Positions 1 through 64,000 of a stretch of 64,000 nt of DNA are shown here, piece by piece. Each line of letters begins with the position of its first letter. Within the stretch, counting starts at the first letter, position 1. The notes beneath the pieces are model-generated. The model saw only the letters and a list, made by a program, of their open reading frames with translations. It was not told the DNA's origin and did no database searches. The stretch is from Gemmatimonadota bacterium. GTDB taxonomy: Bacteria; Gemmatimonadota; Gemmatimonadetes; Gemmatimonadales; Gemmatimonadaceae. The translations under genes and the position numbers were made by a program. The DNA lies in NCBI GenBank assembly GCA_021299375.1, contig JAJTGR010000033.1, positions 124,001-188,000 of the forward strand, read 5' to 3'.

Positions 1-1405
1 GTCGTGGCGCCCCCTCGATGGAGTACGCACCAGAATAGGGGCCCTCGACATACGACCCGATGTTGCGCCCTTCCTCCAATCGATCCGTGAAGGGCGTCGT
101 CGGACGTGACAGGATGCGTGACTCGCGGGTGGTTTGTTCGGTGCGATCCAGTGCGCCCGTCCATTCCAGCAAGCCGCCCGCCAATGCCAGTCGCGCGCGA
201 GTGCCGAGGCGCAGCCCGCGGTCGTTTTGAAATGAGTTGCGCCCGGGTTCGAGATCGATGCGCTCGGGGGCATCAAAGCGGAGTTGCCACCAGTCGAGAC
301 GCGAATCGAGGCTGAAGCGCGGTGTGGTACCGGCGGTATTGCGGATGTCGGGAACGGCGCCTAGTTGCAACCGATAGGCCACCTGGCCCGCGCCGCGAAT
401 GATCGACGTGCTGCTGAGCGTGCGGGCGCTGCGCGTTTCGGCAACGTTTCCGGTGATGGTCAGCGCATGCCGGTCCGATGCGAAGGCGCGACCTCCCACA
501 ACATTCCCCTCGGCAGTCCGGGGATCGAATCGGCCGGCAAACTCCGGTGAGGCAGCGGCCGCACGCGTGTCCACGATGATAGCACCCTGCGTAAGGTCTC
601 CCCAGCGCGCCGAGGGGATGCCGCGAATGACTTCCACTCGTTCGAGGGTCGAGGCCGGAATGCGCCGCAGGTCGACACCGCCTCCCGCCGTCGAGGCGCT
701 CGGGGCAATCTCACCGCGTGCACCGATGCCCTGCAGATTAGCATTGTTGGACAACGGGACGCCGTCGAGCACGATGAGCGTGCCAGCGGCGCCGATATCG
801 CCGGCTGAGGGACCGTTTACGCCGCCGGCGCCGCCCAAGCCATTTTGCGCCAGCGCCCGAAGCGAGAACTGCGCGCTGGCGTCGAGTCCGGGCGGCTGGA
901 GTGGCGTACCGGGAATGAGCTCCAGCACGCCTTGCAGGCTCGCGGCGATCTGATTTGCAATGGCGTCACGGTCAATGACGCTGGCGCTTCCCAATTCCCC
1001 GCGTGCGCGACCGGACTGATCGGCGGTGACGATCAGTTGGTCGAGCTGCAAGGCGCTCGTGGCAATGATGAGATCGAGGGTCACGCTTCCCGTGACAGGA
1101 ACGGTGAGCGGCGTTCGGCTGGGGGCGAAGCCGAGTCGTCTGGCTGAGAGCACCTGCGGCCCCGGCGGGGCATTTCGCAGAGTGTAACGTCCGAGTGAGT
1201 CTGTTCGCGTCTGGAGCGCTGTCCCCTCAAGGGACACGGTAGCGCCCGCAAGTCCTGTCGCGCTTCCGCGCACGCGGACAATCCCGGTGATCAGAGTCCC
1301 AGTATCCTGCGCCGCGGCGAGCGGTGCACGCAGCACGAGCGCGGCGCCTGCAACACAGACGGCAATGAGAAGTCTCACGGCGGCGGGCTGGCGCGAGGAA
1401 GGCAT
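1..1405 (-). CDS. TonB-dependent receptor, N-terminal part (3' end outside window)
   Basis: An uninterrupted minus-strand frame of 468 codons starts at ATG 1405 and runs off the left edge, so the barrel C-terminus is missing. Residues 1-33 form a Sec signal peptide ending LAAAQ. About residues 38-120 look like a carboxypeptidase-regulatory-like beta-sandwich (GIVRVRGSATGLAGATVSL, then DSLGRYTLRNAPPG). A TonB plug domain follows: GVLELIPG, the LIVLDGVPLSNN motif, and RVEVIRGIPSARWGDLTQGAI. Such receptors sit in the outer membrane and import bound ligands using TonB energy; the substrate cannot be read from this part. No SusD gene is adjacent on the visible side. The family call is firm. The start is chosen because it gives a clean signal peptide. 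Confidence 0.88.
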   Translation of the reverse strand, partial: MPSSRQPAAVRLLIAVCVAGAALVLRAPLAAAQDTGTLITGIVRVRGSATGLAGATVSLEGTALQTRTDSLGRYTLRNAPPGPQVLSARRLGFAPSRTPLTVPVTGSVTLDLIIATSALQLDQLIVTADQSGRARGELGSASVIDRDAIANQIAASLQGVLELIPGTPLQPPGLDASAQFSLRALAQNGLGGAGGVNGPSAGDIGAAGTLIVLDGVPLSNNANLQGIGARGEIAPSASTAGGGVDLRRIPASTLERVEVIRGIPSARWGDLTQGAIIVDTRAAAASPEFAGRFDPRTAEGNVVGGRAFASDRHALTITGNVAETRSARTLSSTSIIRGAGQVAYRLQLGAVPDIRNTAGTTPRFSLDSRLDWWQLRFDAPERIDLEPGRNSFQNDRGLRLGTRARLALAGGLLEWTGALDRTEQTTRESRILSRPTTPFTDRLEEGRNIGSYVEGPYSGAYSIEGAPR

Positions 1406-1716
1406 TGCGAATACGGGCGATGGAAACGTCGGGCACGGTGCGACAAATACTTGTCAGCCTGATTTGCAGTGTGCTCAACAAGCACAAGTTGCAATGTGCA
1501 GTTGGGAACTGAAAATGGAAACCGAGTGGCAATGAACCGTGCGGCATGATTCCTGGAGGGCCGGCCACTGCCGCTGGGAACTGCCACTGCGAGTTGGGGT
1601 AACCGGCCTCTGCAATTGAAGACTGCCTCTGCGGTTCGGGACTGCACCTGCGGTCTGGGATGGAAAGTGCGGGGGCGCCATCCGCACCTGCGACTGCGGT
1701 GCCACTCAAGAGACCA
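1406..1716. other. Intergenic region between divergent genes, with degenerate repeats
   Basis: This 311-bp gap separates the receptor start (1405, minus) from the secreted-protein start (1717, plus). I see no gene in it. Its right half is occupied by degenerate copies of an approximately 20-bp unit listed separately, and the remaining sequence around 1440-1530 is locally AT-richer than its surroundings, which fits promoter DNA for the divergent pair. No clear -35/-10 pair could be assigned. Confidence 0.5.
1577..1665. repeat. Degenerate tandem repeat, about 20-bp unit (short array)
   Basis: Four or five imperfect copies of a unit resembling GGGACTGCCTCTGCGGTT follow one another at 19-22 bp spacing: GGGAACTGCCACTGCGAG, then GACTGCCTCTGCGGTTC, then GGGACTGCACCTGCGGTC. 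The same unit recurs in larger number between 2340 and 2640, on the other side of the 1717-2331 gene. It lies outside predicted coding sequence. The unit type is clear by eye; the exact array limits are approximate. Confidence 0.6.
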
Positions 1717-2331
1717 ATGACGAATTCACTCCGACTGACTCCAGTCATCGCCACCCTGCTCCTCGCGACCTCCCCGCTCGGCGCGCAGACCCGCGGCGCG
1801 CAGGTCACCCTGCAAGCGGGGATTGCCTCGGCCGCCGACGCCTACCAATCGAACTGCGGGCACTCAAGTCTCGCGTTCGGAGTCGACGTGCAAGGCAAGG
1901 GACGAGTCTTCCCCCAGGCGTCGCTCGAGCGCTTCACCGGGGCCGGTGGCGGCGACGTACTCTGCATCCCGGCGCCGACCGCGGGTGGCTCGACAGTGGG
2001 CGGTCTTCGTCTCGAAGGGGCGACGCGACTCGGAATTGGCTTCGGCGCTCGGAGTGCGCCGCGCGCGGTGCAGCTCGAGGGCGTGGTGAGCGGTGGACTG
2101 ATCTCGGGTCGCAACGGCTTCGTCGATCGCCCTGATGACGACCGCCGTCGCGTGAGGCCACAAGTCGGAGGGCAAGGCTCTCTCGTGGTGGCGCGGGTGC
2201 TGCTGCTCTCGGCCGCGATGCACTGGACGCGGCTGACACTCGATGCCGTCTCGCCGACGGGGAATGCCGGGAGGTTGCGTACCGAGTGGTCGCCCGTGGT
2301 GACGATGCACATTGGCGTGCGCTTTCCGTGA
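1717..2331 (+). CDS. Secreted hypothetical protein, probable outer-membrane/periplasmic
   Basis: The product is 204 residues. It starts with MTNSLRLTPVIATLLLATSP and a cleavage site near LGAQ, a standard Sec signal peptide. An in-frame upstream ATG at 1660 would add 19 residues encoded by the repeat array and destroy the signal, so ATG 1717 is preferred. The mature part is rich in Gly, Ala, Val and Arg, with alternating hydrophobic stretches (VQLEGVVSGGLISG, SLVVARVLLLSAAMHW, VVTMHIGVRF) and a C-terminal aromatic residue (RFP end). This is compatible with a small beta-barrel or autotransporter-like outer-membrane protein. No catalytic motif is seen and no family is recognised. Repeat DNA flanks it on both sides. 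Confidence 0.65.
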   Translation: MTNSLRLTPVIATLLLATSPLGAQTRGAQVTLQAGIASAADAYQSNCGHSSLAFGVDVQGKGRVFPQASLERFTGAGGGDVLCIPAPTAGGSTVGGLRLEGATRLGIGFGARSAPRAVQLEGVVSGGLISGRNGFVDRPDDDRRRVRPQVGGQGSLVVARVLLLSAAMHWTRLTLDAVSPTGNAGRLRTEWSPVVTMHIGVRFP

Positions 2332-2339
2332 GGAAGGGC

Positions 2340-2455
2340 AACTGCGGGTGGGGTGAACTGCTACTGCGGGTGGGGGTGAACTGCTACCACGGTTTTGGAC
2401 TGCCACTGCAGTTCTGGACTACCACGGCGGTTTGGGAGCCCTGCGGTTTGGGTTG
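2340..2455. repeat. Degenerate tandem repeat, left arm of a large inverted repeat
   Basis: About six imperfect units (AACTGCTACTGCGGGTGGGG, AACTGCTACCACGGTTTTGG, ACTGCCACTGCAGTTCTGG, ACTACCACGGCGGTTTGGG) run head-to-tail. The same unit in reverse orientation fills 2535-2640, so the two arrays can pair into a long imperfect cruciform between the convergent genes ending at 2331 and 2616. Confidence 0.65.
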
Positions 2456-2497
2456 AGGTTGGGCATCACCCTGGCCGCACGCCCCATCCAACCTCAA
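2453..2497. terminator. Stem-loop inside the inverted repeat
   Basis: TTGAGGTTGG (2453-2462) pairs perfectly with CCAACCTCAA (2488-2497) around a 25-nt loop. It lies between convergent genes. No T-tract follows, so termination activity is inferred from position only. Confidence 0.4.
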
Positions 2498-2502
2498 GGA
2501 AT

Positions 2503-2530
2503 GCCCCGACCGGCAACGCCGGTCCGGGGC
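2503..2530. terminator. Strong GC hairpin at the centre of the inverted repeat
   Basis: GCCCCGACCGGC (2503-2514) pairs with GCCGGTCCGGGGC (2518-2530), giving 12 base pairs with one bulged C and a 3-nt loop. Its place at the centre of the repeat-built palindrome between two convergent genes suggests a bidirectional terminator or RNA stabiliser. There is no U-run. Confidence 0.45.
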
Positions 2531-2534
2531 CATC

Positions 2535-2640
2535 CACTCCCACCCCAACTGCCGTGTTCCCCAACCGCAGTAGCCGTCCAGAACCGCCGTGGCAGTCCAA
2601 GACCGCAGTGGAAGTTCACCCCGCCCGCAGTGGCCGTTCG
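2535..2640. repeat. Degenerate tandem repeat, right (inverted) arm
   Basis: Read on the minus strand the units are GGCCACTGCGGGCGGGGTG, AACTTCCACTGCGGTCTTGG, ACTGCCACGGCGGTTCTGG and ACGGCTACTGCGGTTGGGG, matching the left arm in opposite orientation. The array enters the 3' end of the symporter gene: the last codons (ERPLRAG) and its TGA stop are repeat sequence. Confidence 0.65.
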
Positions 2641-4292
2641 TCCTGCTCGCCACGCCCAAAACTCAACGCCGACCCCACCACGACCACGACCACCGCCCCA
2701 ATGACGTTGTGCCACAGGAAACTCACCTGTGGCGCCCCGAAACTCACCGCCGCCACCGCACCCATGCCGGCCAGCAGCCCCACGAACGCGCCCAGCGCCC
2801 GCGTCCGCTTGATCATCGCCAGCAGGAACACGCCGAGAATGGAGCCGTAGAAGAACGACCCGAACCGGTTCACCACCTCGATGAGTGACCCGAGCGTGGC
2901 TGCATAGGTGGCCACCACCATCGCGAATACACCCCAGATCGCCGTGGCCACGCGACCGGCGGCGAGGTAGTGCGAGTCGCTGCCTTCGGGTTTGACCCAC
3001 CGCTGATAGAAGTCCACCACCGACGCCGTGGACAGTGAGTTCAGCTCGGCGGCAATGCTCGACATGGCCGCGGCCAACACCGCCGCCAGGAACACACCGG
3101 CGAAGCCGAGCGGCAGGTGATCGAGCACCAGGCGCGGGATGATGTAGTTCACGTCGCGCGAGCTCTCGCCGGTGGCGGCGGCGGCGGCGTCGAGTGCTTC
3201 CTTGCGCACGCCGTCGAGGGCGGCATTCTGCTCGCGGAACACCTGCAGCGGCGCGTCGCCCTGCACCGTGGCGGCCTCGCGCGCGGCCTGGTCACGCGCC
3301 GCCAGAGCGGCCGTGTAGCGAGCCTCGAGCCCCGCGTACACCGCCGGCTGCTGCTCGCGCAGCGCGGCGTCGTGGCGCGGGTTGTACAGCATGGGCGCCG
3401 GCGTGAAGGTGTAGAACAGGAACACCAGCACGCCGATGAGCAGGATCAGCGCCTGCAGCGGGATCTTCCAGTACGCGCTCATGAGGAGCGAGCTGCGCGC
3501 TTCGTCGACCGATTTGGCGGCGAGATAGCGTTGTACCTGGCTCTGGTCGGTGCCGAAGTACGACAGCATCAGGAACGTGCCGCCCAGGATGCCCGACCAG
3601 AACGTGTACGTCTCGGTCAGGGTGAACGAAAAGTCGAACACCTTGAGCCGCCCCGTACTGCCCGCAATGCGCAGCGCGTCGTCGAGCGGCACCGGCAGTC
3701 GCATGACCAGTACCGCCACAATGGCAAACAGCGCGCCCACGATGACCACCATCTGCTTCACGTCGGCCCAGGCCACCGCCTCCACGCCGCCGATGACGGT
3801 GTACAGAATGGTCGGCACGCCGATGAGCAGCACGCACCACGTGAGGTCCCACCCGAAGATCGCCGACAGCACCACGCTGGGTGCGGCGATGATGGTGCCC
3901 GCCGACATGCCGCGCGAGAGCAGGAACAGGAAGCTGGTCAGCGAGCGCGTCTTGGCGTCGAAGCGCTTTTCGAGGAACTCGTAGGCGGTGAACACCTTCG
4001 CGCCGTGCAGGAACGGCACGATGGTGACGCCCAACAGCACCATGGCGATGGGCAGCCCGAAGTAGAACTGCACGAAGCGCAGGCCGTCAGTGGCGCCCTG
4101 GCCGGTGGTGCCGATGAGCGTGATGGCCGACAGCTGCGTGGCCATGACGCTGAGCCCCACCGCCCACCACGGGAGGCTGCGGCCGGCCAGGAAGTAGCCT
4201 TCGAGATTCTTCGTGCCGCGGGTGCGGCGCAGGCCGTCGACCACGACAACCAGCAGGTACACCGCCACGATGACCCAGTTGATCCAGTGCAT
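2616..4292 (-). CDS. Sodium:solute symporter (SSS family)
   Basis: The product is 558 residues, a normal SSS length, with about 13 hydrophobic segments beginning MHWINWVIVAVYLLVVV. SSS hallmarks include LEGYFLAGRSLPWWAVGLS near residue 31, the QLSAITLIGTTGQGATDGL segment, and AAAMSSIAAELNSLST in the C-terminal half, which corresponds to the sodium-binding region. A polar insertion at about residues 305-375 (Ala-, Arg- and Glu-rich) lies in a loop between membrane helices. These inner-membrane proteins couple sodium entry to uptake of sugars, amino acids or carboxylates; the substrate is not evident. The gene follows a 31-codon membrane ORF by 10 nt. Its 3' end runs into the degenerate repeat array, which supplies the final residues. 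Confidence 0.9.
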   Translation of the reverse strand: MHWINWVIVAVYLLVVVVDGLRRTRGTKNLEGYFLAGRSLPWWAVGLSVMATQLSAITLIGTTGQGATDGLRFVQFYFGLPIAMVLLGVTIVPFLHGAKVFTAYEFLEKRFDAKTRSLTSFLFLLSRGMSAGTIIAAPSVVLSAIFGWDLTWCVLLIGVPTILYTVIGGVEAVAWADVKQMVVIVGALFAIVAVLVMRLPVPLDDALRIAGSTGRLKVFDFSFTLTETYTFWSGILGGTFLMLSYFGTDQSQVQRYLAAKSVDEARSSLLMSAYWKIPLQALILLIGVLVFLFYTFTPAPMLYNPRHDAALREQQPAVYAGLEARYTAALAARDQAAREAATVQGDAPLQVFREQNAALDGVRKEALDAAAAATGESSRDVNYIIPRLVLDHLPLGFAGVFLAAVLAAAMSSIAAELNSLSTASVVDFYQRWVKPEGSDSHYLAAGRVATAIWGVFAMVVATYAATLGSLIEVVNRFGSFFYGSILGVFLLAMIKRTRALGAFVGLLAGMGAVAAVSFGAPQVSFLWHNVIGAVVVVVVGSALSFGRGEQDERPLRAG

Positions 4293-4302
4293 GATCGGCC
4301 GG

Positions 4303-4398
4303 TCAGGCGGTGTAGCGGGACTGCAGCAGCCAGAGCAGCGCGAGCGTCATCACCTGGATGACCAGCACGCGCACCAGCGTCGATTGGAAGTGCGACAT
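4303..4398 (-). CDS. Tiny membrane protein (31 aa) upstream of the symporter
   Basis: ATG 4398 opens a 31-codon frame, MSHFQSTLVRVLVIQVMTLA followed by LLWLLQSRYTA, with one strong transmembrane helix and a positively charged end. It ends 10 nt before the symporter start on the same strand, which suggests cotranscription. Small hydrophobic partners upstream of SSS transporters are known in other lineages, although this one is shorter than the DUF485 type. The frame could be extended upstream to 4548, but the added part is Arg-rich and unlikely. No strong ribosome binding site is visible; a TACCTT box lies just upstream, so a very short leader is possible. The evidence is hydrophobicity and context only. 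Confidence 0.5.
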   Translation of the reverse strand: MSHFQSTLVRVLVIQVMTLALLWLLQSRYTA

Positions 4399-4607
4399 GC
4401 GGGGAAAAGGTAGTGGGCGACCGCCGCGGCCGCTCCGGTGTCGGCACCGGGTGGCGTGCAGACTCCGACGGATCAACCGCAGCACGTCACCCACCTCGCC
4501 GGGGCGGCGAGTGGCCCTCCAGCCGCTCTCGCTCCCGTTTGCTGTCACCGCGGCCCCACGCTACCTTCCCGCCGGTCCAATCCTGCCCCGGGGGGCCTGC
4601 GCGTCCC

Positions 4608-4663
4608 GATAGGCTGCGACGGCGTAGCCGGGGGCGGACGTAGGCCGCAGGCGGCACCCTATC
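4608..4663 (+). ncRNA. Candidate structured leader element (three-way fold)
   Basis: GATAGGCTGC (4608-4617) pairs with GCACCCTATC (4654-4663) with one C:C mismatch, giving a 9-bp closing stem. It encloses two small hairpins: GGC-GTA-GCC (4621-4629) and GCGG-ACGTAGG-CCGC (4634-4648). The element ends 10 nt before the ATG of the kinase gene, so it would lie in its leader if transcribed. It could be a regulatory RNA or a dispersed palindromic repeat. No known riboswitch is recognised. Confidence 0.35.
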
Positions 4664-4673
4664 CATTTCGCAG

Positions 4674-6608
4674 ATGGCAGCGTCGGGGCGTCCCGATCTC
4701 GTCCCGCCAGGAGCAGGCCGACCGACGGCGACGTTGGAGGGACTGCTCGAGGCGCTTCCTGCCTCCGCCGTGCTCTTCGGCGCGGACGGTCACGCGGTGG
4801 CCGTCAATCGGCTCGGACGCGGGTGCTTTGTCATCGACGAGCGGGCGCCGCTACCCTCGCAGCCAATGGCGGTGGTGTTGCAGCTGTTCGGGACCCCGGC
4901 GCTCGACGCCGCCCAAGCGGCAGCCCGCGGGGCATCGCCGGAGACCTGCACCATCCCCAATGGCCGCACGGGACGGATGACCGAGGTGCGCGCTGTGGCG
5001 TTCGGCAAGGATCTGGTGCTGGTGACAGCGGTGGATGTTGGCGACCGGGATGCCGAACGGCAGCGCCTGGCGCGCGCCGAGCGCGAGCGACGTGGGCTGC
5101 TGGCGCTGATCCCCGGAGCGGTCAGGCTGGTGGGCCTCGCCGGCCACATCGACAGCGCGAACGATGAGGCGATGGCTGAACATGCCGAAGGGCCGCCGGC
5201 AGATGTCCGTGCGCTCTGGGAGCGCGATGCGCCCTATGACCTCGTGCATCACCGACCCCTCGGCCTGCTCGACGTCCCGGCGATGCGGGCGCTCGCCGGG
5301 CAGATCGTTCGGGGCCAGCGGCTCGAGGTCCGGCGTCGGAGTGGTCGCCGCGTGGTGGAGGCGTACGCTGCGCCGGTGACGAACGACAGCGGACAGGTGC
5401 TGGGGGCGGTGCTGATCGACGTCGACGTGACCGAGAGCGAGCGGCTGGTCGAGGAGCGCTCGCGGGCGCTCCTCGCCACGCACGAGGAGCAGGTGCGCGA
5501 ACGCCGCCTGTCGGCGGTCGGCCAGCTCGCCGCCGGCGTCATGCACGATGTCAACAATGCCCTCAACCCCATCATGGCCGCGGCCTATCTGCTGCGGCAT
5601 CACGCCGAGTCGCCGGCGGCCGTGCGCGACTACGCGGACCGTATTCGCAAGGCAGCCGAGATCGGGGCCGCGACGGCGTCACGCGTGGGGCGGTTCATCC
5701 GTCAGGAGCCGGTGCACGCGGGTGGCGACGAAGAGGTGGACGTGTCGGTGCTGGCCGACGAGGTGCTCGACCTGACCGAGCCCATGCGTCTGCGCCGCTC
5801 CAGCGAAACCGGCGAGGTGCGCATCGTCCGCAGCTTCGCCGAGGCCGCCCGCATGCGCGGAATCCCCGGCGAGATTCGTGAGGCACTGCTCAATCTTGTG
5901 CAGAACGCCATCGACGCCATGCCCGATGGCGGAACGCTCACCGTGCGGACGGCGCGGGAAGGCACGGACGCCTGTATTGCCGTGCGCGATACCGGGGTCG
6001 GCATGAGCGCCGAGGTGCGCGACCGCGCCTTCGAGCCGTTCTTCACGACCAAGGGCTCGAAGGGGTCGGGGCTCGGGCTGGCCGAGGTGTACGGCATTGT
6101 GCGGCGGCACCGCGGCACGGCGACGATCTCGTCCGTCCCCGGCCATGGTACGGAAATCACGTTGCGCTTCCCGGCGGTCTCCTCGCCGGCGGCTGTTCAG
6201 GTGGCCCCCGAACCCGCTCCGCAGGCGCCGCGCCGGATTCTGGTGGTCGAGGATCATGAGGACGGGCGCGAGTTCCTGCGCCGCATCCTCGAGGGCGACG
6301 GGCACACGGTGGACGCCGTGGGCAGTTGTCAGGGCGCCCGGGATCGGCTCGGCGCGTCGGCCGAGGCGCCCTACGATCTTCTCCTCACCGATGTCGGTCT
6401 GCCGGATGGCAGCGGCTGGGATTTGGTCCGCGAGGCGAAAGCCGCCCACCCTCGCCTGCGGATCGGGGTGATCACCGGCTGGGAGCCGATGGCCGGAGCG
6501 GAAAAGGTCCGCGAGGCGGAGTTCGTCCTCCGCAAGCCGTTGCGGGCGGCAGAACTGAAGGCTCACATTGCGACGGGACCTTCCCTCGCGTCACCCTCTC
6601 ACGCGTAA
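4674..6608 (+). CDS. Soluble hybrid sensor histidine kinase / response regulator
   Basis: The product is 644 residues with no signal peptide or membrane helix, so it should be cytosolic. The N-terminal half contains two PAS-like sensory regions (about 20-125 and 135-265). The H-box GVMHDVNNALNPI carries the phospho-accepting His 291. The HATPase region has the N-box NLVQNAIDAMPDGG (Asn 411), the G1 box DTGVGM, the F-box FEPFFTTK and the G2 box GSGLGLAEVYG. A receiver domain follows from about residue 520 (ILVVEDHEDG), with predicted phospho-acceptor Asp 573 (LLLTDVGLPDG) and conserved Lys 621 (LRKPL). The next gene, an ANTAR response regulator, begins 4 nt after the stop and is its probable partner. 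The input signal is unknown. The start ATG follows a foldable leader. Confidence 0.9.
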   Translation: MAASGRPDLVPPGAGRPTATLEGLLEALPASAVLFGADGHAVAVNRLGRGCFVIDERAPLPSQPMAVVLQLFGTPALDAAQAAARGASPETCTIPNGRTGRMTEVRAVAFGKDLVLVTAVDVGDRDAERQRLARAERERRGLLALIPGAVRLVGLAGHIDSANDEAMAEHAEGPPADVRALWERDAPYDLVHHRPLGLLDVPAMRALAGQIVRGQRLEVRRRSGRRVVEAYAAPVTNDSGQVLGAVLIDVDVTESERLVEERSRALLATHEEQVRERRLSAVGQLAAGVMHDVNNALNPIMAAAYLLRHHAESPAAVRDYADRIRKAAEIGAATASRVGRFIRQEPVHAGGDEEVDVSVLADEVLDLTEPMRLRRSSETGEVRIVRSFAEAARMRGIPGEIREALLNLVQNAIDAMPDGGTLTVRTAREGTDACIAVRDTGVGMSAEVRDRAFEPFFTTKGSKGSGLGLAEVYGIVRRHRGTATISSVPGHGTEITLRFPAVSSPAAVQVAPEPAPQAPRRILVVEDHEDGREFLRRILEGDGHTVDAVGSCQGARDRLGASAEAPYDLLLTDVGLPDGSGWDLVREAKAAHPRLRIGVITGWEPMAGAEKVREAEFVLRKPLRAAELKAHIATGPSLASPSHA

Positions 6609-6612
6609 CCTC

Positions 6613-7215
6613 ATGTCGGACCTCCCCTCGACAATTCGCGTCCTCGTGGCCGAAGACAATGCGCTCGAGCGCTCCATGCTGGTCGACCTGCTCGGCGCGC
6701 TGGGCCACATGGTGGTTGCCGAGGTGGACAGCGGGACGGAGGCCATCGAGAAGGCCCAGCAATTCACGCCCGATGCCGTGCTGCTCGACATGCACATGCC
6801 GGGCGCCAGCGGCGTCCAGGCTGCGGAGGAGATTGCCAACGCGTTGCCCGGTACGGCCGTGGTGCTCATCACGGGCGACCTGTCGCTCACGCTGTCGTCG
6901 GCCGATGTGCTTCGCAGCACCGCGGTGGCGCTGCTGCCCAAGCCCACGCCACCCACGACGCTCGATGCCACGCTGCGCATGGCCGTCACGCGGGCGCGTG
7001 AGCTCATTGAAGCCAGGCGTGAAGCCGCCGAAGCCAGACAGCAGCTCGAGGCCCGCAAGCTCATCGAGCGCGCCAAGGGCATCCTGATGCGGCGCACCGG
7101 CAGCACCGAGCAGGAAGCCTACCGCATCATGCAGCGCAGCAGCCAGGACCGCTGCGTGCGCATGGTGGACATCGCCAAGGCTGTGATCGACTCCGAGCCC
7201 GGGATGAAGGCATAG
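6613..7215 (+). CDS. ANTAR-domain response regulator (transcription antiterminator)
   Basis: The product is 200 residues from ATG 6613, 4 nt after the kinase stop; an in-frame ATG at 6568 lies inside the kinase gene and is unlikely. The N-terminal receiver has the acidic pair E14-D15 (VLVAEDN) and phospho-acceptor Asp 59 (VLLDMHMPG). A linking coiled coil of Ala/Glu/Arg heptads (about 130-155) leads to a C-terminal ANTAR domain, with LIERAKGILMRRTGSTEQEA and a terminal ARxIA-like helix (VRMVDIAKAVID). ANTAR proteins of the AmiR/NasR/EutV type bind paired hairpins in nascent RNA and prevent termination. Here the kinase upstream probably phosphorylates the receiver to control this. The target RNA is not identified. 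Confidence 0.9.
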   Translation: MSDLPSTIRVLVAEDNALERSMLVDLLGALGHMVVAEVDSGTEAIEKAQQFTPDAVLLDMHMPGASGVQAAEEIANALPGTAVVLITGDLSLTLSSADVLRSTAVALLPKPTPPTTLDATLRMAVTRARELIEARREAAEARQQLEARKLIERAKGILMRRTGSTEQEAYRIMQRSSQDRCVRMVDIAKAVIDSEPGMKA

Positions 7216-7246
7216 CACCCCGGGGGCGCTCGGACGTCGTCCGCCG

Positions 7247-8713
7247 TCAGGAGATCGGCTTGCCGGCGTTCGGGCCAGCCACCTGCTTCACCAGCTGATA
7301 CAGGAAGTCGAGACCGTCGTAGAAGCTTCTGATGCGCAGCTTCTCGTCGCGGCCATGGGCATTGGTCTCGCCCGGGGCCGAGAAGATGCCACTCACGCCA
7401 TAGGTGGGGATGCCGGCGTTGCGCAGGCGATACCCGTCGGTGGCGCCGGTACTCATGGTGGGAATGACCGGCACGCCGTTGAACATGGTCTTCGTGAGCT
7501 CCGTGGTGGCCCGCAGCAGCCCGGGGTTGATGGCGGCGGGGGCGCCATCGGTGCGGTCGGCGCGGGTGCCGGTGATCTGCACCGTGCTGTCGTTCACCAC
7601 GCGTTCGAGTGCCGCCTTGACCTGCGACGCCTTGCTCGTGGGCGCAATGCGGCAGTTCACGTTGGCAGTGGCCAGCTGCGGCAGCGCGTTCGGGGCGTGG
7701 CCGCCGCTGAGCATGGTGGCCACGCAGGTCGTGCGCAGCATGGAGGCATAGCGCGGGTCGGTGGACAGCATGCGCGCTGCCACGGTGTCCGAGGGATTGG
7801 CGACGATGGCCCTCATGGCCGCCGCCAGCGACGGCATCTCCACCTTGGCGGTCTGCTCGAAGAACGGCCGGGTGACGTCGTTGAGTTCAACGGGGAACGT
7901 GTACACCTGGATGCGCCCCAGCGCCGCGGCGAGCGCGTAGATGGCGTTGTCCTTGCGCGGCACACTGGAGTGCCCACCCGTGTTGCGCACGGTGAGCGTG
8001 AAGTCCTCGTAGACCTTCTCCGCTGCCTGAATGGAGTGGAACAGCGGCTGGTCGTCGGGGCCGAGTGTCCCGCCACCGCCTTCGTTGATAGCGTACTCGG
8101 CGTCGATCAGCTCGCGATGGTTCGCGATCAGCCAGCTCACGCCATTGTCGTTGCCCCCTTCTTCATCGGCGGTGAGGGCGAGGATGAGGTCACGCTCGGG
8201 CACCCACCCCTCCTGCTTGTAGCGCAGCAGGTTGGCGGTGAGGATGGCGGCCATCGACTTGTCGTCGGCGACACCGCGGCCCAGGAAGTAGCCGTTCTCC
8301 TCACGCATCAGGAACGGGTCGTGTGCCCAGTCGCTGCGGCGGGCCTGCACGACGTCGAGGTGGGCGAGCAGCAGGATGGGTCTGCCGCGCCCCTTGCCGC
8401 GGTAGCGCACGATGAGGTTCTGCTTCGCCGGCGCGCTCGCGGGCCCCACGAGGTGGATGTCGTTGGCGGGAAAGCCTGCCGCCCGGAAGCGCGCCGCCAC
8501 GGCCTCGGCGGCCTTGGTCACCGAGCCGACACTGTCGGCGGTGTTGATCTCCACCATCTCCTTGTAGATGGCGCGCGCCGCCGCCTGAGCCGGCGTGAGG
8601 GAGGCGGGGGCGCCGGGTGCGGGGCGCATGAGGGGCTGGGCGGCCAGGCCAATGACCGGCAGGGCGGTGGCCGCGAGCGAGGCCGCGGCGAAGGCAAGAG
8701 ACAGGGTACGCAT
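7247..8713 (-). CDS. Exported M20 family metallopeptidase
   Basis: The product is 488 residues from ATG 8713, which gives a good Sec signal (MRTLSLAFAAASLAATALPV). A longer frame from 8755 adds only basic residues. Predicted zinc ligands and catalytic residues of the M20 fold are present: H118 and D120 in LLAHLDVV, D150 in GRGVADDKSM, the E184-E185 pair in TADEEGG, E211 in NEGGG and H453 in NAHGRDE. A dimerisation lid domain lies at about residues 225-350. Members are carboxypeptidases or dipeptidases that use one or two zinc ions. Export suggests periplasmic peptide degradation. It converges with the ANTAR gene and is divergent from the tldD-like gene. Confidence 0.9.
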   Translation of the reverse strand: MRTLSLAFAAASLAATALPVIGLAAQPLMRPAPGAPASLTPAQAAARAIYKEMVEINTADSVGSVTKAAEAVAARFRAAGFPANDIHLVGPASAPAKQNLIVRYRGKGRGRPILLLAHLDVVQARRSDWAHDPFLMREENGYFLGRGVADDKSMAAILTANLLRYKQEGWVPERDLILALTADEEGGNDNGVSWLIANHRELIDAEYAINEGGGGTLGPDDQPLFHSIQAAEKVYEDFTLTVRNTGGHSSVPRKDNAIYALAAALGRIQVYTFPVELNDVTRPFFEQTAKVEMPSLAAAMRAIVANPSDTVAARMLSTDPRYASMLRTTCVATMLSGGHAPNALPQLATANVNCRIAPTSKASQVKAALERVVNDSTVQITGTRADRTDGAPAAINPGLLRATTELTKTMFNGVPVIPTMSTGATDGYRLRNAGIPTYGVSGIFSAPGETNAHGRDEKLRIRSFYDGLDFLYQLVKQVAGPNAGKPIS

Positions 8714-8835
8714 GGCTCGGAAAAGGCGATGGGGACGAGCGATAGGCCAACCCATGGAACAGAGCGCGTGCCCGTCGGTGCGTCAACACGGCCCCTGTCC
8801 GCGGCGTATGTTGGGAGGTCCCTCCAACCCTGCCC

Positions 8836-10467
8836 ATGTCCAGATCCCGCCGAGACTTCCTGAAAGCCGGTGCGACGGTGGCTGCCGGAACGCTGGTTGC
8901 CACCTCGCCCCTCCTGGCCGAGTCTTCCCGACTCCTCGTCCCCATCACCGACCTGCCCCCGGTCGATGATCCCGCCATCAAGGCGCTCATGCAGGTGGCG
9001 CTCGACGCCGCCATGAGCGGTGGCGCCTCGTACGCTGACGTGCGCGTGAACGCGCGCCGCCAGCAGAACGTCAACACCCGCGACCGGATCGTGCAAGGTG
9101 TCAGCGACACCGACACCTACGGGCTCGGCGTGCGCACGCTGATCGACGGTGCGTGGGGCTTCGCGGCTACCAGCCGCCTCGACAAGGACAGCGTGGCCAC
9201 CGCCGCCCGGGCGGCCATCGGGCAAGCGCGCGCCAACCGCGCCTCGCAGCTGCGCCCAGTGGTGCTGGCGCCGACACCCGGCAACCAGGTGGGCGAGTGG
9301 AAGAGCCCCATCGAGGTCGACCCGTTCACGGTGGCCATCACCGACAAGGTGGCGTACCTGCTCGCGGCCAACGAGGCGGCGCTCAAGGTGAAGGGCGTGC
9401 GCAACGTGACGTCGAGCATGTTCTTCCTGCGCGAGGAGAAGTCGCTCATGACCAGCGACGGCTCGTACATCGTGCAGACCATCTACCGCACGTCGCCGGG
9501 GATGAGCATCACGGCCGTGTCGCCCGATTTCCGCGACTTCCAGTCGGTGCAGAGCAACGAGGTCGCGCCCATGGGGCTCGGCTACGAGCACGTCACCAAC
9601 AGCAAGCTCATCGAACGCGCGCCCCAGTGGGCCGAGCTGGCGGTGCAGAAGCTGAGTGCCAAGCCGGTGGAACCGGGCCGCTACGACCTGCTTCTGCACC
9701 CGAGCAACCTGTGGCTCACCGTGCACGAGGTCATTGCCCACCCCACCGAACTCGATCGGGCCCTGGGCTTCGAGGCCAACTACGCCGGCACCAGTTTCAT
9801 CGCGCCACCGGATCAGGTGCTCGGCAAGCTTCGCATCGGCTCCGATCTGCTCAATGTCGTCGGCGACCGTGAGCAGAGGGGCTCCCTCGGCGCCATCGGC
9901 TGGGATGACGAAGCGGTCAAGCCGGTCAAGTTCGACATCATCCGGAACGGCGTGTTCGTGGATTACCAGACCACGCGCGAGCAGGCGACGCTCATGGCCG
10001 ACTATTACAAGCGCGTCGGCAAGCCGGTGCGCTCGTACGGTTGCTCGTATGCGCAGAGCTGGGCCGATGTGCAGTTCCAGCGCATGCCCAATGTGAGCAT
10101 GGTGCCGGGCAACAACGACGACACCTGGGACAGCCTGATCGCCAAGATGGACAAGGGCATTGCCATCGTCGGCGATGGCTCGTTCTCCATCGACCAGCAG
10201 CGCTACAACGGCCAGTTTGCCGGCCAGATCTTCTACGAGGTCAAGGGCGGCAAGATCGTCGGGCAGCTCAAGGATGTGGCGTACCAGTTCCGCACACCGG
10301 AGTTCTGGAAGTCGCTCAAGGCCATCGGTGGCCCGAAGAGCTACGAGCTGGGCGGCGCCTTCGGCGATGCCAAGGGACAGCCGGGGCAGTCCAACTCCGT
10401 CAGCCATGGCTGCGTGCCGTCGCTCTTCCAGCAGGTCAACATCATCAACACCGGGAGGACGGCATGA
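8836..10467 (+). CDS. tldD: TldD-like metallopeptidase with Tat signal
   Basis: The product is 543 residues. The N-terminus MSRSRRDFLKAGATVAAGTL carries an SRRDFLK twin-arginine motif followed by a hydrophobic stretch, so export in folded form is predicted. The TldD active-site motif HExxxH appears as HEVIAH (H297-H302), and the C-terminal SHGCVPSLF segment supplies a conserved cysteine. The C-terminal half matches the PmbA/TldD domain (GQIFYEVKGGKIVGQLKDVAYQ split across the beta-barrel). TldD works with TldE as a zinc protease on small peptides such as modified microcins. The next gene overlaps its stop by 4 nt and encodes the partner. An imperfect palindrome around 8811-8829 precedes the start. 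Cytosolic TldD is the classical form, so the Tat signal is notable. Confidence 0.9.
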   Translation: MSRSRRDFLKAGATVAAGTLVATSPLLAESSRLLVPITDLPPVDDPAIKALMQVALDAAMSGGASYADVRVNARRQQNVNTRDRIVQGVSDTDTYGLGVRTLIDGAWGFAATSRLDKDSVATAARAAIGQARANRASQLRPVVLAPTPGNQVGEWKSPIEVDPFTVAITDKVAYLLAANEAALKVKGVRNVTSSMFFLREEKSLMTSDGSYIVQTIYRTSPGMSITAVSPDFRDFQSVQSNEVAPMGLGYEHVTNSKLIERAPQWAELAVQKLSAKPVEPGRYDLLLHPSNLWLTVHEVIAHPTELDRALGFEANYAGTSFIAPPDQVLGKLRIGSDLLNVVGDREQRGSLGAIGWDDEAVKPVKFDIIRNGVFVDYQTTREQATLMADYYKRVGKPVRSYGCSYAQSWADVQFQRMPNVSMVPGNNDDTWDSLIAKMDKGIAIVGDGSFSIDQQRYNGQFAGQIFYEVKGGKIVGQLKDVAYQFRTPEFWKSLKAIGGPKSYELGGAFGDAKGQPGQSNSVSHGCVPSLFQQVNIINTGRTA

Positions 10468-11861
10468 GCGAGTTTGCTCCCCGTTCACTCTTCGCACCGG
10501 CCACCATCCTCTCGCGGGCCGAGGCGCAGGACATCGCGCAGCGTGCGTTGAAGAACTCACCGGCACCGGAAACGCGCGTGACCATCAACAGCGCGGCCCG
10601 CGCCGACACGCGCTTTGCACTCAACCAGGTGACCACGTCGGGCGAGAACAGCGACACGCAGGTCACCATCACGGCGTACGATGGCAACCGCGCGGCCAGC
10701 GTGAACACGAACCGCCTCGACGAGGCGTCGCTGGCCGCGGCGGCGAAGCAGGCCTACGAGATCGCCAAGCTCGTCCCTCCCAACCCCGAGCGCATGCCGG
10801 AGCTGGGCGCGCAGTCGTATCCGGCGGCGCGCGAGCGTGTGATCACCATGCCGACGCCTGCCGAGCGCGCGGCGGCGGCGAAGATCGTGACGGAGCTGGC
10901 GCGGGCGAACGACTTGATCGCGACGGGATTCATCGAGTGCCGGGCGGGCGCGACGGCGCTGGCCAACTCCAAGGGGCTGTTCGCCTACGACTCGAGCTCG
11001 GCCGTCACCATGACGAGCACCGTGCGCTCCCCCGACGGAACCGGCTCGGGCTGGGCGTGCAGCGACGGCAACGGTTTCGGCGATCTCGACCCGCAGGCGC
11101 TTGCGGCCACGGCCGTGCAGAAGGCCAAGGATTCGCGCAATCCGGTGGCCATCGAACCCGGCCGTTACACCACCATTCTCGAGCCCACGGCCGTGGGCAA
11201 TCTCGTGCAGCTCATTGCCGGGGCCATGCAGGCGCGTGCCGCCGACGAGGGGCGCTCTTTCTTCACCAAGCCCGGTGGCGGCAACAAGATCGGGCTCAAG
11301 GTGGTGGACGACCGCATCACGCTGATCTCCGATCCGGCCGACGCGTCGAGCACCAACGGCGGCTACGACGACGATGGCATGCCGCTCGAGAAGGTCACGT
11401 GGATCGAGAACGGCGTCGTGAAGACGCTCAACTATGATCGGTACTGGGCACAGAAGCAGGGAGTGCCGCCCACGCGCTCGGGGGGCGGTGGTTTCCGCGG
11501 CGCCGGCCGCTCGCTGCGCATGCTTGGCGGTAGCTCGAGCATCGCCGACATGGTCAAGGGCACCGAGCGCGGCGTCCTGGTGACGCGCTTCTGGTACATC
11601 CGCCCGGTGGACGCGCGGACGATTCTGTACACGGGGCTCACGCGCGATGGCACGTTCCTGATCGAGAACGGCAAGGTTACGCGGTCGATCAAGAACTTCC
11701 GCTTCAACGAAAGCCCGATCTTTTTCCTCAACAACCTCGAGGCACTCGGGCCGACCATCCGTATCAACTCGTCGGAGAACCTGTCGGCGGGTGGCTCGGT
11801 GTGGATGCCGCCCATCAAGGTGCGGGACTTCACGTTCTCGAGCCTGTCGGACGCGGTGTGA
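10464..11861 (+). CDS. tldE: TldE/PmbA-like partner of the TldD protein
   Basis: The product is 465 residues from ATG 10464, overlapping the tldD stop as ATGA, which implies translational coupling and a fixed subunit ratio. It has the PmbA/TldD fold (C-terminal region GVLVTRFWYIRPVDARTILY and TGLTRDGTFLIENGKVT) but no HExxxH motif, as expected for the non-catalytic subunit. There is no signal peptide (start MSEFAPRSLFAPATI), unlike its partner. If the pair works outside the cytoplasm, TldE would have to be carried through the Tat pore with TldD. A strong terminator hairpin follows at 11901-11951. Confidence 0.88.
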   Translation: MSEFAPRSLFAPATILSRAEAQDIAQRALKNSPAPETRVTINSAARADTRFALNQVTTSGENSDTQVTITAYDGNRAASVNTNRLDEASLAAAAKQAYEIAKLVPPNPERMPELGAQSYPAARERVITMPTPAERAAAAKIVTELARANDLIATGFIECRAGATALANSKGLFAYDSSSAVTMTSTVRSPDGTGSGWACSDGNGFGDLDPQALAATAVQKAKDSRNPVAIEPGRYTTILEPTAVGNLVQLIAGAMQARAADEGRSFFTKPGGGNKIGLKVVDDRITLISDPADASSTNGGYDDDGMPLEKVTWIENGVVKTLNYDRYWAQKQGVPPTRSGGGGFRGAGRSLRMLGGSSSIADMVKGTERGVLVTRFWYIRPVDARTILYTGLTRDGTFLIENGKVTRSIKNFRFNESPIFFLNNLEALGPTIRINSSENLSAGGSVWMPPIKVRDFTFSSLSDAV

Positions 11862-11900
11862 GCTGAGTTTGCGGGGCCGCGGATTCGGCGGAAACGGGCG

Positions 11901-11951
11901 GAACCCACACCGATACGGCTTTCTGCTTGTATCGATGTGGGTTCTGTCTTT
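11901..11951. terminator. Strong intrinsic terminator between convergent genes
   Basis: GAACCCACACCGATAC (11901-11916) pairs with GTATCGATGTGGGTTC (11929-11944), 15 of 16 positions, around a 12-nt loop, followed by CTGTCTTTTT on the plus strand. It ends the tldD-tldE operon. The minus-strand gene ending at 11986 faces it and may use the same stem, but the opposite side lacks a clear T-run. Confidence 0.85.
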
Positions 11952-11985
11952 TTCCGTCTGATCCGTGGCTTGGCTGCCGTCTGGC

Positions 11986-12696
11986 TCAGACCGCCTGCAC
12001 GAACACGCACCCCGCCTGCTGTGCCATCACGTTGGCGAAGATGCCACTGGGCTGCATGATCACGCCCGGCACCAGCATGCCGTTGGCCTTCGTGCGCGCC
12101 TCGGCTGGCGTGAGCTTGTCCTTCTTCTGAATGAGCGACACCACGGACCGGTAGGCGAGGCCGCAGCCCAGCGCGATGGCGCCGTTGGCGATCTGCTTGT
12201 CGAGCAGCAGCGAGGCCATCGAGGCCGGCGGCTGCGGACCGTTTGCCGACGGCAGCACCGGATTGGTCTGCTGGATCTTGCCCGCGTCGTTCTTGATCTT
12301 CTCGGCCTTGCCCACCTCGTAGGTGGTCCAGAACTCCTGATTCATGGCCAGGAAGATCGCGTTGTGCCGAATGACCATCACCGCGGACAGGTCGGACTGC
12401 GGTACCTTGAGCGTGTCCATGTACTGGCGCTGCCAGATACCCGAGCGCAGCACACCCACGCCGCCCTCGATTTCAGGGATGTCGAACATGGCCTTGTGTT
12501 TGCCGGTGATGCGCGCCGCCCAGGAGGTGTCCCACGGGTCCTGCTGCTGCTGTTCCCATCCCGCAAGCGACGAAGCCGCGGTCGGTACCGTGTCGGCGGC
12601 GGCCACCGTGCTGGCGTGACCCGCCGTCGGCAGTACGGCGAGGGAAGTGGCGCCGAGCCCGGCCTGTTTCAGGAATGCGCGACGGTCGGTGGACAT
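11986..12696 (-). CDS. Tat-exported hypothetical protein, DsrE-like fold suspected
   Basis: The product is 236 residues from ATG 12696. The N-terminus MSTDRRAFLKQAGLGATSLA is a textbook twin-arginine signal (DRRAFLK). A longer frame from 12762 would bury this signal and is rejected. The mature part includes AVMVIRHNAIFLAMNQEFW, IANGAIALGCGLAYR and a C-terminal LVPGVIMQPSGIFANVMAQQ segment. The last resembles the end of DsrE/DsrF-like proteins, where a strand is followed by a helix rich in short side chains and a Q-x-G turn. DsrE-like proteins bind or transfer sulfur on cysteine; here cysteines occur at the GCGLAYR and AGCVFV positions. The fold call is by motif resemblance, not proven. Confidence 0.65.
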   Translation of the reverse strand: MSTDRRAFLKQAGLGATSLAVLPTAGHASTVAAADTVPTAASSLAGWEQQQQDPWDTSWAARITGKHKAMFDIPEIEGGVGVLRSGIWQRQYMDTLKVPQSDLSAVMVIRHNAIFLAMNQEFWTTYEVGKAEKIKNDAGKIQQTNPVLPSANGPQPPASMASLLLDKQIANGAIALGCGLAYRSVVSLIQKKDKLTPAEARTKANGMLVPGVIMQPSGIFANVMAQQAGCVFVQAV

Positions 12697-12831
12697 GAGG
12701 GGCAGCTCCAGGAAGGATGAAGAGGCGACAAGATGCGGGAGGCGATCGGATGACTCAACCACAGCCTGTCGCAGTCAAGCCAGATCGACGTTGGTGAGGC
12801 AACAACATGATGGCGCCAACGGACGCCGTTG

Positions 12832-13650
12832 TCACGGGCGGTGCTGCCCTCGCTGCCACTTGATGCGCGAGTAAGCCACCTGAAAACCGGCGCGCTGCGC
12901 GTTCTTCTGCGAGGTGCTGCCTGGTTGCGCCACCATCATGGCCAGGTCACAGCCGGCGTCGGCCGCGAACTGCAGGCGCGCCTCCAGCAGCGCACGCTGC
13001 GCGCCGCGCCGACGTGCCGTGGGGACGGTGCTCGCCCCGGCAAACAAGGCCACCCCGTCGTGCACGTGCAGAGCGCCGGTGGCAATCGGCAGGTCGCGCT
13101 CGAAGGCCACGAAGCAGTGCGTGTCGGTGGCGCGCGCACTCACGCGGCCCAGACCGCGAACGAACTCCACGATCGCCGCCTGCTCGCCCCACCCCTCGGC
13201 GGCAATGTCCGCCCACCAGTCGGATTCGTCGGCGGTGGTGCGCCGCACGATGATCGCAGCCTCACGGGCCAGCGGTCGATGCACGGGCTGCGCCAGCACC
13301 GTGGACCACTCGATCACGTCGTACCGGCGTTCGGCGAGGAGCCCCAGCAGCGCGGGATCCGCCATGGGGCTCACTTCGTGCAGCACATCGGCGCCGCGCG
13401 CGCTGAAGAACGCCTCGATCGCCTCGAGTTGCGTCGCCGAGGGCGTGGAAAAGAGGCCAAGGCCGAACGTCTGGGTGAGTGGCGAGCCGACACCATCGAA
13501 CATGGCCCAGGCGCCGTCCACGTCACACCAACCGGCGCCGACGGCAGGGTCGATCGTCGCCCGCGCCTCGACGAAGGCGGCGTTGGCGTGGGCTTCGGCC
13601 CGCTCGAGGCGGCGGGCGAGGGCAAGGTCGCTGAGCAGGTGTGTCGTCAT
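12832..13650 (-). CDS. GNAT family N-acetyltransferase
   Basis: The product is 272 residues. The C-terminal half (about 130-265) is a GNAT domain: a beta-strand hairpin FVAFERDLPIATGALHVHDG, then the acetyl-CoA-binding motif A, STVPTARRRGAQRALLEARL, with the R/Q-x-x-G-x-G/A loop written as RRRGAQ. Motif B follows, TSQKNAQRAGFQVAYSRIKW. The N-terminal half (GWCDVDGAWAMFDGVGSPLT) resembles a degenerate second GNAT-like half, as in two-domain acetyltransferases. The acceptor is unknown. The gene starts 30 nt from the divergent membrane-protein gene. No signal peptide is present, so it should be cytosolic. Confidence 0.88.
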   Translation of the reverse strand: MTTHLLSDLALARRLERAEAHANAAFVEARATIDPAVGAGWCDVDGAWAMFDGVGSPLTQTFGLGLFSTPSATQLEAIEAFFSARGADVLHEVSPMADPALLGLLAERRYDVIEWSTVLAQPVHRPLAREAAIIVRRTTADESDWWADIAAEGWGEQAAIVEFVRGLGRVSARATDTHCFVAFERDLPIATGALHVHDGVALFAGASTVPTARRRGAQRALLEARLQFAADAGCDLAMMVAQPGSTSQKNAQRAGFQVAYSRIKWQRGQHRP

Positions 13651-13668
13651 CGGGGGGAGAGTGGTGCC

Positions 13669-13674
13669 TATATT
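13669..13674 (+). promoter_or_regulatory. Putative -10 box of a leaderless transcript
   Basis: TATATT ends 6 nt before the ATG at 13681, so transcription would begin at or next to the start codon. No Shine-Dalgarno sequence fits in the remaining gap. The -35 region is poor. Confidence 0.4.
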
Positions 13675-13680
13675 CCCGGC

Positions 13681-13974
13681 ATGAGAGTGCTGTCGCTCCT
13701 TCAGGCGGTCGATGAGACGGGTCGCTACACCGGCGGCGGACTGCCGAAGGGCGCCGTGATCATCGTCGCGCTGGTCTTGCTCTACGGCCTGCCCAGCATG
13801 CTGGCGTGGTCGCGGAAGAGTCGGCGCCGCTGGAAAATCACGGCTGTCAACGTACTGCTCGGCTGGACCGTGATCGGATGGGTCGTGGCGATGGTGATGA
13901 CCTGGGCCTACGAGCCACCAGGTGATGGGGACGTGGATGTGGACCGGTTTGCGGTGGACAACGAACGACGGTAG
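13681..13974 (+). CDS. Superinfection-immunity-type small membrane protein
   Basis: The product is 97 residues. Two predicted transmembrane helices (GAVIIVALVLLYGLPSMLAW and ITAVNVLLGWTVIGWVVAMV) flank a basic loop SRKSRRRWK. The pattern of a Y-x-L-P helix, a basic loop and then N-x-LLGWTxIGWxxA is the signature of the Imm_superinfect family, named after phage T4 Imm. Most bacterial members are chromosomal and of unknown role. The acidic C-terminus (GDGDVDVDRF) is extra. The start is chosen because the frame upstream is antisense to the acetyltransferase. A TATATT box sits directly upstream, suggesting a leaderless mRNA. There is no phage gene nearby, so a defence role is not implied. Confidence 0.8.
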   Translation: MRVLSLLQAVDETGRYTGGGLPKGAVIIVALVLLYGLPSMLAWSRKSRRRWKITAVNVLLGWTVIGWVVAMVMTWAYEPPGDGDVDVDRFAVDNERR

Positions 13975-14078
13975 CGACAGGGCGGCGCCCCAGTGGCGTC
14001 ATGCATGACCGCGTGATCGGTGTGCGCACGCGAGTCCTCCCGCCCACCGCCGTTGTGATCACCCATGACGCTCGTATC

Positions 14079-14106
14079 GGTGCCGCCGGTGCGGTGCCGC
14101 CGGTGC
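14079..14106. repeat. Perfect 14-bp tandem duplication
   Basis: GGTGCCGCCGGTGC occurs twice without a gap (14079-14092 and 14093-14106), ending just before the last codon of the decayed VOC gene. Confidence 0.8.
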
Positions 14107-14107
14107 G

Positions 14108-14366
14108 CTACCGCTGTTCGTTGTGGGATGAAGCCATGATCTCGACCAGATTCCCATCCACGGCCTCGATCACCGCTTCGTGGCCCGAATCGCCCGTTTC
14201 GCGCAGTGCCGAGCGCACCGCCTCACCCGCTCGCTGCATGCTCGCGTAGGGCACGTGGACGGCGGCTTCGGGACATGGTTTGGGCCGAGGCGCCGAACCA
14301 GCGCGTGTCGAAGTCGCGCAACCGCTCGAGGTCGGGTGTGCAGAGCGCGAGGTGCTCGACGCGCAT
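14108..14366 (-). pseudogene. Remnant of a VOC/glyoxalase family gene with internal deletion and frameshift
   Basis: From ATG 14366 the minus strand reads MRVEHLALCTPDLERLRDFD then TRWFGASAQ, a typical first strand and helix of a vicinal-oxygen-chelate protein including the metal-binding His of the VEHL motif. Translation in this frame then turns into nonsense. In the next frame the sequence reads VHVPYASMQRAGEAVRSALR, then a TGDSGHEAV stretch and VIEAVDGNLVEIM, which is the usual last strand with the D-G-N-x-V-E-I metal ligand, ending at TAG 14108. A normal domain is about 120-130 residues; the two fragments together cover about 80. So the middle is lost together with the frame. A sequencing error could explain the frameshift but not the missing segment. 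Confidence 0.65.
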
Positions 14367-14397
14367 CCCGACCGGAACACCGGAACTCGCCGCACAC

Positions 14398-16248
14398 TCA
14401 CGGCGTAAACACGCAGCTGCTGCGGGCCGGCAGCATGAGCACGGCCATCGCGCCGCCGGTTGGCGCGCCACACACGCCCAGCACGTCACGCGACGGGACG
14501 GGCGCTGGCACCCGCACCTCGGCCGCCTTGCCGTCGTTGTTGATGGCCACCACCACGCGCCCGCGGCGATAGACGAACTGCTGGTCGGTGACCACCAGAT
14601 GCTCGGTCGCGCCCCGGCGCAGGTCGGTGTGCGCGGCCCGCGCCCGGAGCAGCGTCTGTACATGCGACCACACGGCCTGCTGCTCCGGCGTACGCCCGCT
14701 CGCCGCGAAGGCGTCGCGCGCATCACCCGGCCAACCGCCGGGGAAGTCGCGTCGGTTGTCCGGGTCGGGACCGCCCGCGATCGCGATCTCGTCACCGTAG
14801 TACACCAGCGGCGTCCCGCGCGTGGTGAGCACCGTGGTGAACGCCAGCTTCAATCCCTCCACCGTCGCCCCGCGCTCGCCCATGAAGCGCGACACGTCAT
14901 GCAGGCCGAAGAATGGCATGAGCGCCGACGGATCGTCGTAGAGGTGATCGCGCATCAGCATCTGTGCGATCCCCTTGACCGGCTTGCCGCCGATGAAGGC
15001 GTCACGGATGGGGTAGTACAGCGGAAAGTCGAAGAGATAGTCGACGCCCGTGCGCACCCCATCGTGTGTGCGCTTCGTGCCCTCGAAGAACCGGATCATC
15101 GCCGGGTCGCCGTCGAATACCTCACCCACCACGCGCAGCGTCGGGTACTGCTTCTTGATGGCCGCCATCCAGTCGCGCCAGAATCGCGTGGGCACATACG
15201 GCCACGTGTCCTGACGGATGCCGTCCATGCCGCTCATCCCCACCCACCAGAGCGTGTTCTGGATGAGATAGGTGGCGACGTCGGGATCATCCTGGTTGAA
15301 GTCCGGGAGGATGTTGATGAACCAGCCGTCGAGCGTGGCCCGGCGCAGCGCGTCGGTGGCGTAGGCATTGGCCAGCGTCCACGTCTGCCAGGTGTTGTCG
15401 GGATGCCGAGCCTGTGTGCCGTGGTACCACGTCGGCGTCGGCGCATCCTTCACCCACGGGTGGTAGGGGCCCGTGTGGTTGGCCACCATGTCGACGATGA
15501 CCTTGATGCCCTGCCGGTGGGCGTCGTCCACGAGCGCCGTGAACTCCGCCATTGTACCGAGGTGCTCGTCGACGGCGTAGAGGTCGGTGGCCCCGTAACC
15601 GTGATAACCGGTGGTGGGCTGCTGGTCGTAGACCTCGAGCGTGTCGACCCCATCGTTGTTGTCGTACAGGGGATTCATCCAGATGGCGGTGATCCCGAGC
15701 GACTTGAGATACGGCAGCTTCTGCCGCACCCCGGCGAGATCGCCGCCGTGGTAGTAGCGCCCCTTGCGGCGGTCGAGAAGGCCCGGCGACTTGCCGGGCC
15801 GATCGTTGGTGGTGTCACCGTTCGCGAAGCGGTCGGGCATGAGCAGGTACACCACGTCGTCGACGCCAAACCCCTGAAACCGACCGAGGGTGGGCAACGC
15901 CGCCGAGATCTCGAATGGCGCGTTCACCACACCGTGCGGCGTGCGCAGGCGCAGCGGATACGCCCCCGGTCGCGTTCCCGGCGCAATACGCACGTCCACG
16001 AACGCGTAGGTGCCGGCGTCACTCACCCGGAGCCGGCCGCAGGTGAGGCGCGGACATTCCACGCGCGCACCGCCCAGGTACTGTCCGCGAATGAGGACGC
16101 GCACCGGGTTGATGGAGTGGTTCGCCCACCAGTTGGGCGGCTCCACCTTGGTCACGATCGGCGCCTGCCCCCGTACGGTCACTGGCACCAGGACACCGAG
16201 CGCCAACGCACCGGCGGCGCGCTGCAGCCCGCGCAACGCCGCGATCAC
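14398..16248 (-). CDS. Exported cyclomaltodextrinase/neopullulanase-like alpha-amylase (GH13)
   Basis: The product is 616 residues from GTG 16248, which overlaps the permease stop as GTGA. The N-terminus (ALALGVLVPVTVRGQA) is a Sec signal. Residues about 30-115 form the cyclomaltodextrinase N-terminal sandwich (KVEPPNWWANHSINPVRVL). The GH13 barrel follows, with conserved regions DMVANH (253-258), nucleophile Asp 347 in GIRQDTWPY, acid/base Glu 376 in VVGEVF, and H450-D451 in FFGLHDVSRF. A C-terminal beta domain ends with SSCVFTP. The enzyme should cleave cyclodextrins or maltodextrins in the periplasm, feeding the permease and MalQ encoded upstream in the same operon. Longer readings of this frame (to 17409) are antisense-free but lie inside the permease gene and are not used. 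Confidence 0.92.
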   Translation of the reverse strand: MIAALRGLQRAAGALALGVLVPVTVRGQAPIVTKVEPPNWWANHSINPVRVLIRGQYLGGARVECPRLTCGRLRVSDAGTYAFVDVRIAPGTRPGAYPLRLRTPHGVVNAPFEISAALPTLGRFQGFGVDDVVYLLMPDRFANGDTTNDRPGKSPGLLDRRKGRYYHGGDLAGVRQKLPYLKSLGITAIWMNPLYDNNDGVDTLEVYDQQPTTGYHGYGATDLYAVDEHLGTMAEFTALVDDAHRQGIKVIVDMVANHTGPYHPWVKDAPTPTWYHGTQARHPDNTWQTWTLANAYATDALRRATLDGWFINILPDFNQDDPDVATYLIQNTLWWVGMSGMDGIRQDTWPYVPTRFWRDWMAAIKKQYPTLRVVGEVFDGDPAMIRFFEGTKRTHDGVRTGVDYLFDFPLYYPIRDAFIGGKPVKGIAQMLMRDHLYDDPSALMPFFGLHDVSRFMGERGATVEGLKLAFTTVLTTRGTPLVYYGDEIAIAGGPDPDNRRDFPGGWPGDARDAFAASGRTPEQQAVWSHVQTLLRARAAHTDLRRGATEHLVVTDQQFVYRRGRVVVAINNDGKAAEVRVPAPVPSRDVLGVCGAPTGGAMAVLMLPARSSCVFTP

Positions 16249-17588
16249 GCCGACGCCTCCGTGGGCACCTGGACGCGGAGCACCAGCAGCGCCGCGATGG
16301 CCATGAACACGCCGCCGGCCACCACGGCTGCCATGCGGTTGTTGCCAAGGAGGGTGTTCATCACCCACCCGAAGCCCAGCGAGGCGACGATCTCGGGAAT
16401 GACGATGAAGAAGTTGAAGAGGCCCATGTACACGCCCGTCTTCCCCGGCGGCAACGCCGTCGAGAGCATCACGTACGGCATGGAGATGGTGCTGGCCCAC
16501 GCGATGCCCACACCAACCATCGACAGCAGCAGGAGGTTGGGGTCGCGAATCACCGACACCGAGGCCAGCCCCGCCGCACCAGCCAGCAGGCACAGTGCAT
16601 GGGTGGCCCGCGAACCGCGGGCCTTGGCGATCGCCGGCAGGAACAGCGAGAACACGAACGTGACCGCCGAGTACGCCCCGAAGCACAGTCCCGCCCACTC
16701 CACCCCTTGCTGATAGCGGGGATCGTTCGTGTCGCTCGCCCCGAACACGTCGGTGGCCACCGCCGTCGAGAAGTACAGCCACATGCAGAAGAGGCCGAGC
16801 CACGTGCACATCTGCACGAGCGCCAGCTGGCGCATGGTGCGGGGCATCGCGCGCGCCGCGGCAACGATCTCGCGGGCACCGGCAAGCACACCCGCGCTCT
16901 GTGCCTTCTCGCGTTCGAAGGCGGCGAGGTCGGCCGGCGGCTTCTCCTTCGTCGTGAACACGGTGTACATCACCGCACCGAAGAACGCGACGGCGCCCAC
17001 GTAGAACGACAGGCGCACCGTGGCCGGAATGGTGCCCGGTGCGCTCGCTGCGACGCCGAACCAATTGGTGAGCATCCAGGGCATGGCCGAGGCGATGACG
17101 GCACCCAGGCCGATGAACAACGACTGCATGGCGAAGCCACGCGTCCGCTCGTTGGCCGGCAGCAGGTCGGCCACGAAAGCGCGGAACGGTTCCATCGAGA
17201 TGTTGATGGACGCATCGAGAATCCACAGCAGCCCGGCCGCCATCCAGAGCGCGCTGGAATTCGGCATCGCGATGAGTGCCAGCGAGCTGAGAACGGCCCC
17301 GATCATGAAGAACGGCCGCCGTCGCCCGAAGCGCGGTGACCACGTCCGGTCGCTGAGGTGGCCGATGATGGGCTGCACAATCAGCCCCGTGAGCGGTGCC
17401 GCCAGCCACAGCATCGGAATCTCATCGGGTTTCGCACCGAGGTACTCGTAAATGGCGCTCATGTTGGCCATCTGCAGCCCCCAGCCGAACTGGATGCCGA
17501 GAAAGCCGAAGCTCATGTTCCAGATCGACCAGAAGTTGGTCGGCGCACTGGTGGTGCGCGCGGCAGGCCCCGCGGTGCTCTCGCTCAT
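16245..17588 (-). CDS. MFS/GPH-type sugar permease (maltodextrin-like)
   Basis: The product is 447 residues with about 12 transmembrane helices. The start ATG 17588 overlaps the malQ stop as ATGA. Signatures of the sucrose/maltose permease type are [20 protein letters not shown] in helix 1, [17 protein letters not shown] and the [11 protein letters not shown] loop between helices 2 and 3, and [13 protein letters not shown]. It is a clear paralogue of the permease at 36486-37844, which is paired with trehalase. It presumably moves maltose or short maltodextrins produced by the downstream exported amylase across the inner membrane by proton symport. Direction and substrate are inferred from the operon. 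Confidence 0.9.
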
Positions 17589-19045
17589 CGTTCGTAGGTG
17601 GTCGTGAGGTCGTGGAGATGCGCGGTGAGCGGCGCGGTGAGCTGCGCCCAGGTGAAGCGGAAGCCCCAGTTGCCCGCCTGCCGCCCGGGAAGGTTCATGC
17701 GTGCCTCGCTTCCGAGCCCGAGCACGTCCTGCAGGGGAATGAGTACCGTATTGGCCACCGAGGCGAGAGCGGCGCGGATGAGCACCCAGTGCATGTCCTG
17801 CCCATCGGTGCCGAGGTAGCGCTTGGCGAACGCCTTCTCGCGTGCCACCGCGTCGGCACCGCGCGTGGAATCGCCTTCGCCGGTGGACTGCCACCACCCC
17901 ATGGTGGTGTCGTTGTCGTGCGTGCCGGTGTAGACCACGAGGTCACGGACATAGCGATGGGGGATGAAGTTCGAATCCTGTCCGTCGAAGGCAAACTGGA
18001 GGATGGCCATGCCGGGGTAGGCGAACTGTTCACGGAGCGCCTCGACGGCCGGTGTGATGAGCCCGAGGTTCTCGGCGACAATCGGCAGCGGTCCGAGCGC
18101 GGCGGTGAGCGCGTCGAACAGTGCCGCGCCTGGTCCCTGCACCCAGCGTCCGTGCATGGCCGTGGGTGCGTCGCCCGCCACCTCCCAATAGGCCTCGAAG
18201 CCGCGAAAGTGATCGAGGCGCACGAGGTCGAACTGCTCGAGGGCGGCCCGCATGCGCGCGATCCACCATGCGAAGCCATCGGCGTGCATGCGCTCCCAGT
18301 CGTACAACGGGTTGCCCCACAACTGGCCGGTCTCGCTGAAGTAGTCGGGGGGCACCCCGGCCTGCACGCGGCGTGTGCCATCCGCGCACAGCTGGAACTG
18401 CGTGGGATTGGCCCACACGTCGGCCGAATCGTGCGCCACGTAGATGGGCACGTCGCCCATGAGCCGGATGCCGCGCTGCGCACAGGCCTGCCGCAGCGCC
18501 CGGTACTGTCCGAAAAAGACAAACTGCTGCTTGTAGAGCCGTTCGATGTCGGCGCTCAGCGTGTGGCGCCATTCGAGGAGTGCCGCCGGATCACGCTGCG
18601 CGGCGCTTGGGTCCCACGCTGTCCACGCGACGCCGCCGTGGGCGCGCTTGAGGGCCATGAACAGCGCATAATCCGGGAGCCAGTGCGCCTGATCGGCCAC
18701 GAAGCGCCGCACGGCGTCGTCGAAGGGGACCGTGTCGAGCCACGCGGCGAGTGCCGCCTCTTTTGCCGGAATCACGGCGCCGAAATCCACGTGCTCAGCG
18801 GGAAACGCGCCCTCCCACCCCGGGACGTGGATGAGCAGGGGATTGCCGGCGAACGCGGAAAAGCACTGATACGGTGAATCACCGTACCCGGTGGGCCCCA
18901 GCGGCAGCACCTGCCAGATCTTCATGCCGGTCTCGGCCAGCCACTGGGCAAACCGATGGGCCTCGGGGCCAAAGTCGCCGATGCCGCCCGGACCAGGGAG
19001 CGACGTGGGATGCAGCAGGATGCCGGCGGCGCGTGGGAACTGCAT
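17585..19045 (-). CDS. malQ: 4-alpha-glucanotransferase (GH77, amylomaltase)
   Basis: The product is 486 residues, the length of short bacterial MalQ. It starts MQFPRAAGILLHPTSLPGPG, with the HPTSLPGPGGIGDFG motif near the N-terminus. It carries KIWQVLPLGPTGYGDSPYQ, GDVPIYVAHDSADVWAN, the nucleophile region VRLDHFRGFE, the acid/base Glu in VAENLG and the stabilising Asp in TGTHDNDT. It transfers alpha-1,4-glucan segments between maltodextrins in the cytosol, releasing glucose. It is the first gene of a three-gene operon with the permease and exported amylase, joined by 4-nt overlaps. There is no signal peptide. Confidence 0.96.
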   Translation of the reverse strand: MQFPRAAGILLHPTSLPGPGGIGDFGPEAHRFAQWLAETGMKIWQVLPLGPTGYGDSPYQCFSAFAGNPLLIHVPGWEGAFPAEHVDFGAVIPAKEAALAAWLDTVPFDDAVRRFVADQAHWLPDYALFMALKRAHGGVAWTAWDPSAAQRDPAALLEWRHTLSADIERLYKQQFVFFGQYRALRQACAQRGIRLMGDVPIYVAHDSADVWANPTQFQLCADGTRRVQAGVPPDYFSETGQLWGNPLYDWERMHADGFAWWIARMRAALEQFDLVRLDHFRGFEAYWEVAGDAPTAMHGRWVQGPGAALFDALTAALGPLPIVAENLGLITPAVEALREQFAYPGMAILQFAFDGQDSNFIPHRYVRDLVVYTGTHDNDTTMGWWQSTGEGDSTRGADAVAREKAFAKRYLGTDGQDMHWVLIRAALASVANTVLIPLQDVLGLGSEARMNLPGRQAGNWGFRFTWAQLTAPLTAHLHDLTTTYER

Positions 19046-19774
19046 GGACGGGTGGTGGGATGAGGAGAGGGGGGCGATGCGCTACGGAAGACGGCGCGCC
19101 CATCCGACGGGGACCGCACGATCGGTGGGGTGCCGGCGTCGCCGCTCCGCGCCGACCCGGGGGGGAGAGCCCGCGTCGGTTGCGCCGTCGTCGCGACCCG
19201 CCCCCGGGAAGCGGAGGATGGGCCAGGTGGATCCGTTGGCGGACGCGAGGCAGGTGAGAACGACGAACGCGGCGGGACTCACGGGCGGCTATCTCGTAAC
19301 GCTTTGTTTATCAATGACTTGGAAGTCCACCGCCGAGGAGGGGGCGGCGATGGGCGGCTGGTGACGGTCGGCCGAGCGGCGGGGGGTGACCAATGCCGCC
19401 ATGTCACGCATGAAAACCCAGGCGACCGGCAGAAACTCGCCACGGGGGCGAAAGTCCGCCACCCACCGCAAAAAAACTCCCGTACAGGACCCGCAAGGAC
19501 AAAACGTCATCTTGACAGTTTCGGGTCCGGGTTGTTTCATGGCGTTTCATCATCCCCACTCACATGTTGCTCGCCTCCTTCCCGTCGGGTGACATGCGCT
19601 GAACCAGCCCGGGGCCAGTCGTGGCCGTTGTGCGGCGACCGTCCTCGGGCTTTCCCGGTTCATCCCCCAGCGGCGATCGTCTCTTCAATAGATGTAGTCT
19701 GGACCAGAAAGTCCGAACCGCGTCGTCGACGGGTGATCGCCGGTCCTTCCCCGCTCCTTTGGAGGCATGCGTTT
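19046..19774. other. 729-bp intergenic region upstream of susC
   Basis: This is the largest gap in the window and separates the divergent malQ and susC genes. Short frames on both strands here have no recognisable domain or signal and are not called. A local AT-rich stretch (about 19294-19325, ACGCTTTGTTTATCAATGAC) and an A-run (19470-19476) stand out. A possible promoter lies at 19512-19540. If that promoter is used, susC has a leader of about 230 nt. Confidence 0.5.
19512..19540 (+). promoter_or_regulatory. Putative sigma-70-like promoter for the susC operon
   Basis: A perfect TTGACA (19512-19517) is followed after 17 nt by TTTCAT (19535-19540), 4 of 6 matches to a -10 box. The position is in the long upstream gap, on the strand of susC. 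It is the only perfect -35 noticed in this gap. Confidence 0.35.
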
Positions 19775-22700
19775 ATGGCGGTAGGCGTCCGTTGGTTCGC
19801 CGCAGCAGCAATCGGTACGCTGCTCTCGGCGGGCCAGGTCAGTGCCCAGGCAACGGGCAGAGTCTCCGGCCGTGTGGTGGACTCCACCACGGCAGGCGTT
19901 CTGGCGAACGCCTCGATTCAAGTTGTGGGGACGCAGATCGGTACCTACACGCGTAACGACGGCGGCTTCCTGCTGCCCGCCGTGCCGGCGGGTGCCCAGC
20001 GTCTCCGGGTCTCCCGTATCGGCTACGCGCCCAAGGAGGTGAGCATCGCGGTGGCCGCCAATGCCGGCGTCTCCGTCGAGGTGCAGCTGTCCCCGGTGGC
20101 GGCGCAGCTCACGGGCGTCGTCACGACCGGCTACGGTCAGCAGCGGCGCGAGGCCATCACGGGTGCGGTGGCGAGCATCAAGGGTGACGACGCCAACGTC
20201 GGCGTTCAGCCCAATGCCACCGGCCTGCTCACGGGCCGAGTGGCCGGCGTGAACGTCATCGCCAACAGTGGTGAGCCGGGCGCCGGCGCCCAGATCCGCA
20301 TCCGTGGCGGCACGTCCATCAGCGCCTCCAACGAGCCGCTCTACGTGATCGACGGGGTGCCCATCCAGAACGACCCGACGGAAGCGGGCGGCATCGGGCT
20401 GAACGCGGGCGCGGCGCTGCCGCGCAACCCGCTCAACATGATCAACCCGAACGACATCGCCAACATCACGGTCCTCAAGGACGCCTCGGCCACCGCCATC
20501 TACGGCTCGCGCGGTGCCAACGGCGTGGTGCTCATCGAGACCAAGCGCGGCGCGGCGGGCGTTTCGTCGGTCGAATACGAGACCTTCGTCGCCTCGGCGG
20601 CGCCGGCGAACTCGCTCGATTTCCTCTCCGGTAGCGAGTACCGCACCTTCGTGCAGCAGCAGGTGACCGCCGGCCGCCTCAACCAGAACGCGCTGAACAA
20701 CCTCGGCACGGCCAACACCGACTGGGAACAGGAGCTGATGCGCCGGAGCACGACGGTGAACCACAATCTGTCGTTCACCGGCGGCAACGCCACCACGCAG
20801 TACCGGGCGTCGCTCAACTACCTCGATCAGGAAGGCATCGTCATTTCCAACGGCTTCCGCCGTTTCCAGGGCCGCCTGAACGCCAACCATCTGGCCCTCG
20901 ACGGCAAGCTGCGTCTCAATTTCAACCTGACGTCGTCGAAGGTCGACAACGACTACCTGGCCAACGAGAACGGCGGTGGCTTCGAGGGTGGCGTGTTCAC
21001 GAACATGGCCATCTTCAATCCGACCCAGCCGATCTTCGCGCCGAATGCCGAAGTGCCGACGTACTATGAAATCGGCCCGGGCCGTCAGTCGGTCCGCAAC
21101 CCGGTGGCGCTCGCCAACCAGATCGCCGACGTCGCCACGACGAACCGGACGCTCGGCAACATCCAGGCTACCTACAGCGTCACCAGCTTCCTGACCGCCT
21201 CGGTCAACGTCGGTACCGACCGCTCGAGCGGTGTCCGCCAGACGTACCTGCCGCGTGCGAGCTCGGTGGGGGCGGAGTGGAACGGCCGCGCGCGCCAGGT
21301 GAGCCGCACGCTCGGCAACAACACGCTGCAGACGTTGCTGACCTTTGCGCCACGGGTGTCGGACAACCAGGAGCTCGAGGTGGTCGGCGGCTACGAGTAC
21401 TCCGACTTCGACAACGGCGAGTTCGGCGCCGAGGGGCGCAACTTCCTCACCGACGCCTTCAGCTTCAACAACCTCGGCGGCGGCGGGACGCTCGTCGCGC
21501 CCTTCTCGTTCCGTGAGCAGAGCCGGCTGGTGTCCTTCTTCAGCCGTGCCAACTACAGCTACAAGGACCGCTACTTCCTCACCGGCGTGATCCGCCGCGA
21601 CGGCTCGTCGCGCTTCGGCGCGGGCAACAAGTGGGCCGTCTTCCCGGCCTTCTCGGCCGGCTGGAAGATCAGCGACGAAAGCTGGATGCAGGGCAAGGGC
21701 TTCTCGAATCTCCGCCTCCGCGCCGGCTACGGCCTCCAGGGCAATCAGGCCGTGTCGCCGTACGCCTCGCTCATCCTGCTCGAGCCGAACGACGGGGCGC
21801 GCTACCCGTTTGGTGACAACATCATCACCGGCGTGGTGCCGACCCGCAACGAGAACCCGAACCTCAAGTGGGAGCAGACGGCGCAGTACAACCTGGCCGC
21901 CGAGTTCGGGTTCAAGGACAACAAGTACACCGGTACCCTCGAGTACTACCGCAAGAACACCAACGACCTGCTCCTCACGGTCGCGGTGCCGCAGCCGGCG
22001 CTGGTGCCCACGCGCCTCGAAAACGTGGGCAGTCTGCACAACACCGGTATCGAAGCCACGTTCGACGCCAACCTGCTGCAGCAGCGCGACAAGTCGTTCA
22101 CCACGGGCCTCGTGTTCTCCATCGAACGCAACCAGGTGGATGACCTCGGTGGCCGGTCGTTCATCACCACCGCCGGTGTCCAGGGGCAGGGCCAGTCGGG
22201 CAACGTCGCCCAGCGCATCCTTCCCGGCCAGCCGCTCGGCACCTTTTGGGGCGCCGAGTTCGTGGGGGTGAACAACGAAGGCAAGCAGCTGTTCAACAAC
22301 TACAAGGTCACCCGCACGAACGGCGTCATCACGAGCCGGACGCTCGACGGCACCACCACCTCGCCGGACGGCGACGACCAGACGATCATCGGCAACGCCA
22401 ATCCGAGCTTCAGTCTGGGCTGGCGCGGCAACCTGCGCTGGAAGAAGTTCGATGCCAGCTATCTGTGGCGCGGCGAGTTCGGCCGCGACGTGTTCAACAA
22501 CACCGCGCTCGTGTATTCCACCCAGTCGGCGGTGCTGCAGGGGCGCAACTTCCTCCGCTCGGCGCTCGACCAGCAGGACGCCATCACCGAGCCGGCCATC
22601 TACTCGTCGCGCTGGATCGAGAATGGCTCGTTCTTCCGCCTCCAGAACGTGACGGTCGGCTACGCGTTCAAGCTCCCTGGCAAGGGAGGCGACGCCCGCT

Positions 22701-22855
22701 TCTACGTCTCGGGCGACAACCTCCTGCTGTTCACGCCGTACAGCGGCTACGATCCCGAGGTGTTCACCGACGTCGGCCTCGCATCGCGCGGCATCGATTA
22801 CCTCGCCTACCCGCGTGCCCGGACGTTCACGTCGGGACTCCGCGTCCAGTTCTGA
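19775..22855 (+). CDS. SusC/RagA-type TonB-linked outer-membrane protein
   Basis: The product is 1026 residues. ATG 19775 is preceded by GGAGG at 19761-19765 with 9-nt spacing. A Sec signal peptide (MAVGVRWFAAAAIGTLLSAG) ends at SAQ. A carboxypeptidase-like regulatory domain (about 26-108) contains GRVSGRVVDSTTAGVL and NDGGFLLPAVPAG. The SusC-type plug follows, with VVTTGYGQQRREAITGAV, IRIRGGTSISASNEPLYVID and KDASATAIYGSRGANGVVLI. The remainder is the 22-strand barrel, ending in a terminal phenylalanine (SGLRVQF). SusC forms the TonB-driven channel under the SusD lid, here encoded next. The cargo is unknown; Gemmatimonadota and Bacteroidota use such pairs for glycans and for peptides. Confidence 0.95.
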   Translation: MAVGVRWFAAAAIGTLLSAGQVSAQATGRVSGRVVDSTTAGVLANASIQVVGTQIGTYTRNDGGFLLPAVPAGAQRLRVSRIGYAPKEVSIAVAANAGVSVEVQLSPVAAQLTGVVTTGYGQQRREAITGAVASIKGDDANVGVQPNATGLLTGRVAGVNVIANSGEPGAGAQIRIRGGTSISASNEPLYVIDGVPIQNDPTEAGGIGLNAGAALPRNPLNMINPNDIANITVLKDASATAIYGSRGANGVVLIETKRGAAGVSSVEYETFVASAAPANSLDFLSGSEYRTFVQQQVTAGRLNQNALNNLGTANTDWEQELMRRSTTVNHNLSFTGGNATTQYRASLNYLDQEGIVISNGFRRFQGRLNANHLALDGKLRLNFNLTSSKVDNDYLANENGGGFEGGVFTNMAIFNPTQPIFAPNAEVPTYYEIGPGRQSVRNPVALANQIADVATTNRTLGNIQATYSVTSFLTASVNVGTDRSSGVRQTYLPRASSVGAEWNGRARQVSRTLGNNTLQTLLTFAPRVSDNQELEVVGGYEYSDFDNGEFGAEGRNFLTDAFSFNNLGGGGTLVAPFSFREQSRLVSFFSRANYSYKDRYFLTGVIRRDGSSRFGAGNKWAVFPAFSAGWKISDESWMQGKGFSNLRLRAGYGLQGNQAVSPYASLILLEPNDGARYPFGDNIITGVVPTRNENPNLKWEQTAQYNLAAEFGFKDNKYTGTLEYYRKNTNDLLLTVAVPQPALVPTRLENVGSLHNTGIEATFDANLLQQRDKSFTTGLVFSIERNQVDDLGGRSFITTAGVQGQGQSGNVAQRILPGQPLGTFWGAEFVGVNNEGKQLFNNYKVTRTNGVITSRTLDGTTTSPDGDDQTIIGNANPSFSLGWRGNLRWKKFDASYLWRGEFGRDVFNNTALVYSTQSAVLQGRNFLRSALDQQDAITEPAIYSSRWIENGSFFRLQNVTVGYAFKLPGKGGDARFYVSGDNLLLFTPYSGYDPEVFTDVGLASRGIDYLAYPRARTFTSGLRVQF

Positions 22856-22880
22856 CCAACCCGGACCGAACGAACAGACC

Positions 22881-24449
22881 ATGCGTATCACTCACACTTC
22901 CCGCTTCCGCCAGCTCTGGCAGGCCGGCCGTCTCAGCGCGGTGCTGCTGGTGCCGGCCGCCACGCTCCTGCAGGGGTGCACCGACCTCGAGGAGACGCCG
23001 ACCAGCGCCATCACCCCGAACAACTTCTTCAAGAACTCCGATGAAGTGATCGGTGGCGTGGCCTCCGTGTACGCCGCCCTGCGCAGCACCATGTGGGGCT
23101 ACTACAACCTCAGCCAGGTGTCGACCGACGAGAACGTCGTCCCGACCCGCGGCTCCGACTGGTTCGACAACGGCCGCTGGCTCGACTTGTATCGGCACAC
23201 GTGGACGCCCACGTCGGGGTCGGGTCTTGAGGACATCTCCGGCGTCTGGAACGACCTCTTCGGCGGCGTAGCCCGCGCGAACGTCGTCCTGAGCGCGCTC
23301 GAGACCACCGATGTGCCGAACAAGGCAACCATCGTGGCAGAAATGAAGGCGCTGCGCGCCTTCTACTACTACCTGCTGATGGACTTCTTCGGTGGGGTGC
23401 CCATCGTCACCACGACCGAAGTCAAGCCGCGTGAACAGGCCACGCGCGCCGAAGTGTTCGCCTTCATCGAGAAGGAGCTCACGGAAGCGCGGGCCGCGCT
23501 GCCCGATGCGTGGCCGGCCGAGAACTTCGGCCGCGTCACCAAGGGGGCCACGGACGCCATTCTCGCGAACATGTACCTGAACGCGCAGGTGTTCACGGGC
23601 ACGGTGACGGCGACGAGTGGCCTCACGCGGGGTACCGCAAAGTGGACCGAGGCCATCACGGCTGCGGACCGCGTGCTCAACTCCGGGCGCTATCGCCTCA
23701 ATTCGGATTGGCGCGCGAACTTCAACGCCACCAACGAAAACTCGCCCGAGAACATCTTCACGGTGCGGCACAGCACGCGCGTCCCGGGCATCGGCCTGAC
23801 GTTCGTGATGCGCATGGGCCACTACAACTCGTTCGCGGCGTCGCCGTGGAACGGGTTCGCGACCCTCGCCGAGACCTACAACGCGTTCGACAACGCCGAC
23901 GATCGCAAGAAGGTGTTTCTCGTGGGACCGCAGGTCGACCTGCTCACCGGTCGTCCGGTCACCGATCGCGCCGGCAACCCACTGGTGTTCACGCCGGAGA
24001 TTCGGGACCTGTCGCAGGCCACGGAAGGTGAAGGCGCCCGTATCTACAAGTACACGGTCGATCCGAACTTCAACGGCGGCGACAACGGGAACGACTACGT
24101 CTACTTCCGCCTTGCGGAAATGATGATGATCAAGGCCGAGGCCCAGAACGAACTCGGACAGACGGCTGCCGCCGTGCAGCTGGTCAACCAGATCCGAGCC
24201 CGGGCCTTCACCCCGGCCAAGCCGCTGCCCGCGAACATCTCCCAGACAGACCTCCGCCAGGCCATCTTCAGCGAACGCCTGTATGAGTTCATCGGCGAGG
24301 CCAAGCGCCGTCAGGACATGATCCGCGCCGGCACCTACACCAACGCGCGCTTTGGCAAGGCGGCGTCGTCGCCATTCCGTATCCTGATGCCGATTCCGCA
24401 GAACCAGATCGAGACCAACCCGCTGCTCAAGCAGAACCCCGGCTACTGA
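22881..24449 (+). CDS. SusD/RagB family outer-membrane lipoprotein
   Basis: The product is 522 residues, beginning 25 nt after susC. The lipobox LLQGC puts the lipidated cysteine at residue 33. The SusD N-terminal TPR-like part shows ITPNNFFKNSDEVIGGVASV, a VRGxY-type variant at AEMKALRAFYYYLLMDFFGG followed by VPIV, and the C-terminal RxxE/Y signature AIFSERLYEFIGEAKRRQDM. It ends with PIPQNQIETNPLLKQNPGY, the usual SusD ending. It caps the SusC barrel at the cell surface and binds the ligand. A 10-bp perfect stem-loop follows at 24481. Confidence 0.94.
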   Translation: MRITHTSRFRQLWQAGRLSAVLLVPAATLLQGCTDLEETPTSAITPNNFFKNSDEVIGGVASVYAALRSTMWGYYNLSQVSTDENVVPTRGSDWFDNGRWLDLYRHTWTPTSGSGLEDISGVWNDLFGGVARANVVLSALETTDVPNKATIVAEMKALRAFYYYLLMDFFGGVPIVTTTEVKPREQATRAEVFAFIEKELTEARAALPDAWPAENFGRVTKGATDAILANMYLNAQVFTGTVTATSGLTRGTAKWTEAITAADRVLNSGRYRLNSDWRANFNATNENSPENIFTVRHSTRVPGIGLTFVMRMGHYNSFAASPWNGFATLAETYNAFDNADDRKKVFLVGPQVDLLTGRPVTDRAGNPLVFTPEIRDLSQATEGEGARIYKYTVDPNFNGGDNGNDYVYFRLAEMMMIKAEAQNELGQTAAAVQLVNQIRARAFTPAKPLPANISQTDLRQAIFSERLYEFIGEAKRRQDMIRAGTYTNARFGKAASSPFRILMPIPQNQIETNPLLKQNPGY

Positions 24450-24480
24450 GCCGGTTCGGGTGGTTCCTGCTGGTCGCCAC

Positions 24481-24506
24481 GGCCTGCGTTCCCGCGAACG
24501 CAGGCC
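24481..24506 (+). terminator. Perfect 10-bp stem-loop after susD
   Basis: GGCCTGCGTT (24481-24490) pairs with AACGCAGGCC (24497-24506) around CCCGCG. There is no T-run and the next gene on the strand starts at once, so it more likely attenuates or protects susCD mRNA than terminates fully. Confidence 0.5.
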
Positions 24507-24536
24507 GTGGCATTCGTAGTCTCCTCATTTCGTGCC

Positions 24537-27500
24537 GTGACTCTCCTCTCGAAGCGGGCCCACGCCGGGTGGCGACGCGCCGCCGGCCTCCTGCCGGCCC
24601 TCATCCCGGGGCTGCTGCTCTCCAGCGCCTGTGCCAAACCCGAACAGCGCCGAGCCAAGTCGCCTCCGCCCGCCGACTCGGCGCTCTTCACGCGAATGCC
24701 CGCCGCGTACACGGGTGTCAGTTTCGTCAATCGCGTCGAGGACACGCAGGACCAGAACGTCTTCCTGTACCGCAACTTCTACAACGGCGGCGGGGTGGCC
24801 ATCGGAGACCTCAATGGGGACTCCCTCCCTGAGGTCATCCTCACTGCCAATCAGCACGGCCCCACGCTGTACCTCAACGAGGGCGCGTTCCGTTTCCGCG
24901 ACATCACCAAGGCGTCGCAGTTCACCGATCGCCAGCCGTGGACCACCGGGGTCACGCTTGCCGATGTCAATGCGGACGGCAGGCTCGACATCTACGTGAG
25001 CCACGCCGGGAGCGGCGTACCGGCCACACGCGCCAATACCCTGTGGATCAACCAGGGCACCGGTGCCAACGGTGTGCCGACGTTCAAGGAGATGGCGCGC
25101 GACTACGGCGTCGCCGATGAAGGATGGTCGACCCACGCCGTCTTCCTGGACTACGACCGCGACGGTGACCTCGATCTGTTCGTCATCAACAATTCGCCGC
25201 GCCCGGTGAGCAGCTTCGGCCTGCGCAACACCCGTACCGAGCGCGATCCGTACGGGGGCCATCATCTCTACCGCAACGACGGCCAGCGTTTCACCGATGT
25301 GAGCGCCACGGCCGGCATCTTTGGCCCGGAAATCGCCTTCGGGCTTGGCGTGGGCGTCGGCGATCTCAATCGCGACGGATGGCCCGACCTCTACGTCTCG
25401 AACGACTTCTTCGAGCACGACTACCTCTACGTGAACAACCGCGACGGGACGTTCCGCGAGGCGGTCAAGCAGGCCATGCCCGTGCTCAGCTACTTCTCGA
25501 TGGGCATGGACATCGGCGACCTCGACAACGATGGCTGGCCGGACATCTACACCACCGACATGATGCCGGAGGATGAGTTCCGCATCAAGACCACGGCCAT
25601 GTACGAGGGGTGGGACATCTATCAGGCCAAGGTGAGGAACGGCTACCATCACCAGTTGATGCGCAACATGCTGCAGCGCAACAATGGCGATGGCACCTTC
25701 ACGGACGTCGGCTATCTCACGCGTACGGCCGAGACCGACTGGAGCTGGAGCGCGCTGCTGGCCGACCTCGATCTCGACGGCCGTAAGGACGTGTACGTCA
25801 CCAACGGCCTCGCGCGCGACGTGACCTCCCAGGATTATGTGGCCTTTCTCGCCGACAAGGAGACGATGAATCGTGAGGCAGGGGGGCGCCGCGTCGACTT
25901 CCTGCGCCTCATCCGGGCCATGACCAGTACACCCATCCCGGACTATGCCTTCCGTAACGACGGCGACCTGCGCTTCACCAACATGGCGAAGGCGTGGGGG
26001 CTCGCGGAGCCGAACATCTCGAGCGGCGCCGCGTATGGTGATCTCGATGGCGACGGCACCCTCGACCTGGTCGTGAACAACGTCAACACCGAGCCCTTCG
26101 TTTATCGCAACAATGCCCGCACGGTGCTGCCGGGCCGCCAGTCGTTGCAGGTCCAGCTGGAAGGCGAGGGACGCAATCCGTTCGCCGTGGGGGCGACGGT
26201 CACGGTGCACGCCGGCCCCACGGCCATGACGCAGGAGCTGTATCCGGCGCGCGGATTCCAGTCGAGCGTGGACTACGTGCTCACCTTCGGCCTCGATACC
26301 CTCGCGGTTGCCGATTCCGTGGTGGTCGACTGGCCCGACGGCCGTCGCAGTGTCCGTACCAGCGTGGCCGGCAACACGCGGCTGCGCATCACCTGCGGCG
26401 ATGACGCGCTGAGGCCTACGCCTGCCCTGCCCACGCCGGCTACGCCGTTGCTCGCCGACGTCACGGCGGGGGCCGGCCTCGATTTCGCACACGTCGAGAA
26501 CGACTACGTCGATTTCGATCGGGAGCGCCTGATTCCCAGGATGCTGTCGACGGAAGGGCCCGCGCTGGCCGTCGGTGACGTGAACGGCGATGGATTGGAC
26601 GATGTGTACCTGGGCGGCGCAAAGGACCAGCCGGGACGCCTGTACGTTCAGGGGAGGACCGGTGCGTTCCGGTTGGCTCCCGGTGGTGCCTTTGCGCAGG
26701 ATGCCGCCTCGGAAGACGTGCGTGCACTCTTCTTCGATGCCGATGGTGATGGCGATCGCGATCTGTACGTGGTGAGTGGTGGCAACGAGTTCAGTGAGGA
26801 TTCGCCGGCGCTCCAGGATCGGCTCTATCTCAACGATGGTCGCGGCCGCTTTACCAGGGCGCTGAATGCGCTTCCCGACGCGCTCGTGAGTGGTGGGGCG
26901 GTGGCGGCAGCGGACTTCGATGGGGATGGCGACGTCGATCTCTTCGTGGGAGGGCGCAGTATTCCCTGGCGCTACGGTGCCGACCCCCGCAGCCAGCTGC
27001 TGCTGAACAACGGCCAGGGTCGTTTCCTCGATGTCACGACCAGCGCATCGCCTGGCCTCGAACGCGTGGGCATGGTGACCGACGCCCTGTGGCATGATCT
27101 CGATGGTGACGCCCGCCCCGACCTGCTGCTCGTGGGCGAGTGGATGCCGGTCACCGTGTTCCGGAACGTCGGGAACGGCCACCTCGAGCGGGTCGATGAC
27201 GACGGCCTGGCCAGAACACACGGCTGGTGGAACCGCGTCCTTGCCGCCGATCTCGATGGCGATGGCCGTTCGGAATTCGTGCTGGGCAATCTCGGACTCA
27301 ACACGCGCTGGCGCGCCAGCGCCGACGAACCGATCACCATGGTCGTGAAGGACTTCGATGCCAATGGGTTCGTCGAACAGATCATCGGCATGTACAATGG
27401 CGGTGTGCAGTATCCGCTGGTGCTGCGTGATGACCTGATCAAGGCCGTGCCCCCCTTCAAGGCGCGCTTCCTGAATTACAAGGACTACGCGCTCAAGACG

Positions 27501-27932
27501 ATGGACGACGTCATACCCGCTGCCGAGCGGCAGGGCGCCATCGTGAAGCCCCTGCATTATCTCGAGAGCGCCGTACTGCGGCGCTCCGCCACGGGTACCT
27601 TCTCGCTGACCGCTCTGCCCCGGGAGGCCCAGCTTGCTCCCCTCTATGGCATCGTTGCGCGCGATGTCGACGGCAATGGCACCACGGACCTGCTGCTGGC
27701 AGGCAATTTCGACGGCGTGAAGCCGGAGATTGGCCGCATGGCCTCGATCGATGGACTGGTGTTGCTCGGTGATGGTGCGGGCGACTTCACGGTGCAGCGG
27801 GCCGCCAGGAGCGGCTTCCGGGTGCCTGGCCAGACGCGCGACCTGCGGCGGGTGCGCTCCGCAGGCGGTGATCGATTCCTCGTGGCACGCAACAACGCCA
27901 CGCCGCTGCTGTTCACGGTGACTCGGCCATGA
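24537..27932 (+). CDS. FG-GAP/ASPIC-UnbV repeat lipoprotein (CRTAC1-like), first copy
   Basis: The product is about 1131 residues from GTG 24537; an in-frame GTG at 24507 touches the preceding hairpin and is an alternative. A lipoprotein signal ends LLLSSAC. The mature protein has a first beta-propeller of FG-GAP/VCBS repeats with calcium-binding D-x-N/D-x-D-G motifs (IGDLNGDSLPEV, DVNADGRLDIYV, DYDRDGDLDLFV, DLDNDGWPDIYT). An ASPIC/UnbV domain at about 545-605 follows (GRNPFAVGATVTV, ARGFQSSVDYVLTFGL, VVVDWPDGRRS). A second propeller comes after it (DVNGDGLDDVYL, DADGDGDRDLYV, DFDGDGDVDLFV). It is exported and lipid-anchored. The function is unknown; the fold suggests a calcium-dependent binding scaffold. 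It is a paralogue of 29296-32670 and overlaps the next gene by 4 nt. Confidence 0.88.
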   Translation: MTLLSKRAHAGWRRAAGLLPALIPGLLLSSACAKPEQRRAKSPPPADSALFTRMPAAYTGVSFVNRVEDTQDQNVFLYRNFYNGGGVAIGDLNGDSLPEVILTANQHGPTLYLNEGAFRFRDITKASQFTDRQPWTTGVTLADVNADGRLDIYVSHAGSGVPATRANTLWINQGTGANGVPTFKEMARDYGVADEGWSTHAVFLDYDRDGDLDLFVINNSPRPVSSFGLRNTRTERDPYGGHHLYRNDGQRFTDVSATAGIFGPEIAFGLGVGVGDLNRDGWPDLYVSNDFFEHDYLYVNNRDGTFREAVKQAMPVLSYFSMGMDIGDLDNDGWPDIYTTDMMPEDEFRIKTTAMYEGWDIYQAKVRNGYHHQLMRNMLQRNNGDGTFTDVGYLTRTAETDWSWSALLADLDLDGRKDVYVTNGLARDVTSQDYVAFLADKETMNREAGGRRVDFLRLIRAMTSTPIPDYAFRNDGDLRFTNMAKAWGLAEPNISSGAAYGDLDGDGTLDLVVNNVNTEPFVYRNNARTVLPGRQSLQVQLEGEGRNPFAVGATVTVHAGPTAMTQELYPARGFQSSVDYVLTFGLDTLAVADSVVVDWPDGRRSVRTSVAGNTRLRITCGDDALRPTPALPTPATPLLADVTAGAGLDFAHVENDYVDFDRERLIPRMLSTEGPALAVGDVNGDGLDDVYLGGAKDQPGRLYVQGRTGAFRLAPGGAFAQDAASEDVRALFFDADGDGDRDLYVVSGGNEFSEDSPALQDRLYLNDGRGRFTRALNALPDALVSGGAVAAADFDGDGDVDLFVGGRSIPWRYGADPRSQLLLNNGQGRFLDVTTSASPGLERVGMVTDALWHDLDGDARPDLLLVGEWMPVTVFRNVGNGHLERVDDDGLARTHGWWNRVLAADLDGDGRSEFVLGNLGLNTRWRASADEPITMVVKDFDANGFVEQIIGMYNGGVQYPLVLRDDLIKAVPPFKARFLNYKDYALKTMDDVIPAAERQGAIVKPLHYLESAVLRRSATGTFSLTALPREAQLAPLYGIVARDVDGNGTTDLLLAGNFDGVKPEIGRMASIDGLVLLGDGAGDFTVQRAARSGFRVPGQTRDLRRVRSAGGDRFLVARNNATPLLFTVTRP

Positions 27933-29299
27933 TGCCGCCACGCACGCAGGGGCATTCACTGGCCGTGATCGTGACCACGGCGCTGACCCTTGCCACCTTC
28001 GGCTGCACCTCGGCCCCACGGGTACCGCCCGAAGCGCTGCAGTCGGCGACGCCGCTGCATGAGGCCATGCAGGAGCTCACCAATACGATGGTGTACGACA
28101 TCTTCAGCCCGCCGCAGGCGAGCCGGGTGTATGCGTACGCCAGCATCGCCGCCTACGAGGCCATCCGCCACACCGACACCAGCTGGCGCTCACTGGCGGG
28201 GCAGGTGCGGCAATTGCCCGCGGCGCCACGACCAGCGGCCGGTGACACCGTGGTCTGGCCACTCGCCGCCGTACGCGCATTCCTCACGGTCAGCCATCAG
28301 TTGACCTTTTCCCGCGCGCGCACGGACTCGGTGCGCACCGCCATCTCCGAGCGCTACCGCAGCGCGATGGATGCCGCGACGTACACCCGTTCGCTCGCCT
28401 ATGGCGATTCGCTGGCGCAGCAGGTGTTGGCCTGGGCGGGCAGGGATGGATTCAAACAGGCGCGCGGCCTGCCCAAGTACAGCATCACCAAGACCCCCGG
28501 GCGCTGGGTGCCGACGCCACCGGCCTACATGGACGCCGTGGAGCCGCATTGGGGCACTGCCATCACGCCGTTCGTGATGGACTCCGGGAGCCAGTTCCGC
28601 CCGGTGGCCGCGGTGCCCTTCGATTCCACCAGGGGCTCCCGGTTCTACACGGCAGCGCTCGAGGTCTACGAGACGGGCCGTACGCTCACCACGGAGCAGC
28701 GGGCGATCGCGGCGTTCTGGGATTGCAACCCCTACGTGATGAACGTGCAGGGGCACACCATGTTCGCCACCAAGAAGATCACGCCGGGTGGACACTGGAT
28801 GGGCATCGCGATGACGGTGGCGAAGCAGTCGGATGCCTCGATGCTGGCTGCCGCCGACGCGTATGCCCGCACGGCCCTGGCGCTGGCCGATGGATTCATC
28901 GCCGCGTGGGAGGAGAAGTTCCGGTCGGGCGTGATCCGGCCGGAGACGGTGATCAACCGGTACATCGACGAGACGTGGGTCCCGCTGCTGCAGACCCCCC
29001 CTTTTCCGGAGTATCCGAGCGGACACAGCGTGATTTCCACCGCGGCCGCCCAGGTGCTGACGGACATCTACGGGCCGGCGTTCGCCTTTACCGATTCGGT
29101 GGAAGTACCCTACGGACTGCCGGCCCGCTCGTTCGCCTCATTCGCGGCAGCGGCCGATGAGGCGGCGATCAGCCGTCTCTACGGTGGCATCCACTACCGG
29201 CCGGCCATCGTCGAAGGGCAGAAGCAGGGGGCCCAGGTCGGCCAGCATGTGGTGGCGCGCGTGATCACGCGTCCGCGTCGGGCACTCGCCGAGCAGTGA
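27929..29299 (+). CDS. Vanadium-dependent haloperoxidase-like lipoprotein (PAP2 superfamily)
   Basis: The product is 456 residues with a lipoprotein signal (LTLATFGC). It carries the vanadate/phosphate site of the haloperoxidase/acid-phosphatase superfamily: K330-x6-R337-P (KFRSGVIRP), P-S364-G365-H366 (PEYPSGH) and S-R416-x5-H422 (SRLYGGIH). The residue four after H422 is Ala, where several haloperoxidases have Asp. The flanking helices (AAISRLYGGIHYRPAIVEGQ) match the bacterial family usually annotated vanadium-dependent haloperoxidase. It could oxidise halides with peroxide or act as a phosphatase; sequence alone does not decide. It starts within the previous stop (ATGA) and its own stop overlaps the next GTG start, so it is sandwiched between the two FG-GAP paralogues. 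Confidence 0.88.
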   Translation: MMPPRTQGHSLAVIVTTALTLATFGCTSAPRVPPEALQSATPLHEAMQELTNTMVYDIFSPPQASRVYAYASIAAYEAIRHTDTSWRSLAGQVRQLPAAPRPAAGDTVVWPLAAVRAFLTVSHQLTFSRARTDSVRTAISERYRSAMDAATYTRSLAYGDSLAQQVLAWAGRDGFKQARGLPKYSITKTPGRWVPTPPAYMDAVEPHWGTAITPFVMDSGSQFRPVAAVPFDSTRGSRFYTAALEVYETGRTLTTEQRAIAAFWDCNPYVMNVQGHTMFATKKITPGGHWMGIAMTVAKQSDASMLAAADAYARTALALADGFIAAWEEKFRSGVIRPETVINRYIDETWVPLLQTPPFPEYPSGHSVISTAAAQVLTDIYGPAFAFTDSVEVPYGLPARSFASFAAAADEAAISRLYGGIHYRPAIVEGQKQGAQVGQHVVARVITRPRRALAEQ

Positions 29300-32200
29300 C
29301 CCGCTCCACCTGGCGCCGCCGGCTGCCGATCGTGGCGGCACTCGCCGTGGTTGCCTGCGGCGAACGCGGTGGGGCGCCTGACGCACCCGCGGCACGCCGC
29401 CCGCCCGACAAGCCGACGCTGTTCGCCGCGCTCGCGCCATCGGTCACCGAGGTCACGTTCACCAACACCCTGCCGGAAGCGCCCGACTTCAGCATCCTCA
29501 ACTACCTGTACTACTACAACGGGGGCGGGGTCGCGGTCGGCGACGTGGACCACGATGGCCTACCCGACCTTTACTTCTCCTCGAACCTCGGCGAAAACCG
29601 GCTCTACCGAAACCGGGGTGGCTTCCGCTTCGAGGATATCACGCGGCAGGCCGGGGTCGCCGGCCCGCCGGGGTGGAAGACCGGGGTCGCGATGGCCGAC
29701 GTGAACGGCGACGGCTCTCTCGACCTGTATGTGTCGGCGGTCAACTACCTGACCATGGCCGGCCGCAACGCGCTCTACATCAATGACGGTGCCGGTCGCT
29801 TCACCGATCGCACCGACGAATACGGACTGCACTTCGAGGGGTTCTCCACACAGGCGTTGTTCTTCGACTACGACCGCGACGGCGACCTGGATCTCTACCT
29901 GCTCAACCATTCCGTCCACACCGAGCGGCAGATCGGTACCGCGGCCCGGCGCGGCGTTCGGCACCCCAAGTCGGGCGATCGCCTGTACCGGAACGATGGC
30001 GCGCGTTTCACCGATGTGAGTGTGCAGGCGGGCATCTTCGCCGGCGTGGAAGGCTTCGGGCTCGGCGTGGTGGCGACCGACGTGAATGGCGACGGGTGCG
30101 TGGACCTGTACGTCGCCAACGACTTCCAGGAAAACGACTTCCTGTACGTGAACGACTGCCGGGGGCGGTTCGTCGAACGCGGGACCGCGGCGATGAGTCA
30201 CACCAGCCGCTTCTCCATGGGCGTGGACGCGGCCGACATCGACGATGACGGCCACCCCGACCTCCTGACCGTGGACATGCTCCCCGAACAGGAAGCGATC
30301 TTCAAGACGTCGGCGAGCTATGAAAGTGCCAATCTGTTCGAGATGCGTCTGCGTGCGGGCTACCAGCCGCAGTACCCGCGCAACGCGCTGCAGCGGAACC
30401 GCGGCGACGGGACGTTCACCGACATGGCGTTCCTCGCCGGTGTAGCCGCCTCGGACTGGAGTTGGGCGCCACTCTTCGCGGACCTCGATCTCGATGGTCG
30501 CAAGGACCTGTTCATCACGAACGGCATCTATCGGCGCCCGAACGATCTCGACTACATCAACTACGTCGGCAACGAGGCCAATCAGGCCGCGCTGGCCCGC
30601 GGGGTCACCCGCGCGGAGAACCGCGCGCTGCTTGAGCGGATGCCGCAGATTCCGCTGCCGAATCATGCCTACCGCAACGACGGCGGCTGGCGCTTCACCG
30701 ACATGGCCGCCGCGTGGGGCCTCGGGGAGAAGGGGTTTTCCAACGGCGCGGCCTACGTCGACCTCGACAACGACGGGGCGCTCGACCTCGTGGTCAATCG
30801 CATCAATGCGCCGGCGTCGATCTACCGCAACACGGCACGCGCGGCGGTTGGCGCGCGCCACTACCTCCAGGTGCAGTTGGCTGGAGGCGGGCGCAATACC
30901 GAAGGGATCGGGGCCAAGGTGATCGCGGTGACCGGCGGGAAGCGACAGCTGCTCGAACAGCAGCCCGTGCGCGGCTTCCAGTCCAGCGTCGATCGTCGGT
31001 TGCACTTCGGGCTTGGTGAGCAGGCTACCATCGACTCGCTGATCGTGATCTGGCCCGACGCCCGATATCAAGTGCTCACGCAGCTGGCTGCCGACACGCT
31101 GGTCACGGTGCGGCAGGACCGTGCGCGTGGCCGCTGGAGGTACGACCCGCCGCGCTCACCGGCGGTCCGTGACGAGGCGCCGCGCCTCGGGGCGGCGGTC
31201 GCCCACATGGAGAACGATTTCCTCGATTACAATCGTGAGCCCCTCATGCCGCACGTGGTTTCGGCCGAGGGGCCGGCGCTCGCCGTCGGTGACGTGAACG
31301 GCGATGGCCTCGACGACCTGTATGTCGGCGGCGCCAAGTGGCAGCGTGGGCGCCTGCTCGTGCAGCAGCGCGACGGGCGCTTTCGTGAGTCGTCGTCGGC
31401 CACGTTCGCCGCCGACAGCGTGGCGGAAGATGTCGACGCGACACTCTTCGATGCCGATGGAGACGGCGATCTCGACCTGTACGTCGTGAGCGCAGGCAAC
31501 GAGTTCTGGGAAGCGTTCGAGGCGCTCGATGATCGTCTCTACCTGAACGATGGCGCTGGCGGCTTCGCCCGCCGCGTCGACGCGCTGCCCAAAGAGGCCC
31601 GGGCCAATGGCGGCACCGTCACCAGCGGTGACTTCGACCGCGACGGGGATCTCGATCTGTTCGTCGGCAGCCGGGTGGTGGCGCGGGCGTACGGTCGCAT
31701 GCCCCGCAGTCATCTGTTGCGCAACGACGGGCGCGGCCGTTTCGCGCTGGTGAGTGACACGGAAGCGCCCGGCCTTGCCGAGGCCGGCCTCGTGACCGCC
31801 GCGCGCTGGGTGGACGTGAACGGCGACCGTGCGCTCGACCTGGTAGTCGCCGGCGAGTGGATGCCGGTGCGCATCTGGTTCAACGAGCAGGGGCGCCTGG
31901 TGGAACGCACCGCCGCCAGCGGTCTGGCCGGCAGCGAGGGGTGGTGGCAAAGCCTCACCGTGGACGATGTGAACGCCGACGGCGCCCCCGACCTGATCCT
32001 CGGCAACATGGGTACCAACGGATACCTGAAGGCCAGCGCGCGGGAGCCGGTGCGCATGTACGTGCACGACTTCACCGGCACGGGAACGGTCAAGCAACTC
32101 ATCACGCGCTACGTCGATGGGGTGGCCTATCCACTGGCCGGGCGCGATGAGCTGGTCAAGCTCATGCCGGCCATCCGCGGCCGCTATCCGTCGTATGCCT

Positions 32201-32670
32201 CGTTCGGGGCCAGTCGGCTCGAGCAGATCTTCGATCCGGCGGAGCTCGCGAAGGCCGAGGTGCGCGAAGCGCGTACTTTCGAGAGTGCGGTGGCCCTCAA
32301 CGACGGCCACGGGCGTTTCACGCTGCGGGCGCTGCCGCTGGACGCACAGGTGGCCCCGGTCTTCGCGTCCGTCGTCGCCGATTTCACGGGTGATGGACAT
32401 CGCGACCTGCTGTTGGGGGGCAACGTGTACGGCGCGCCGCCCGTGATCGGCCGGTACGATGCCAGTCGTGGTTCGTTGCTCGTGGGCGACGGAACGGGCA
32501 CGTTCAAGGCCGCCGACCTCGCCCGGTCCATTCCCCTCGATGGGCAGATCCGGGCGCTTGCCTTCGTACGCCGCGCGGCGGGGCCTCCGCTCCTCGCGGT
32601 GGCCCGGAACGGGTCCACGCTGCAGCTTCTGTCGCTTCCCATGTTCACCCCTCCCGCCGCACCCCAATGA
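29296..32670 (+). CDS. FG-GAP/ASPIC-UnbV repeat lipoprotein (CRTAC1-like), second copy
   Basis: The product is 1124 residues from GTG 29296, overlapping the upstream stop as GTGA. A short lipoprotein signal ends ALAVVAC. The architecture repeats that of the first copy: propeller one (VGDVDHDGLPDLYF, DVNGDGSLDLYV, DYDRDGDLDLYL, DIDDDGHPDLLT), ASPIC/UnbV at about 530-595 (GRNTEGIGAKVIAV, VRGFQSSVDRRLHFGLGEQ), and propeller two (DVNGDGLDDLYV, DADGDGDLDLYV, DFDRDGDLDLFV). Shared landmarks such as ENDFLDYNREPLMPHVVSAE and SASYESANLFEMRLRAGYQ match equivalent points of the first copy, so a tandem duplication with the haloperoxidase-like gene in between is likely. It is predicted to be exported and lipid-anchored. 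The specific role is unknown. Confidence 0.88.
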   Translation: MTRSTWRRRLPIVAALAVVACGERGGAPDAPAARRPPDKPTLFAALAPSVTEVTFTNTLPEAPDFSILNYLYYYNGGGVAVGDVDHDGLPDLYFSSNLGENRLYRNRGGFRFEDITRQAGVAGPPGWKTGVAMADVNGDGSLDLYVSAVNYLTMAGRNALYINDGAGRFTDRTDEYGLHFEGFSTQALFFDYDRDGDLDLYLLNHSVHTERQIGTAARRGVRHPKSGDRLYRNDGARFTDVSVQAGIFAGVEGFGLGVVATDVNGDGCVDLYVANDFQENDFLYVNDCRGRFVERGTAAMSHTSRFSMGVDAADIDDDGHPDLLTVDMLPEQEAIFKTSASYESANLFEMRLRAGYQPQYPRNALQRNRGDGTFTDMAFLAGVAASDWSWAPLFADLDLDGRKDLFITNGIYRRPNDLDYINYVGNEANQAALARGVTRAENRALLERMPQIPLPNHAYRNDGGWRFTDMAAAWGLGEKGFSNGAAYVDLDNDGALDLVVNRINAPASIYRNTARAAVGARHYLQVQLAGGGRNTEGIGAKVIAVTGGKRQLLEQQPVRGFQSSVDRRLHFGLGEQATIDSLIVIWPDARYQVLTQLAADTLVTVRQDRARGRWRYDPPRSPAVRDEAPRLGAAVAHMENDFLDYNREPLMPHVVSAEGPALAVGDVNGDGLDDLYVGGAKWQRGRLLVQQRDGRFRESSSATFAADSVAEDVDATLFDADGDGDLDLYVVSAGNEFWEAFEALDDRLYLNDGAGGFARRVDALPKEARANGGTVTSGDFDRDGDLDLFVGSRVVARAYGRMPRSHLLRNDGRGRFALVSDTEAPGLAEAGLVTAARWVDVNGDRALDLVVAGEWMPVRIWFNEQGRLVERTAASGLAGSEGWWQSLTVDDVNADGAPDLILGNMGTNGYLKASAREPVRMYVHDFTGTGTVKQLITRYVDGVAYPLAGRDELVKLMPAIRGRYPSYASFGASRLEQIFDPAELAKAEVREARTFESAVALNDGHGRFTLRALPLDAQVAPVFASVVADFTGDGHRDLLLGGNVYGAPPVIGRYDASRGSLLVGDGTGTFKAADLARSIPLDGQIRALAFVRRAAGPPLLAVARNGSTLQLLSLPMFTPPAAPQ

Positions 32671-34391
32671 CCCAGCTGACGACGATCGACTATGTCGTGA
32701 TGGCCATCTACTTCGTTGTCGTGCTCGGCATCGGCTGGGCGCTGCGGCGAATGATGCGGACCTCGTCCGACTTCTTCCTCTCCGGCAGGTCGCTGCCACC
32801 GTGGGTGACGGGGCTGGCATTTCTGTCGGCCAACCTGGGCGCGCAGGAAGTCATCGGCATGGGTGCCTCCGGTGCCAAGTACGGGCTCGCCACGAGTCAC
32901 TTCTACTGGATCGGCGCCATTCCGGCCATGGTGTTCGTCGGCATCTTCATGATGCCGTTCTACTACGGCTCCAAGGCGCGCTCGGTCCCCGAGTATCTCA
33001 AGCTCCGCTTCGACGAGAAGACGCGCACGTTCAACGCGTTCGGCTTCGCGGCCATGACCATCTTCTCGAGCGGCGTGTCCATGTATGCCATGGGCAAGCT
33101 GCTCAACCTGCTGCTCGGGTGGGACTTCGACACCAGCATTCTCGTGTCGGCCGCCATCGTGCTGGCCTATGTGACGCTTGGCGGTCTTACCAGCGCGATC
33201 TACAATGAAGTGCTCCAGTTCTTCATGATCGTGTTCGGCTTCGCGCCGCTGGTGTGGGTGGGACTCAAGCAGGTCGGCGGGTGGGACGGCATGACGTCCA
33301 AGCTCGCCGCCGCCGCCACCCAGCGCGGCCTCCCCGAATACGCCTACACCAACGTGTGGCAGGGCATGGGCTCGGCCACGACCAACTCGATCGGCATCGA
33401 GTGGTTCGGCATGGTCATGGGGCTCGGCTTCGTGCTGTCGTTCGGCTACTGGTGCACCGACTTCCTCGTGGTGCAGCGCGCCATGGCGGCCGACTCCATG
33501 ACGGCCGCCCGGCGCACGCCGCTGATCGCCGCCGTGCCCAAGATGTTCTTCCCGTTTCTCGTGATCGTGCCCGGCATGATCGCGCTGGCCATGGGGGACA
33601 ACATCATCCCGGCCAAGCTCACTGCCGCCGGCACGCCGCTGCTCGATACCAACGGCAACGTGGTACTCGACTACGACCTTGCCACGCCGATGATGCTGGT
33701 CAAGCTGTTTCCCACCGGGATGCTGGGGCTCGGCCTCACGGCGCTCATCGCCTCATTCATGTCGGGGATGGCGGGCAACGTGACGGCGTTCAACACCGTG
33801 TGGACCTACGACATCTATCAGGCGCACATCCGCACGCAGGCCAGCGATGAGCACTACCTGTGGATGGGGCGCATGGCCACGGTGGGCGGCATCGCCCTCT
33901 CGGTGGCAGCCGCCTACGTGGCCGGCGCCTTCAACAACATCATGGAGTTCCTGCAGCTCGTGTTCGCGTTCGTGAATGCGCCGCTGTTCGCGACCTTCGC
34001 GCTGGGCATGTTCTGGAAGCGCAGCACGGGGCACGGGGCCTTCTGGGGGCTCTTCGCCGGCACGGTGGCCCCGGCCATTCATCACGGCATATCGCTCGCG
34101 AATGGTGCCACGCCAGGGGTGAAGGGCGGCTTCTTCGGTGTGATGCTGACGTACCCGAGCGAGATGGCGCAGACGTTCTGGACAGCGGTCGCGGCCTTCA
34201 CGACCTGCTTCGTCGTCACGATCCTCGTGAGCCTCGCCACGACCCCGCGCCAGGACGCCGAACTCGAGGGACTCGTCTACTCGCTCACGCCGACGCCGCA
34301 GGACAACGTGAAGGCGTGGTACGAGAAGCCGAGCGTCTTTGCGCTGGTGGTGCTGGCGGCCATGGTGCTGCTCAACGTGCTCTTCTTCTGA
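32667..34391 (+). CDS. Sodium:solute symporter (SSS family) of the SusCD cluster
   Basis: The product is 574 residues with about 14 transmembrane segments, starting MTQLTTIDYVVMAIYFVVVL. SSS hallmarks are DFFLSGRSLPPWVTGLAFLS, ANLGAQEVIGMGASGAKYGL, YGSKARSVPEYLKLRFDEKT, YNEVLQFFMIVFG and ASFMSGMAGNVTAFNTVWTY. The pattern is closest to sugar-transporting members (vSGLT-like). The start overlaps the FG-GAP stop as ATGA. Its position at the end of the SusCD cluster makes it the probable inner-membrane importer for the product captured by SusCD. It is distinct in sequence from the 2616-4292 symporter and lacks that one's large polar insertion. Confidence 0.92.
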   Translation: MTQLTTIDYVVMAIYFVVVLGIGWALRRMMRTSSDFFLSGRSLPPWVTGLAFLSANLGAQEVIGMGASGAKYGLATSHFYWIGAIPAMVFVGIFMMPFYYGSKARSVPEYLKLRFDEKTRTFNAFGFAAMTIFSSGVSMYAMGKLLNLLLGWDFDTSILVSAAIVLAYVTLGGLTSAIYNEVLQFFMIVFGFAPLVWVGLKQVGGWDGMTSKLAAAATQRGLPEYAYTNVWQGMGSATTNSIGIEWFGMVMGLGFVLSFGYWCTDFLVVQRAMAADSMTAARRTPLIAAVPKMFFPFLVIVPGMIALAMGDNIIPAKLTAAGTPLLDTNGNVVLDYDLATPMMLVKLFPTGMLGLGLTALIASFMSGMAGNVTAFNTVWTYDIYQAHIRTQASDEHYLWMGRMATVGGIALSVAAAYVAGAFNNIMEFLQLVFAFVNAPLFATFALGMFWKRSTGHGAFWGLFAGTVAPAIHHGISLANGATPGVKGGFFGVMLTYPSEMAQTFWTAVAAFTTCFVVTILVSLATTPRQDAELEGLVYSLTPTPQDNVKAWYEKPSVFALVVLAAMVLLNVLFF

Positions 34392-34423
34392 TCCTCACCT
34401 CCCCCTCACACGAGACTGCTGCC

Positions 34424-34648
34424 ATGAGTGGTGCTGCCGGCATGGACCTGCGCTACCCGATTGCCCTGCTGTTCGTGGTGCTCGGGGCCATCCTCACCGT
34501 GTTCGGAGTCATGACCGGAAGCGATACGGCCATGTACGAGCGCTCGGCGGGGATCAACATCAACCTCGCGTGGGGCGTCGTGATGATCGTGTTCGGCGCG
34601 ATCATGTACGGCCTCGCGGCCCTCGCCCGCCGGCGTCAGTCGGCGTGA
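34424..34648 (+). CDS. Small two-helix membrane protein after the symporter
   Basis: The product is 74 residues from ATG 34424. Two transmembrane helices (IALLFVVLGAILTVFGVMTG and LAWGVVMIVFGAIMYGLAAL) are separated by a short SDTAMYERSAGININ loop, with a basic tail ARRRQSA. It lies 32 nt after the symporter and is probably cotranscribed. Its last 13 nt overlap the 3' end of the convergent kinase gene. It is a candidate accessory subunit of the symporter. No catalytic motif is seen. Confidence 0.75.
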   Translation: MSGAAGMDLRYPIALLFVVLGAILTVFGVMTGSDTAMYERSAGININLAWGVVMIVFGAIMYGLAALARRRQSA

Positions 34649-35304
34649 GGCCCGGCGCCGTGGCCGCGTCGAATGCCGAAGGCGCGGTCGATGAGCCAGT
34701 CGGCCGTCGCGCCCTGTGGCGCGATGAGCCGATGCTCGATGCCCAGAATCGTGTCGATGATGGGCTCGTAGATGTCGCGGTTGCGGGCCATGCGCCGCTC
34801 ATGGGTGTCCTCGTGGGTCGCTTCGAGAAACACCCGCACGTCGAGGTCGTCGAGCATCAGCACGTAGGTGCCCTCCACGATCAGCACCTGCACCCGCGCG
34901 AAGTCGCGCGTCACCTGGTCGAACCGGTTCTCGGGGTAGTTCACCACCGGCGCGTCCACGCTCGGTGCGCCGGCGCGAAACGCCGTGATGTGCTGCGCGA
35001 TATGCGCCATGTCCACTTCGTGCGGCCCAACCGCACCGAGGTCCTGCAACCGAAATGTGTGGTTGGTGCGCGGCGGCCGGATGAAGTAGTTGTCCTGATG
35101 CACCAGCCCGGCGGCCACACCGCGCGCCTGCAGCGCCTCGGCCAGCGCCATGGCGGTCGTGCTCTTGCCGCTCCCCGATTCGCCGGCCACCCCCACCACC
35201 AACCGTTCCCCCGTGGCGGCCAGGTGGGCCAGCTGCGGGGCCAGCGCCTCGGCCAGTGCGTGGCCGATGTCCATGAACGCGGGGTCGTTGCGGGCGTCAC
35301 TCAT
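34636..35304 (-). CDS. P-loop kinase, uridine kinase/phosphoribulokinase family
   Basis: The product is 222 residues from ATG 35304, which overlaps the stop of the upstream hydrolase gene as ATGA. The Walker A motif is GESGSGKST (41-49). The family pattern continues with QDNYFIRPPRTNHTF, a NYPENRFDQ substrate-loop segment, VQVLIVEGTYVLML (strand with catalytic region) and an RDIYEPII lid. Members phosphorylate uridine, ribulose-5-phosphate or related sugars using ATP. Linkage to an invertase-like hydrolase suggests a sugar substrate, but this is inference. It is cytosolic. Confidence 0.85.
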   Translation of the reverse strand: MSDARNDPAFMDIGHALAEALAPQLAHLAATGERLVVGVAGESGSGKSTTAMALAEALQARGVAAGLVHQDNYFIRPPRTNHTFRLQDLGAVGPHEVDMAHIAQHITAFRAGAPSVDAPVVNYPENRFDQVTRDFARVQVLIVEGTYVLMLDDLDVRVFLEATHEDTHERRMARNRDIYEPIIDTILGIEHRLIAPQGATADWLIDRAFGIRRGHGAGPHAD

Positions 35305-36476
35305 GCCGTCCCCCGGCGCGTGTGGACGGTGAACAGCGCCGTGGCCTGCGCGGAGCCGGCGTGATGCAGCAGCAGCAACCCCGTGGCGGTGTACGCCATG
35401 TGGCGCGTGCCGAGGGCTGCGCCGGTGAGGCCGTGAAAGTACTCCTCGAACGCGAACGCCTCGAGCGAGGCCAGATGACCTGTCACGAGCTGGCGGAGGC
35501 GGGTGAGGTCGTCGTGGCGGCCGTGCCGCGCAAACGCCAGCGCCAGCCACCCCAGCCAGATGGGCCAGATGCCGCCGTTGTGGTACTCATGCGGCCGGTT
35601 GCGGAAGCCATGCAGGTGGTAACGCGACAGCGCCGGCCAGTCGGGGTCGTCTTCGTCGATGACGGGGCTGAAGGCCGGCGGCAGCGCGCCAGGCTGCAGC
35701 CACGTGGCCGCGATCTCGTCGAGCGCACGCTGGCCGAGCGAGGGCGCGAGGCCCGAGAGCGCGAGCAGCGCGCAGGCGGCGAGGTCCACATGTTCGTCGG
35801 TGCGCACCGGCGAGATGGCGGCCACCGGAAAGCGGCGCGCGCCGCCGTAGCGCCAATCGCCCTCCGGGAGGAACCGGGCCGCGATCGTCTCGCCGATACG
35901 TGCGGCCTTCTCCTGCCAGGCGGGTTGCCCGCACACCTCGGCGAGCAGCGCCAGGCCCCAGCCGCGCAGCACCTGGTCGTACAGGATGTAGCCGTCGAAC
36001 GGATACTCGTCGGCCCAGTTGCCACCGGCCGGGACGTACAGCAGGTGTCGGCCGTTGTACTCGATGCCGTCGAGCAGGTGCACCACCTGCTCCACCGACG
36101 ACTGGAACGCCGTCGCGTCGATCGCGCCCGCGCGCGCCGCCAGCGCCACCCCCACCAGGTACCAGGTGGCGGAGTCGAAGCGTGGCGCCAGGGTGCCGAA
36201 GCTCACATGGGCCGTGCCGTCGGCATCGACACGGTAGTTGGACGCGATCTGGCCCTCGGGCCCCTGCAGATCGCGCAAACCCTCGAGGGTGCGCACCAGC
36301 CCGGCCGTGACCACGGCGTCGTGCGTGAGCAGCCCCGCAAGGCCCGCCATGATCGCATCGCGGGCGAACACCGCCGCGTAGTTGGCCACCGTGCTGCCTG
36401 AGGCGAGGATGCCGTGGGCTCCGCTCAGCGCCTGCAGCAGCGCGGTCGCTTCGTTCAGTCGAAGATCGTCCTTCAT
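35301..36476 (-). CDS. (alpha/alpha)6-barrel glycoside hydrolase, neutral-invertase-like (GH100-like)
   Basis: The product is 391 residues from ATG 36476 without a signal peptide, so it should act in the cytosol. The N-terminal NYAAVFARDAIMAGLAGLL segment and the later EYHNGGIWPIWLGWLALAF segment recall the NYxxVFxRD and YHNGGSWPxLLW motifs of neutral/alkaline invertases. The repeated aromatic and acidic helix pattern (GNWADEYPFDGYILYDQVLR) is typical of six-hairpin glycosidases. A probable substrate is sucrose or another disaccharide; GH63- or GH37-related activities remain possible. The gene is followed by a kinase in a 4-nt overlap and is divergent from a sugar permease and trehalase. Its start is only 9 nt from the divergent start. 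Confidence 0.78.
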   Translation of the reverse strand: MKDDLRLNEATALLQALSGAHGILASGSTVANYAAVFARDAIMAGLAGLLTHDAVVTAGLVRTLEGLRDLQGPEGQIASNYRVDADGTAHVSFGTLAPRFDSATWYLVGVALAARAGAIDATAFQSSVEQVVHLLDGIEYNGRHLLYVPAGGNWADEYPFDGYILYDQVLRGWGLALLAEVCGQPAWQEKAARIGETIAARFLPEGDWRYGGARRFPVAAISPVRTDEHVDLAACALLALSGLAPSLGQRALDEIAATWLQPGALPPAFSPVIDEDDPDWPALSRYHLHGFRNRPHEYHNGGIWPIWLGWLALAFARHGRHDDLTRLRQLVTGHLASLEAFAFEEYFHGLTGAALGTRHMAYTATGLLLLHHAGSAQATALFTVHTRRGTA

Positions 36477-36485
36477 GGAGAACTG

Positions 36486-37844
36486 ATGGCCAGTACGATG
36501 AGCGCGCCCGACATTTCGGACGCGTCGGGCATGGCACGACGCCCGCACCTGACGTTCGCGCAGATCGTGAACATGAACGTCGGCTTCTTCGGAATCCAGT
36601 ACAGCTTCGGGCTGCAGCAGAGCAACATGAGCCCGATCTACCGCTACCTCGGCGCCGACGAGGCCAGCCTGCCCCTGCTGTATCTGGCCGGTCCGGTCAC
36701 GGGGCTCATCGTACAGCCCATCATCGGGGCGATGAGCGACCGGACGCTCAGTCCGCGGGGGCGCCGCACGCCCTACTTCCTCATCGGGGCCATACTCTGC
36801 TCGCTGTCGCTGCTGGCCATGCCATTCAGCCGGACGCTCTGGATGGCCGCGGGTATCCTCTGGATTCTGGACGCCGCCAACAACATCACCATGGAGCCGT
36901 ACCGCGCCTACGTCTCCGACCGACTCGACCCGAAGCAGACCTCGCTCGGCTTCCTCACCCAGAGTGCCTTCACGGGGCTTGGCCAGACGCTGTCGTACAT
37001 CACGCCGTCCGTCCTGGTGTTTCTGGGCATGAACCGCGACGCCGTGAACGATCGCGGCATCCCGCACATCACGATGCTGGCGTTTCTCATGGGCGCCGCG
37101 TTCTCGGTGCTGTCCATTCTCTGGTCGGTGAGGACGACGCCCGAGTTGCCCCTCACGCCCGAGGAGCGCCAGCGCATCGCCGCGCTCCCGCGTGGCATCG
37201 GCCATACGGTGCGCGAGATTGGCGAGGCGCTCCGCGACATGCCCAGCACCATGCGGCAGATGATCGCGATGAAGTTCTTCCAGTGGTACGCGATGTTCTG
37301 CTACTGGATCTACATCGCGCCGGCGCTCGCGCTCACCCTGTTCGGCACCAAGGACCCGGAATCGGCGGGCTTTCGTGAGGCCGGCCTGGTGGTGGGGCAG
37401 GTGGGCGCGTTCTACAACTTCGTGGCCTTCGTGGCCGCCTTCGCCATGGTGCCCATCACGCGGCGCATCGGCGCCAAGTGGATGCACAGCATTGCCCTCG
37501 TGGCGGCCTCGGTGTCCATGCTGGCCATTCCGGCCATCCAGGATCGGGCGCTGCTCTTTCTCCCCATGCTCGGCATCGGCCTCGCGTGGGGCAGCATGAT
37601 GGGCAACCCGTACGTGATGCTGTCGGATGCCATTCCGCGGGAACGCGTGGGTGTGTACATGGGCGTGTTCAACATGTTCATCGTCATTCCCATGCTCATC
37701 CAGAACCTCACGCTGCCGCTCTTCTACGACTCGCTGCTCGGCGGCAATCCGGCGCATGTCATCCGGTTGGCCGGTGCATTGCTGGGATGTGCGGCGGTGG
37801 CGTGTGCGTTCGTGACGGTGAAGCGGGCCGATGCCACGTCCTGA
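36486..37844 (+). CDS. MFS/GPH-type sugar permease (trehalase-linked)
   Basis: The product is 452 residues with about 12 transmembrane helices, from ATG 36486 preceded by GGAGAA. The signatures [49 protein letters not shown] and MEPYRAYVSDRLDP are nearly those of the maltodextrin-operon permease at 16245-17588, so the two are paralogues. The stop overlaps the trehalase gene by 14 nt. It probably imports trehalose, or the sugar used by the divergent invertase-like enzyme. An alternative start at the next in-frame ATG (MSAPDIS) would shorten it by four codons. Confidence 0.9.
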   Translation: MASTMSAPDISDASGMARRPHLTFAQIVNMNVGFFGIQYSFGLQQSNMSPIYRYLGADEASLPLLYLAGPVTGLIVQPIIGAMSDRTLSPRGRRTPYFLIGAILCSLSLLAMPFSRTLWMAAGILWILDAANNITMEPYRAYVSDRLDPKQTSLGFLTQSAFTGLGQTLSYITPSVLVFLGMNRDAVNDRGIPHITMLAFLMGAAFSVLSILWSVRTTPELPLTPEERQRIAALPRGIGHTVREIGEALRDMPSTMRQMIAMKFFQWYAMFCYWIYIAPALALTLFGTKDPESAGFREAGLVVGQVGAFYNFVAFVAAFAMVPITRRIGAKWMHSIALVAASVSMLAIPAIQDRALLFLPMLGIGLAWGSMMGNPYVMLSDAIPRERVGVYMGVFNMFIVIPMLIQNLTLPLFYDSLLGGNPAHVIRLAGALLGCAAVACAFVTVKRADATS

Positions 37845-39486
37845 GCATCGGAACGGAGCAGCGTGTGCGCTCGTCATGCTGGCGTTGACGTCGGCCTGTT
37901 CCGACCGGGCCGCCTCGCGAGCCACCACCGCAGGACCGGCGGCCGGCACCGACAGCGCGGCCCGCGCGCCCGCCGTCCCGCCCTACGATCCGTCACGCGA
38001 GCTGGGAGCGCTGTTCATCGACGCGCAGATGATGCGCGTCTTCGCCGACTCCAAGACGCTCGTCGATGCAACACCGCGCCGCGACCCGGCTGCCATTGCC
38101 GATGCGTACCTCGCCGAGAAGTCCGCTGCCGACTTCTCGATGCGCCGCTTCGTGGCCCGTGAGTTCACACCGCCGCCGGTTCCGTCGGTCACGGCGCCCG
38201 CGGGCAGCGGCCGCACGATGGAACAGCACATCGCCGATCTGTGGCCCGTGCTCACGCGGCAGGCGGATGTGTCCGACCCGCGCTCATCGCTGCTGCCGCT
38301 GCCGAGGCCGTACGTGGTGCCCGGCGGGCGCTTCCGCGAGGTATACTACTGGGATGCGTACTTCACGATGCTCGGCCTGCTGGAGAGCGATCGGGCAGAG
38401 CAGGTGGGGCAGATGCTCGACAACTTTGCGCATCTCGTGGAGACGGTGGGGCACATCCCCAACGCCAACCGCACCTACTATCTCAGCCGCAGCCAGCCGC
38501 CCTGCTTCGCGGCCATGGTCGGGCGCTACGCCGAGGCGACCGACTCCACCCGCGCGCTCGTCTATCTCGAGGCCATCGAGCGTGAGCTCGCGTTCTGGAT
38601 GAACGGCGTCGATTCGGTGGCCCCCGGTGGTGCGTATCTGCGCGTGGTGCGTCTGCCCGACGGATCGGTGCTCAACCGCTACTGGGACGATCGCGCCGAG
38701 CCTCGCCCCGAGTCGTTCCGGGAAGATTTCGTGGCCGCCCAGGCGTTGCCGGAAGGGGCGCGCGAAGGCTTCTACCGCAACGTGCGGGCGGCCGCCGAAA
38801 GCGGATGGGACTTCTCCAGCCGCTGGATGCGCAATCCGCGTGCGCTCACGTCGCTCGAGACCATCGCACTGGCTCCCGTCGATCTCAACAGCCTGCTGTA
38901 CCATGCCGAACGTACGGTAGCCGCGCTACGGCGTCATCGCGATGCGCGCGGTGACGCTGCGGCGGCGGCGCGCTACGAGGCCCGGGCGAACGCGCGGGCC
39001 GACGCGCTGCGCGCGCACATGTGGGACGCCGCCACCGGCTACTTCTACGACGTGCGCTGGGCCACGGGGGAACGTGTCACCGATCGTCCGTCGCTCGCGG
39101 CGGCGGCTCCCCTCTACTTCGGCATCGCCACGGCCGAACAGGCGGCGGGCGTGGCCGACCGCCTCCAGCGTGATTTTCTGAAGCCGGGCGGATTCACCAC
39201 CACGCGCATCAGGTCCGGTCAGCAGTGGGACGCGCCCAACGGCTGGCCTCCGCTGCAATGGCTCGCCATCGAGGGGGCGCGGCGGTACGGGCACACCGCG
39301 CTCGCCGATACGGCGCGCACACGCTGGCTGACGCTCAATCGCAAGATGTACGACGCCACCGGCAAGCTCACCGAGATGTACGACGTGTGGGATCTCTCGA
39401 AGAAGGCGGGCGGCGGCGAGTATCCCACGCAGGATGGATTCGGGTGGACCAATGGTGTTGCCCTGCGCCTGCTCCGCTCGCCCTGA
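37831..39486 (+). CDS. treA: Exported trehalase (GH37)
   Basis: The product is 551 residues. The N-terminal region ends in a lipoprotein-type LALTSAC site (Cys 23), so it is exported and perhaps lipid-anchored. GH37 signature one, PGGRFREVYYWDAYF, lies at 164-178, and signature two, QWDAPNGWPPLQW, in the C-terminal third. The general acid Asp 327 (ESGWDFSSRW) and the base Glu 530 (GGGEYPTQDGFGWTNG) are in place. It hydrolyses trehalose to two glucoses, here outside the cytosol. It overlaps the preceding permease gene by 14 nt, which ties the permease to trehalose or to the released sugar. Confidence 0.95.
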   Translation: MPRPEHRNGAACALVMLALTSACSDRAASRATTAGPAAGTDSAARAPAVPPYDPSRELGALFIDAQMMRVFADSKTLVDATPRRDPAAIADAYLAEKSAADFSMRRFVAREFTPPPVPSVTAPAGSGRTMEQHIADLWPVLTRQADVSDPRSSLLPLPRPYVVPGGRFREVYYWDAYFTMLGLLESDRAEQVGQMLDNFAHLVETVGHIPNANRTYYLSRSQPPCFAAMVGRYAEATDSTRALVYLEAIERELAFWMNGVDSVAPGGAYLRVVRLPDGSVLNRYWDDRAEPRPESFREDFVAAQALPEGAREGFYRNVRAAAESGWDFSSRWMRNPRALTSLETIALAPVDLNSLLYHAERTVAALRRHRDARGDAAAAARYEARANARADALRAHMWDAATGYFYDVRWATGERVTDRPSLAAAAPLYFGIATAEQAAGVADRLQRDFLKPGGFTTTRIRSGQQWDAPNGWPPLQWLAIEGARRYGHTALADTARTRWLTLNRKMYDATGKLTEMYDVWDLSKKAGGGEYPTQDGFGWTNGVALRLLRSP

Positions 39487-39504
39487 TCCTTTGCCACCAC
39501 CACG

Positions 39505-40206
39505 ATGACCCGACGCCTGCTCGGCCGCGAACTGCGCGCCTACTCGATGATCACCTGGTGCTTCGAGCGGCTCTTCTGGGGTCTGTATCTGCTCTCGCCC
39601 AGTCGCCTCGCCGGCGGCAGTCGCGTCGTGCACTACGGATCGGAGGCCTTCCGGCTCGATCCGCACGGGACGACGGTGCGGCGTTCCCGGCGCATCGAGG
39701 TGTACATCCTCAGCTGGTTCATCATCGAGGCGATCCTGCTGGCAGTCGCCGCGCTGGAGGCAGGTTGGCCGTTGTGGTTGCCTCGTGTCCTCGCAAGCCT
39801 CCGCATCCTCGACATCCTGCAATCCTCGGTCAACCTCAGCGTCTTCGACCAGCTGCGTTCCCGGGGCAGTCTCATGGTCTCGTCAGCCGTGCGGACCCTG
39901 GTGCTCAGCTTCCTCAACTATCTCGAGCTGATCATCCTCTTCGGCATTCTGTACACGTCCGTCAATGCGCACCTCGTGGGGTCGGCTGGCTGGCTCGACG
40001 CACTGTACTACAGTGTGGTCACGCAACTCACGATCGGGTACGGCGACATCCGACCGCTCGGGGTGGCGCGCCTCATCAGCTCCCTGCAGGGGCTCATCGC
40101 CGTGGCGTTCACCATTCTCATCTTCGGGCGCATCGTGTCTGTCCTGCCGCGGATCGAGAGTGTGATGCGCCACGATGCCGGCGACCCGACGTCTCCCACG
40201 ACGTAA
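39505..40206 (+). CDS. Two-pore-helix type potassium channel (ion transport 2)
   Basis: The product is 233 residues with hydrophobic segments at about 15-32, 68-92, 130-155 and 193-215. The selectivity filter TIGYGD (176-181) sits between the last two, preceded by the pore helix LDALYYSVVTQL. This is a minimal K+ channel domain with two extra N-terminal membrane segments and no RCK or cyclic-nucleotide domain visible. It acts in the inner membrane as a potassium leak or gated channel. It starts 18 nt after trehalase, so it may share its transcript, although no functional link is obvious. Confidence 0.9.
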   Translation: MTRRLLGRELRAYSMITWCFERLFWGLYLLSPSRLAGGSRVVHYGSEAFRLDPHGTTVRRSRRIEVYILSWFIIEAILLAVAALEAGWPLWLPRVLASLRILDILQSSVNLSVFDQLRSRGSLMVSSAVRTLVLSFLNYLELIILFGILYTSVNAHLVGSAGWLDALYYSVVTQLTIGYGDIRPLGVARLISSLQGLIAVAFTILIFGRIVSVLPRIESVMRHDAGDPTSPTT

Positions 40207-40274
40207 GCCGCGCACCGCCGGATTGTCAGACCCCGCCGTCATCTCCGTGCGCCACTCCAACCGGGAGCCAATGT

Positions 40275-41606
40275 ATGGAGACGCTGCTGCAGGTCGATCA
40301 TCAAGTCATCGAATCTGAACAATCCCCGAATGGCGCCGGCGGCACCGTCGTGCGCGCCTTGCTTTCCATCGCCGGACACGCCCACGCGCGTGACATGCGC
40401 CCGCCCATCGGGCTGGCGCTGGTGCTCGATCGCAGCGGCTCGATGAGCGGCGAGCGCATCGACGCCGCGCGGGTGGCTGCGGCGCGTGCTGTGGATCGCC
40501 TGCATCCAGACGAAGTCGTCTCAGTGGTCGCATTCGACGATCACGTACAGACCGTCGCCGCGCCGCGGCCGCGCCAGCAGCACCACGGACTCGCCGCCGC
40601 CGTGCAGGCCATCGACGTGCGCGGCAGCACCAACCTGAGTGGCGGCTGGCTGCGCGGCCGTCAGCACATGGAGCAGGCACTCGGCCTGCTCGGTTCGTTA
40701 CCCGGTTCGTCGCGTCGCGTGGTGCTGCTCACCGATGGCCACGCCAACGTCGGCATCACCGAGCCGGCCACACTCATCGAACTGGCTCGCACGGCGCGGG
40801 CCATGGGCATCACCACCACCACCGTCGGCATCGGCGAGGGATACGATGATGCGCTGCTGCGGGCCATGGCCGACGCCGGCGATGGGAACGCGTGGTACGT
40901 GGAGCATCCGGATCAGTCGCACGACGTGCTCGCTGAGGCGCTCGGCAATCTGCTGTCCGTGAGCGCACAGGGGCTCACGGTGACACTCAGCCTCGGTGAA
41001 GCCGTGTCGCTGTTCACCGTGCACTCCGACTGGCCGGTCACCAGCCCGTCCACTGGCGTGTTCACTTTCGATCTCGGCGATCTGTACGCTGCCGAACCCA
41101 AGCCGCTGCTCTTCGAGCTGTTCGTACCGGCCGGGATGGCGGAAGGGCTGGCGACGGTGCCGACGGCCATCGCGACGATCTCGGTGAGCGGCGATGTGAT
41201 GACCGCGAGCGGTGGCGTCGAGCATCGGGTGGTGTATCTGCCCCTGTCGGCCACGCTCGACGGGCAGAACCGCCTGCAACCGGAGGTGGAGCACGCCGTG
41301 CTGCTGGCGCGCACCGCGAAGGCCCGTGAGGAGGCGGCGCGCCGCCAGCGCGAGGGGGACGCGCACGGCGCGCAGGCAGCCATGCTGTCCGCCAGGGAGT
41401 GCCTCATGGCCAGTCCACTCACGCAAGACGCGGCGGTCGCCGAGGAGCTGGCGGACCAGGCGGATGACCTGACGGCGCTGGCCGAACGGTACGCGTCGCA
41501 CACGTTCAGCGAGCGCGACGCCAAGTACCAGATGCAGCGCAGCTACAACCAGAAGCGCGGGAAGCTGGGGTACGACAAGGCGCTCACGCGGCGACGGGGT
41601 GAGTGA
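40275..41606 (+). CDS. VWA-domain protein
   Basis: The product is 443 residues from ATG 40275. The von Willebrand A domain starts at about residue 44 with a complete MIDAS motif, D52-R-S54-G-S56 (VLDRSGSMSG). A threonine-bearing loop (DVRGSTNLSGGW) and the third MIDAS segment, VVLLTDGHANVG, follow. A beta-sandwich (about 225-330) follows, then an Ala/Arg/Glu-rich C-terminal helical region (ARTAKAREEAARRQREGDA). There is no signal peptide or membrane helix, so it is likely cytosolic. Metal-dependent protein binding is predicted; the partner is unknown. No AAA ATPase (MoxR) gene is adjacent, which makes this different from the usual MoxR-VWA pairs. Confidence 0.85.
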   Translation: METLLQVDHQVIESEQSPNGAGGTVVRALLSIAGHAHARDMRPPIGLALVLDRSGSMSGERIDAARVAAARAVDRLHPDEVVSVVAFDDHVQTVAAPRPRQQHHGLAAAVQAIDVRGSTNLSGGWLRGRQHMEQALGLLGSLPGSSRRVVLLTDGHANVGITEPATLIELARTARAMGITTTTVGIGEGYDDALLRAMADAGDGNAWYVEHPDQSHDVLAEALGNLLSVSAQGLTVTLSLGEAVSLFTVHSDWPVTSPSTGVFTFDLGDLYAAEPKPLLFELFVPAGMAEGLATVPTAIATISVSGDVMTASGGVEHRVVYLPLSATLDGQNRLQPEVEHAVLLARTAKAREEAARRQREGDAHGAQAAMLSARECLMASPLTQDAAVAEELADQADDLTALAERYASHTFSERDAKYQMQRSYNQKRGKLGYDKALTRRRGE

Positions 41607-41699
41607 ACCGGCGATGTGTATGCGGCGCGCCGACATTATCCGGACTCGGTGCGCCGTCGGGTTAATCGAATCCTCATGGAGCCTTCATCATTTTCTGCA

Positions 41700-41728
41700 T
41701 TTACCGATTCACAATGCGATCGTAATAT
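41700..41728 (+). promoter_or_regulatory. Putative sigma-70-like promoter of the thiol-redox pair
   Basis: TTTACC (41700-41705), a 17-nt spacer and TAATAT (41723-41728) lie in an AT-rich patch 23 nt before the ATG at 41752. Such a -10 box is rare in this GC-rich window. Confidence 0.4.
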
Positions 41729-41751
41729 CGCCAGACTCTCACCCCAAGGGC

Positions 41752-42213
41752 ATGATCACTGCAGTATTGAGCGTTCTCGGCGCTGCGTTGACAACGGCCC
41801 TGGTCACGGCGGGCGTGGAATCTGGGGTGACCTCGGGTCAGCCCCCCACGCTCGGCGCGAGCCTTGCTCCGGCTGGTAGGTCGGGCACTGGGGTGATGCG
41901 GTTGCGGCTTTCGTTGATCGTTCCGGAGGGGTGGCACATCGCCGCCGAGAACCCCGGTACTGGAGGACTTGCAACGCGTCTTCAATGGCAACTGCCGACG
42001 ACCTGGAGCCTTTCGGATGTTCGCTGGGCCGTTCCCCTTCGATCGCTCGACGGAAAGGACACGCTCTACACGTATACTGGCCGCGCCGACGTATATGCCA
42101 GCTTCATTGCACCGGAGGCAGCGAGGCGACAGCCGGTGACCGCCATCGTGAGCTATGGCCTGTGTCGTGATGTGTGTATTCCCGGCGTCGTACGTGCGAC
42201 GTGGACTCCCTAG
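41752..42213 (+). CDS. Exported DsbD alpha-domain-like protein (stand-alone)
   Basis: The product is 153 residues from ATG 41752, with a hydrophobic N-terminus (MITAVLSVLGAALTTALVTA) acting as signal or anchor. The mature part matches the N-terminal periplasmic domain of DsbD/ScsB-type reductases: PEGWHIAAENPGTGGLATRL, WQLPTTW, and the redox pair C-x3-C in VSYGLCRDVCIPGVV. In DsbD this domain passes electrons from the membrane domain to substrates; here no membrane or C-terminal thioredoxin domain is attached. The next gene encodes an exported thioredoxin-like protein, a logical electron partner. Codon usage looks less GC-biased than in neighbours. Earlier in-frame ATGs (from 41599) give a poor N-terminus. 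Confidence 0.75.
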   Translation: MITAVLSVLGAALTTALVTAGVESGVTSGQPPTLGASLAPAGRSGTGVMRLRLSLIVPEGWHIAAENPGTGGLATRLQWQLPTTWSLSDVRWAVPLRSLDGKDTLYTYTGRADVYASFIAPEAARRQPVTAIVSYGLCRDVCIPGVVRATWTP

Positions 42214-42271
42214 ATCTCGAGCGTTTCCTGCTACCTTCTTGACCGACTACTCCTACCGAGGTCGTTCAGTA

Positions 42272-42832
42272 ATGAATCGGATTCTCACTGCTTTCGCTGC
42301 GGTGGCATTGACCTGCGTGTACAGCACCGAAGCACAGACGCAGAACACGGCTGCGGACACTGCGTATACCCCGTCGCAGGATTTCCAAAGTGGACGTCAA
42401 GTCATTGCCGTCTACTTCGGCGCCTCATGGTGCAAGCCATGCGATCGGCCGGACATGAAGGAGGCGGTGCGCAGAATGAAGCCGATGCTGCTCGCGCAGG
42501 CCGTGAAGCACGGTGCCTTCTTCAGTGCCATGGGGGTCGCGTTGGATCGCGATCTCGCCAAAGCGCTCACGTTCCTGACACCGAACGGGGCATTCGACGA
42601 ATACGTGATTGGATCGGACCTCACCAGTCTGGCGGCCGAGCGATTCATCTGGGGAGACCCGGACAACATTCCGGCCGTGCCACAGGTGGTCGTCCTGGAG
42701 CGGAACCTGAAGGTAGAGCGTGGCAAGCCGATCACGTTCGGGGCGACTCGTGTGGTGAGACGCATACGCGGCGATTCGATTCCGCCTTGGGTTAAAGCCG
42801 GCGCCACTGTTTCGTTCGACCCCAAGTGGTAG
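42272..42832 (+). CDS. Exported thioredoxin-like protein
   Basis: The product is 186 residues from ATG 42272, with a signal peptide MNRILTAFAAVALTCVYSTE ending near AQT. The thioredoxin-like motif VYFGASWCKPCDRPDM gives the active site WCKPC. A cis-proline loop is present in NIPAVPQVVVLERN. An inserted helix (LLAQAVKHGAFFSAMGVALD) lengthens the fold compared with plain thioredoxin. It should reduce or isomerise disulfides in the periplasm, probably with the DsbD-alpha-like protein encoded 58 nt upstream. The local base composition is somewhat less GC-rich than surrounding genes. Confidence 0.8.
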   Translation: MNRILTAFAAVALTCVYSTEAQTQNTAADTAYTPSQDFQSGRQVIAVYFGASWCKPCDRPDMKEAVRRMKPMLLAQAVKHGAFFSAMGVALDRDLAKALTFLTPNGAFDEYVIGSDLTSLAAERFIWGDPDNIPAVPQVVVLERNLKVERGKPITFGATRVVRRIRGDSIPPWVKAGATVSFDPKW

Positions 42833-42941
42833 GGCAGCTCGTCGGGCGTGACGGCCGCATGACGGTGGGGCCTCCGGCGCTGGAGCCATTCGCGATCTGG
42901 GCGTAGCTTCGGCATCGCTCCCAACTCCCGGAATCGCGCCC

Positions 42942-43544
42942 ATGCCACTTCGTTCGACTGTCCTGCGGTCCCTCGCCGCTTCGGCCTCCCTGCTGCCGGC
43001 CACCCTCGCCGCCCAATCGCTGCGTCCGTCGGGCACGGGCTTCAGTCTGTCGGCCGCCGCGTCGCTGGCCCAGGTCACCACCGATCTGGCAGGGCGTGAT
43101 GCATCGTCCGGTAGCGCCACCTGGCGCGCCGATGTCCAGTACGGGGTCACGCCGCGGCTGGCGCTCGTGGGCGCGCTGTCCGTGCGCGATATCGATCAGG
43201 AGGGCGACGCGCTCGCGGTGCGGAGCGTGGATCTTGGCGTCCGCTACCTGGCACGGGCCGGCGCTGCCGTGCGCCCCTTCGCCGAGGCAGGATTCGGCGT
43301 GCGGCGGTTCAGCACGAACACCGTGGGCGGTGTGGAGGTGTCGGCGCAGAACACCGGCCCATGGGCGGCAGCCGGCGTGCTGGCGCTCGTGCAGGGACAC
43401 TGGGCCGTGGAGGGCGCGGCCACCTACGGTGCCGTGCGCTTCGAAAACTGGCGGGCTGGCGGGGTCGCGCCAGTGCTGCAGCCGGTGAACTACCGCGAAG
43501 TGGGCGCGCGGCTCGGGGTGCGCTACTTCGTGCGGGTGCGGTAA
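42942..43544 (+). CDS. Small outer-membrane beta-barrel protein
   Basis: The product is 200 residues with a Sec signal (MPLRSTVLRSLAASASLLPA, cleavage near LAAQ). The mature chain shows regular amphipathic strands (TWRADVQYGVTPRLALVGAL, DLGVRYLARAGAAVRPFAEA, HWAVEGAATYGAVRFENW) and ends in GVRYFVRVR, consistent with an eight-stranded barrel of the OmpA-like/OMP_b-brl type. No enzymatic motif is present, and the function is unknown. It converges with the Nudix gene, the two stops being 7 nt apart. Confidence 0.75.
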   Translation: MPLRSTVLRSLAASASLLPATLAAQSLRPSGTGFSLSAAASLAQVTTDLAGRDASSGSATWRADVQYGVTPRLALVGALSVRDIDQEGDALAVRSVDLGVRYLARAGAAVRPFAEAGFGVRRFSTNTVGGVEVSAQNTGPWAAAGVLALVQGHWAVEGAATYGAVRFENWRAGGVAPVLQPVNYREVGARLGVRYFVRVR

Positions 43545-43551
43545 CAGCCGC

Positions 43552-43941
43552 TCAGCGACGCATACGCCACCACTCCACGAACTTCCGATCACTGGGCGCC
43601 AGCGGCAGTTCGAGCAATCGCGCCGGCACGTCCCATACCAGCGCGGCATGCTCGAGGCATGCCGGCTCTCCCTGAATCGCCACCGGCAGGAACGCGATCA
43701 CGTATGGCGAGCCTTCATCGGCCACCGCGAACAGCTCGGTGCCGACGGACGCCGCCTCCACGCCCAACTCCTCGGCCAGCTCGCGGGCGATCGCGTCCAC
43801 ATCCGGCTCGTCTGGTTCACACTTGCCGCCGGGAAACTCCCACAGGCCGCCGTGGCGCTTGTGCAACGGACGTTGGCACACCAGCAGCGTGTCACCGCGC
43901 TGGACCACCGCGGCGACCACGCGAATCGACCCGTCAGACAC
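43552..43941 (-). CDS. Nudix hydrolase, MutT/CTP-pyrophosphohydrolase-like
   Basis: The product is 129 residues from GTG 43941 (start VSDGSIRVVAAVV), 8 nt after the stop of the peptidase gene; an in-frame ATG at 43986 inside that gene would give 144 residues. The complete Nudix box G-x5-E-x7-R-E-x2-E-E-x-G-V is visible in GGKCEPDEPDVDAIARELAE followed by ELGV. The RPLHKRHGGLWEFPGG segment upstream is typical of MutT-like oxidised-nucleotide hydrolases. It cleaves nucleoside diphosphates linked to another moiety, for example 8-oxo-dGTP, in the cytosol. Confidence 0.9.
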   Translation of the reverse strand: MSDGSIRVVAAVVQRGDTLLVCQRPLHKRHGGLWEFPGGKCEPDEPDVDAIARELAEELGVEAASVGTELFAVADEGSPYVIAFLPVAIQGEPACLEHAALVWDVPARLLELPLAPSDRKFVEWWRMRR

Positions 43942-43949
43942 GCCCGCGG

Positions 43950-45962
43950 TTACGGCGTGACGCCCATGAGGTACTTCGCGTACCACCCCAGGTAGCGCTC
44001 GTAGCGGTCCCGCACGAAGCTCGGGCGTGTGATGCCGTGGAATTGCCCGGGATATACCACGAGCTGCGTGGGCACGCCGAGCGACGTGAGCGCCTGGTAC
44101 ATCTGCTCGCTACCGCTGATGGGCACGTTGAAGTCCTTCTCGCCCCCGAGGTACAGTGTGGGGGTGCTGATCTTGTCGGCCCTGTAGAAGCCGTACGACA
44201 GCTTCTCCCACAGTTTCGGGTTCTTCCACGGCGCACCGAGTTCGTTCTCGTATTGGTAGATGTACTGGTCGGTGCCGTACATGCTTGTCTGCAGGGCGCT
44301 GCTGGCGCCGCTGGTGGCCGCCTTGAAGCGCGTGGTGGTGGCAATGGTGTAGTCGGTAAGGATGCCGCCGTAGCTCCACCCGCCGATACCAAGCCGGTTG
44401 GCGTCGACGAAGCCCAGCGAGATCGCATGGTCGACGCCGGCGAGCAGGTCCTGCACCTCCTTGTTCCCCCAGTCGGCGAAGATCGCCTTCTTCCAGGCCT
44501 GCCCGCGCCCGCTGCTGCCCCGATAGTTCACCGCCAGCACGAGGTAGCCGTTGGCCGCGAACAGCTCACGCTCGAAGTTGTAGAGGTGCTGGTCCTGCCC
44601 ATTCGGCCCGCCGTGAATGCGCAACAGCAGCGGGTACTTCTTCGTGGCATCGAAGCCCGCCGGCTTCACGAGCAGCGCGCCCACCGTCTGGCCGTCCTTG
44701 TTTCGGAACTGCACGTCCTCCGTGGTGGCCACCTGCAATGCCGCGAACACGCTGTCGTTCACGTGCGTGAGCGCGCGCAGCGTACCGCCGTCCCATGCGT
44801 GCACCTCAGCCGACCGCTGCGCGGTGCCGGTGTTGACTACGATGCGGCCACTGCGTGAGACGTCGAACGCTGTGACCACGCGACGTCCGTCCACCATGCG
44901 CGACACCACGCCGCCATCGAGAGGAACCGTCGCCAGGTGCTGCGCGCGGTCGTCGCCCAGCAGGACGTGCAACGCCGTGCCGTCGGTGGTCCACGCCAGC
45001 TGGCTCACGTCGCGGTCGAGCGTGGGCGCCACCAGACGCGGCGTGCCACCCGTGCTGGACACGATGGCGATGGTGTTCTGCGTGTAGGCCGAGAGCTCCG
45101 GTTCGCTGCCCTGCAGGTACGCGATGCGTGCGCCATCGGGGCTCCACACCGGGCCGGCGTCCGGGCCGCGCCATGAGGTGAGGCGCACCGGCGTGGCGCC
45201 GGGCGTGGCATCGACCACGTAGATGTCGCTGTTGTTCGCGCGATCGGGATCACCCTCGCGCTCGCTCACGAACGCGAGCCGCTTGCCGTCGGGCGACCAG
45301 CGCACCTGCCGGTCGTCGAAGTCGCCGGTGGTGAGCTGCTCGGCCTTCTTCGTGGCCACGTCCACGATCCAGATATGATCGCGCCGCCGGTCGAGGTAGC
45401 CGTCGCCATCGCGCTTGAAGGCGTAGCGGTCGATGACGATGGGCTTGGGACTCGTCGTCTTGAGCGAGTCGGGCTTGCCCTCCTCGGGGTCGGGGTCGTG
45501 CGAGATGACCGCGATACGCGCGCCGTCGGGCGACCACTCGTACTCGGCCACCCCTCCCTTCAGCGATGTCAGGCGCACCGCCTCGCCACCAGCGCGGTCG
45601 AGCAGCCAGATCTGCCCGCCCTTCGACTCGTAGCGCCCCGACACGAAGCTCAGGTAGCGGTTGTCCGGGCTCCAGCGCGGGTTGCTCTCCCCCTCGGGCG
45701 ACGCCGTCATGCGCACGGTGCGGGACCCGTCCCAGCTCACCATCCACACGTCGCTGTCGCTCTTGTCCCTGGCCGAGTCGACGGTGGTGACCGTGTAGGC
45801 GATCCACGCACCGTCGGGGGAGATGCGGCCGGCGCCAACGTCGCGGAATCGGTACAGGTCGGTGGGGCGGAGCGGGCGGGGCTGGGCGGCCAGCGCCGTC
45901 GGCGTCATGGCCGCCTGAACGGCGGCCGCGATGGTCAACAGGAGGGTGAGACGAGCGCGCAT
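43950..45962 (-). CDS. Exported S9 family peptidase (dipeptidyl/prolyl oligopeptidase-like)
   Basis: The product is 670 residues with a Sec signal (MRARLTLLLTIAAAVQAAMT, cleavage near ALAAQ). Residues about 35-400 form a WD40-like beta-propeller with recurring ISPDGAWIAY, WSPDNRYLSFVS and WSPDGARIAVIS segments. The C-terminal alpha/beta-hydrolase domain has nucleophile Ser 530 (GGWSYGG), Asp 610 (GGEKDFNVP) and His 642 (GQFHGI). The enzyme should remove dipeptides or cleave short peptides in the periplasm. It is divergent from the ABC transporter operon and followed closely by the Nudix gene. Confidence 0.94.
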   Translation of the reverse strand: MRARLTLLLTIAAAVQAAMTPTALAAQPRPLRPTDLYRFRDVGAGRISPDGAWIAYTVTTVDSARDKSDSDVWMVSWDGSRTVRMTASPEGESNPRWSPDNRYLSFVSGRYESKGGQIWLLDRAGGEAVRLTSLKGGVAEYEWSPDGARIAVISHDPDPEEGKPDSLKTTSPKPIVIDRYAFKRDGDGYLDRRRDHIWIVDVATKKAEQLTTGDFDDRQVRWSPDGKRLAFVSEREGDPDRANNSDIYVVDATPGATPVRLTSWRGPDAGPVWSPDGARIAYLQGSEPELSAYTQNTIAIVSSTGGTPRLVAPTLDRDVSQLAWTTDGTALHVLLGDDRAQHLATVPLDGGVVSRMVDGRRVVTAFDVSRSGRIVVNTGTAQRSAEVHAWDGGTLRALTHVNDSVFAALQVATTEDVQFRNKDGQTVGALLVKPAGFDATKKYPLLLRIHGGPNGQDQHLYNFERELFAANGYLVLAVNYRGSSGRGQAWKKAIFADWGNKEVQDLLAGVDHAISLGFVDANRLGIGGWSYGGILTDYTIATTTRFKAATSGASSALQTSMYGTDQYIYQYENELGAPWKNPKLWEKLSYGFYRADKISTPTLYLGGEKDFNVPISGSEQMYQALTSLGVPTQLVVYPGQFHGITRPSFVRDRYERYLGWYAKYLMGVTP

Positions 45963-46036
45963 GACGAACGGGGCGGGGAGGGGACCGGACTCGCGGGACG
46001 ATTGGCTGAAAATACGCGGCCCCTGTAGCGTAGGGC

Positions 46037-46765
46037 ATGGCCGCCACTCCCCTCTTTCAGGCCCAGGGCCTCACCAAAGTCTACGGCAGCGGCACGGCGC
46101 AGGTCGTGGCGCTGCGGGATGTCGACCTCGAACTCGTGGCCGGCGAGTTCGTGGTCATTCTCGGCCCGTCGGGGAGCGGCAAGTCCACGCTGCTGAACAT
46201 CCTTGGCGGCCTCGATGCGCCCACCAGCGGTCGTGTGACGTTTCGTGATCACGTGCTCACCGGCGCCACCGAAGACCAGCTCACGCAGTACCGACGGGAA
46301 CACGTGGGCTTCGTGTTCCAGTTCTACAATCTCATTCCCGGGCTCACCGCGCTGGAGAACGTCCAGCTGGTGACCGACCTGACGCGCGACGATCCGCATC
46401 ATCGTGGCGCCGAGGATCCGGCGGAGGCCTTGCGGCTGGTGGGGTTGGGCCAGCGGCTCGATGCGTTCCCGGCCCAGCTCTCCGGGGGCGAGCAGCAGCG
46501 CGTGGCCATCGCCCGCGCTGTGGCCAAGCGCCCCGATGTGCTGCTCTGCGACGAACCCACTGGCGCGCTCGACTTCGAAACCGGCAAGCTGGTGCTCGAG
46601 GCCCTTCGGCGGGCCAATCGCGAGCTCGGGACCACGACGGTCGTCATCACGCACAACGTCGGCATCGCCGCGATGGCTGATCGTGTGCTGCGCATGCGCA
46701 GCGGTGAAATCGTCGAGCACACCGCCAATCCGTCGCCGGTGGATCCGTCGGCGCTGTCCTGGTAG
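46037..46765 (+). CDS. ABC transporter ATPase (LolD/MacB-type)
   Basis: The product is 242 residues. Walker A is GPSGSGKST (about 42-50), the Q-loop is [18 protein letters not shown], the signature is LSGGEQQR, Walker B with catalytic Glu is [12 protein letters not shown], and the switch His is in VITHNVG. The sequence is typical of the LolD/MacB/FtsE group that drives FtsX-like permeases. The permease follows 6 nt after the stop, then a membrane-fusion protein. A TAGCGT sequence just upstream might be a -10 box close to the start. Confidence 0.95.
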
Positions 46766-46771
46766 CCAGCC

Positions 46772-49153
46772 ATGGCGCCCGCGTTTGCTCGCTTCTCGAT
46801 GCTCGACCGCAAGGCGTTGCGCGACCTGTGGCACCTGCGCGGCCCGGCGTTCGCCATTGCGCTGGTGGTGCTGGCCGGCGTGGCCAGCTTCGTGTCGATG
46901 CGCTCTATGGTACCGCACCTCCGGTCGGCGCAGCAGCGCTACTACGCCACCGCACGCTTTGCCGACCTGTGGGTACGCGTCACCCGGGCTCCGGCGGCCG
47001 TGGCCGACGACCTGCGCGCCCTCCCCGGCGTGACCGCGGTGGAGACGCGTGCGGCCGACGATGTCATCCTCGATGTCCCAGGTTTCGGCGAGCCTGTCAG
47101 CGGCCGCGTGATCGGCTACCCTGGTGGGCGCCTGCCAGCGGTGAACCGCGTCGTGCTGCGGCGTGGCCGGTTCATGGCCCCCGGCAGCGACGACGAGGTG
47201 GTGATCAGTGAGGGCTTTGCCCAGGCTCACGGCCTTGCCCCCGGCGACTCGTTGGGGGGCATCCTCAACGACCGGTGGCGCCGGCTGCACATCGTGGGTA
47301 TCGGGCTGACGCCTGAATTCGTGGTCGAAACCAAGCCGGGCGAGCTCTTCCCCGACAGCCGCCGCTACGGCGTGCTCTGGCTTGACGCCGCCGCCGCGGC
47401 AGCGGCACTCGGCCTCGAGGGGGCGTGGAACGAAGCGAGCCTGCTGCTGCGCCCCGGCACCTCGGAGCGGGCCGTGATCGCCCGAGCGGATACGCTGCTC
47501 GCCCGCTACGGCGGCCTGGGGAGCTTCGGGCGCGATCTGCAGCCGTCGCATCGCTTCCTCTCCGATGAGATCACGCAGGCCAGCGTGTTTGCCACGGCGG
47601 CGCCTGTCATCTTTCTCGGCGTGGCGGCGTTTCTCGTAAACCTCGTGCTCGCTCGCCTGGTCGCGTCCCAGCGCGAACAGATCGGCATGATGAAGGCCTT
47701 TGGTGTGAGCACCCGCGCCCTCGCCCGTCACTACGCGCTGATCGCCCTGGGCCCTGTGGCCGTCGGTGCCACCGCGGGCACGGTGTTCGGTCTCTGGCTC
47801 GCGGGGCGGCTCGCGACGGTGTACGCGAAGTACTACCGCATCCCCGATGCACCATTCACCCCCACCTGGAGCGTGGTCGTCATCGCGGTGGCCATCACCG
47901 GAGTCGCCGCGCTGCTGGGGGCGGTGCAGACGGTGCGCCGCGTGGTGCGCCTGCCCGCTGCGGAATCCATGCGTCCCGAGTCGCCCGTGCGCTACCGGGC
48001 CGGCCTCGTCGAGCGGCTGGGCCTCACTCGGCACGTTTCGCCAATGACCCGCCTCACCGTGCGTGGCATCGAGCGGCGGCCACTGCGCGCCGGCCTGGCC
48101 CTGCTCGGCATGGCGCTCAGCGTGGCGGTGACCATGATCGGCCTCTTCGCGTTCGATGCCATCAGTGCCATGCGCGACGTGCAGTTCCGCGCTGCCCAGC
48201 GCGAGGACCTCGCCGTCACCTTCACGCGCCCGCAGGGCGACGCCGCGCTGCGTGAGCTGGCGCAGTTGCCCGGTGTCACGCAGGTGGAGCCCACGTGGGC
48301 CGTGCCGGTACGCCTGCGCCACGCCCAGTACGAGCGCCGCGTCGCCATGACCGGCGTCCCCCCGCAGGCGGCGCTTCGGCAGGTCGTGAATGCCCACGGG
48401 GCGCCGGCGCCGCTCCCCGGCGACGGGCTGCTGCTGTCGACCGAATTGGCGCGGCTGTTGCGCGTGCAGGTTGGCGACACGGTGGCGGTGGATGTCCTGG
48501 TCGGAAGGCGCGCTGACGGGCGGCTGCGTGTCGGCGCGCTCGTGGACGACCTGATCGGTACCAATGCCTATGTCCCCATGGGCGCGCTGCGCGCCCTCGT
48601 GGGCGATGCGGCCTATGACGGTGCGGTCCTCGCGGTCGACGCCGTCGCCCTCGATCGTGTCTACGCGCATCTCAAGCAGGCACCCGGTGTGGCAGGGCTC
48701 AGCTCGCGAGCGGCGCTCATTGCCAACTTCGACAAGACCATGGCTGAGAGCTTCAACATCACCTTGCTTACCTTGGCCGCCTTCGCGGGGTTGCTGTCGG
48801 TGGGGGTGATCTACAACACGGCGCGTATCGCGCTCTCCGAGCGCGGACGGGAGCTGGCCAGCCTGCGCGTGCTTGGCTTCACGCGGCGCGAAGTGGCGCG
48901 CATGTTGTTCGGAGAGCTGACCATCCTGGGGGTGGTGGCGGTACCGGCCGGATTCATGATCGGAGCCGGTTTCTGCTGGGCCCTCGCGGCGGCCCTGAGC
49001 TCGGAGCTGTTCCGGCTGCCGCTCGTGCTGGCGATGCGCACCTACGCGTTGTCGGCGCTGATGCTGTGCGTGGCGGGGGCGCTGTCGGCCTTGCTGGTGC
49101 GGCGGCGGCTCGACCGGCTCGACCTGGTGGCGGTACTCAAGACGCGTGAGTGA
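46772..49153 (+). CDS. ABC transporter permease, FtsX/MacB type (duplicated)
   Basis: The product is 793 residues. Ten predicted transmembrane segments (one N-terminal, [14 protein letters not shown]-like at about residues 25-42) are arranged as two FtsX halves: helices at about 270-385 ([40 protein letters not shown]) and at about 660-785 ([34 protein letters not shown]). Large extracytoplasmic domains lie between. The paired MacB-like core suggests mechanotransmission without substrate passage through the membrane helices, as in MacB/LolCDE. It works with the ATPase upstream and the HlyD-like adaptor downstream. Confidence 0.9.
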
Positions 49154-49161
49154 GGAGACGC

Positions 49162-50376
49162 ATGACCAGCCGTGTGAAGCGGGGATTCGGGGTCGGTGCC
49201 GGCATCGTGCTGGTGTCGGTGGCCTTCTGGTGGTGGCAGCGCGGCCCGGTGGTGTCGGTGGAAGTCGGCATCGTCACGGAGGGTCCGCTGCGGGTGACCA
49301 TCAACGAGCGGGGGACGACGCGCGTGCGGGCGCACGCCGATCTCAACGCCCCCGTGAGCGGGCGGTGGGTACCGTCGGCACTGCAGGTGGGCGACGTGCT
49401 GCCATCGGGCGCTCGCGTGGGCCTGCTGTACCCGGCTCCCATGGATGGCAGTGCCCGCCGACAGGCCGAGGCGCGCCTGGGGAGTGCGGACGCCCTGCTC
49501 ACGGAGGCACAATCGCGCATCGCGGCCGCGCGCAGTGCCTTGGGCGACGCCGAGCGCAGTCGCGTGCGCACGGAAGGTCTCGCCGCCGCCGGTGGTGTGT
49601 CGCCGCAGGAGCTCGAGCGGGCGCGTGATGCCGTCACCGGGGCGCGCAGCGCGTTCGAGGCGGCGCAGGCCCGCGTACTCGCCGCGCGCTACGAGCGCGA
49701 CCAGGCGCGCAGCGCAGCGCAGGCCGCCGGGGGCAGTGGTGCCGCGCTGCCCATCGTCACGCCCATCCCGGGCACCGTGCTGCAGCTCGACGAGGAGCAC
49801 GAGCGCGTCGTGCCCGCAGGCACACGCCTGCTCGAGGTGGGGGATCCGTCGGATCTCGAGGTGGTCATCCCGGTGCGTACTGCCGACGCGGTGCGCATGC
49901 GCGAGGGGGCAGGAGTGCGGCTGAGTTTCGGCCCGGTCGGCGCGACGGACGGCGACCGCGCGAGTGGCACCGCGGTCGTGTCGGACACCATCGCTGGGGT
50001 GGTGCGCCGGATCGAGCCTGCCGCCTTCACCCGCCTGTCCTCGCTGGGCGTGGAGGAGCAGCGCGTGAATGTGATTGCCACGGTCCCGGCCACCGCCGTG
50101 CATGTCGGCGATCGGTTCGAGGCCCAAGCGCGCATTACGGTGTGGGAAACGAACCGTGCGGTGCGTGTTCCGGTGAGCGCGCTCGTGCGCGATGGCGAGC
50201 AGTGGCTGGTGTGGCGCCTGCAGGCGGGACGCGTTCGACGCCGCACCGTCACGCTCGGCGAGCGCAGCGACACCATGGCGCAGGTCCTCGGCGGGCTCGC
50301 CGCCGGTGATACGGTCGTGGTCTACCCTGGCGACGCGATCACCGAAGGGGCGCGTGTGAAGGGCACGGTGCGCTGA
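49162..50376 (+). CDS. HlyD family membrane-fusion (periplasmic adaptor) protein
   Basis: The product is 404 residues from ATG 49162, preceded by GAGGAG at 49152-49157; a GTG at 49150 overlapping the permease stop is an alternative. One N-terminal transmembrane helix (GVGAGIVLVSVAFWWW) precedes a lipoyl-like half (VRAHADLNAPVSGRWV, LQVGDVLPSGARVGLLYPA), a coiled coil (about 95-190, Ala/Arg/Glu-rich) and the second lipoyl half (TPIPGTVLQLDEEHERVVPA), followed by beta-barrel and membrane-proximal domains. With the ATPase and FtsX-type permease it would form a MacA/DevB-like tripartite exporter. No outer-membrane TolC gene is adjacent. Its stop abuts the stop of the convergent MFS gene (palindrome TGATCA). 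Confidence 0.9.
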   Translation: MTSRVKRGFGVGAGIVLVSVAFWWWQRGPVVSVEVGIVTEGPLRVTINERGTTRVRAHADLNAPVSGRWVPSALQVGDVLPSGARVGLLYPAPMDGSARRQAEARLGSADALLTEAQSRIAAARSALGDAERSRVRTEGLAAAGGVSPQELERARDAVTGARSAFEAAQARVLAARYERDQARSAAQAAGGSGAALPIVTPIPGTVLQLDEEHERVVPAGTRLLEVGDPSDLEVVIPVRTADAVRMREGAGVRLSFGPVGATDGDRASGTAVVSDTIAGVVRRIEPAAFTRLSSLGVEEQRVNVIATVPATAVHVGDRFEAQARITVWETNRAVRVPVSALVRDGEQWLVWRLQAGRVRRRTVTLGERSDTMAQVLGGLAAGDTVVVYPGDAITEGARVKGTVR

Positions 50377-51627
50377 TCACCCCTTCACCACCCGCGGCGC
50401 ATACTTCTCCAGATCACGCCCCATGGTCAGCGTGATCAGTACGACCGCCGCGCTGATCCAGAACGGACTCGGTTGGCTGATGGCGTCGAACGCGATCCCC
50501 AGGATGATCGGAAACGCCACCCGCGTAATCCCGCCGAACGTCTGCTGCACGCCCATGTACAGGCCGCGCTCCGCACTGCTCACCACGCGTGACAGCATGG
50601 CCGTGACACAGGGAAAGGTGAACGCCGTGCCCAGCGGCAGCAGGCCGATGGCAATGGCCAGCGTCACGTAGTCGCGCGAGAACGAGAGCCCCAGCAGCCC
50701 CGCCGCCAGCAGCACGATGCCGACACGGCTCAGCCGCGGCTCGCCGAAGCGATCGACCACGCGCCCCAGGAACACCGCGCGTACCAGCACGCTGAGCCCG
50801 CCGATGTACATGAACACGTAGCCGATCGTGTTCTCTGTCACCCCGAAGCGCCACGCCAGGAACAGCGCGAGAATGGCGGTCGTGCCCTGGAAGGCACCAA
50901 TGGCGAGCGCGTAGATCAGGATGAGGCGTGATGCGGGCTCGCTGGGGTGCGACAGCACGCGAAACACAGCTTCACGCGAGCCCTTGCGCACCGGCGGTAT
51001 GCCGTCGGCGCCGGCCGCGGCGATGCGCCGCGTCTCCGTGAGGTACTTCCACGCGAACGCCATGTTCAGCACACAGAGGCCTGCCGCCACCAGCCCCGGC
51101 GTGTGCTTGCTCCACAGCTGCACCCACGAGCCGATCACCGGACCCAGCGCCACACCGGCGTTGGTGGCGGCCGAGAGCCAGCCCAGGCTCTTGGCGCGAT
51201 CCTCGGGGCGGGTGGCGTCGGCCACGTACGCCTGGATGACGCTCACCGTGCCGCCGCCAGCGCCCTGCACGATGCGCGACAGGAACAGCAGCCACAGGCT
51301 GTCCGCAAACGCGAACACGATGTACGCCACCGCACTCGCGCCGAGCCCCACCATCAGCGCCGGCCGCCGGCCATGCCGATCGCTGAAGCGCCCCCAGAGC
51401 GGTGCACTGAGCAGCTGCGCCACGCTGAACGAACTGACCAGCAACCCCACCACGAACCCGCCGGCGCCAAGGCTCTTGGCGTAGAACGGCAGCAGCGGCA
51501 GGATCATCAGCATGCCGAGCATGTCGATGAAGGCCGCCACCATCAGTACCGCCAGCTTGCCGAAGGCGGACGTGCCGTCGTCCACCGGGTGCTCGGCGGT
51601 GTGGGATGGGTCGGCGGGTGTACTCAC
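50377..51627 (-). CDS. MFS drug/tetracycline-resistance-type efflux transporter
   Basis: The product is 416 residues from GTG 51627, overlapping the upstream permease stop as GTGA. Twelve transmembrane helices are predicted. The MFS motif A between helices 2 and 3 reads GRFSDRHGRRPALMVG, and helix 4-5 has SRIVQGAGGGTVSVIQAYVA as in the TetA/DHA1 group. The mid-protein loop (ETRRIAAAGADGIPPVRKGS) is cytosolic. The substrate is unknown. Its tight coupling to nucleoside-importer genes could mean a nucleoside or base exporter, but this is speculative. Confidence 0.88.
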   Translation of the reverse strand: MSTPADPSHTAEHPVDDGTSAFGKLAVLMVAAFIDMLGMLMILPLLPFYAKSLGAGGFVVGLLVSSFSVAQLLSAPLWGRFSDRHGRRPALMVGLGASAVAYIVFAFADSLWLLFLSRIVQGAGGGTVSVIQAYVADATRPEDRAKSLGWLSAATNAGVALGPVIGSWVQLWSKHTPGLVAAGLCVLNMAFAWKYLTETRRIAAAGADGIPPVRKGSREAVFRVLSHPSEPASRLILIYALAIGAFQGTTAILALFLAWRFGVTENTIGYVFMYIGGLSVLVRAVFLGRVVDRFGEPRLSRVGIVLLAAGLLGLSFSRDYVTLAIAIGLLPLGTAFTFPCVTAMLSRVVSSAERGLYMGVQQTFGGITRVAFPIILGIAFDAISQPSPFWISAAVVLITLTMGRDLEKYAPRVVKG

Positions 51628-52502
51628 TCCGTCTTGCCCAGGGCCGCCGGGGCCGTGCTGCGCCCCACCACGCCGGCGAGTGCCACAATGGTGAGCACGT
51701 AGGGAATCATCTCCACGAACTGGCTTGGCACCAGCTGTGCGCCCTGCAACTGAATCTGCAGCGTCTCGGCGCCGGCAAAGAGCAGGCAAGCCACGGCCAC
51801 GCGCACCGGCTCCCAGCGGCCGAAGATCACCGCCGCCAGCGCAATGAAGCCGCGTCCCGCGGTCATGCCGTCGGTGAACTGATGCTGGTCGAGCGCGAGA
51901 TACGCGCCGCCGAGACTGGCCATGGCGCCTGCGAGATAGAGCCCCATGAGACGCAGGCGACCGACGTTCACCCCCAGCGACGCCGCGGCCTCGGGCTTCT
52001 CACCCACCGCGCGCACACGCAGGCCGAACGGCGTCTGGGCGAGCACCCATCCCAGTACCGGCAGCACCCCGAGGCCGATCCACACCACCGGATTCATGGC
52101 ACTGGCCAGCATGGCATTGCCGACGCCCTCACCACCGAACCCGGCCACACGCGGCGAGTTGCTCGAGCTGTCGAACACCAGGCGCAGAAAATAGCGCGTC
52201 GACGCCACGACGATGAGGTTGATGGCCACGCCCACCACCACCTGATTGGCCATGAAGCGCAGCGTGGCCACGGCGAGGATCGACGTGATGAACGCACCGG
52301 CCACCAGCGCGCCAAGCAGCCCTGCCCAGGCACTGTCGCCGTAGTACGCACCGAGCGCGGCGCCGAATGCCCCGCTCAGCATGAGCCCTTCCAGCCCGAG
52401 CGCGATAATGCCCACACGCTCCGACATCACGCCGCCGGCGGCCGCCAGCAGGTACGGCACCGCGATGCGCAGGGTCTGCAGCAGGAACAGCAGCACGATC
52501 AT
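51624..52502 (-). CDS. ABC nucleoside importer permease (second, NupQ/BmpD-like)
   Basis: The product is 292 residues with about eight transmembrane helices. Features of the BPD_transp_2 permease family include GGVMSERVGIIALGLEGLML, the GANQVVVGVAIN-type NQVVVGVAINLIVVASTRY segment and the EAA-like loop AVGEKPEAAASLGVNVGRLR. ATG 52502 overlaps the stop of the first permease (ATGA), and its own stop overlaps the MFS start. With the first permease it forms the membrane channel of a BMP-type importer. Confidence 0.93.
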   Translation of the reverse strand: MIVLLFLLQTLRIAVPYLLAAAGGVMSERVGIIALGLEGLMLSGAFGAALGAYYGDSAWAGLLGALVAGAFITSILAVATLRFMANQVVVGVAINLIVVASTRYFLRLVFDSSSNSPRVAGFGGEGVGNAMLASAMNPVVWIGLGVLPVLGWVLAQTPFGLRVRAVGEKPEAAASLGVNVGRLRLMGLYLAGAMASLGGAYLALDQHQFTDGMTAGRGFIALAAVIFGRWEPVRVAVACLLFAGAETLQIQLQGAQLVPSQFVEMIPYVLTIVALAGVVGRSTAPAALGKTE

Positions 52503-53608
52503 GCGCCAGCCCTCTGCCTGGTGGCGGCCTTGGGCAGCGAGGCGGTCACGCTCGCCGCCGCCGCCCGCAGTTGGCGCTGCACCTCGGGAACCGCCGTGGC
52601 CACCGACAGAATCACCACCGCCGTGAGAATATCGGTGAGCTGTTTGGGCACGATGGCATTCACCGCCAGGCCGCCTTGCGACAGCGTGCCGAAGAGCAGC
52701 GCCGCCGCCAGGATGCCGAACGGATGGTTGCGCCCCACCAGCGCCACCGCAATGCCGAGGAAGCCCGCGCCGCCAGCGAAGCCCTCCTCGTAGTAGCCTT
52801 TGTAACCCAGCACGAAATTGACGCCGCCCAGGCCGGCCAGCGCACCGGACAGGCACATGCTGGTGAAGAGCACCCGCGGCACGCGTACCCCGCCGTACTC
52901 GGCAGCATCCGGCTGCAAGCCCACCGCGCGCAGTTCGTAGCCGCTGCGGGTGCGGAACAGGTACCACCAGGTGGTGGCGGCGGCGACGGCGGCCAGCACG
53001 ATCACGAAATTTGCCGCACTGCCGCTGAAGACCGCGAAGGCATCGGCCAGGCGGGGCAGGCGCCCGGCGTTGATGTCGGGGGTGCGCAACGACTCCGGCA
53101 AGTGCAGGTGCGTGGACACGATGTAGTTGAGCAGCGCCAGCACGATGAAGTTGAGCATGATCGTCACGATCACCTCACTGGCACCGAAGCGCGCCCGCAG
53201 CGCGCCCGGCACCGCGCCCACGCCGCCGCCCACCAGCATGGCGGCCAGCAGGCAGAGGGGCACGGCCAGCAAGGCCGGCGTCCCCGTCGGCAGCAGCAGC
53301 CCCACCACCGCCGCGCCGAAACCGCCGGCCGCGAGCTGCCCTTCGGCGCCCACGTTGAACAGCCCCGCGCGACCGGCCAGCGCGAAGGCGAGGCCGGTAC
53401 AGGTGAGGGTCGTGGCCTTGTAGAGCACCTGGCCGATGCCGTACGGATTGCCCCACGTGCCCTTCACCAGCAGCGCGAACACCGTGGCCGGGGACTCGCC
53501 GAACGACAGGATGAGCAGGTCGCCGATGACCGCCGCCACGCACAGCGCAACGACCGGCGGCAGTACGGCTTCCCACACGCGCGTGGAGCGCAGTGATGCG
53601 CCGCTCAT
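52499..53608 (-). CDS. ABC nucleoside importer permease (first, NupP/BmpC-like)
   Basis: The product is 369 residues with about nine transmembrane segments. It belongs to the BPD_transp_2 family: LFNVGAEGQLAAGGFGAAVV, the FGASEVIVTIMLNFIVLALL helix, and the cytosolic loop RAVGLQPDAAEYGGVRVPRV contacting the ATPase. The start overlaps the ATPase stop (ATGA) and the stop overlaps the next permease start, so the four importer genes are translationally chained. Confidence 0.93.
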   Translation of the reverse strand: MSGASLRSTRVWEAVLPPVVALCVAAVIGDLLILSFGESPATVFALLVKGTWGNPYGIGQVLYKATTLTCTGLAFALAGRAGLFNVGAEGQLAAGGFGAAVVGLLLPTGTPALLAVPLCLLAAMLVGGGVGAVPGALRARFGASEVIVTIMLNFIVLALLNYIVSTHLHLPESLRTPDINAGRLPRLADAFAVFSGSAANFVIVLAAVAAATTWWYLFRTRSGYELRAVGLQPDAAEYGGVRVPRVLFTSMCLSGALAGLGGVNFVLGYKGYYEEGFAGGAGFLGIAVALVGRNHPFGILAAALLFGTLSQGGLAVNAIVPKQLTDILTAVVILSVATAVPEVQRQLRAAAASVTASLPKAATRQRAGA

Positions 53609-55143
53609 GCCGCAGCCCCCGTCATGTAGGGGCCGAGCCGTTCCGCGGTGCACTGTGCTGCGGGGAGCACGGTCACGAAGCGTCCACCGTACATCACCGC
53701 GATGCGGTCGGACAGTGCCAGCACCTCGGGGAGGTCGGCGCTCACCAGCAGGATGCCCTTGCCGGCGTCGCGCGCGGCGCGCAACTGCGCGTGAATGAAC
53801 TCGATGGCGCCCACGTCCACGCCGCGCGTGGGCTGCGCAGCCAGTAGCACACTGAAGTCGCGCCCCATCTCGCGCGCGATCACGATCTTCTGCTGGTTGC
53901 CCCCCGACAGTGCGCGCGCCGGCAGCGCCGGCATGGGCGGGCGGATGTCGAAGCGCTGCACCTGCTCGGTGGCGTTGGCCTCGATGCGGGCGCGATCGAG
54001 TCCGCGACGCGTACCGAAATGGTGCTGCCGCCCGAGAATGAGATTCTCGGCGATGGAGTAGTCGAGCACGAGCCCGCGGCGGTGCCGGTCTTCGGGGATG
54101 TGCGACAGGCCGGCGTCGGCGCGTTCGCGCACCGAGCGCCCCTGCAGCGCGCGCCCACCGAGTTCCGCCGTCCCTCCCTGCACCGGGCGCAGCCCCGCGA
54201 TCGCCTCGAGCAGTTCGGTCTGTCCGTTCCCCTCCACGCCGGCAATGCCCAGGATCTCCCCCGGTCGGATCTCGAATGACACGCCGTTCACCGCCGTCGT
54301 GCCCCGGTCAGATGACACCCGCAGGTCACGCACCGTGAGCACCGGTGCCGCCGTCGAGAGGGAAGCGCGGGACGATGCCTCGCCCACCGCGCCCATGGCG
54401 TCGAGGTGCAGGTTCACGTCGCGCCCTACCATGGCCCGCGCGATGTCGCGCGGCGTGGTGCCGGCCGTGGCAACGCGCGACACGGTGCTGCCAGCACGCA
54501 TCACGGTGATGGCGTCCGACACGGCGATCACTTCGTCGAGCTTGTGCGTGATGAGCACCACCGTGCCGCCGTCGGCGCGCAGCGTGCGCAGCACATCCCA
54601 CAGCTGCTGCACCTCGGGCGGCGAGAGCACCGCCGTCGGTTCGTCGAGGATGAGCACCTTGGCGCCGCGATACAGCGCCTTGAGGATTTCCACGCGCTGC
54701 GCCTCACCGACACTGAGGTCGGCGACCTTTGCCCCCGGGTCCACATGCAACCCGCACTTGTGGCAGAGCGCCGAGACCTCGAGGATGGCCCGGTGCAGGT
54801 CGAGGCGCGCGCCGGCGGTGGGCTCCATGCCGAGCACCACGTTCTCGGCCACCGTCAGCGTCGGTACAAGCATGAAGTGCTGGTGCACCATGCCGACGCC
54901 GGCCGCAATCGCCTCGCTGGTGCTCCAGCCGGTCACATCGCGACCGTACACCTCCACCGTACCGCCGTCGGGCGCATACATGCCCGCCAACACGCGCATC
55001 AGCGTGCTCTTGCCAGCGCCGTTCTCCCCCACCAGTGCGTGGATGTCGCCACGCGGGACCTCGAGTGAGGCATCGCGATTGGCCACCACGCCCCCGAACG
55101 TCTTCACGACGTGCTGCATGCGGATGGCGATCGGTGCACTCAC
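53605..55143 (-). CDS. ABC nucleoside importer ATPase, double NBD (NupO/RbsA-like)
   Basis: The product is 512 residues from GTG 55143, overlapping the stop of the binding-protein gene (GTGA). The first NBD has Walker A GENGAGKST, the Q-loop MVHQHFMLVPTLTVAENVVL, an LSVGEAQR signature and Walker B VLILDEPTAVLSP. The second NBD has a degenerate Walker A, GVEGNGQTE, with signature LSGGNQQK and VLLAAQPTRGVD in place of the usual Walker B Glu. This asymmetry is normal for the RbsA/NupO class. It powers uptake through the two permeases encoded downstream. Confidence 0.94.
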   Translation of the reverse strand: MSAPIAIRMQHVVKTFGGVVANRDASLEVPRGDIHALVGENGAGKSTLMRVLAGMYAPDGGTVEVYGRDVTGWSTSEAIAAGVGMVHQHFMLVPTLTVAENVVLGMEPTAGARLDLHRAILEVSALCHKCGLHVDPGAKVADLSVGEAQRVEILKALYRGAKVLILDEPTAVLSPPEVQQLWDVLRTLRADGGTVVLITHKLDEVIAVSDAITVMRAGSTVSRVATAGTTPRDIARAMVGRDVNLHLDAMGAVGEASSRASLSTAAPVLTVRDLRVSSDRGTTAVNGVSFEIRPGEILGIAGVEGNGQTELLEAIAGLRPVQGGTAELGGRALQGRSVRERADAGLSHIPEDRHRRGLVLDYSIAENLILGRQHHFGTRRGLDRARIEANATEQVQRFDIRPPMPALPARALSGGNQQKIVIAREMGRDFSVLLAAQPTRGVDVGAIEFIHAQLRAARDAGKGILLVSADLPEVLALSDRIAVMYGGRFVTVLPAAQCTAERLGPYMTGAAA

Positions 55144-56189
55144 TGGGTGCCCCCGCGCGTACTGGGCACGGTGATCCTGCCGGCGATGATGTCGGCGGAC
55201 AAGCCATCGAGCCGCGCACGCACGTCGGCGGGAATCAGCGCGGCGTTGTGGTCGTCGTCGACATACCCGACACCTTTCTCGGCGAGACCGAACTGCTGCA
55301 CCCCGCCGGTGAATGTGCCCTCCTTCACCGACTTCACGGCCTGGAACACCGACTCGTCGATCCCCTTCACCATGCTCGTCAGAATGAAGCCCGGGGCCTC
55401 GTTGTACTGATCGGCGTCGACGCCGATGGCCAGCTTGTTGGTGGTGCGTGCGGCTTCGAATACGCCGAGCCCCGTGGAGCCGGACGCGTGGAAGATCACG
55501 TTCACGCCCTGGTTGTACATCGCCAGCGCCATCTCCTTGCCGCGCCCCGGATTGCGGAACGCTTCGGGGGTCACGCCGGCATAGTTCGCAATCACCGTGC
55601 AGTCGGGGCACACGTGCAGCACCCCGGCGCGGTACCCGGCCTCGAACTTGTGAATGAGGGCGATGTCCATGCCGCCCACGAAGCCCACCTTCTTGCTCTT
55701 GCCCACCAGCGCCGCGAGTGCCCCGACGAGGAATGAGCCCTCCTCTTCGCGGAACTTGAGCGCCTTGAGGTTGGCCGGCAGCGGCAGTGCGTGACCGGCG
55801 GCATCGGTGGGCAGCGCGAGGTCCACGTCGGCAAAGCGGATGTTCGGATACTCCTTCGCCAGCGTGAGGATGTCGTCGGTGAAGATGAACCCCACGCCGA
55901 TCACGAGATCCATGCCTTCGGCGGCCAGGAGCCGCAGCCCCGCCTCTCGGTCGGAGCCCTCGCCGGGCTCGATGTAGGTCACGCGGGCGCCGAGCTCCTT
56001 CGCCGCCCGTTCGCCGCCCAGGTAGGCGCCGTCGTTGAACGACTTGTCGCCGCGGCCACCGACGTCGAAGACGATGCCGACATCGAGGCCGTCGGAGGAG
56101 TCCGCCACGGTGGCGCCGGCGGGGCGGACGGTGAGAAGGGCGACGTGGGCGGCGAGGAGCGCCCCGATCAGAAAGAGGGTGCGGCGCAT
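55140..56189 (-). CDS. BMP family ABC substrate-binding protein (nucleoside-type)
   Basis: The product is 349 residues with a Sec signal (MRRTLFLIGALLAAHVALLT, cleavage near AGA). No lipobox is present, so it should be a free periplasmic protein. BMP hallmarks are VGIVFDVGGRGDKSFNDGAY at the N-terminus, VGFVGGMDIALIHKFEAGYR and NVIFHASGSTGLGVFEAA. In this family the equivalent Asp and aromatic residues bind purine nucleosides. It is the first gene of the chained importer operon. Confidence 0.94.
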   Translation of the reverse strand: MRRTLFLIGALLAAHVALLTVRPAGATVADSSDGLDVGIVFDVGGRGDKSFNDGAYLGGERAAKELGARVTYIEPGEGSDREAGLRLLAAEGMDLVIGVGFIFTDDILTLAKEYPNIRFADVDLALPTDAAGHALPLPANLKALKFREEEGSFLVGALAALVGKSKKVGFVGGMDIALIHKFEAGYRAGVLHVCPDCTVIANYAGVTPEAFRNPGRGKEMALAMYNQGVNVIFHASGSTGLGVFEAARTTNKLAIGVDADQYNEAPGFILTSMVKGIDESVFQAVKSVKEGTFTGGVQQFGLAEKGVGYVDDDHNAALIPADVRARLDGLSADIIAGRITVPSTRGGTQ

Positions 56190-56256
56190 GGCCCCGAAGG
56201 TTGGCCGTCCGAGGCCGGATCGGGAAGCCCTTCCCTCGACGCCGCGGGGGCGGTCA

Positions 56257-57489
56257 TCAGCGCGTGGCCGGAGCCGTACGCCACAAGCCGTTCAACATGT
56301 CGCTGGCGAAGAATCCTGACGGCGACCAGTGCACCCCCCACACGAACACGGCGTCCACGCCGTTGCCGGAATAGGCGGCCTTCTCGCGCCCCATGAGCGC
56401 CAGATCGCAGCGGCCGTCGGCGGTGCGCTGGGCGGCGGTGCAGCTCCCCAGATCCCCGCGCACATCCAGCACCCGAACCCCGGCGTTGTAGTAGGCGGCA
56501 TAGGCAAATCCATTGGCCTCGTCCACCGAGAAATTGTGCGTCCCGGCGCCCGGGACCGCGTACACGGCCACCTCCCGCGGGGCCGACAGGTCGCCGAGGT
56601 CCACCACATGTATGTCGCCGCTGGACGATGAGCCCACCGTGCCCGGCCCCTCCTGCCCGACCAGCAGATAACGGCGCGACGATGTGACCGGGTCGTGGAG
56701 CCACCAGATGTTGTGCACCTGCCCACCAACGGTCTGCGCTCGCGAAATCAGGCGCGGCGCCGCCACGCTCCCGCCACGCGCCCCGATATCCCAGATCCCC
56801 ACCCCGTCGTTCCAGTCGGCCGTGAAGAGCAGGCCGTCGCGCACGAAGACGTCGTGCACGAAGGGGCTGCCCATCTGCTGCGACCACACCGTGCGGGGAT
56901 TCCGCGGGTCGCTCAGGTCGAGCACGACCAGGCGCGCTGGCACACCGCTGGCCGGGTCGACCGCGCAGAAGGCGTACAACACGCCGTTCACCCGGGCCAG
57001 CTCCGCCGTGTGCACGCCGTAGCGCAACTCGCCGCCGGTGGTGCGCACGAGCAGCTGCGGCCGGCGCGGATCGGCCAGCGAGAAGAGGGCCACGCCGCCG
57101 TTCGGGTTCGGTTCGATGGCCACCAGCATCAAGCCGCCGTCGTCGGACACCTGCACGTCGCCCGTGGTGGTGGCGTTGGCCACCAATACGCTGTCGACCA
57201 GCCGCGGCTGATTGGCGCTGACGTCCCAGATCTTCACCGCGTTGCCACGCACACCGCCACGCGTACCCCATGTGGTGGTGTAGGCGGTCGTGCCTCGCAC
57301 CCACAGCTCGGCGGTAAACCGCTCGGTCACCGCCCCCAACCCGAGATGCGTGAGTCGGCCAGGCACCGGGGTTGGCGTCGTGGGTAACGTCGGCGTGGTC
57401 GGGGGGAGGGCGGACGACGTGGTCGCGTCGTCGCCGCCACCGCAGGCGGCGAGCATGGCCAGCAGCACCAGCGAACGGAGACGCGGCAT
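56257..57489 (-). CDS. LVIVD-repeat beta-propeller lipoprotein
   Basis: The product is 410 residues from ATG 57489 (MPRLRSLVLLAMLAAC), which gives a clean lipobox LAAC. In-frame ATGs at 57525 and 57501 are alternatives; the first would overlap the upstream gene. A Pro/Thr-rich linker (PPTTPTLPTTPTPVPG) follows, then about six propeller blades with strands like AVKIWDVSANQPRLVDSVLV, LVVLDLSDPRNPRTVWSQ and IHVVDLGDLSAPREVAVYAV, the pattern of LVIVD repeats. It is presumably a surface or periplasmic binding protein. No catalytic residues are recognised. It follows the outer-membrane-like gene directly on the same strand. Confidence 0.8.
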   Translation of the reverse strand: MPRLRSLVLLAMLAACGGGDDATTSSALPPTTPTLPTTPTPVPGRLTHLGLGAVTERFTAELWVRGTTAYTTTWGTRGGVRGNAVKIWDVSANQPRLVDSVLVANATTTGDVQVSDDGGLMLVAIEPNPNGGVALFSLADPRRPQLLVRTTGGELRYGVHTAELARVNGVLYAFCAVDPASGVPARLVVLDLSDPRNPRTVWSQQMGSPFVHDVFVRDGLLFTADWNDGVGIWDIGARGGSVAAPRLISRAQTVGGQVHNIWWLHDPVTSSRRYLLVGQEGPGTVGSSSSGDIHVVDLGDLSAPREVAVYAVPGAGTHNFSVDEANGFAYAAYYNAGVRVLDVRGDLGSCTAAQRTADGRCDLALMGREKAAYSGNGVDAVFVWGVHWSPSGFFASDMLNGLWRTAPATR

Positions 57490-57514
57490 CGGCACGGGCA
57501 TCAGCAGCAGGGGG

Positions 57515-58801
57515 TCAGGGCGCATCGTGGAGCCCGTGGGTATGGGGGCGGGGCAGGGTGGCAATGTGCGCCGGGTCGAGCACTCCGTACCGACCCATGC
57601 GCTCGCGCATGGAACCAACATGCAGCCGGGCGCCCAGCGTCACCGACCACTGGCGCGCCGCGCCGTAGAACTCGGCCGGGATGAACACCGCCGGGGTGCG
57701 CCGCGCCTCGGCCAGGGCGCTGGCCACTTCGGCGAAGGGGCGCAGCTGCACACCGCCCAGCGACCACGCCGGCGCGGCCAGCTGCACCGTGCCGATCGTC
57801 CAGCGCGTCACGCCGATGATCTGGAAGTCGATGTGGCCGGCACTGCTGCGGAACAGGTCCAGCAGTCGCTCGTGCTCCGGGCGTTCGGTGCGCTCGGCGC
57901 GCGCTGCCAGCGCCCAGCCGCGCCAGCTCGCGGCGCCCTCGGCCAGCACCGACTTGAACCTGAACGCGCGCTGGCGGCCGAGCCCCTCGTCGGTACGCGC
58001 GAACTCCACCAGCGCGTAGCGCCACCGGCGCGTCGACGACGTGGCGGCGTAGCGCAGCGACGTGCTGAGCTGGCGATGATCGAACGCGCCGCCTTGCGTG
58101 ATGCCGGGGCTGCGCACGAACGCCCGGCTGGCCTGCCATTCCAGCGCCGCCGTCGGCGCCACCGTGAGCCGGGTGCTGTGCGAGTCGCCTACGCGCTGCC
58201 AGCGCGGCGCCACAAAGGGCGACACCGGTTCATCGCCGTTGAACCACGCCTGCTCCAGCGTGAGGTGCCGCGACGCGCGCCGCAGTTGCACCGCACCCAC
58301 GGCCTGCACCCGCTCGATGACCTGCGCGTGATGATGGTTGACCGGATACTTCATGAACGGCCGCATCATCGGGTCGTCGGTACCGTAGGGCGTGAAGCCC
58401 TTGCCCACCGCCAGCGAGGCACGCCACGGCCGCTCCGCCGGCGAGACGGCCGCCAGCATGACCTCGTGCACCAGCGTATGCGGGTGCCGGCGGTCCACGT
58501 ACCCTTCGCCGTACATGCCGGCGTTGAGCTCGCCGCGCCGCAGCGTGTACCCCTCGAAGTTGACCGTGGCGGTGCCGCGCAGCCACCCGCGGGAAGCCGC
58601 CGCCATGAGGTTGGGCTGCGTGAGGTACCCTTCGGTGAAGCGGCGCCCCAGCAGCGCCGGATCGGCCGACGTGACGCCGCCGATGGCCATGACGCCGAGT
58701 TCCCGGAGCGGGGCCGACTGCGCCGGGAGCGGAGCCCACGCGACCGCGGCGACCTGAAAGAGCGTGGCCACCAGCGGCAGGCCCGGCACGGCGTTTGGCA
58801 T
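57515..58801 (-). CDS. Exported hypothetical protein, probable outer-membrane beta-barrel
   Basis: The product is 428 residues with a Sec signal (MPNAVPGLPLVATLFQVAAV, cleavage near LPAQS). The mature chain alternates short polar and hydrophobic strands with Trp, Tyr and Arg at their ends (WRASLAVGKGFTPYGTDD, RWRYALVEFARTDEGLG, WTIGTVQLAAPAW, WSVTLGARLHVGSM). This is compatible with a 16- to 18-stranded porin-like barrel. It is His-rich near the middle (KYPVNHHHAQVIE) and at the C-terminus (PHTHGLHDAP), which could bind metal. No family is recognised. The gene shares a strand and probably a transcript with the LVIVD lipoprotein, starting 74 nt after the TPR gene and its stem-loop. Confidence 0.7.
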   Translation of the reverse strand: MPNAVPGLPLVATLFQVAAVAWAPLPAQSAPLRELGVMAIGGVTSADPALLGRRFTEGYLTQPNLMAAASRGWLRGTATVNFEGYTLRRGELNAGMYGEGYVDRRHPHTLVHEVMLAAVSPAERPWRASLAVGKGFTPYGTDDPMMRPFMKYPVNHHHAQVIERVQAVGAVQLRRASRHLTLEQAWFNGDEPVSPFVAPRWQRVGDSHSTRLTVAPTAALEWQASRAFVRSPGITQGGAFDHRQLSTSLRYAATSSTRRWRYALVEFARTDEGLGRQRAFRFKSVLAEGAASWRGWALAARAERTERPEHERLLDLFRSSAGHIDFQIIGVTRWTIGTVQLAAPAWSLGGVQLRPFAEVASALAEARRTPAVFIPAEFYGAARQWSVTLGARLHVGSMRERMGRYGVLDPAHIATLPRPHTHGLHDAP

Positions 58802-58816
58802 GTCCCAAGATACGAA

Positions 58817-58850
58817 CGCGCCCGGATCCCTGCTTCGGGATCCAGGCGCG
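58817..58850 (-). terminator. Stem-loop after the TPR gene
   Basis: CGCGCCCGGATCCC (58817-58830) pairs with GGGATCCAGGCGCG (58837-58850) with one mismatch around a 6-nt loop. It sits between the TPR stop (58876) and the next start (58801). The run after it on the minus strand is only weakly T-rich, so partial termination is likely. Confidence 0.55.
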
Positions 58851-58875
58851 TCGTGTCGCGTGGCGCGTCAGCGTG

Positions 58876-60393
58876 TTACTTGATCGGCTTGTACCGATAG
58901 CCGTAGATCTTCTCGCCGTCGGCCTTGAGGACGATCTCCTTCCGCTCGCCCTTCTTGAGTGCGCCGGTCGACCCGGTGGCCGACGCCACCACGTTGCCGG
59001 CGGCATCGAGGAACTCGGCGGTCACCGAGTAGGTGCCGGTGGCCGCGATCTGCTCCAGCGACAGCGTCAGCGTGGCGTTCTGCGCGCCGCGCGAGAAGCC
59101 CGCCACGTCGACCTTCACCGGCAGCGCCTCGGCGATGGTGTTGTACTTCACCAGCGTATCCGTCCACGTCTTTTTCTCGGCCGGGAGCTTGGCCGCCTTG
59201 CCCAGCCCCTGCGCGGCGTAGGCGAACATCATCCAGCCGTCGTAGTTGTTGGGGTCGATCTCCACCAGCTTGCGCGACGGTGCGAACATCTCCTGGAACT
59301 TGTCCTTGCCGTAGTACGTGGCGGCCAGATTGCGCAGGCCGTCCCGGTTGTTGGGATTCTTCCGCACCGCCGCCTCGAACAGCTTGAGGGCGTCGTCGGC
59401 CTTGTTCGAGCGCGTCGCGATCACGCCGGCCATGGTGAGCGAGATGTCGGTGGCCTTGTCCGGCGCCGCCAGCAGCCCGGCGTACACCTGCGGGATGCTC
59501 GCGGTGTCCTTGGCCATCGTGAGCGCGTCGGCCCAGCCGTTGTACAGGTTGGCCGCGTCCGGGCTGTCGGGGTTCACCTCGAGCAGCGCCTTGAACGAAC
59601 CGGCCGCTTCCTTGGCCATGGCCACCTGGTCGGCGCCCTGCGCGCCGCTGGCCATCTCGAGCTGGCTCATGGCCGTGTAGTACATCGAGCTGTTGCGCAG
59701 TTCGCGGTACGACGTGTCGGTGCCGGCGCGCTGCACGACATGCCCCCAGTGCAGGATGGCCGTCTTCTTGTCGCCGCGGGCGTTGGCCACGTTGGCCAGC
59801 ACGTAGTGCGGGTACGGGCTCTCGCCGCTCAGCTTCATCGACCGCTTGGCGTAGAACTCGGCCGAGTCGAGGTTGCCGCCGTTGGACGCACTGAGCGCCG
59901 CCTGCGTGTTGGCCAGCCACGCCTCGTTCTGGCGCATGGCCTTCACGTCGTCCGCGCACGCCGGGGCCGCTGCGACGACGCCCTTGAACGCGGCGTCGAG
60001 GCCGTCAACGATGTCATAGGGCTCGGCGGGATTGCTCACGAACCCGAGGCTGCCGCGCGTCGGTGCGTGGCCGATACCGGGTTCCATCGCCCAGATCAGC
60101 AGGGCCTGCGACAGCGTGTAGTTGTAGCCGGCGAGGTTCTTGGCGAAGCGTTCGGGCTTCGTGTCGAGCTCCTTGATGATCCCCATGAGGATCTTCTTGC
60201 GCTCCTCCGGGTTCTGGGCGGACTTGGCGCGCTGGAACGTCAGCGACATCACCGCCAGTTCCTTGGGGGTGTTGGGGTCGATCGAGCAGGCGGCGGTCAC
60301 CCCACCCGGCTGCGCAGCGGCCGTGGCCGGCACCACGCCGACGCCGGTGAGCGACACTGCAGCCACGGCACTGGCCATGAACGTCAGACGCAT
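58876..60393 (-). CDS. Exported TPR-repeat protein
   Basis: The product is 505 residues from ATG 60393, preceded by AGAGGA at 6-nt spacing. A signal peptide (MRLTFMASAVAAVSLTGVGV) is cleaved near ATAAAQ. Helical TPR-like repeats follow (AEFYAKRSMKLSGESPYPHY, ALKLFEAAVRKNPNNRDGLR, MFAPSRKLVEIDPNNYDGWM), with the Pro-Asn-Asn turns typical of TPR units. A C-terminal beta domain (about 420-505, ATLTLSLEQIAATGTYSVTA) resembles an immunoglobulin-like fold. It is a periplasmic protein-interaction scaffold of unknown partner and is divergent from nadB. Confidence 0.82.
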   Translation of the reverse strand: MRLTFMASAVAAVSLTGVGVVPATAAAQPGGVTAACSIDPNTPKELAVMSLTFQRAKSAQNPEERKKILMGIIKELDTKPERFAKNLAGYNYTLSQALLIWAMEPGIGHAPTRGSLGFVSNPAEPYDIVDGLDAAFKGVVAAAPACADDVKAMRQNEAWLANTQAALSASNGGNLDSAEFYAKRSMKLSGESPYPHYVLANVANARGDKKTAILHWGHVVQRAGTDTSYRELRNSSMYYTAMSQLEMASGAQGADQVAMAKEAAGSFKALLEVNPDSPDAANLYNGWADALTMAKDTASIPQVYAGLLAAPDKATDISLTMAGVIATRSNKADDALKLFEAAVRKNPNNRDGLRNLAATYYGKDKFQEMFAPSRKLVEIDPNNYDGWMMFAYAAQGLGKAAKLPAEKKTWTDTLVKYNTIAEALPVKVDVAGFSRGAQNATLTLSLEQIAATGTYSVTAEFLDAAGNVVASATGSTGALKKGERKEIVLKADGEKIYGYRYKPIK

Positions 60394-60501
60394 GACGTAT
60401 CCTCTGAACGGAAAGAAGCGGAGAAGACTGGATGAGCAGTGTACCCACTGCCCCGGCCAGGGGTTCTGTTGGGGACGGGAAGTCCTTTGATTGAAACTAC
60501 T

Positions 60502-62025
60502 ATGACCGAACGGATCCGCACCCGGTTCCTTGTCATCGGCAGCGGCGTGGCCGGGTTGCATACGGCCTGGCGCGCCTCCGAGCATGGGTCGGTGACGGTG
60601 CTCACCAAGCGCACCCTGTTCGATTCGGCCACGGCCTATGCCCAGGGCGGCATCGCGGCCGCCCTCGGGGCCGGCGATTCGCCCGACCTCCACCGGCAGG
60701 ATACGCTGGCCGCCGGGGCGGCGTTGTGCGATGCCGAGGCGGTGCAGGTGCTGGTGGAGGAGGGGCCGGCTCGCGTTCGCGAGCTGCAGGCCGCCGGGGC
60801 CCGCTTCGATCTCGATCCCGATGGGGATTTCAAGCTGGGCAAGGAGGCGGCCCACTCCCGCCATCGCATCGTGCACGCGCACGGCGACCAGACTGGCGCC
60901 GAGGTGGCCCGCACGCTGGTGGCCAAGGTCCGGGAGTCGGCCGCCATTACGGTGCAGGAGACGGCCCGTGTGCTCGACCTGCTGCTGGTGGAGGACGAGT
61001 TCGGGGTGCACTGCGCCGGGGTGCGGGCGTCCATCGCCGGGCGTCCGGTGGAGATCCTGGCGGACGCCACCGTGCTCGCCACGGGCGGCTGTGGCCAGAT
61101 CTACCGCTACACCACCAATCCGCAGGTGGCCACCGGCGACGGCTTCGCCATTGCCCATCGGGCCGGAGCACGGCTGGCGGACATGGAGTTCGTCCAGTTC
61201 CACCCCACCGCGCTCGACACCCCCGAGAATCCCCTGGTGCTCATCTCCGAGGCGGTGCGCGGTGAGGGGGCGTTCCTGCTCAATGGTCGCGGCCAGCGGT
61301 TCATGCCCAAGCGCCACCGCCTGGCCGAACTGGCCCCGCGCGACGTGGTGGCCCGCGAGATCTTCCGTGAGCAGCAGGCCCATGGGCGGGTCTTCCTCGA
61401 TGCCACCAGGCTGGGGCAGGGCTTTCAGACCCGCTTCCCGGGCATCTACCAGCTCTGCCGGGCCCGCGGCATCGATCCCGGCTGCGAGCCCATCCCGGTC
61501 ACGCCGGCGGCCCACTACATGATGGGTGGCGTGGTCACCGACCTGGCCGGCCGGTCCAGTGTGCCGCGCCTGTACGCCGTCGGCGAGGTGGCCCGCACGG
61601 GGGTGCACGGCGCCAACCGGCTGGCCTCCAACTCCCTGCTCGAGGGGCTGGTGTTCGCCGAACGGGTGGCCCGCGATCTCGTGCAGACGCCGCTCGATCT
61701 CCCGGCGCCGGCCCCAGAGGACTGGGCCGTGCCGCCCCTCGATGACCGCGGGGCGGCCCAGGTGGCCGCCGACGAAATCCGGCAGGTCATGTGGGACCAT
61801 GCGTCTATCGCCCGCACCGCGCCGGGGCTGCGCCGCTGCCTCGCGGCTCTCGAGCAGATCGGGGAGCGCCTGACGCCCGGCGCCACCGAGGAGCGCAATC
61901 TCCACACCACGGCCACGCTGGTGGCCGAGGCCGCCCTGCTGCGCAAGGAGTCGCGGGGAGGCCACTTCCGGAGTGATTTTCCCAAGACCCGCCGCAAGTG
62001 GCAGGACCGGCACATCACGTGGTAA
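60502..62025 (+). CDS. nadB: L-aspartate oxidase
   Basis: The product is 507 residues from ATG 60502. The FAD-binding N-terminus FLVIGSGVAGLHTA and the AYAQGGIAAAL segment near residue 45 are diagnostic. Further succinate-dehydrogenase-like flavoprotein motifs are SRHRIVHAHGDQTG, VLATGGCGQIY, FVQFHPTAL, ISEAVRGEGAFLLNGRGQRF, HYMMGGVVTDL and RLASNSLLEGLVF. It oxidises L-aspartate to iminoaspartate for quinolinate synthase, encoded 10 nt downstream. It acts in the cytosol as the first enzyme of the nadB-nadA-nadC operon. Confidence 0.96.
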   Translation: MTERIRTRFLVIGSGVAGLHTAWRASEHGSVTVLTKRTLFDSATAYAQGGIAAALGAGDSPDLHRQDTLAAGAALCDAEAVQVLVEEGPARVRELQAAGARFDLDPDGDFKLGKEAAHSRHRIVHAHGDQTGAEVARTLVAKVRESAAITVQETARVLDLLLVEDEFGVHCAGVRASIAGRPVEILADATVLATGGCGQIYRYTTNPQVATGDGFAIAHRAGARLADMEFVQFHPTALDTPENPLVLISEAVRGEGAFLLNGRGQRFMPKRHRLAELAPRDVVAREIFREQQAHGRVFLDATRLGQGFQTRFPGIYQLCRARGIDPGCEPIPVTPAAHYMMGGVVTDLAGRSSVPRLYAVGEVARTGVHGANRLASNSLLEGLVFAERVARDLVQTPLDLPAPAPEDWAVPPLDDRGAAQVAADEIRQVMWDHASIARTAPGLRRCLAALEQIGERLTPGATEERNLHTTATLVAEAALLRKESRGGHFRSDFPKTRRKWQDRHITW

Positions 62026-62035
62026 CCACGCTGTC

Positions 62036-63046
62036 ATGACCATCCTCGAAGCCCATTACGATCCCGCCCTCGCCCGCGACATCCGCGCGCTCGCCAAGGC
62101 GAAGCATGCGGTCATCCTCGCCCACAACTACGAGCGCCCCGAAATCCAGGACGTGGCCGACTTCGTGGGCGACTCGCTGGGGCTCTCGCGCGAGGCCGCC
62201 AAGACGAGCGCCGACGTGATCGTGTTCTGCGGCGTGCACTTCATGGCCGAAACGGCGGCGATCCTGTCGCCGCAGAAGACCGTGCTGCTCCCCGATCTCG
62301 CCGCCGGCTGTTCACTGGCCAGCACCATCGATGCCGCCCAGCTGCGCGCCTGGAAGGCGGAGCATCCGGGCGCAGTGGTGGTGGCGTATGTGAACACGAC
62401 GGCCGAGGTGAAGGCCGAGAGCGACTACTGCTGCACGTCGGGCAATGCGGTGGACGTGGTGAACGCCATCCCCGCCGACCAGGAGATCCTCTTCCTCCCC
62501 GACATGTTCCTCGGCGCCCACGTGCGCCGGGAGACGGGGCGGGACAACATCCACGTGTGGATGGGCGAATGTCATGTGCACGCCGGCATCGATCCCGAGC
62601 ACATCGAGAACATGCGCGCGCGACACCCGGGGGCGGAATTCCTCATTCACCCCGAGTGCGGCTGCGCCACGCCGGTGGTGGAGGCCATGAGCGCTGGGGC
62701 CATCAACCCCGACAACGTGCACATCCTCTCCACCGAGGGGATGATCAACCGGCCGGCGCAGACCTCGCAGGACACGTTCATCGTCGCCACCGAGATCGGC
62801 ATCCTGCACCGGCTCCGGCGCGCGAATCCCACCAAGCACTTCATTGCCGCGAACGATCGCGCGCAGTGTGCGTACATGAAGGTCACGACGCTCGAGAAGG
62901 TGCGCGATGCCCTGCGCTACGGGCAGCATCGCATCACGGTGCCCGACGACATCGCGGCCCGTGCCCGCACGGCCATCGAGCGCATGGTGTCGATCGGTGG
63001 CCGCTCCGGTGTGAGTCCCTTCGGCCCTGAGGATCCCGGCGAATGA
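62036..63046 (+). CDS. nadA: Quinolinate synthase
   Basis: The product is 336 residues. The N-terminal ILAHNYERPEIQDVADFVGD segment is characteristic. The three iron-sulfur cluster cysteines are recognised as C92 (AAGCSLA), C179 (MGECHVH) and C278 (RAQCAYM); the 87-residue gap between the first two equals that in E. coli NadA. Additional motifs are YVNTTAEVKAESDYCCTS and HPECGCATPVVE. It condenses iminoaspartate with dihydroxyacetone phosphate to quinolinate using a [4Fe-4S] cluster, so it is oxygen-sensitive. The stop overlaps the nadC start by 4 nt. Confidence 0.97.
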   Translation: MTILEAHYDPALARDIRALAKAKHAVILAHNYERPEIQDVADFVGDSLGLSREAAKTSADVIVFCGVHFMAETAAILSPQKTVLLPDLAAGCSLASTIDAAQLRAWKAEHPGAVVVAYVNTTAEVKAESDYCCTSGNAVDVVNAIPADQEILFLPDMFLGAHVRRETGRDNIHVWMGECHVHAGIDPEHIENMRARHPGAEFLIHPECGCATPVVEAMSAGAINPDNVHILSTEGMINRPAQTSQDTFIVATEIGILHRLRRANPTKHFIAANDRAQCAYMKVTTLEKVRDALRYGQHRITVPDDIAARARTAIERMVSIGGRSGVSPFGPEDPGE

Positions 63047-63999
63047 GTGCCTTCCACCCACCTCTCCGTCCGAACACCCCGCCGATGGGGACGCCCATCC
63101 CCCGGATGATCACGCCGCAGGGCATGCCCTCGGTGCGCGAATCGCGGCTCACGTTTCCGCTCAGTCCCGCGGAGATCACGGCGCAGGTACGGGTGGCCCT
63201 GCAGGAGGATCAGGCGTTCAACGACGTCTCCACGTTGGCCACGGTCAGGAGCAGTCGTCATGTGCGCGGCGCCCTCGTGGCCCGCCGCGATGGCGTGATC
63301 GCCGGCATTCCGATGGCCATCGAGGCGTTCCAGCAGCTCGATCCGTCGGTCACCATTCGAGTCGATGTGGAAGATGGGGAGCGTGTGAAGTCGGGAGCGA
63401 CCGTGCTCGCGCTCACCGGGCATGCGCGCGGCATGTTGTCGGCCGAGCGTACGGCGCTGAACTACCTGCAGCACCTGTCGGGGATCGCCACGCTCACCGC
63501 CCGGTATGTGGCGGCGGTGCAGGGCACGCGGGCGCAGATCCTGGATACGCGCAAGACCACGCCCGGGTGGCGCTTGCTCGAGAAGTATGCCGTGCGGGCC
63601 GGCGGTGGCACCAATCACCGCCTCGACCTGCGCAGCGGGGTGCTCATCAAGGACAACCATCTCGCGGCCATCGGTGGTGACATCGCCATGGCGGTGTCAC
63701 GGGCGCGCCAGCTGGCCCTGCCCGGCACGCCGGTACAGGTGGAGTGCGACACGCTCGACCAGGTGGACGCGGCGCTGGCGGCCGGCGCCGACTGGGTGCT
63801 GCTGGACAACATGTCGCCGGAGCGGCTCCGTGAGGCGGTGGCCCGCTGCGCCGGCCGCGCCATCACCGAGGCGTCCGGCGGTGTGACATTGGAGACGGTT
63901 CGAACGGTTGCCGACACAGGCGTGGATCGCATCTCGATCGGTGCGCTTACCCATTCGGCACCCGCGCTCGATCTGGGGCTCGATTTCGACGGGCTCTGA
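63043..63999 (+). CDS. nadC: Nicotinate-nucleotide pyrophosphorylase (quinolinate phosphoribosyltransferase)
   Basis: The product is 318 residues, starting in the nadA stop (ATGA). The first 35 residues (Pro-rich, MSAFHPPLRPNTPPMGTPIP) are extra compared with typical NadC; later in-frame ATGs at 63085, 63106 and 63124 could be the true start. Core motifs are ALQEDQAFNDVSTLA, ERTALNYLQHLSGIAT, ILDTRKTTPGWRLLEKYAVR, GGGTNHRLDL, LIKDNHLA, VQVECDTLDQ and a C-terminal ASGGVTLETVRTVADTGVDR-type segment followed by IGALTHSAPALDL. It converts quinolinate and PRPP to nicotinate mononucleotide. TGA 63997-63999 makes it complete within the window. Confidence 0.96.
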   Translation: MSAFHPPLRPNTPPMGTPIPRMITPQGMPSVRESRLTFPLSPAEITAQVRVALQEDQAFNDVSTLATVRSSRHVRGALVARRDGVIAGIPMAIEAFQQLDPSVTIRVDVEDGERVKSGATVLALTGHARGMLSAERTALNYLQHLSGIATLTARYVAAVQGTRAQILDTRKTTPGWRLLEKYAVRAGGGTNHRLDLRSGVLIKDNHLAAIGGDIAMAVSRARQLALPGTPVQVECDTLDQVDAALAAGADWVLLDNMSPERLREAVARCAGRAITEASGGVTLETVRTVADTGVDRISIGALTHSAPALDLGLDFDGL

Positions 64000-64000
64000 C

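Follow-up and report, generated by a model that had tools for sequence, protein, structure and literature searches.

A pair of overlapping genes from a Gemmatimonadota bacterium probably encodes, as judged from its sequence, a branch of the TldD/TldE metallopeptidases that leaves the cytoplasm through the twin-arginine (Tat) pathway, with TldD bearing the signal and TldE crossing the membrane as a signal-less hitchhiker. TldD/TldE is known for the trimming of modified peptides inside cells (MccB17), and the E. coli enzyme is taken as cytosolic. The combination of a Tat-type TldD and a signal-less TldE is also found in relatives from Gemmatimonadota, Alphaproteobacteria and Bacteroidota. We lean toward the view that an ancient, separate branch, found in Gemmatimonadota, Bacteroidota and sphingomonad-type Alphaproteobacteria, acts outside the cytoplasm, that it is exported preassembled with TldE hitchhiking, that many of these genomes have no other TldD/E, and that its metal ligand changed from Cys to Asp at about its exit from the cytosol. 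We take this exported branch within a known family as real and broad, and as apparently undescribed. No link between TldD and Tat export was found in the literature searched, with most subscription journals and bioRxiv lying outside it, and the one paper that mentions both TldD and twin-arginine treats the two separately.

The gene pair and the Tat signal of TldD

The genes lie in a stretch of 64,000 nucleotides, referred to here as the window. tldD (8836-10467, forward strand) encodes a protein of 543 amino acids starting with MSRSRRDFLKAGATVAAGTLVATSPLLAES, assigned to the catalytic subunit of an exported, Asp-type form. Its predicted Tat signal peptide (MSRSRRDFLKAGATVAAGTLVATSPLLA; 8836..8919, forward strand) consists of SRRDFLK and a hydrophobic stretch, in agreement with the Tat-substrate consensus S/T-R-R-x-F-L-K followed by a hydrophobic region, and cleavage would occur after about residue 28. 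The signal had been proposed in the first-pass annotation, and it is confirmed by model TIGR01409 (18.1 bits, above the cut-off of 16.7) and by recurrence of the motif in relatives; model PF10518 (TAT_signal) gives 21.9 bits, 0.8 bits under its cut-off of 22.7. In the predicted TldD structure residues 1-36 have pLDDT below 50. As a chance estimate, among the 2,667 candidate starts that the window offers in open frames of 100 codons or more, five pass a comparable Tat rule, namely TldD, a small Tat-type gene at 12696 on the reverse strand, and three others, two of which are non-genic in look by eye.

The second gene, tldE (pmbA-like; 10464-11861, forward strand), encodes 465 amino acids without HExxxH and without an export signal. 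By direct reading, the tldE ATG overlaps the tldD TGA as ATGA (10464..10467, forward strand), and GGGAGGA, a likely ribosome-binding site for tldE, lies within tldD (10453..10459, forward strand). A signal on TldE was sought with PF10518 and TIGR01409 and neither model matched, so that the earlier description of a TldE joined to TldD by ATGA and lacking a signal holds for this pair; a partner without a signal of its own is also the mark of a Tat hitchhiker complex. Pfam finds PmbA_TldD domains and nothing else in TldE, which, having the same domains as TldD and no HExxxH, belongs to the TldE/PmbA subunits, with a score of 37 of 438 bits against the NCBIfam PmbA equivalog, under the cut-off. 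Its predicted model (pLDDT 92.4; first helix from residue 18; residues 5-11 below 50) matches TldE/PmbA structures and keeps the full three-domain fold.

The host genome (4.48 Mb, 96% complete) contains TatC, and all three TldD/TldE pairs found in it consist of a Tat-type TldD and a signal-less TldE. A search with domain 1 in this 96% complete genome found no plain TldD that could serve TldE as a cytosolic partner. A gene for a divergent M20-family peptidase whose N-terminus is hydrophobic (7247..8755, reverse strand; PF01546, 100.4 bits) lies beside tldD and perhaps belongs to the same peptide-using function. Besides the window copies, homologues of this peptidase (22 loci) and of the small Tat protein (17 loci) adjoin TldD in close relatives only; many other loci have short flanks only, and therefore absence of these neighbors elsewhere is not proven.

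Fold and metal site

TldD possesses PF01523, PF19290 and PF19289 (PmbA_TldD domains 1, 2 and 3), all above cut-off, and its predicted model (pLDDT 90.2) has E. coli TldD (5nj5_C) as the best PDB match, with VIA Z 35.6, 458 aligned residues, rmsd 3.0 and about 20% identity in the structural alignment, whereas the best match outside the TldD family reaches Z 3.9. The NCBIfam TldD equivalogs stay below cut-off (NF008006, 44.4 of 513 bits; NF040952, 100.6 of 635 bits). The pair shares with E. coli TldD/TldE (PmbA; PDB 5NJ5) the common fold, the three PmbA_TldD domains, an HExxxH in TldD only and an inactive TldE partner (PMC5810440). The metal and catalytic motif HExxxH is HEVIAH at residues 297-302 (9724..9741, forward strand), the counterpart of residues 262-267 in E. 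coli TldD (PMC5810440), and H297, E298 and H302 are invariant in alignment A2 of 71 TldDs.

The third metal ligand of E. coli TldD is Cys454, and the window TldD differs both in its Tat signal and in having Asp511 at that place (codon 10366..10368, forward strand), where FGDAKGQPGQ aligns with CGKxGQ and FNCGKGQPGQ; Asp511 may thus act as a metal ligand. Because Asp is named as a substitute ligand in PMC5810440, Asp511 marks a TldD variant rather than a non-member of the family. The swap of Asp for Cys454 in a Gemmatimonas TldD is already in print, in a single Discussion sentence of PMC5810440, and that protein probably belongs to the same clade as the window TldD; the words Tat, signal peptide, signal sequence, periplasm and secreted are all absent from the main text of the paper. 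His524 (VSHG), also invariant in alignment A2, was considered as replacement of the Cys ligand and was dropped, since the Nonomuraea sequence FNCGKGQPGQ puts Asp511 at the Cys place.

Distribution among relatives

The survey of TldDs was kept independent of the signal by using query alignment A1 from residue 41 and search patterns internal to the protein. After removal of 14 rows cut at the 5' end, the 205 rows left 191 non-identical TldDs whose start is complete; only identical sequences were collapsed, and thus close relatives stay in the counts, and the numbers from one genome search, where the three best candidates per genome were scored, are lower bounds. A survey of Tat signals in TldD homologues and their partners had been suggested with the original observation; a Tat-like start is present in all 141 Asp-type TldDs (139 by script and two, L063 and L151, by eye from SRRDFL/SRRDFI, being below the hydrophobicity limit) and a Tat motif or hydrophobic start in none of 154 TldE-type rows. 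The Asp rows come from the genome-contig search (66), Gemmatimonadota (32), Bacteroidota (26+1), Pseudomonadota (11+1), a further search (3) and the window (1), and the script-called starts comprise 134 RR and five RK, the latter all in Bacteroidota. Among the 35 Cys-type TldDs one (L208) has a Tat start. The remaining 15 rows are neither Asp nor Cys: five are cut at the 3' end and have Tat, three lack HExxxH and have Tat, L112 has Tat with its ligand missed by the pattern, and six are canonical with the ligand likewise missed, including L218, which passed the Tat rule through a chance RRRVD.

By score, 132 of the 154 TldE-type rows are of the TldE type of this branch, including L167, whose TldD is of the Cys type; among the remaining 22 are nine Cys-type partners and seven E. 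coli-like TldDs filed as TldE (L177-L183), which are without signal, unlike the window TldD. Two of the 154 are cut at the 5' end. Under a lax KR rule two of 161 TldE rows pass (KRALA, KRVLA), inside the first helix; a hydrophobic window occurs in two of the 161 and is not a signal by eye, and L212 (RREFL) is a TldD fragment among the TldE rows. Of 128 exported pairs, with the tldE start chosen nearest to the tldD stop, 113 overlap or lie within 30 nt and 73 have the -4 overlap available. In the same spacing set, an RR precedes the likely start of G002, where no signal was found in the census. Of 13 Gemmatimonadota genomes carrying the exported type, 12 yielded no other TldD. That the trait extends over a whole clade, and that this clade has a changed metal ligand, are points outside the first-pass annotation.

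The top-scoring relatives without Tat are those of Nonomuraea gerenzanensis (L247) and L167, with 511 and 537 bits against the model of this branch; their third ligand is Cys (FNCGKGQPGQ, FTCGKAEPVQ), in contrast to the Asp and Tat signal of the window TldD.

A single change of the signal and its relation to the ligand

A tree built from 76 TldDs shows one change of the Tat signal and two of the ligand, and 51 Tat rows fall together on one side of a branch with 97% SH-aLRT; for the labels, by-eye settings were used as for L063 and L151, and Tat was called only if the TldD model score exceeded 250. TldD and TldE distances agree closely (Mantel r 0.90 over 53 pairs, a value reached by none of 2000 permutations), an agreement that is partly shared descent. 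Since the signal and the Asp have about one origin each, the link between them rests on essentially one event; a repeated correlation of Asp with Tat was therefore rejected, with only one or two independent pairs and hence no statistical power, and L208, which combines Cys with Tat, indicates that Asp is not required for export. Co-occurrence with TatC cannot serve as a test of Tat dependence and was also set aside, because TatC is present in 295 of 296 Bacteroidota genomes.

Cys content was considered as a mark of an oxidising side and was dropped, since it does not place TldE outside the cell and the lower Gemmatimonadota TldE value rests on a flawed grouping. In Alphaproteobacteria, TldE shows no difference (P 0.66) and exported TldD is richer in Cys than canonical TldD (P 0.0004). 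In Gemmatimonadota, exported TldE is lower (P 0.02) in a crude comparison of 85 against 9, where TldE counted as exported if its score was over 380, phylum was set by locus number, and the 9 include a few partners of exported TldDs that are distant or partial (e.g., L063, L073); exported TldD gives P 0.06.

How TldE may reach the outside

The original proposal was of an extracytoplasmic TldD/E protease with TldE carried along. Its first half, Tat export of TldD, has good comparative support from a single change in the tree, retention of the motif in three phyla and lipoboxes in three members. For TldE, carriage is the most economical explanation. Both subunits are required for activity of the E. 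coli enzyme (PMC5810440), and no further TldD turned up in 12 of the 13 genomes mentioned above; the two genes are coupled and co-evolve, yet the sampled TldEs have no signal. The best reading is thus a Tat-exported peptidase with TldE hitchhiking. TldD and TldE would be made from the overlapping genes, and assembled and loaded with metal in the cytoplasm; Tat would recognise the TldD signal alone, and the folded complex, of about 105 kDa after cleavage, would cross the membrane with TldE riding along. Outside, we infer a closed two-subunit shell that would trim unfolded or short peptides like E. coli TldD/E, its metal bound by both His residues of HExxxH and by the Asp at the place of Cys454; the substrate is probably peptides in the periplasm. 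Co-transport on one signal has been described for hydrogenase-2 (HybOC) and PaoABC (PMC4273604), where likewise a single subunit bears the Tat signal; by analogy TldE would cross within a folded complex. Those are cofactor redox enzymes with demonstrated transport, whereas TldD/TldE is a peptidase pair known here from sequence.

It is also conceivable, though unlikely, that TldE is a cytosolic escort which binds pre-TldD, keeps it inactive or proofreads its folding and metal loading, and releases it before transport, so that a TldD homodimer works outside. The lack of a signal in the 154 TldE-type rows and the position of tldE close behind tldD would suit an escort, and the S. solfataricus TldD, reported active as a homodimer in work cited by PMC5810440, makes an outside role of TldD alone possible. 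Against this, E. coli TldD is inactive without TldE and its homodimer is unstable (PMC5810440). The full three-domain fold of TldE and its co-evolution with TldD would also exceed the needs of an escort.

Still more doubtful is a Tat motif that does not export, leaving TldD in the cytosol, or anchored to the cytoplasmic side of the membrane through its uncleaved signal, with the pair acting as in E. coli. The cytosolic standing of E. coli TldD/E, the PF10518 score slightly below cut-off and the RK in place of RR in five Bacteroidota members agree with such a state; however, the motif and hydrophobic stretch are kept across a three-phylum clade whose members share about 40-50% identity with the window TldD and whose N-termini are otherwise variable, a lipobox is added to the Tat signal in three members (L117, L124, L144), and the nearest Cys-type relatives lack a hydrophobic N-terminus. 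Finally, that TldE takes a separate way out, one needing no classical signal, and joins TldD outside is very improbable, for nothing direct speaks for it beyond TldE being signal-less, the sequence suggests no such route, and passage together with a tagged partner is a simpler account that has precedents.

Implications

A further lead, and only a lead, on TldD/TldE export is Myxococcus xanthus MXAN_2519, which PMC4158809 lists as a 'Peptidase U62' enriched in outer membrane vesicles. Record names such as 'TldD/PmbA family protein' say nothing on compartment. If the Tat-exported, hitchhiking pair is true, a closed-shell peptidase would serve the periplasm of many bacteria, perhaps trimming food peptides taken up or finishing exported peptides, and natural Tat hitchhiking would extend beyond the redox enzymes named in PMC4273604 to a peptidase. 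The TldD/TldE pair would then offer a simple test of whether protease assembly is proofread by Tat, and the change of Cys to Asp beside an export signal an example, open to testing, of an active site altered on the move to a more oxidising place.

The tldD/tldE pair of the window

The two genes tldD (8836–10467, + strand) and tldE (10464–11861, + strand), in each of which three PmbA_TldD domains are matched, are joined by an ATGA overlap read directly from the sequence, and the ribosome-binding site of tldE likely lies inside tldD. TldD carries the motif HEVIAH at residues 297–302, and a motif of this HExxxH type is absent from the TldE of the window. The N-terminus of TldD (MSRSRRDFLKAGATVAAGTLVATSPLLAES) scores above the cut-off of the signal model TIGR01409 and 0.8 bits below that of PF10518, and TldE matches neither model. 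The first-pass annotation had described a TldD with the Tat signal SRRDFLK and an ATGA-coupled TldE that has no signal, and both descriptions hold. By a comparable rule, Tat-like starts are found at 5 of the 2,667 possible starts in the open frames of the window. AlphaFold models, each built from a 71-row alignment, have high confidence (pLDDT 90.2 for TldD and 92.4 for TldE); the best structural fit of the TldD model is E. coli TldD (Z 35.6, 458 residues), and the TldE model fits TldE/PmbA structures. pLDDT is below 50 over TldD residues 1–36, as expected for a signal. The mature TldD and TldE together are computed at approximately 105 kDa.

A divergent M20 peptidase whose N-terminus is hydrophobic, found beside TldD only in close relatives, fits a peptide-using neighborhood. 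Facing tldE is a gene (11986–12696, − strand), also present in close relatives, for a small protein without Pfam family that has a Tat signal of its own (MSTDRRAFLKQAG).

Distribution of the putatively exported type

A domain 1 search of the own genome (4.48 Mb, 96% complete) gave six matches forming three pairs. All three TldDs carry a Tat signal (SRRDFLK in the window and on contig 14, TRRDFLA on contig 106), which their TldEs all lack; thus no signal-less TldD was found in this genome that could serve as partner of a cytosolic TldE. TatC is also encoded. Matches occur in 21 of 41 Gemmatimonadota genomes, of which 20 were inspected (the one left out, G023, has scores resembling those of G021). 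The exported type, a Tat-signal TldD with a signal-less TldE, was present in 13 of them and was the sole TldD type found in 12, the thirteenth (G037) having one further motif-less match. Five genomes have only a Cys-type TldD without signal, and two have Tat TldDs without HExxxH. In these two distant members (loci L073 in G006 and L074 in G017) the third metal ligand is lost as well, so that neither subunit looks catalytic.

In a Bacteroidota sample, domain 1 matched in 2 of 41 genomes, each with one pair of the exported type. An alignment of 13 exported-type TldDs, signals removed, matched at E 1e-20 or better in 30 of 296 Bacteroidota genomes and in at least 30 of 398 Pseudomonadota genomes (three candidates scored per genome), part of the latter being weaker Cys types. 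In G068, an exported pair is accompanied by two further matches elsewhere in the genome. The alphaproteobacterial genome G041 has, besides two exported TldDs, a canonical TldD located on a different contig (L154; HEAVGHGLEGD, CGKGGQ). As the two exported TldDs of G041 have one TldE, exchange of subunits is possible. Tandem exported TldD genes were seen at L142 (Polymorphobacter multimanifer, G041 contig 10) and on contig 12 of the Bacteroidota genome G490.

Metal ligand and evolution of the clade

Where E. coli TldD has Cys454 as its third metal ligand, the clade has Asp (D-[GA]-K-G), which is Asp511 in the window. Ghilarov and colleagues note that Asp can substitute for the Cys ligand and name Gemmatimonas sp. 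(PMC5810440); the words Tat, signal peptide, signal sequence, periplasm, and secreted do not occur in the main text of that paper. His524 (VSHG, codon 10405–10407), 13 residues past Asp511, is invariant in 71 aligned TldDs of both Asp and Cys types.

The first-pass annotation had suggested a survey of Tat signals in TldD homologs and their partners. In our census of 191 unique TldDs with complete start, 139 of 141 Asp types are Tat-like by script and the other 2 by eye, versus 1 of 35 Cys types. RR was found in 134 of the script-called Asp types versus RK in 5 (L185–L188 and L193, all Bacteroidota). One Tat-TldD from the Bacteroidota search (L208, genome G712) has a Cys third ligand and breaks the rule. 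The nearest relatives without Tat, L167 and that of Nonomuraea gerenzanensis (L247), are both Cys types. In a midpoint-rooted tree (quick search) of 76 TldDs with mutual identity under 75%, there is one change of the Tat label and there are two of the ligand; a Tat group of 51 rows is set apart by a branch with 97% SH-aLRT, adjoined by L167. Because the label changes once, Asp and export are linked by essentially one event, and L208 breaks the link, which characterizes this clade and is no statistical law.

Is the signal used, and is TldE carried along?

The motif and hydrophobic stretch are retained in TldDs of other phyla that are 40–50% identical to that of the window, their N-termini being otherwise variable. 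In three TldDs a lipobox directly follows the Tat region (L117 IAGC, L124 IAGC, L144 VAGC); judged by sequence these copies are probably membrane-anchored lipoproteins, and their lipoboxes are hard to explain without export. Co-occurrence with TatC gives no test of the signal because TatC is nearly universal in Bacteroidota.

None of 154 TldE-type rows, of which 132 score as the exported TldE type and 7 are E. coli-like TldDs, has a Tat motif or hydrophobic start, and the pattern of a Tat-TldD with a signal-less TldE is more general than the first-pass annotation knew. Exported pairs overlap or lie at most 30 nt apart in 113 of 128 cases, and 73 of the 128 allow a 4-nt overlap when the tldE start nearest the tldD stop is chosen, a choice that favors such overlaps. 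Distances of TldD and TldE agree (Mantel r 0.90, 53 pairs, none of 2000 permutations as high), shared descent explaining part of this, and they agree also among the three pairs of the own genome. In E. coli, TldD depends on TldE for activity and forms an unstable homodimer (PMC5810440); going by this precedent, TldD exported alone would be inactive. HybOC and PaoABC are described cases in which a subunit lacking a signal is transported together with its partner (PMC4273604), and a signal-less TldE beside a Tat-TldD may resemble them.

Our search, covering few of the subscription journals, found no literature linking TldD with Tat export. An existing lead is MXAN_2519, a “Peptidase U62” (TldD/PmbA class) listed as enriched in outer membrane vesicles of Myxococcus xanthus (PMC4158809).

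Export with TldE carried along, as originally proposed, appears to be the best available reading, and we consider it fairly probable that TldD/TldE is a Tat-exported complex in which TldE travels as the signal-less partner. The sequences establish the signal on TldD and its absence from TldE, the gene coupling, the clade, the Asp, and the fold, whereas a working signal, transport of TldE, the role of the Asp at the metal, and the substrate are inferred. The two proteins would meet in the cytoplasm while being made, where the shell would close and metal be loaded, presumably at a His-His-Asp site, and they would then cross the membrane as a single folded unit on the signal of TldD. Once outside, the complex would be expected to trim unfolded peptides in the manner of E. 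coli TldD/E.
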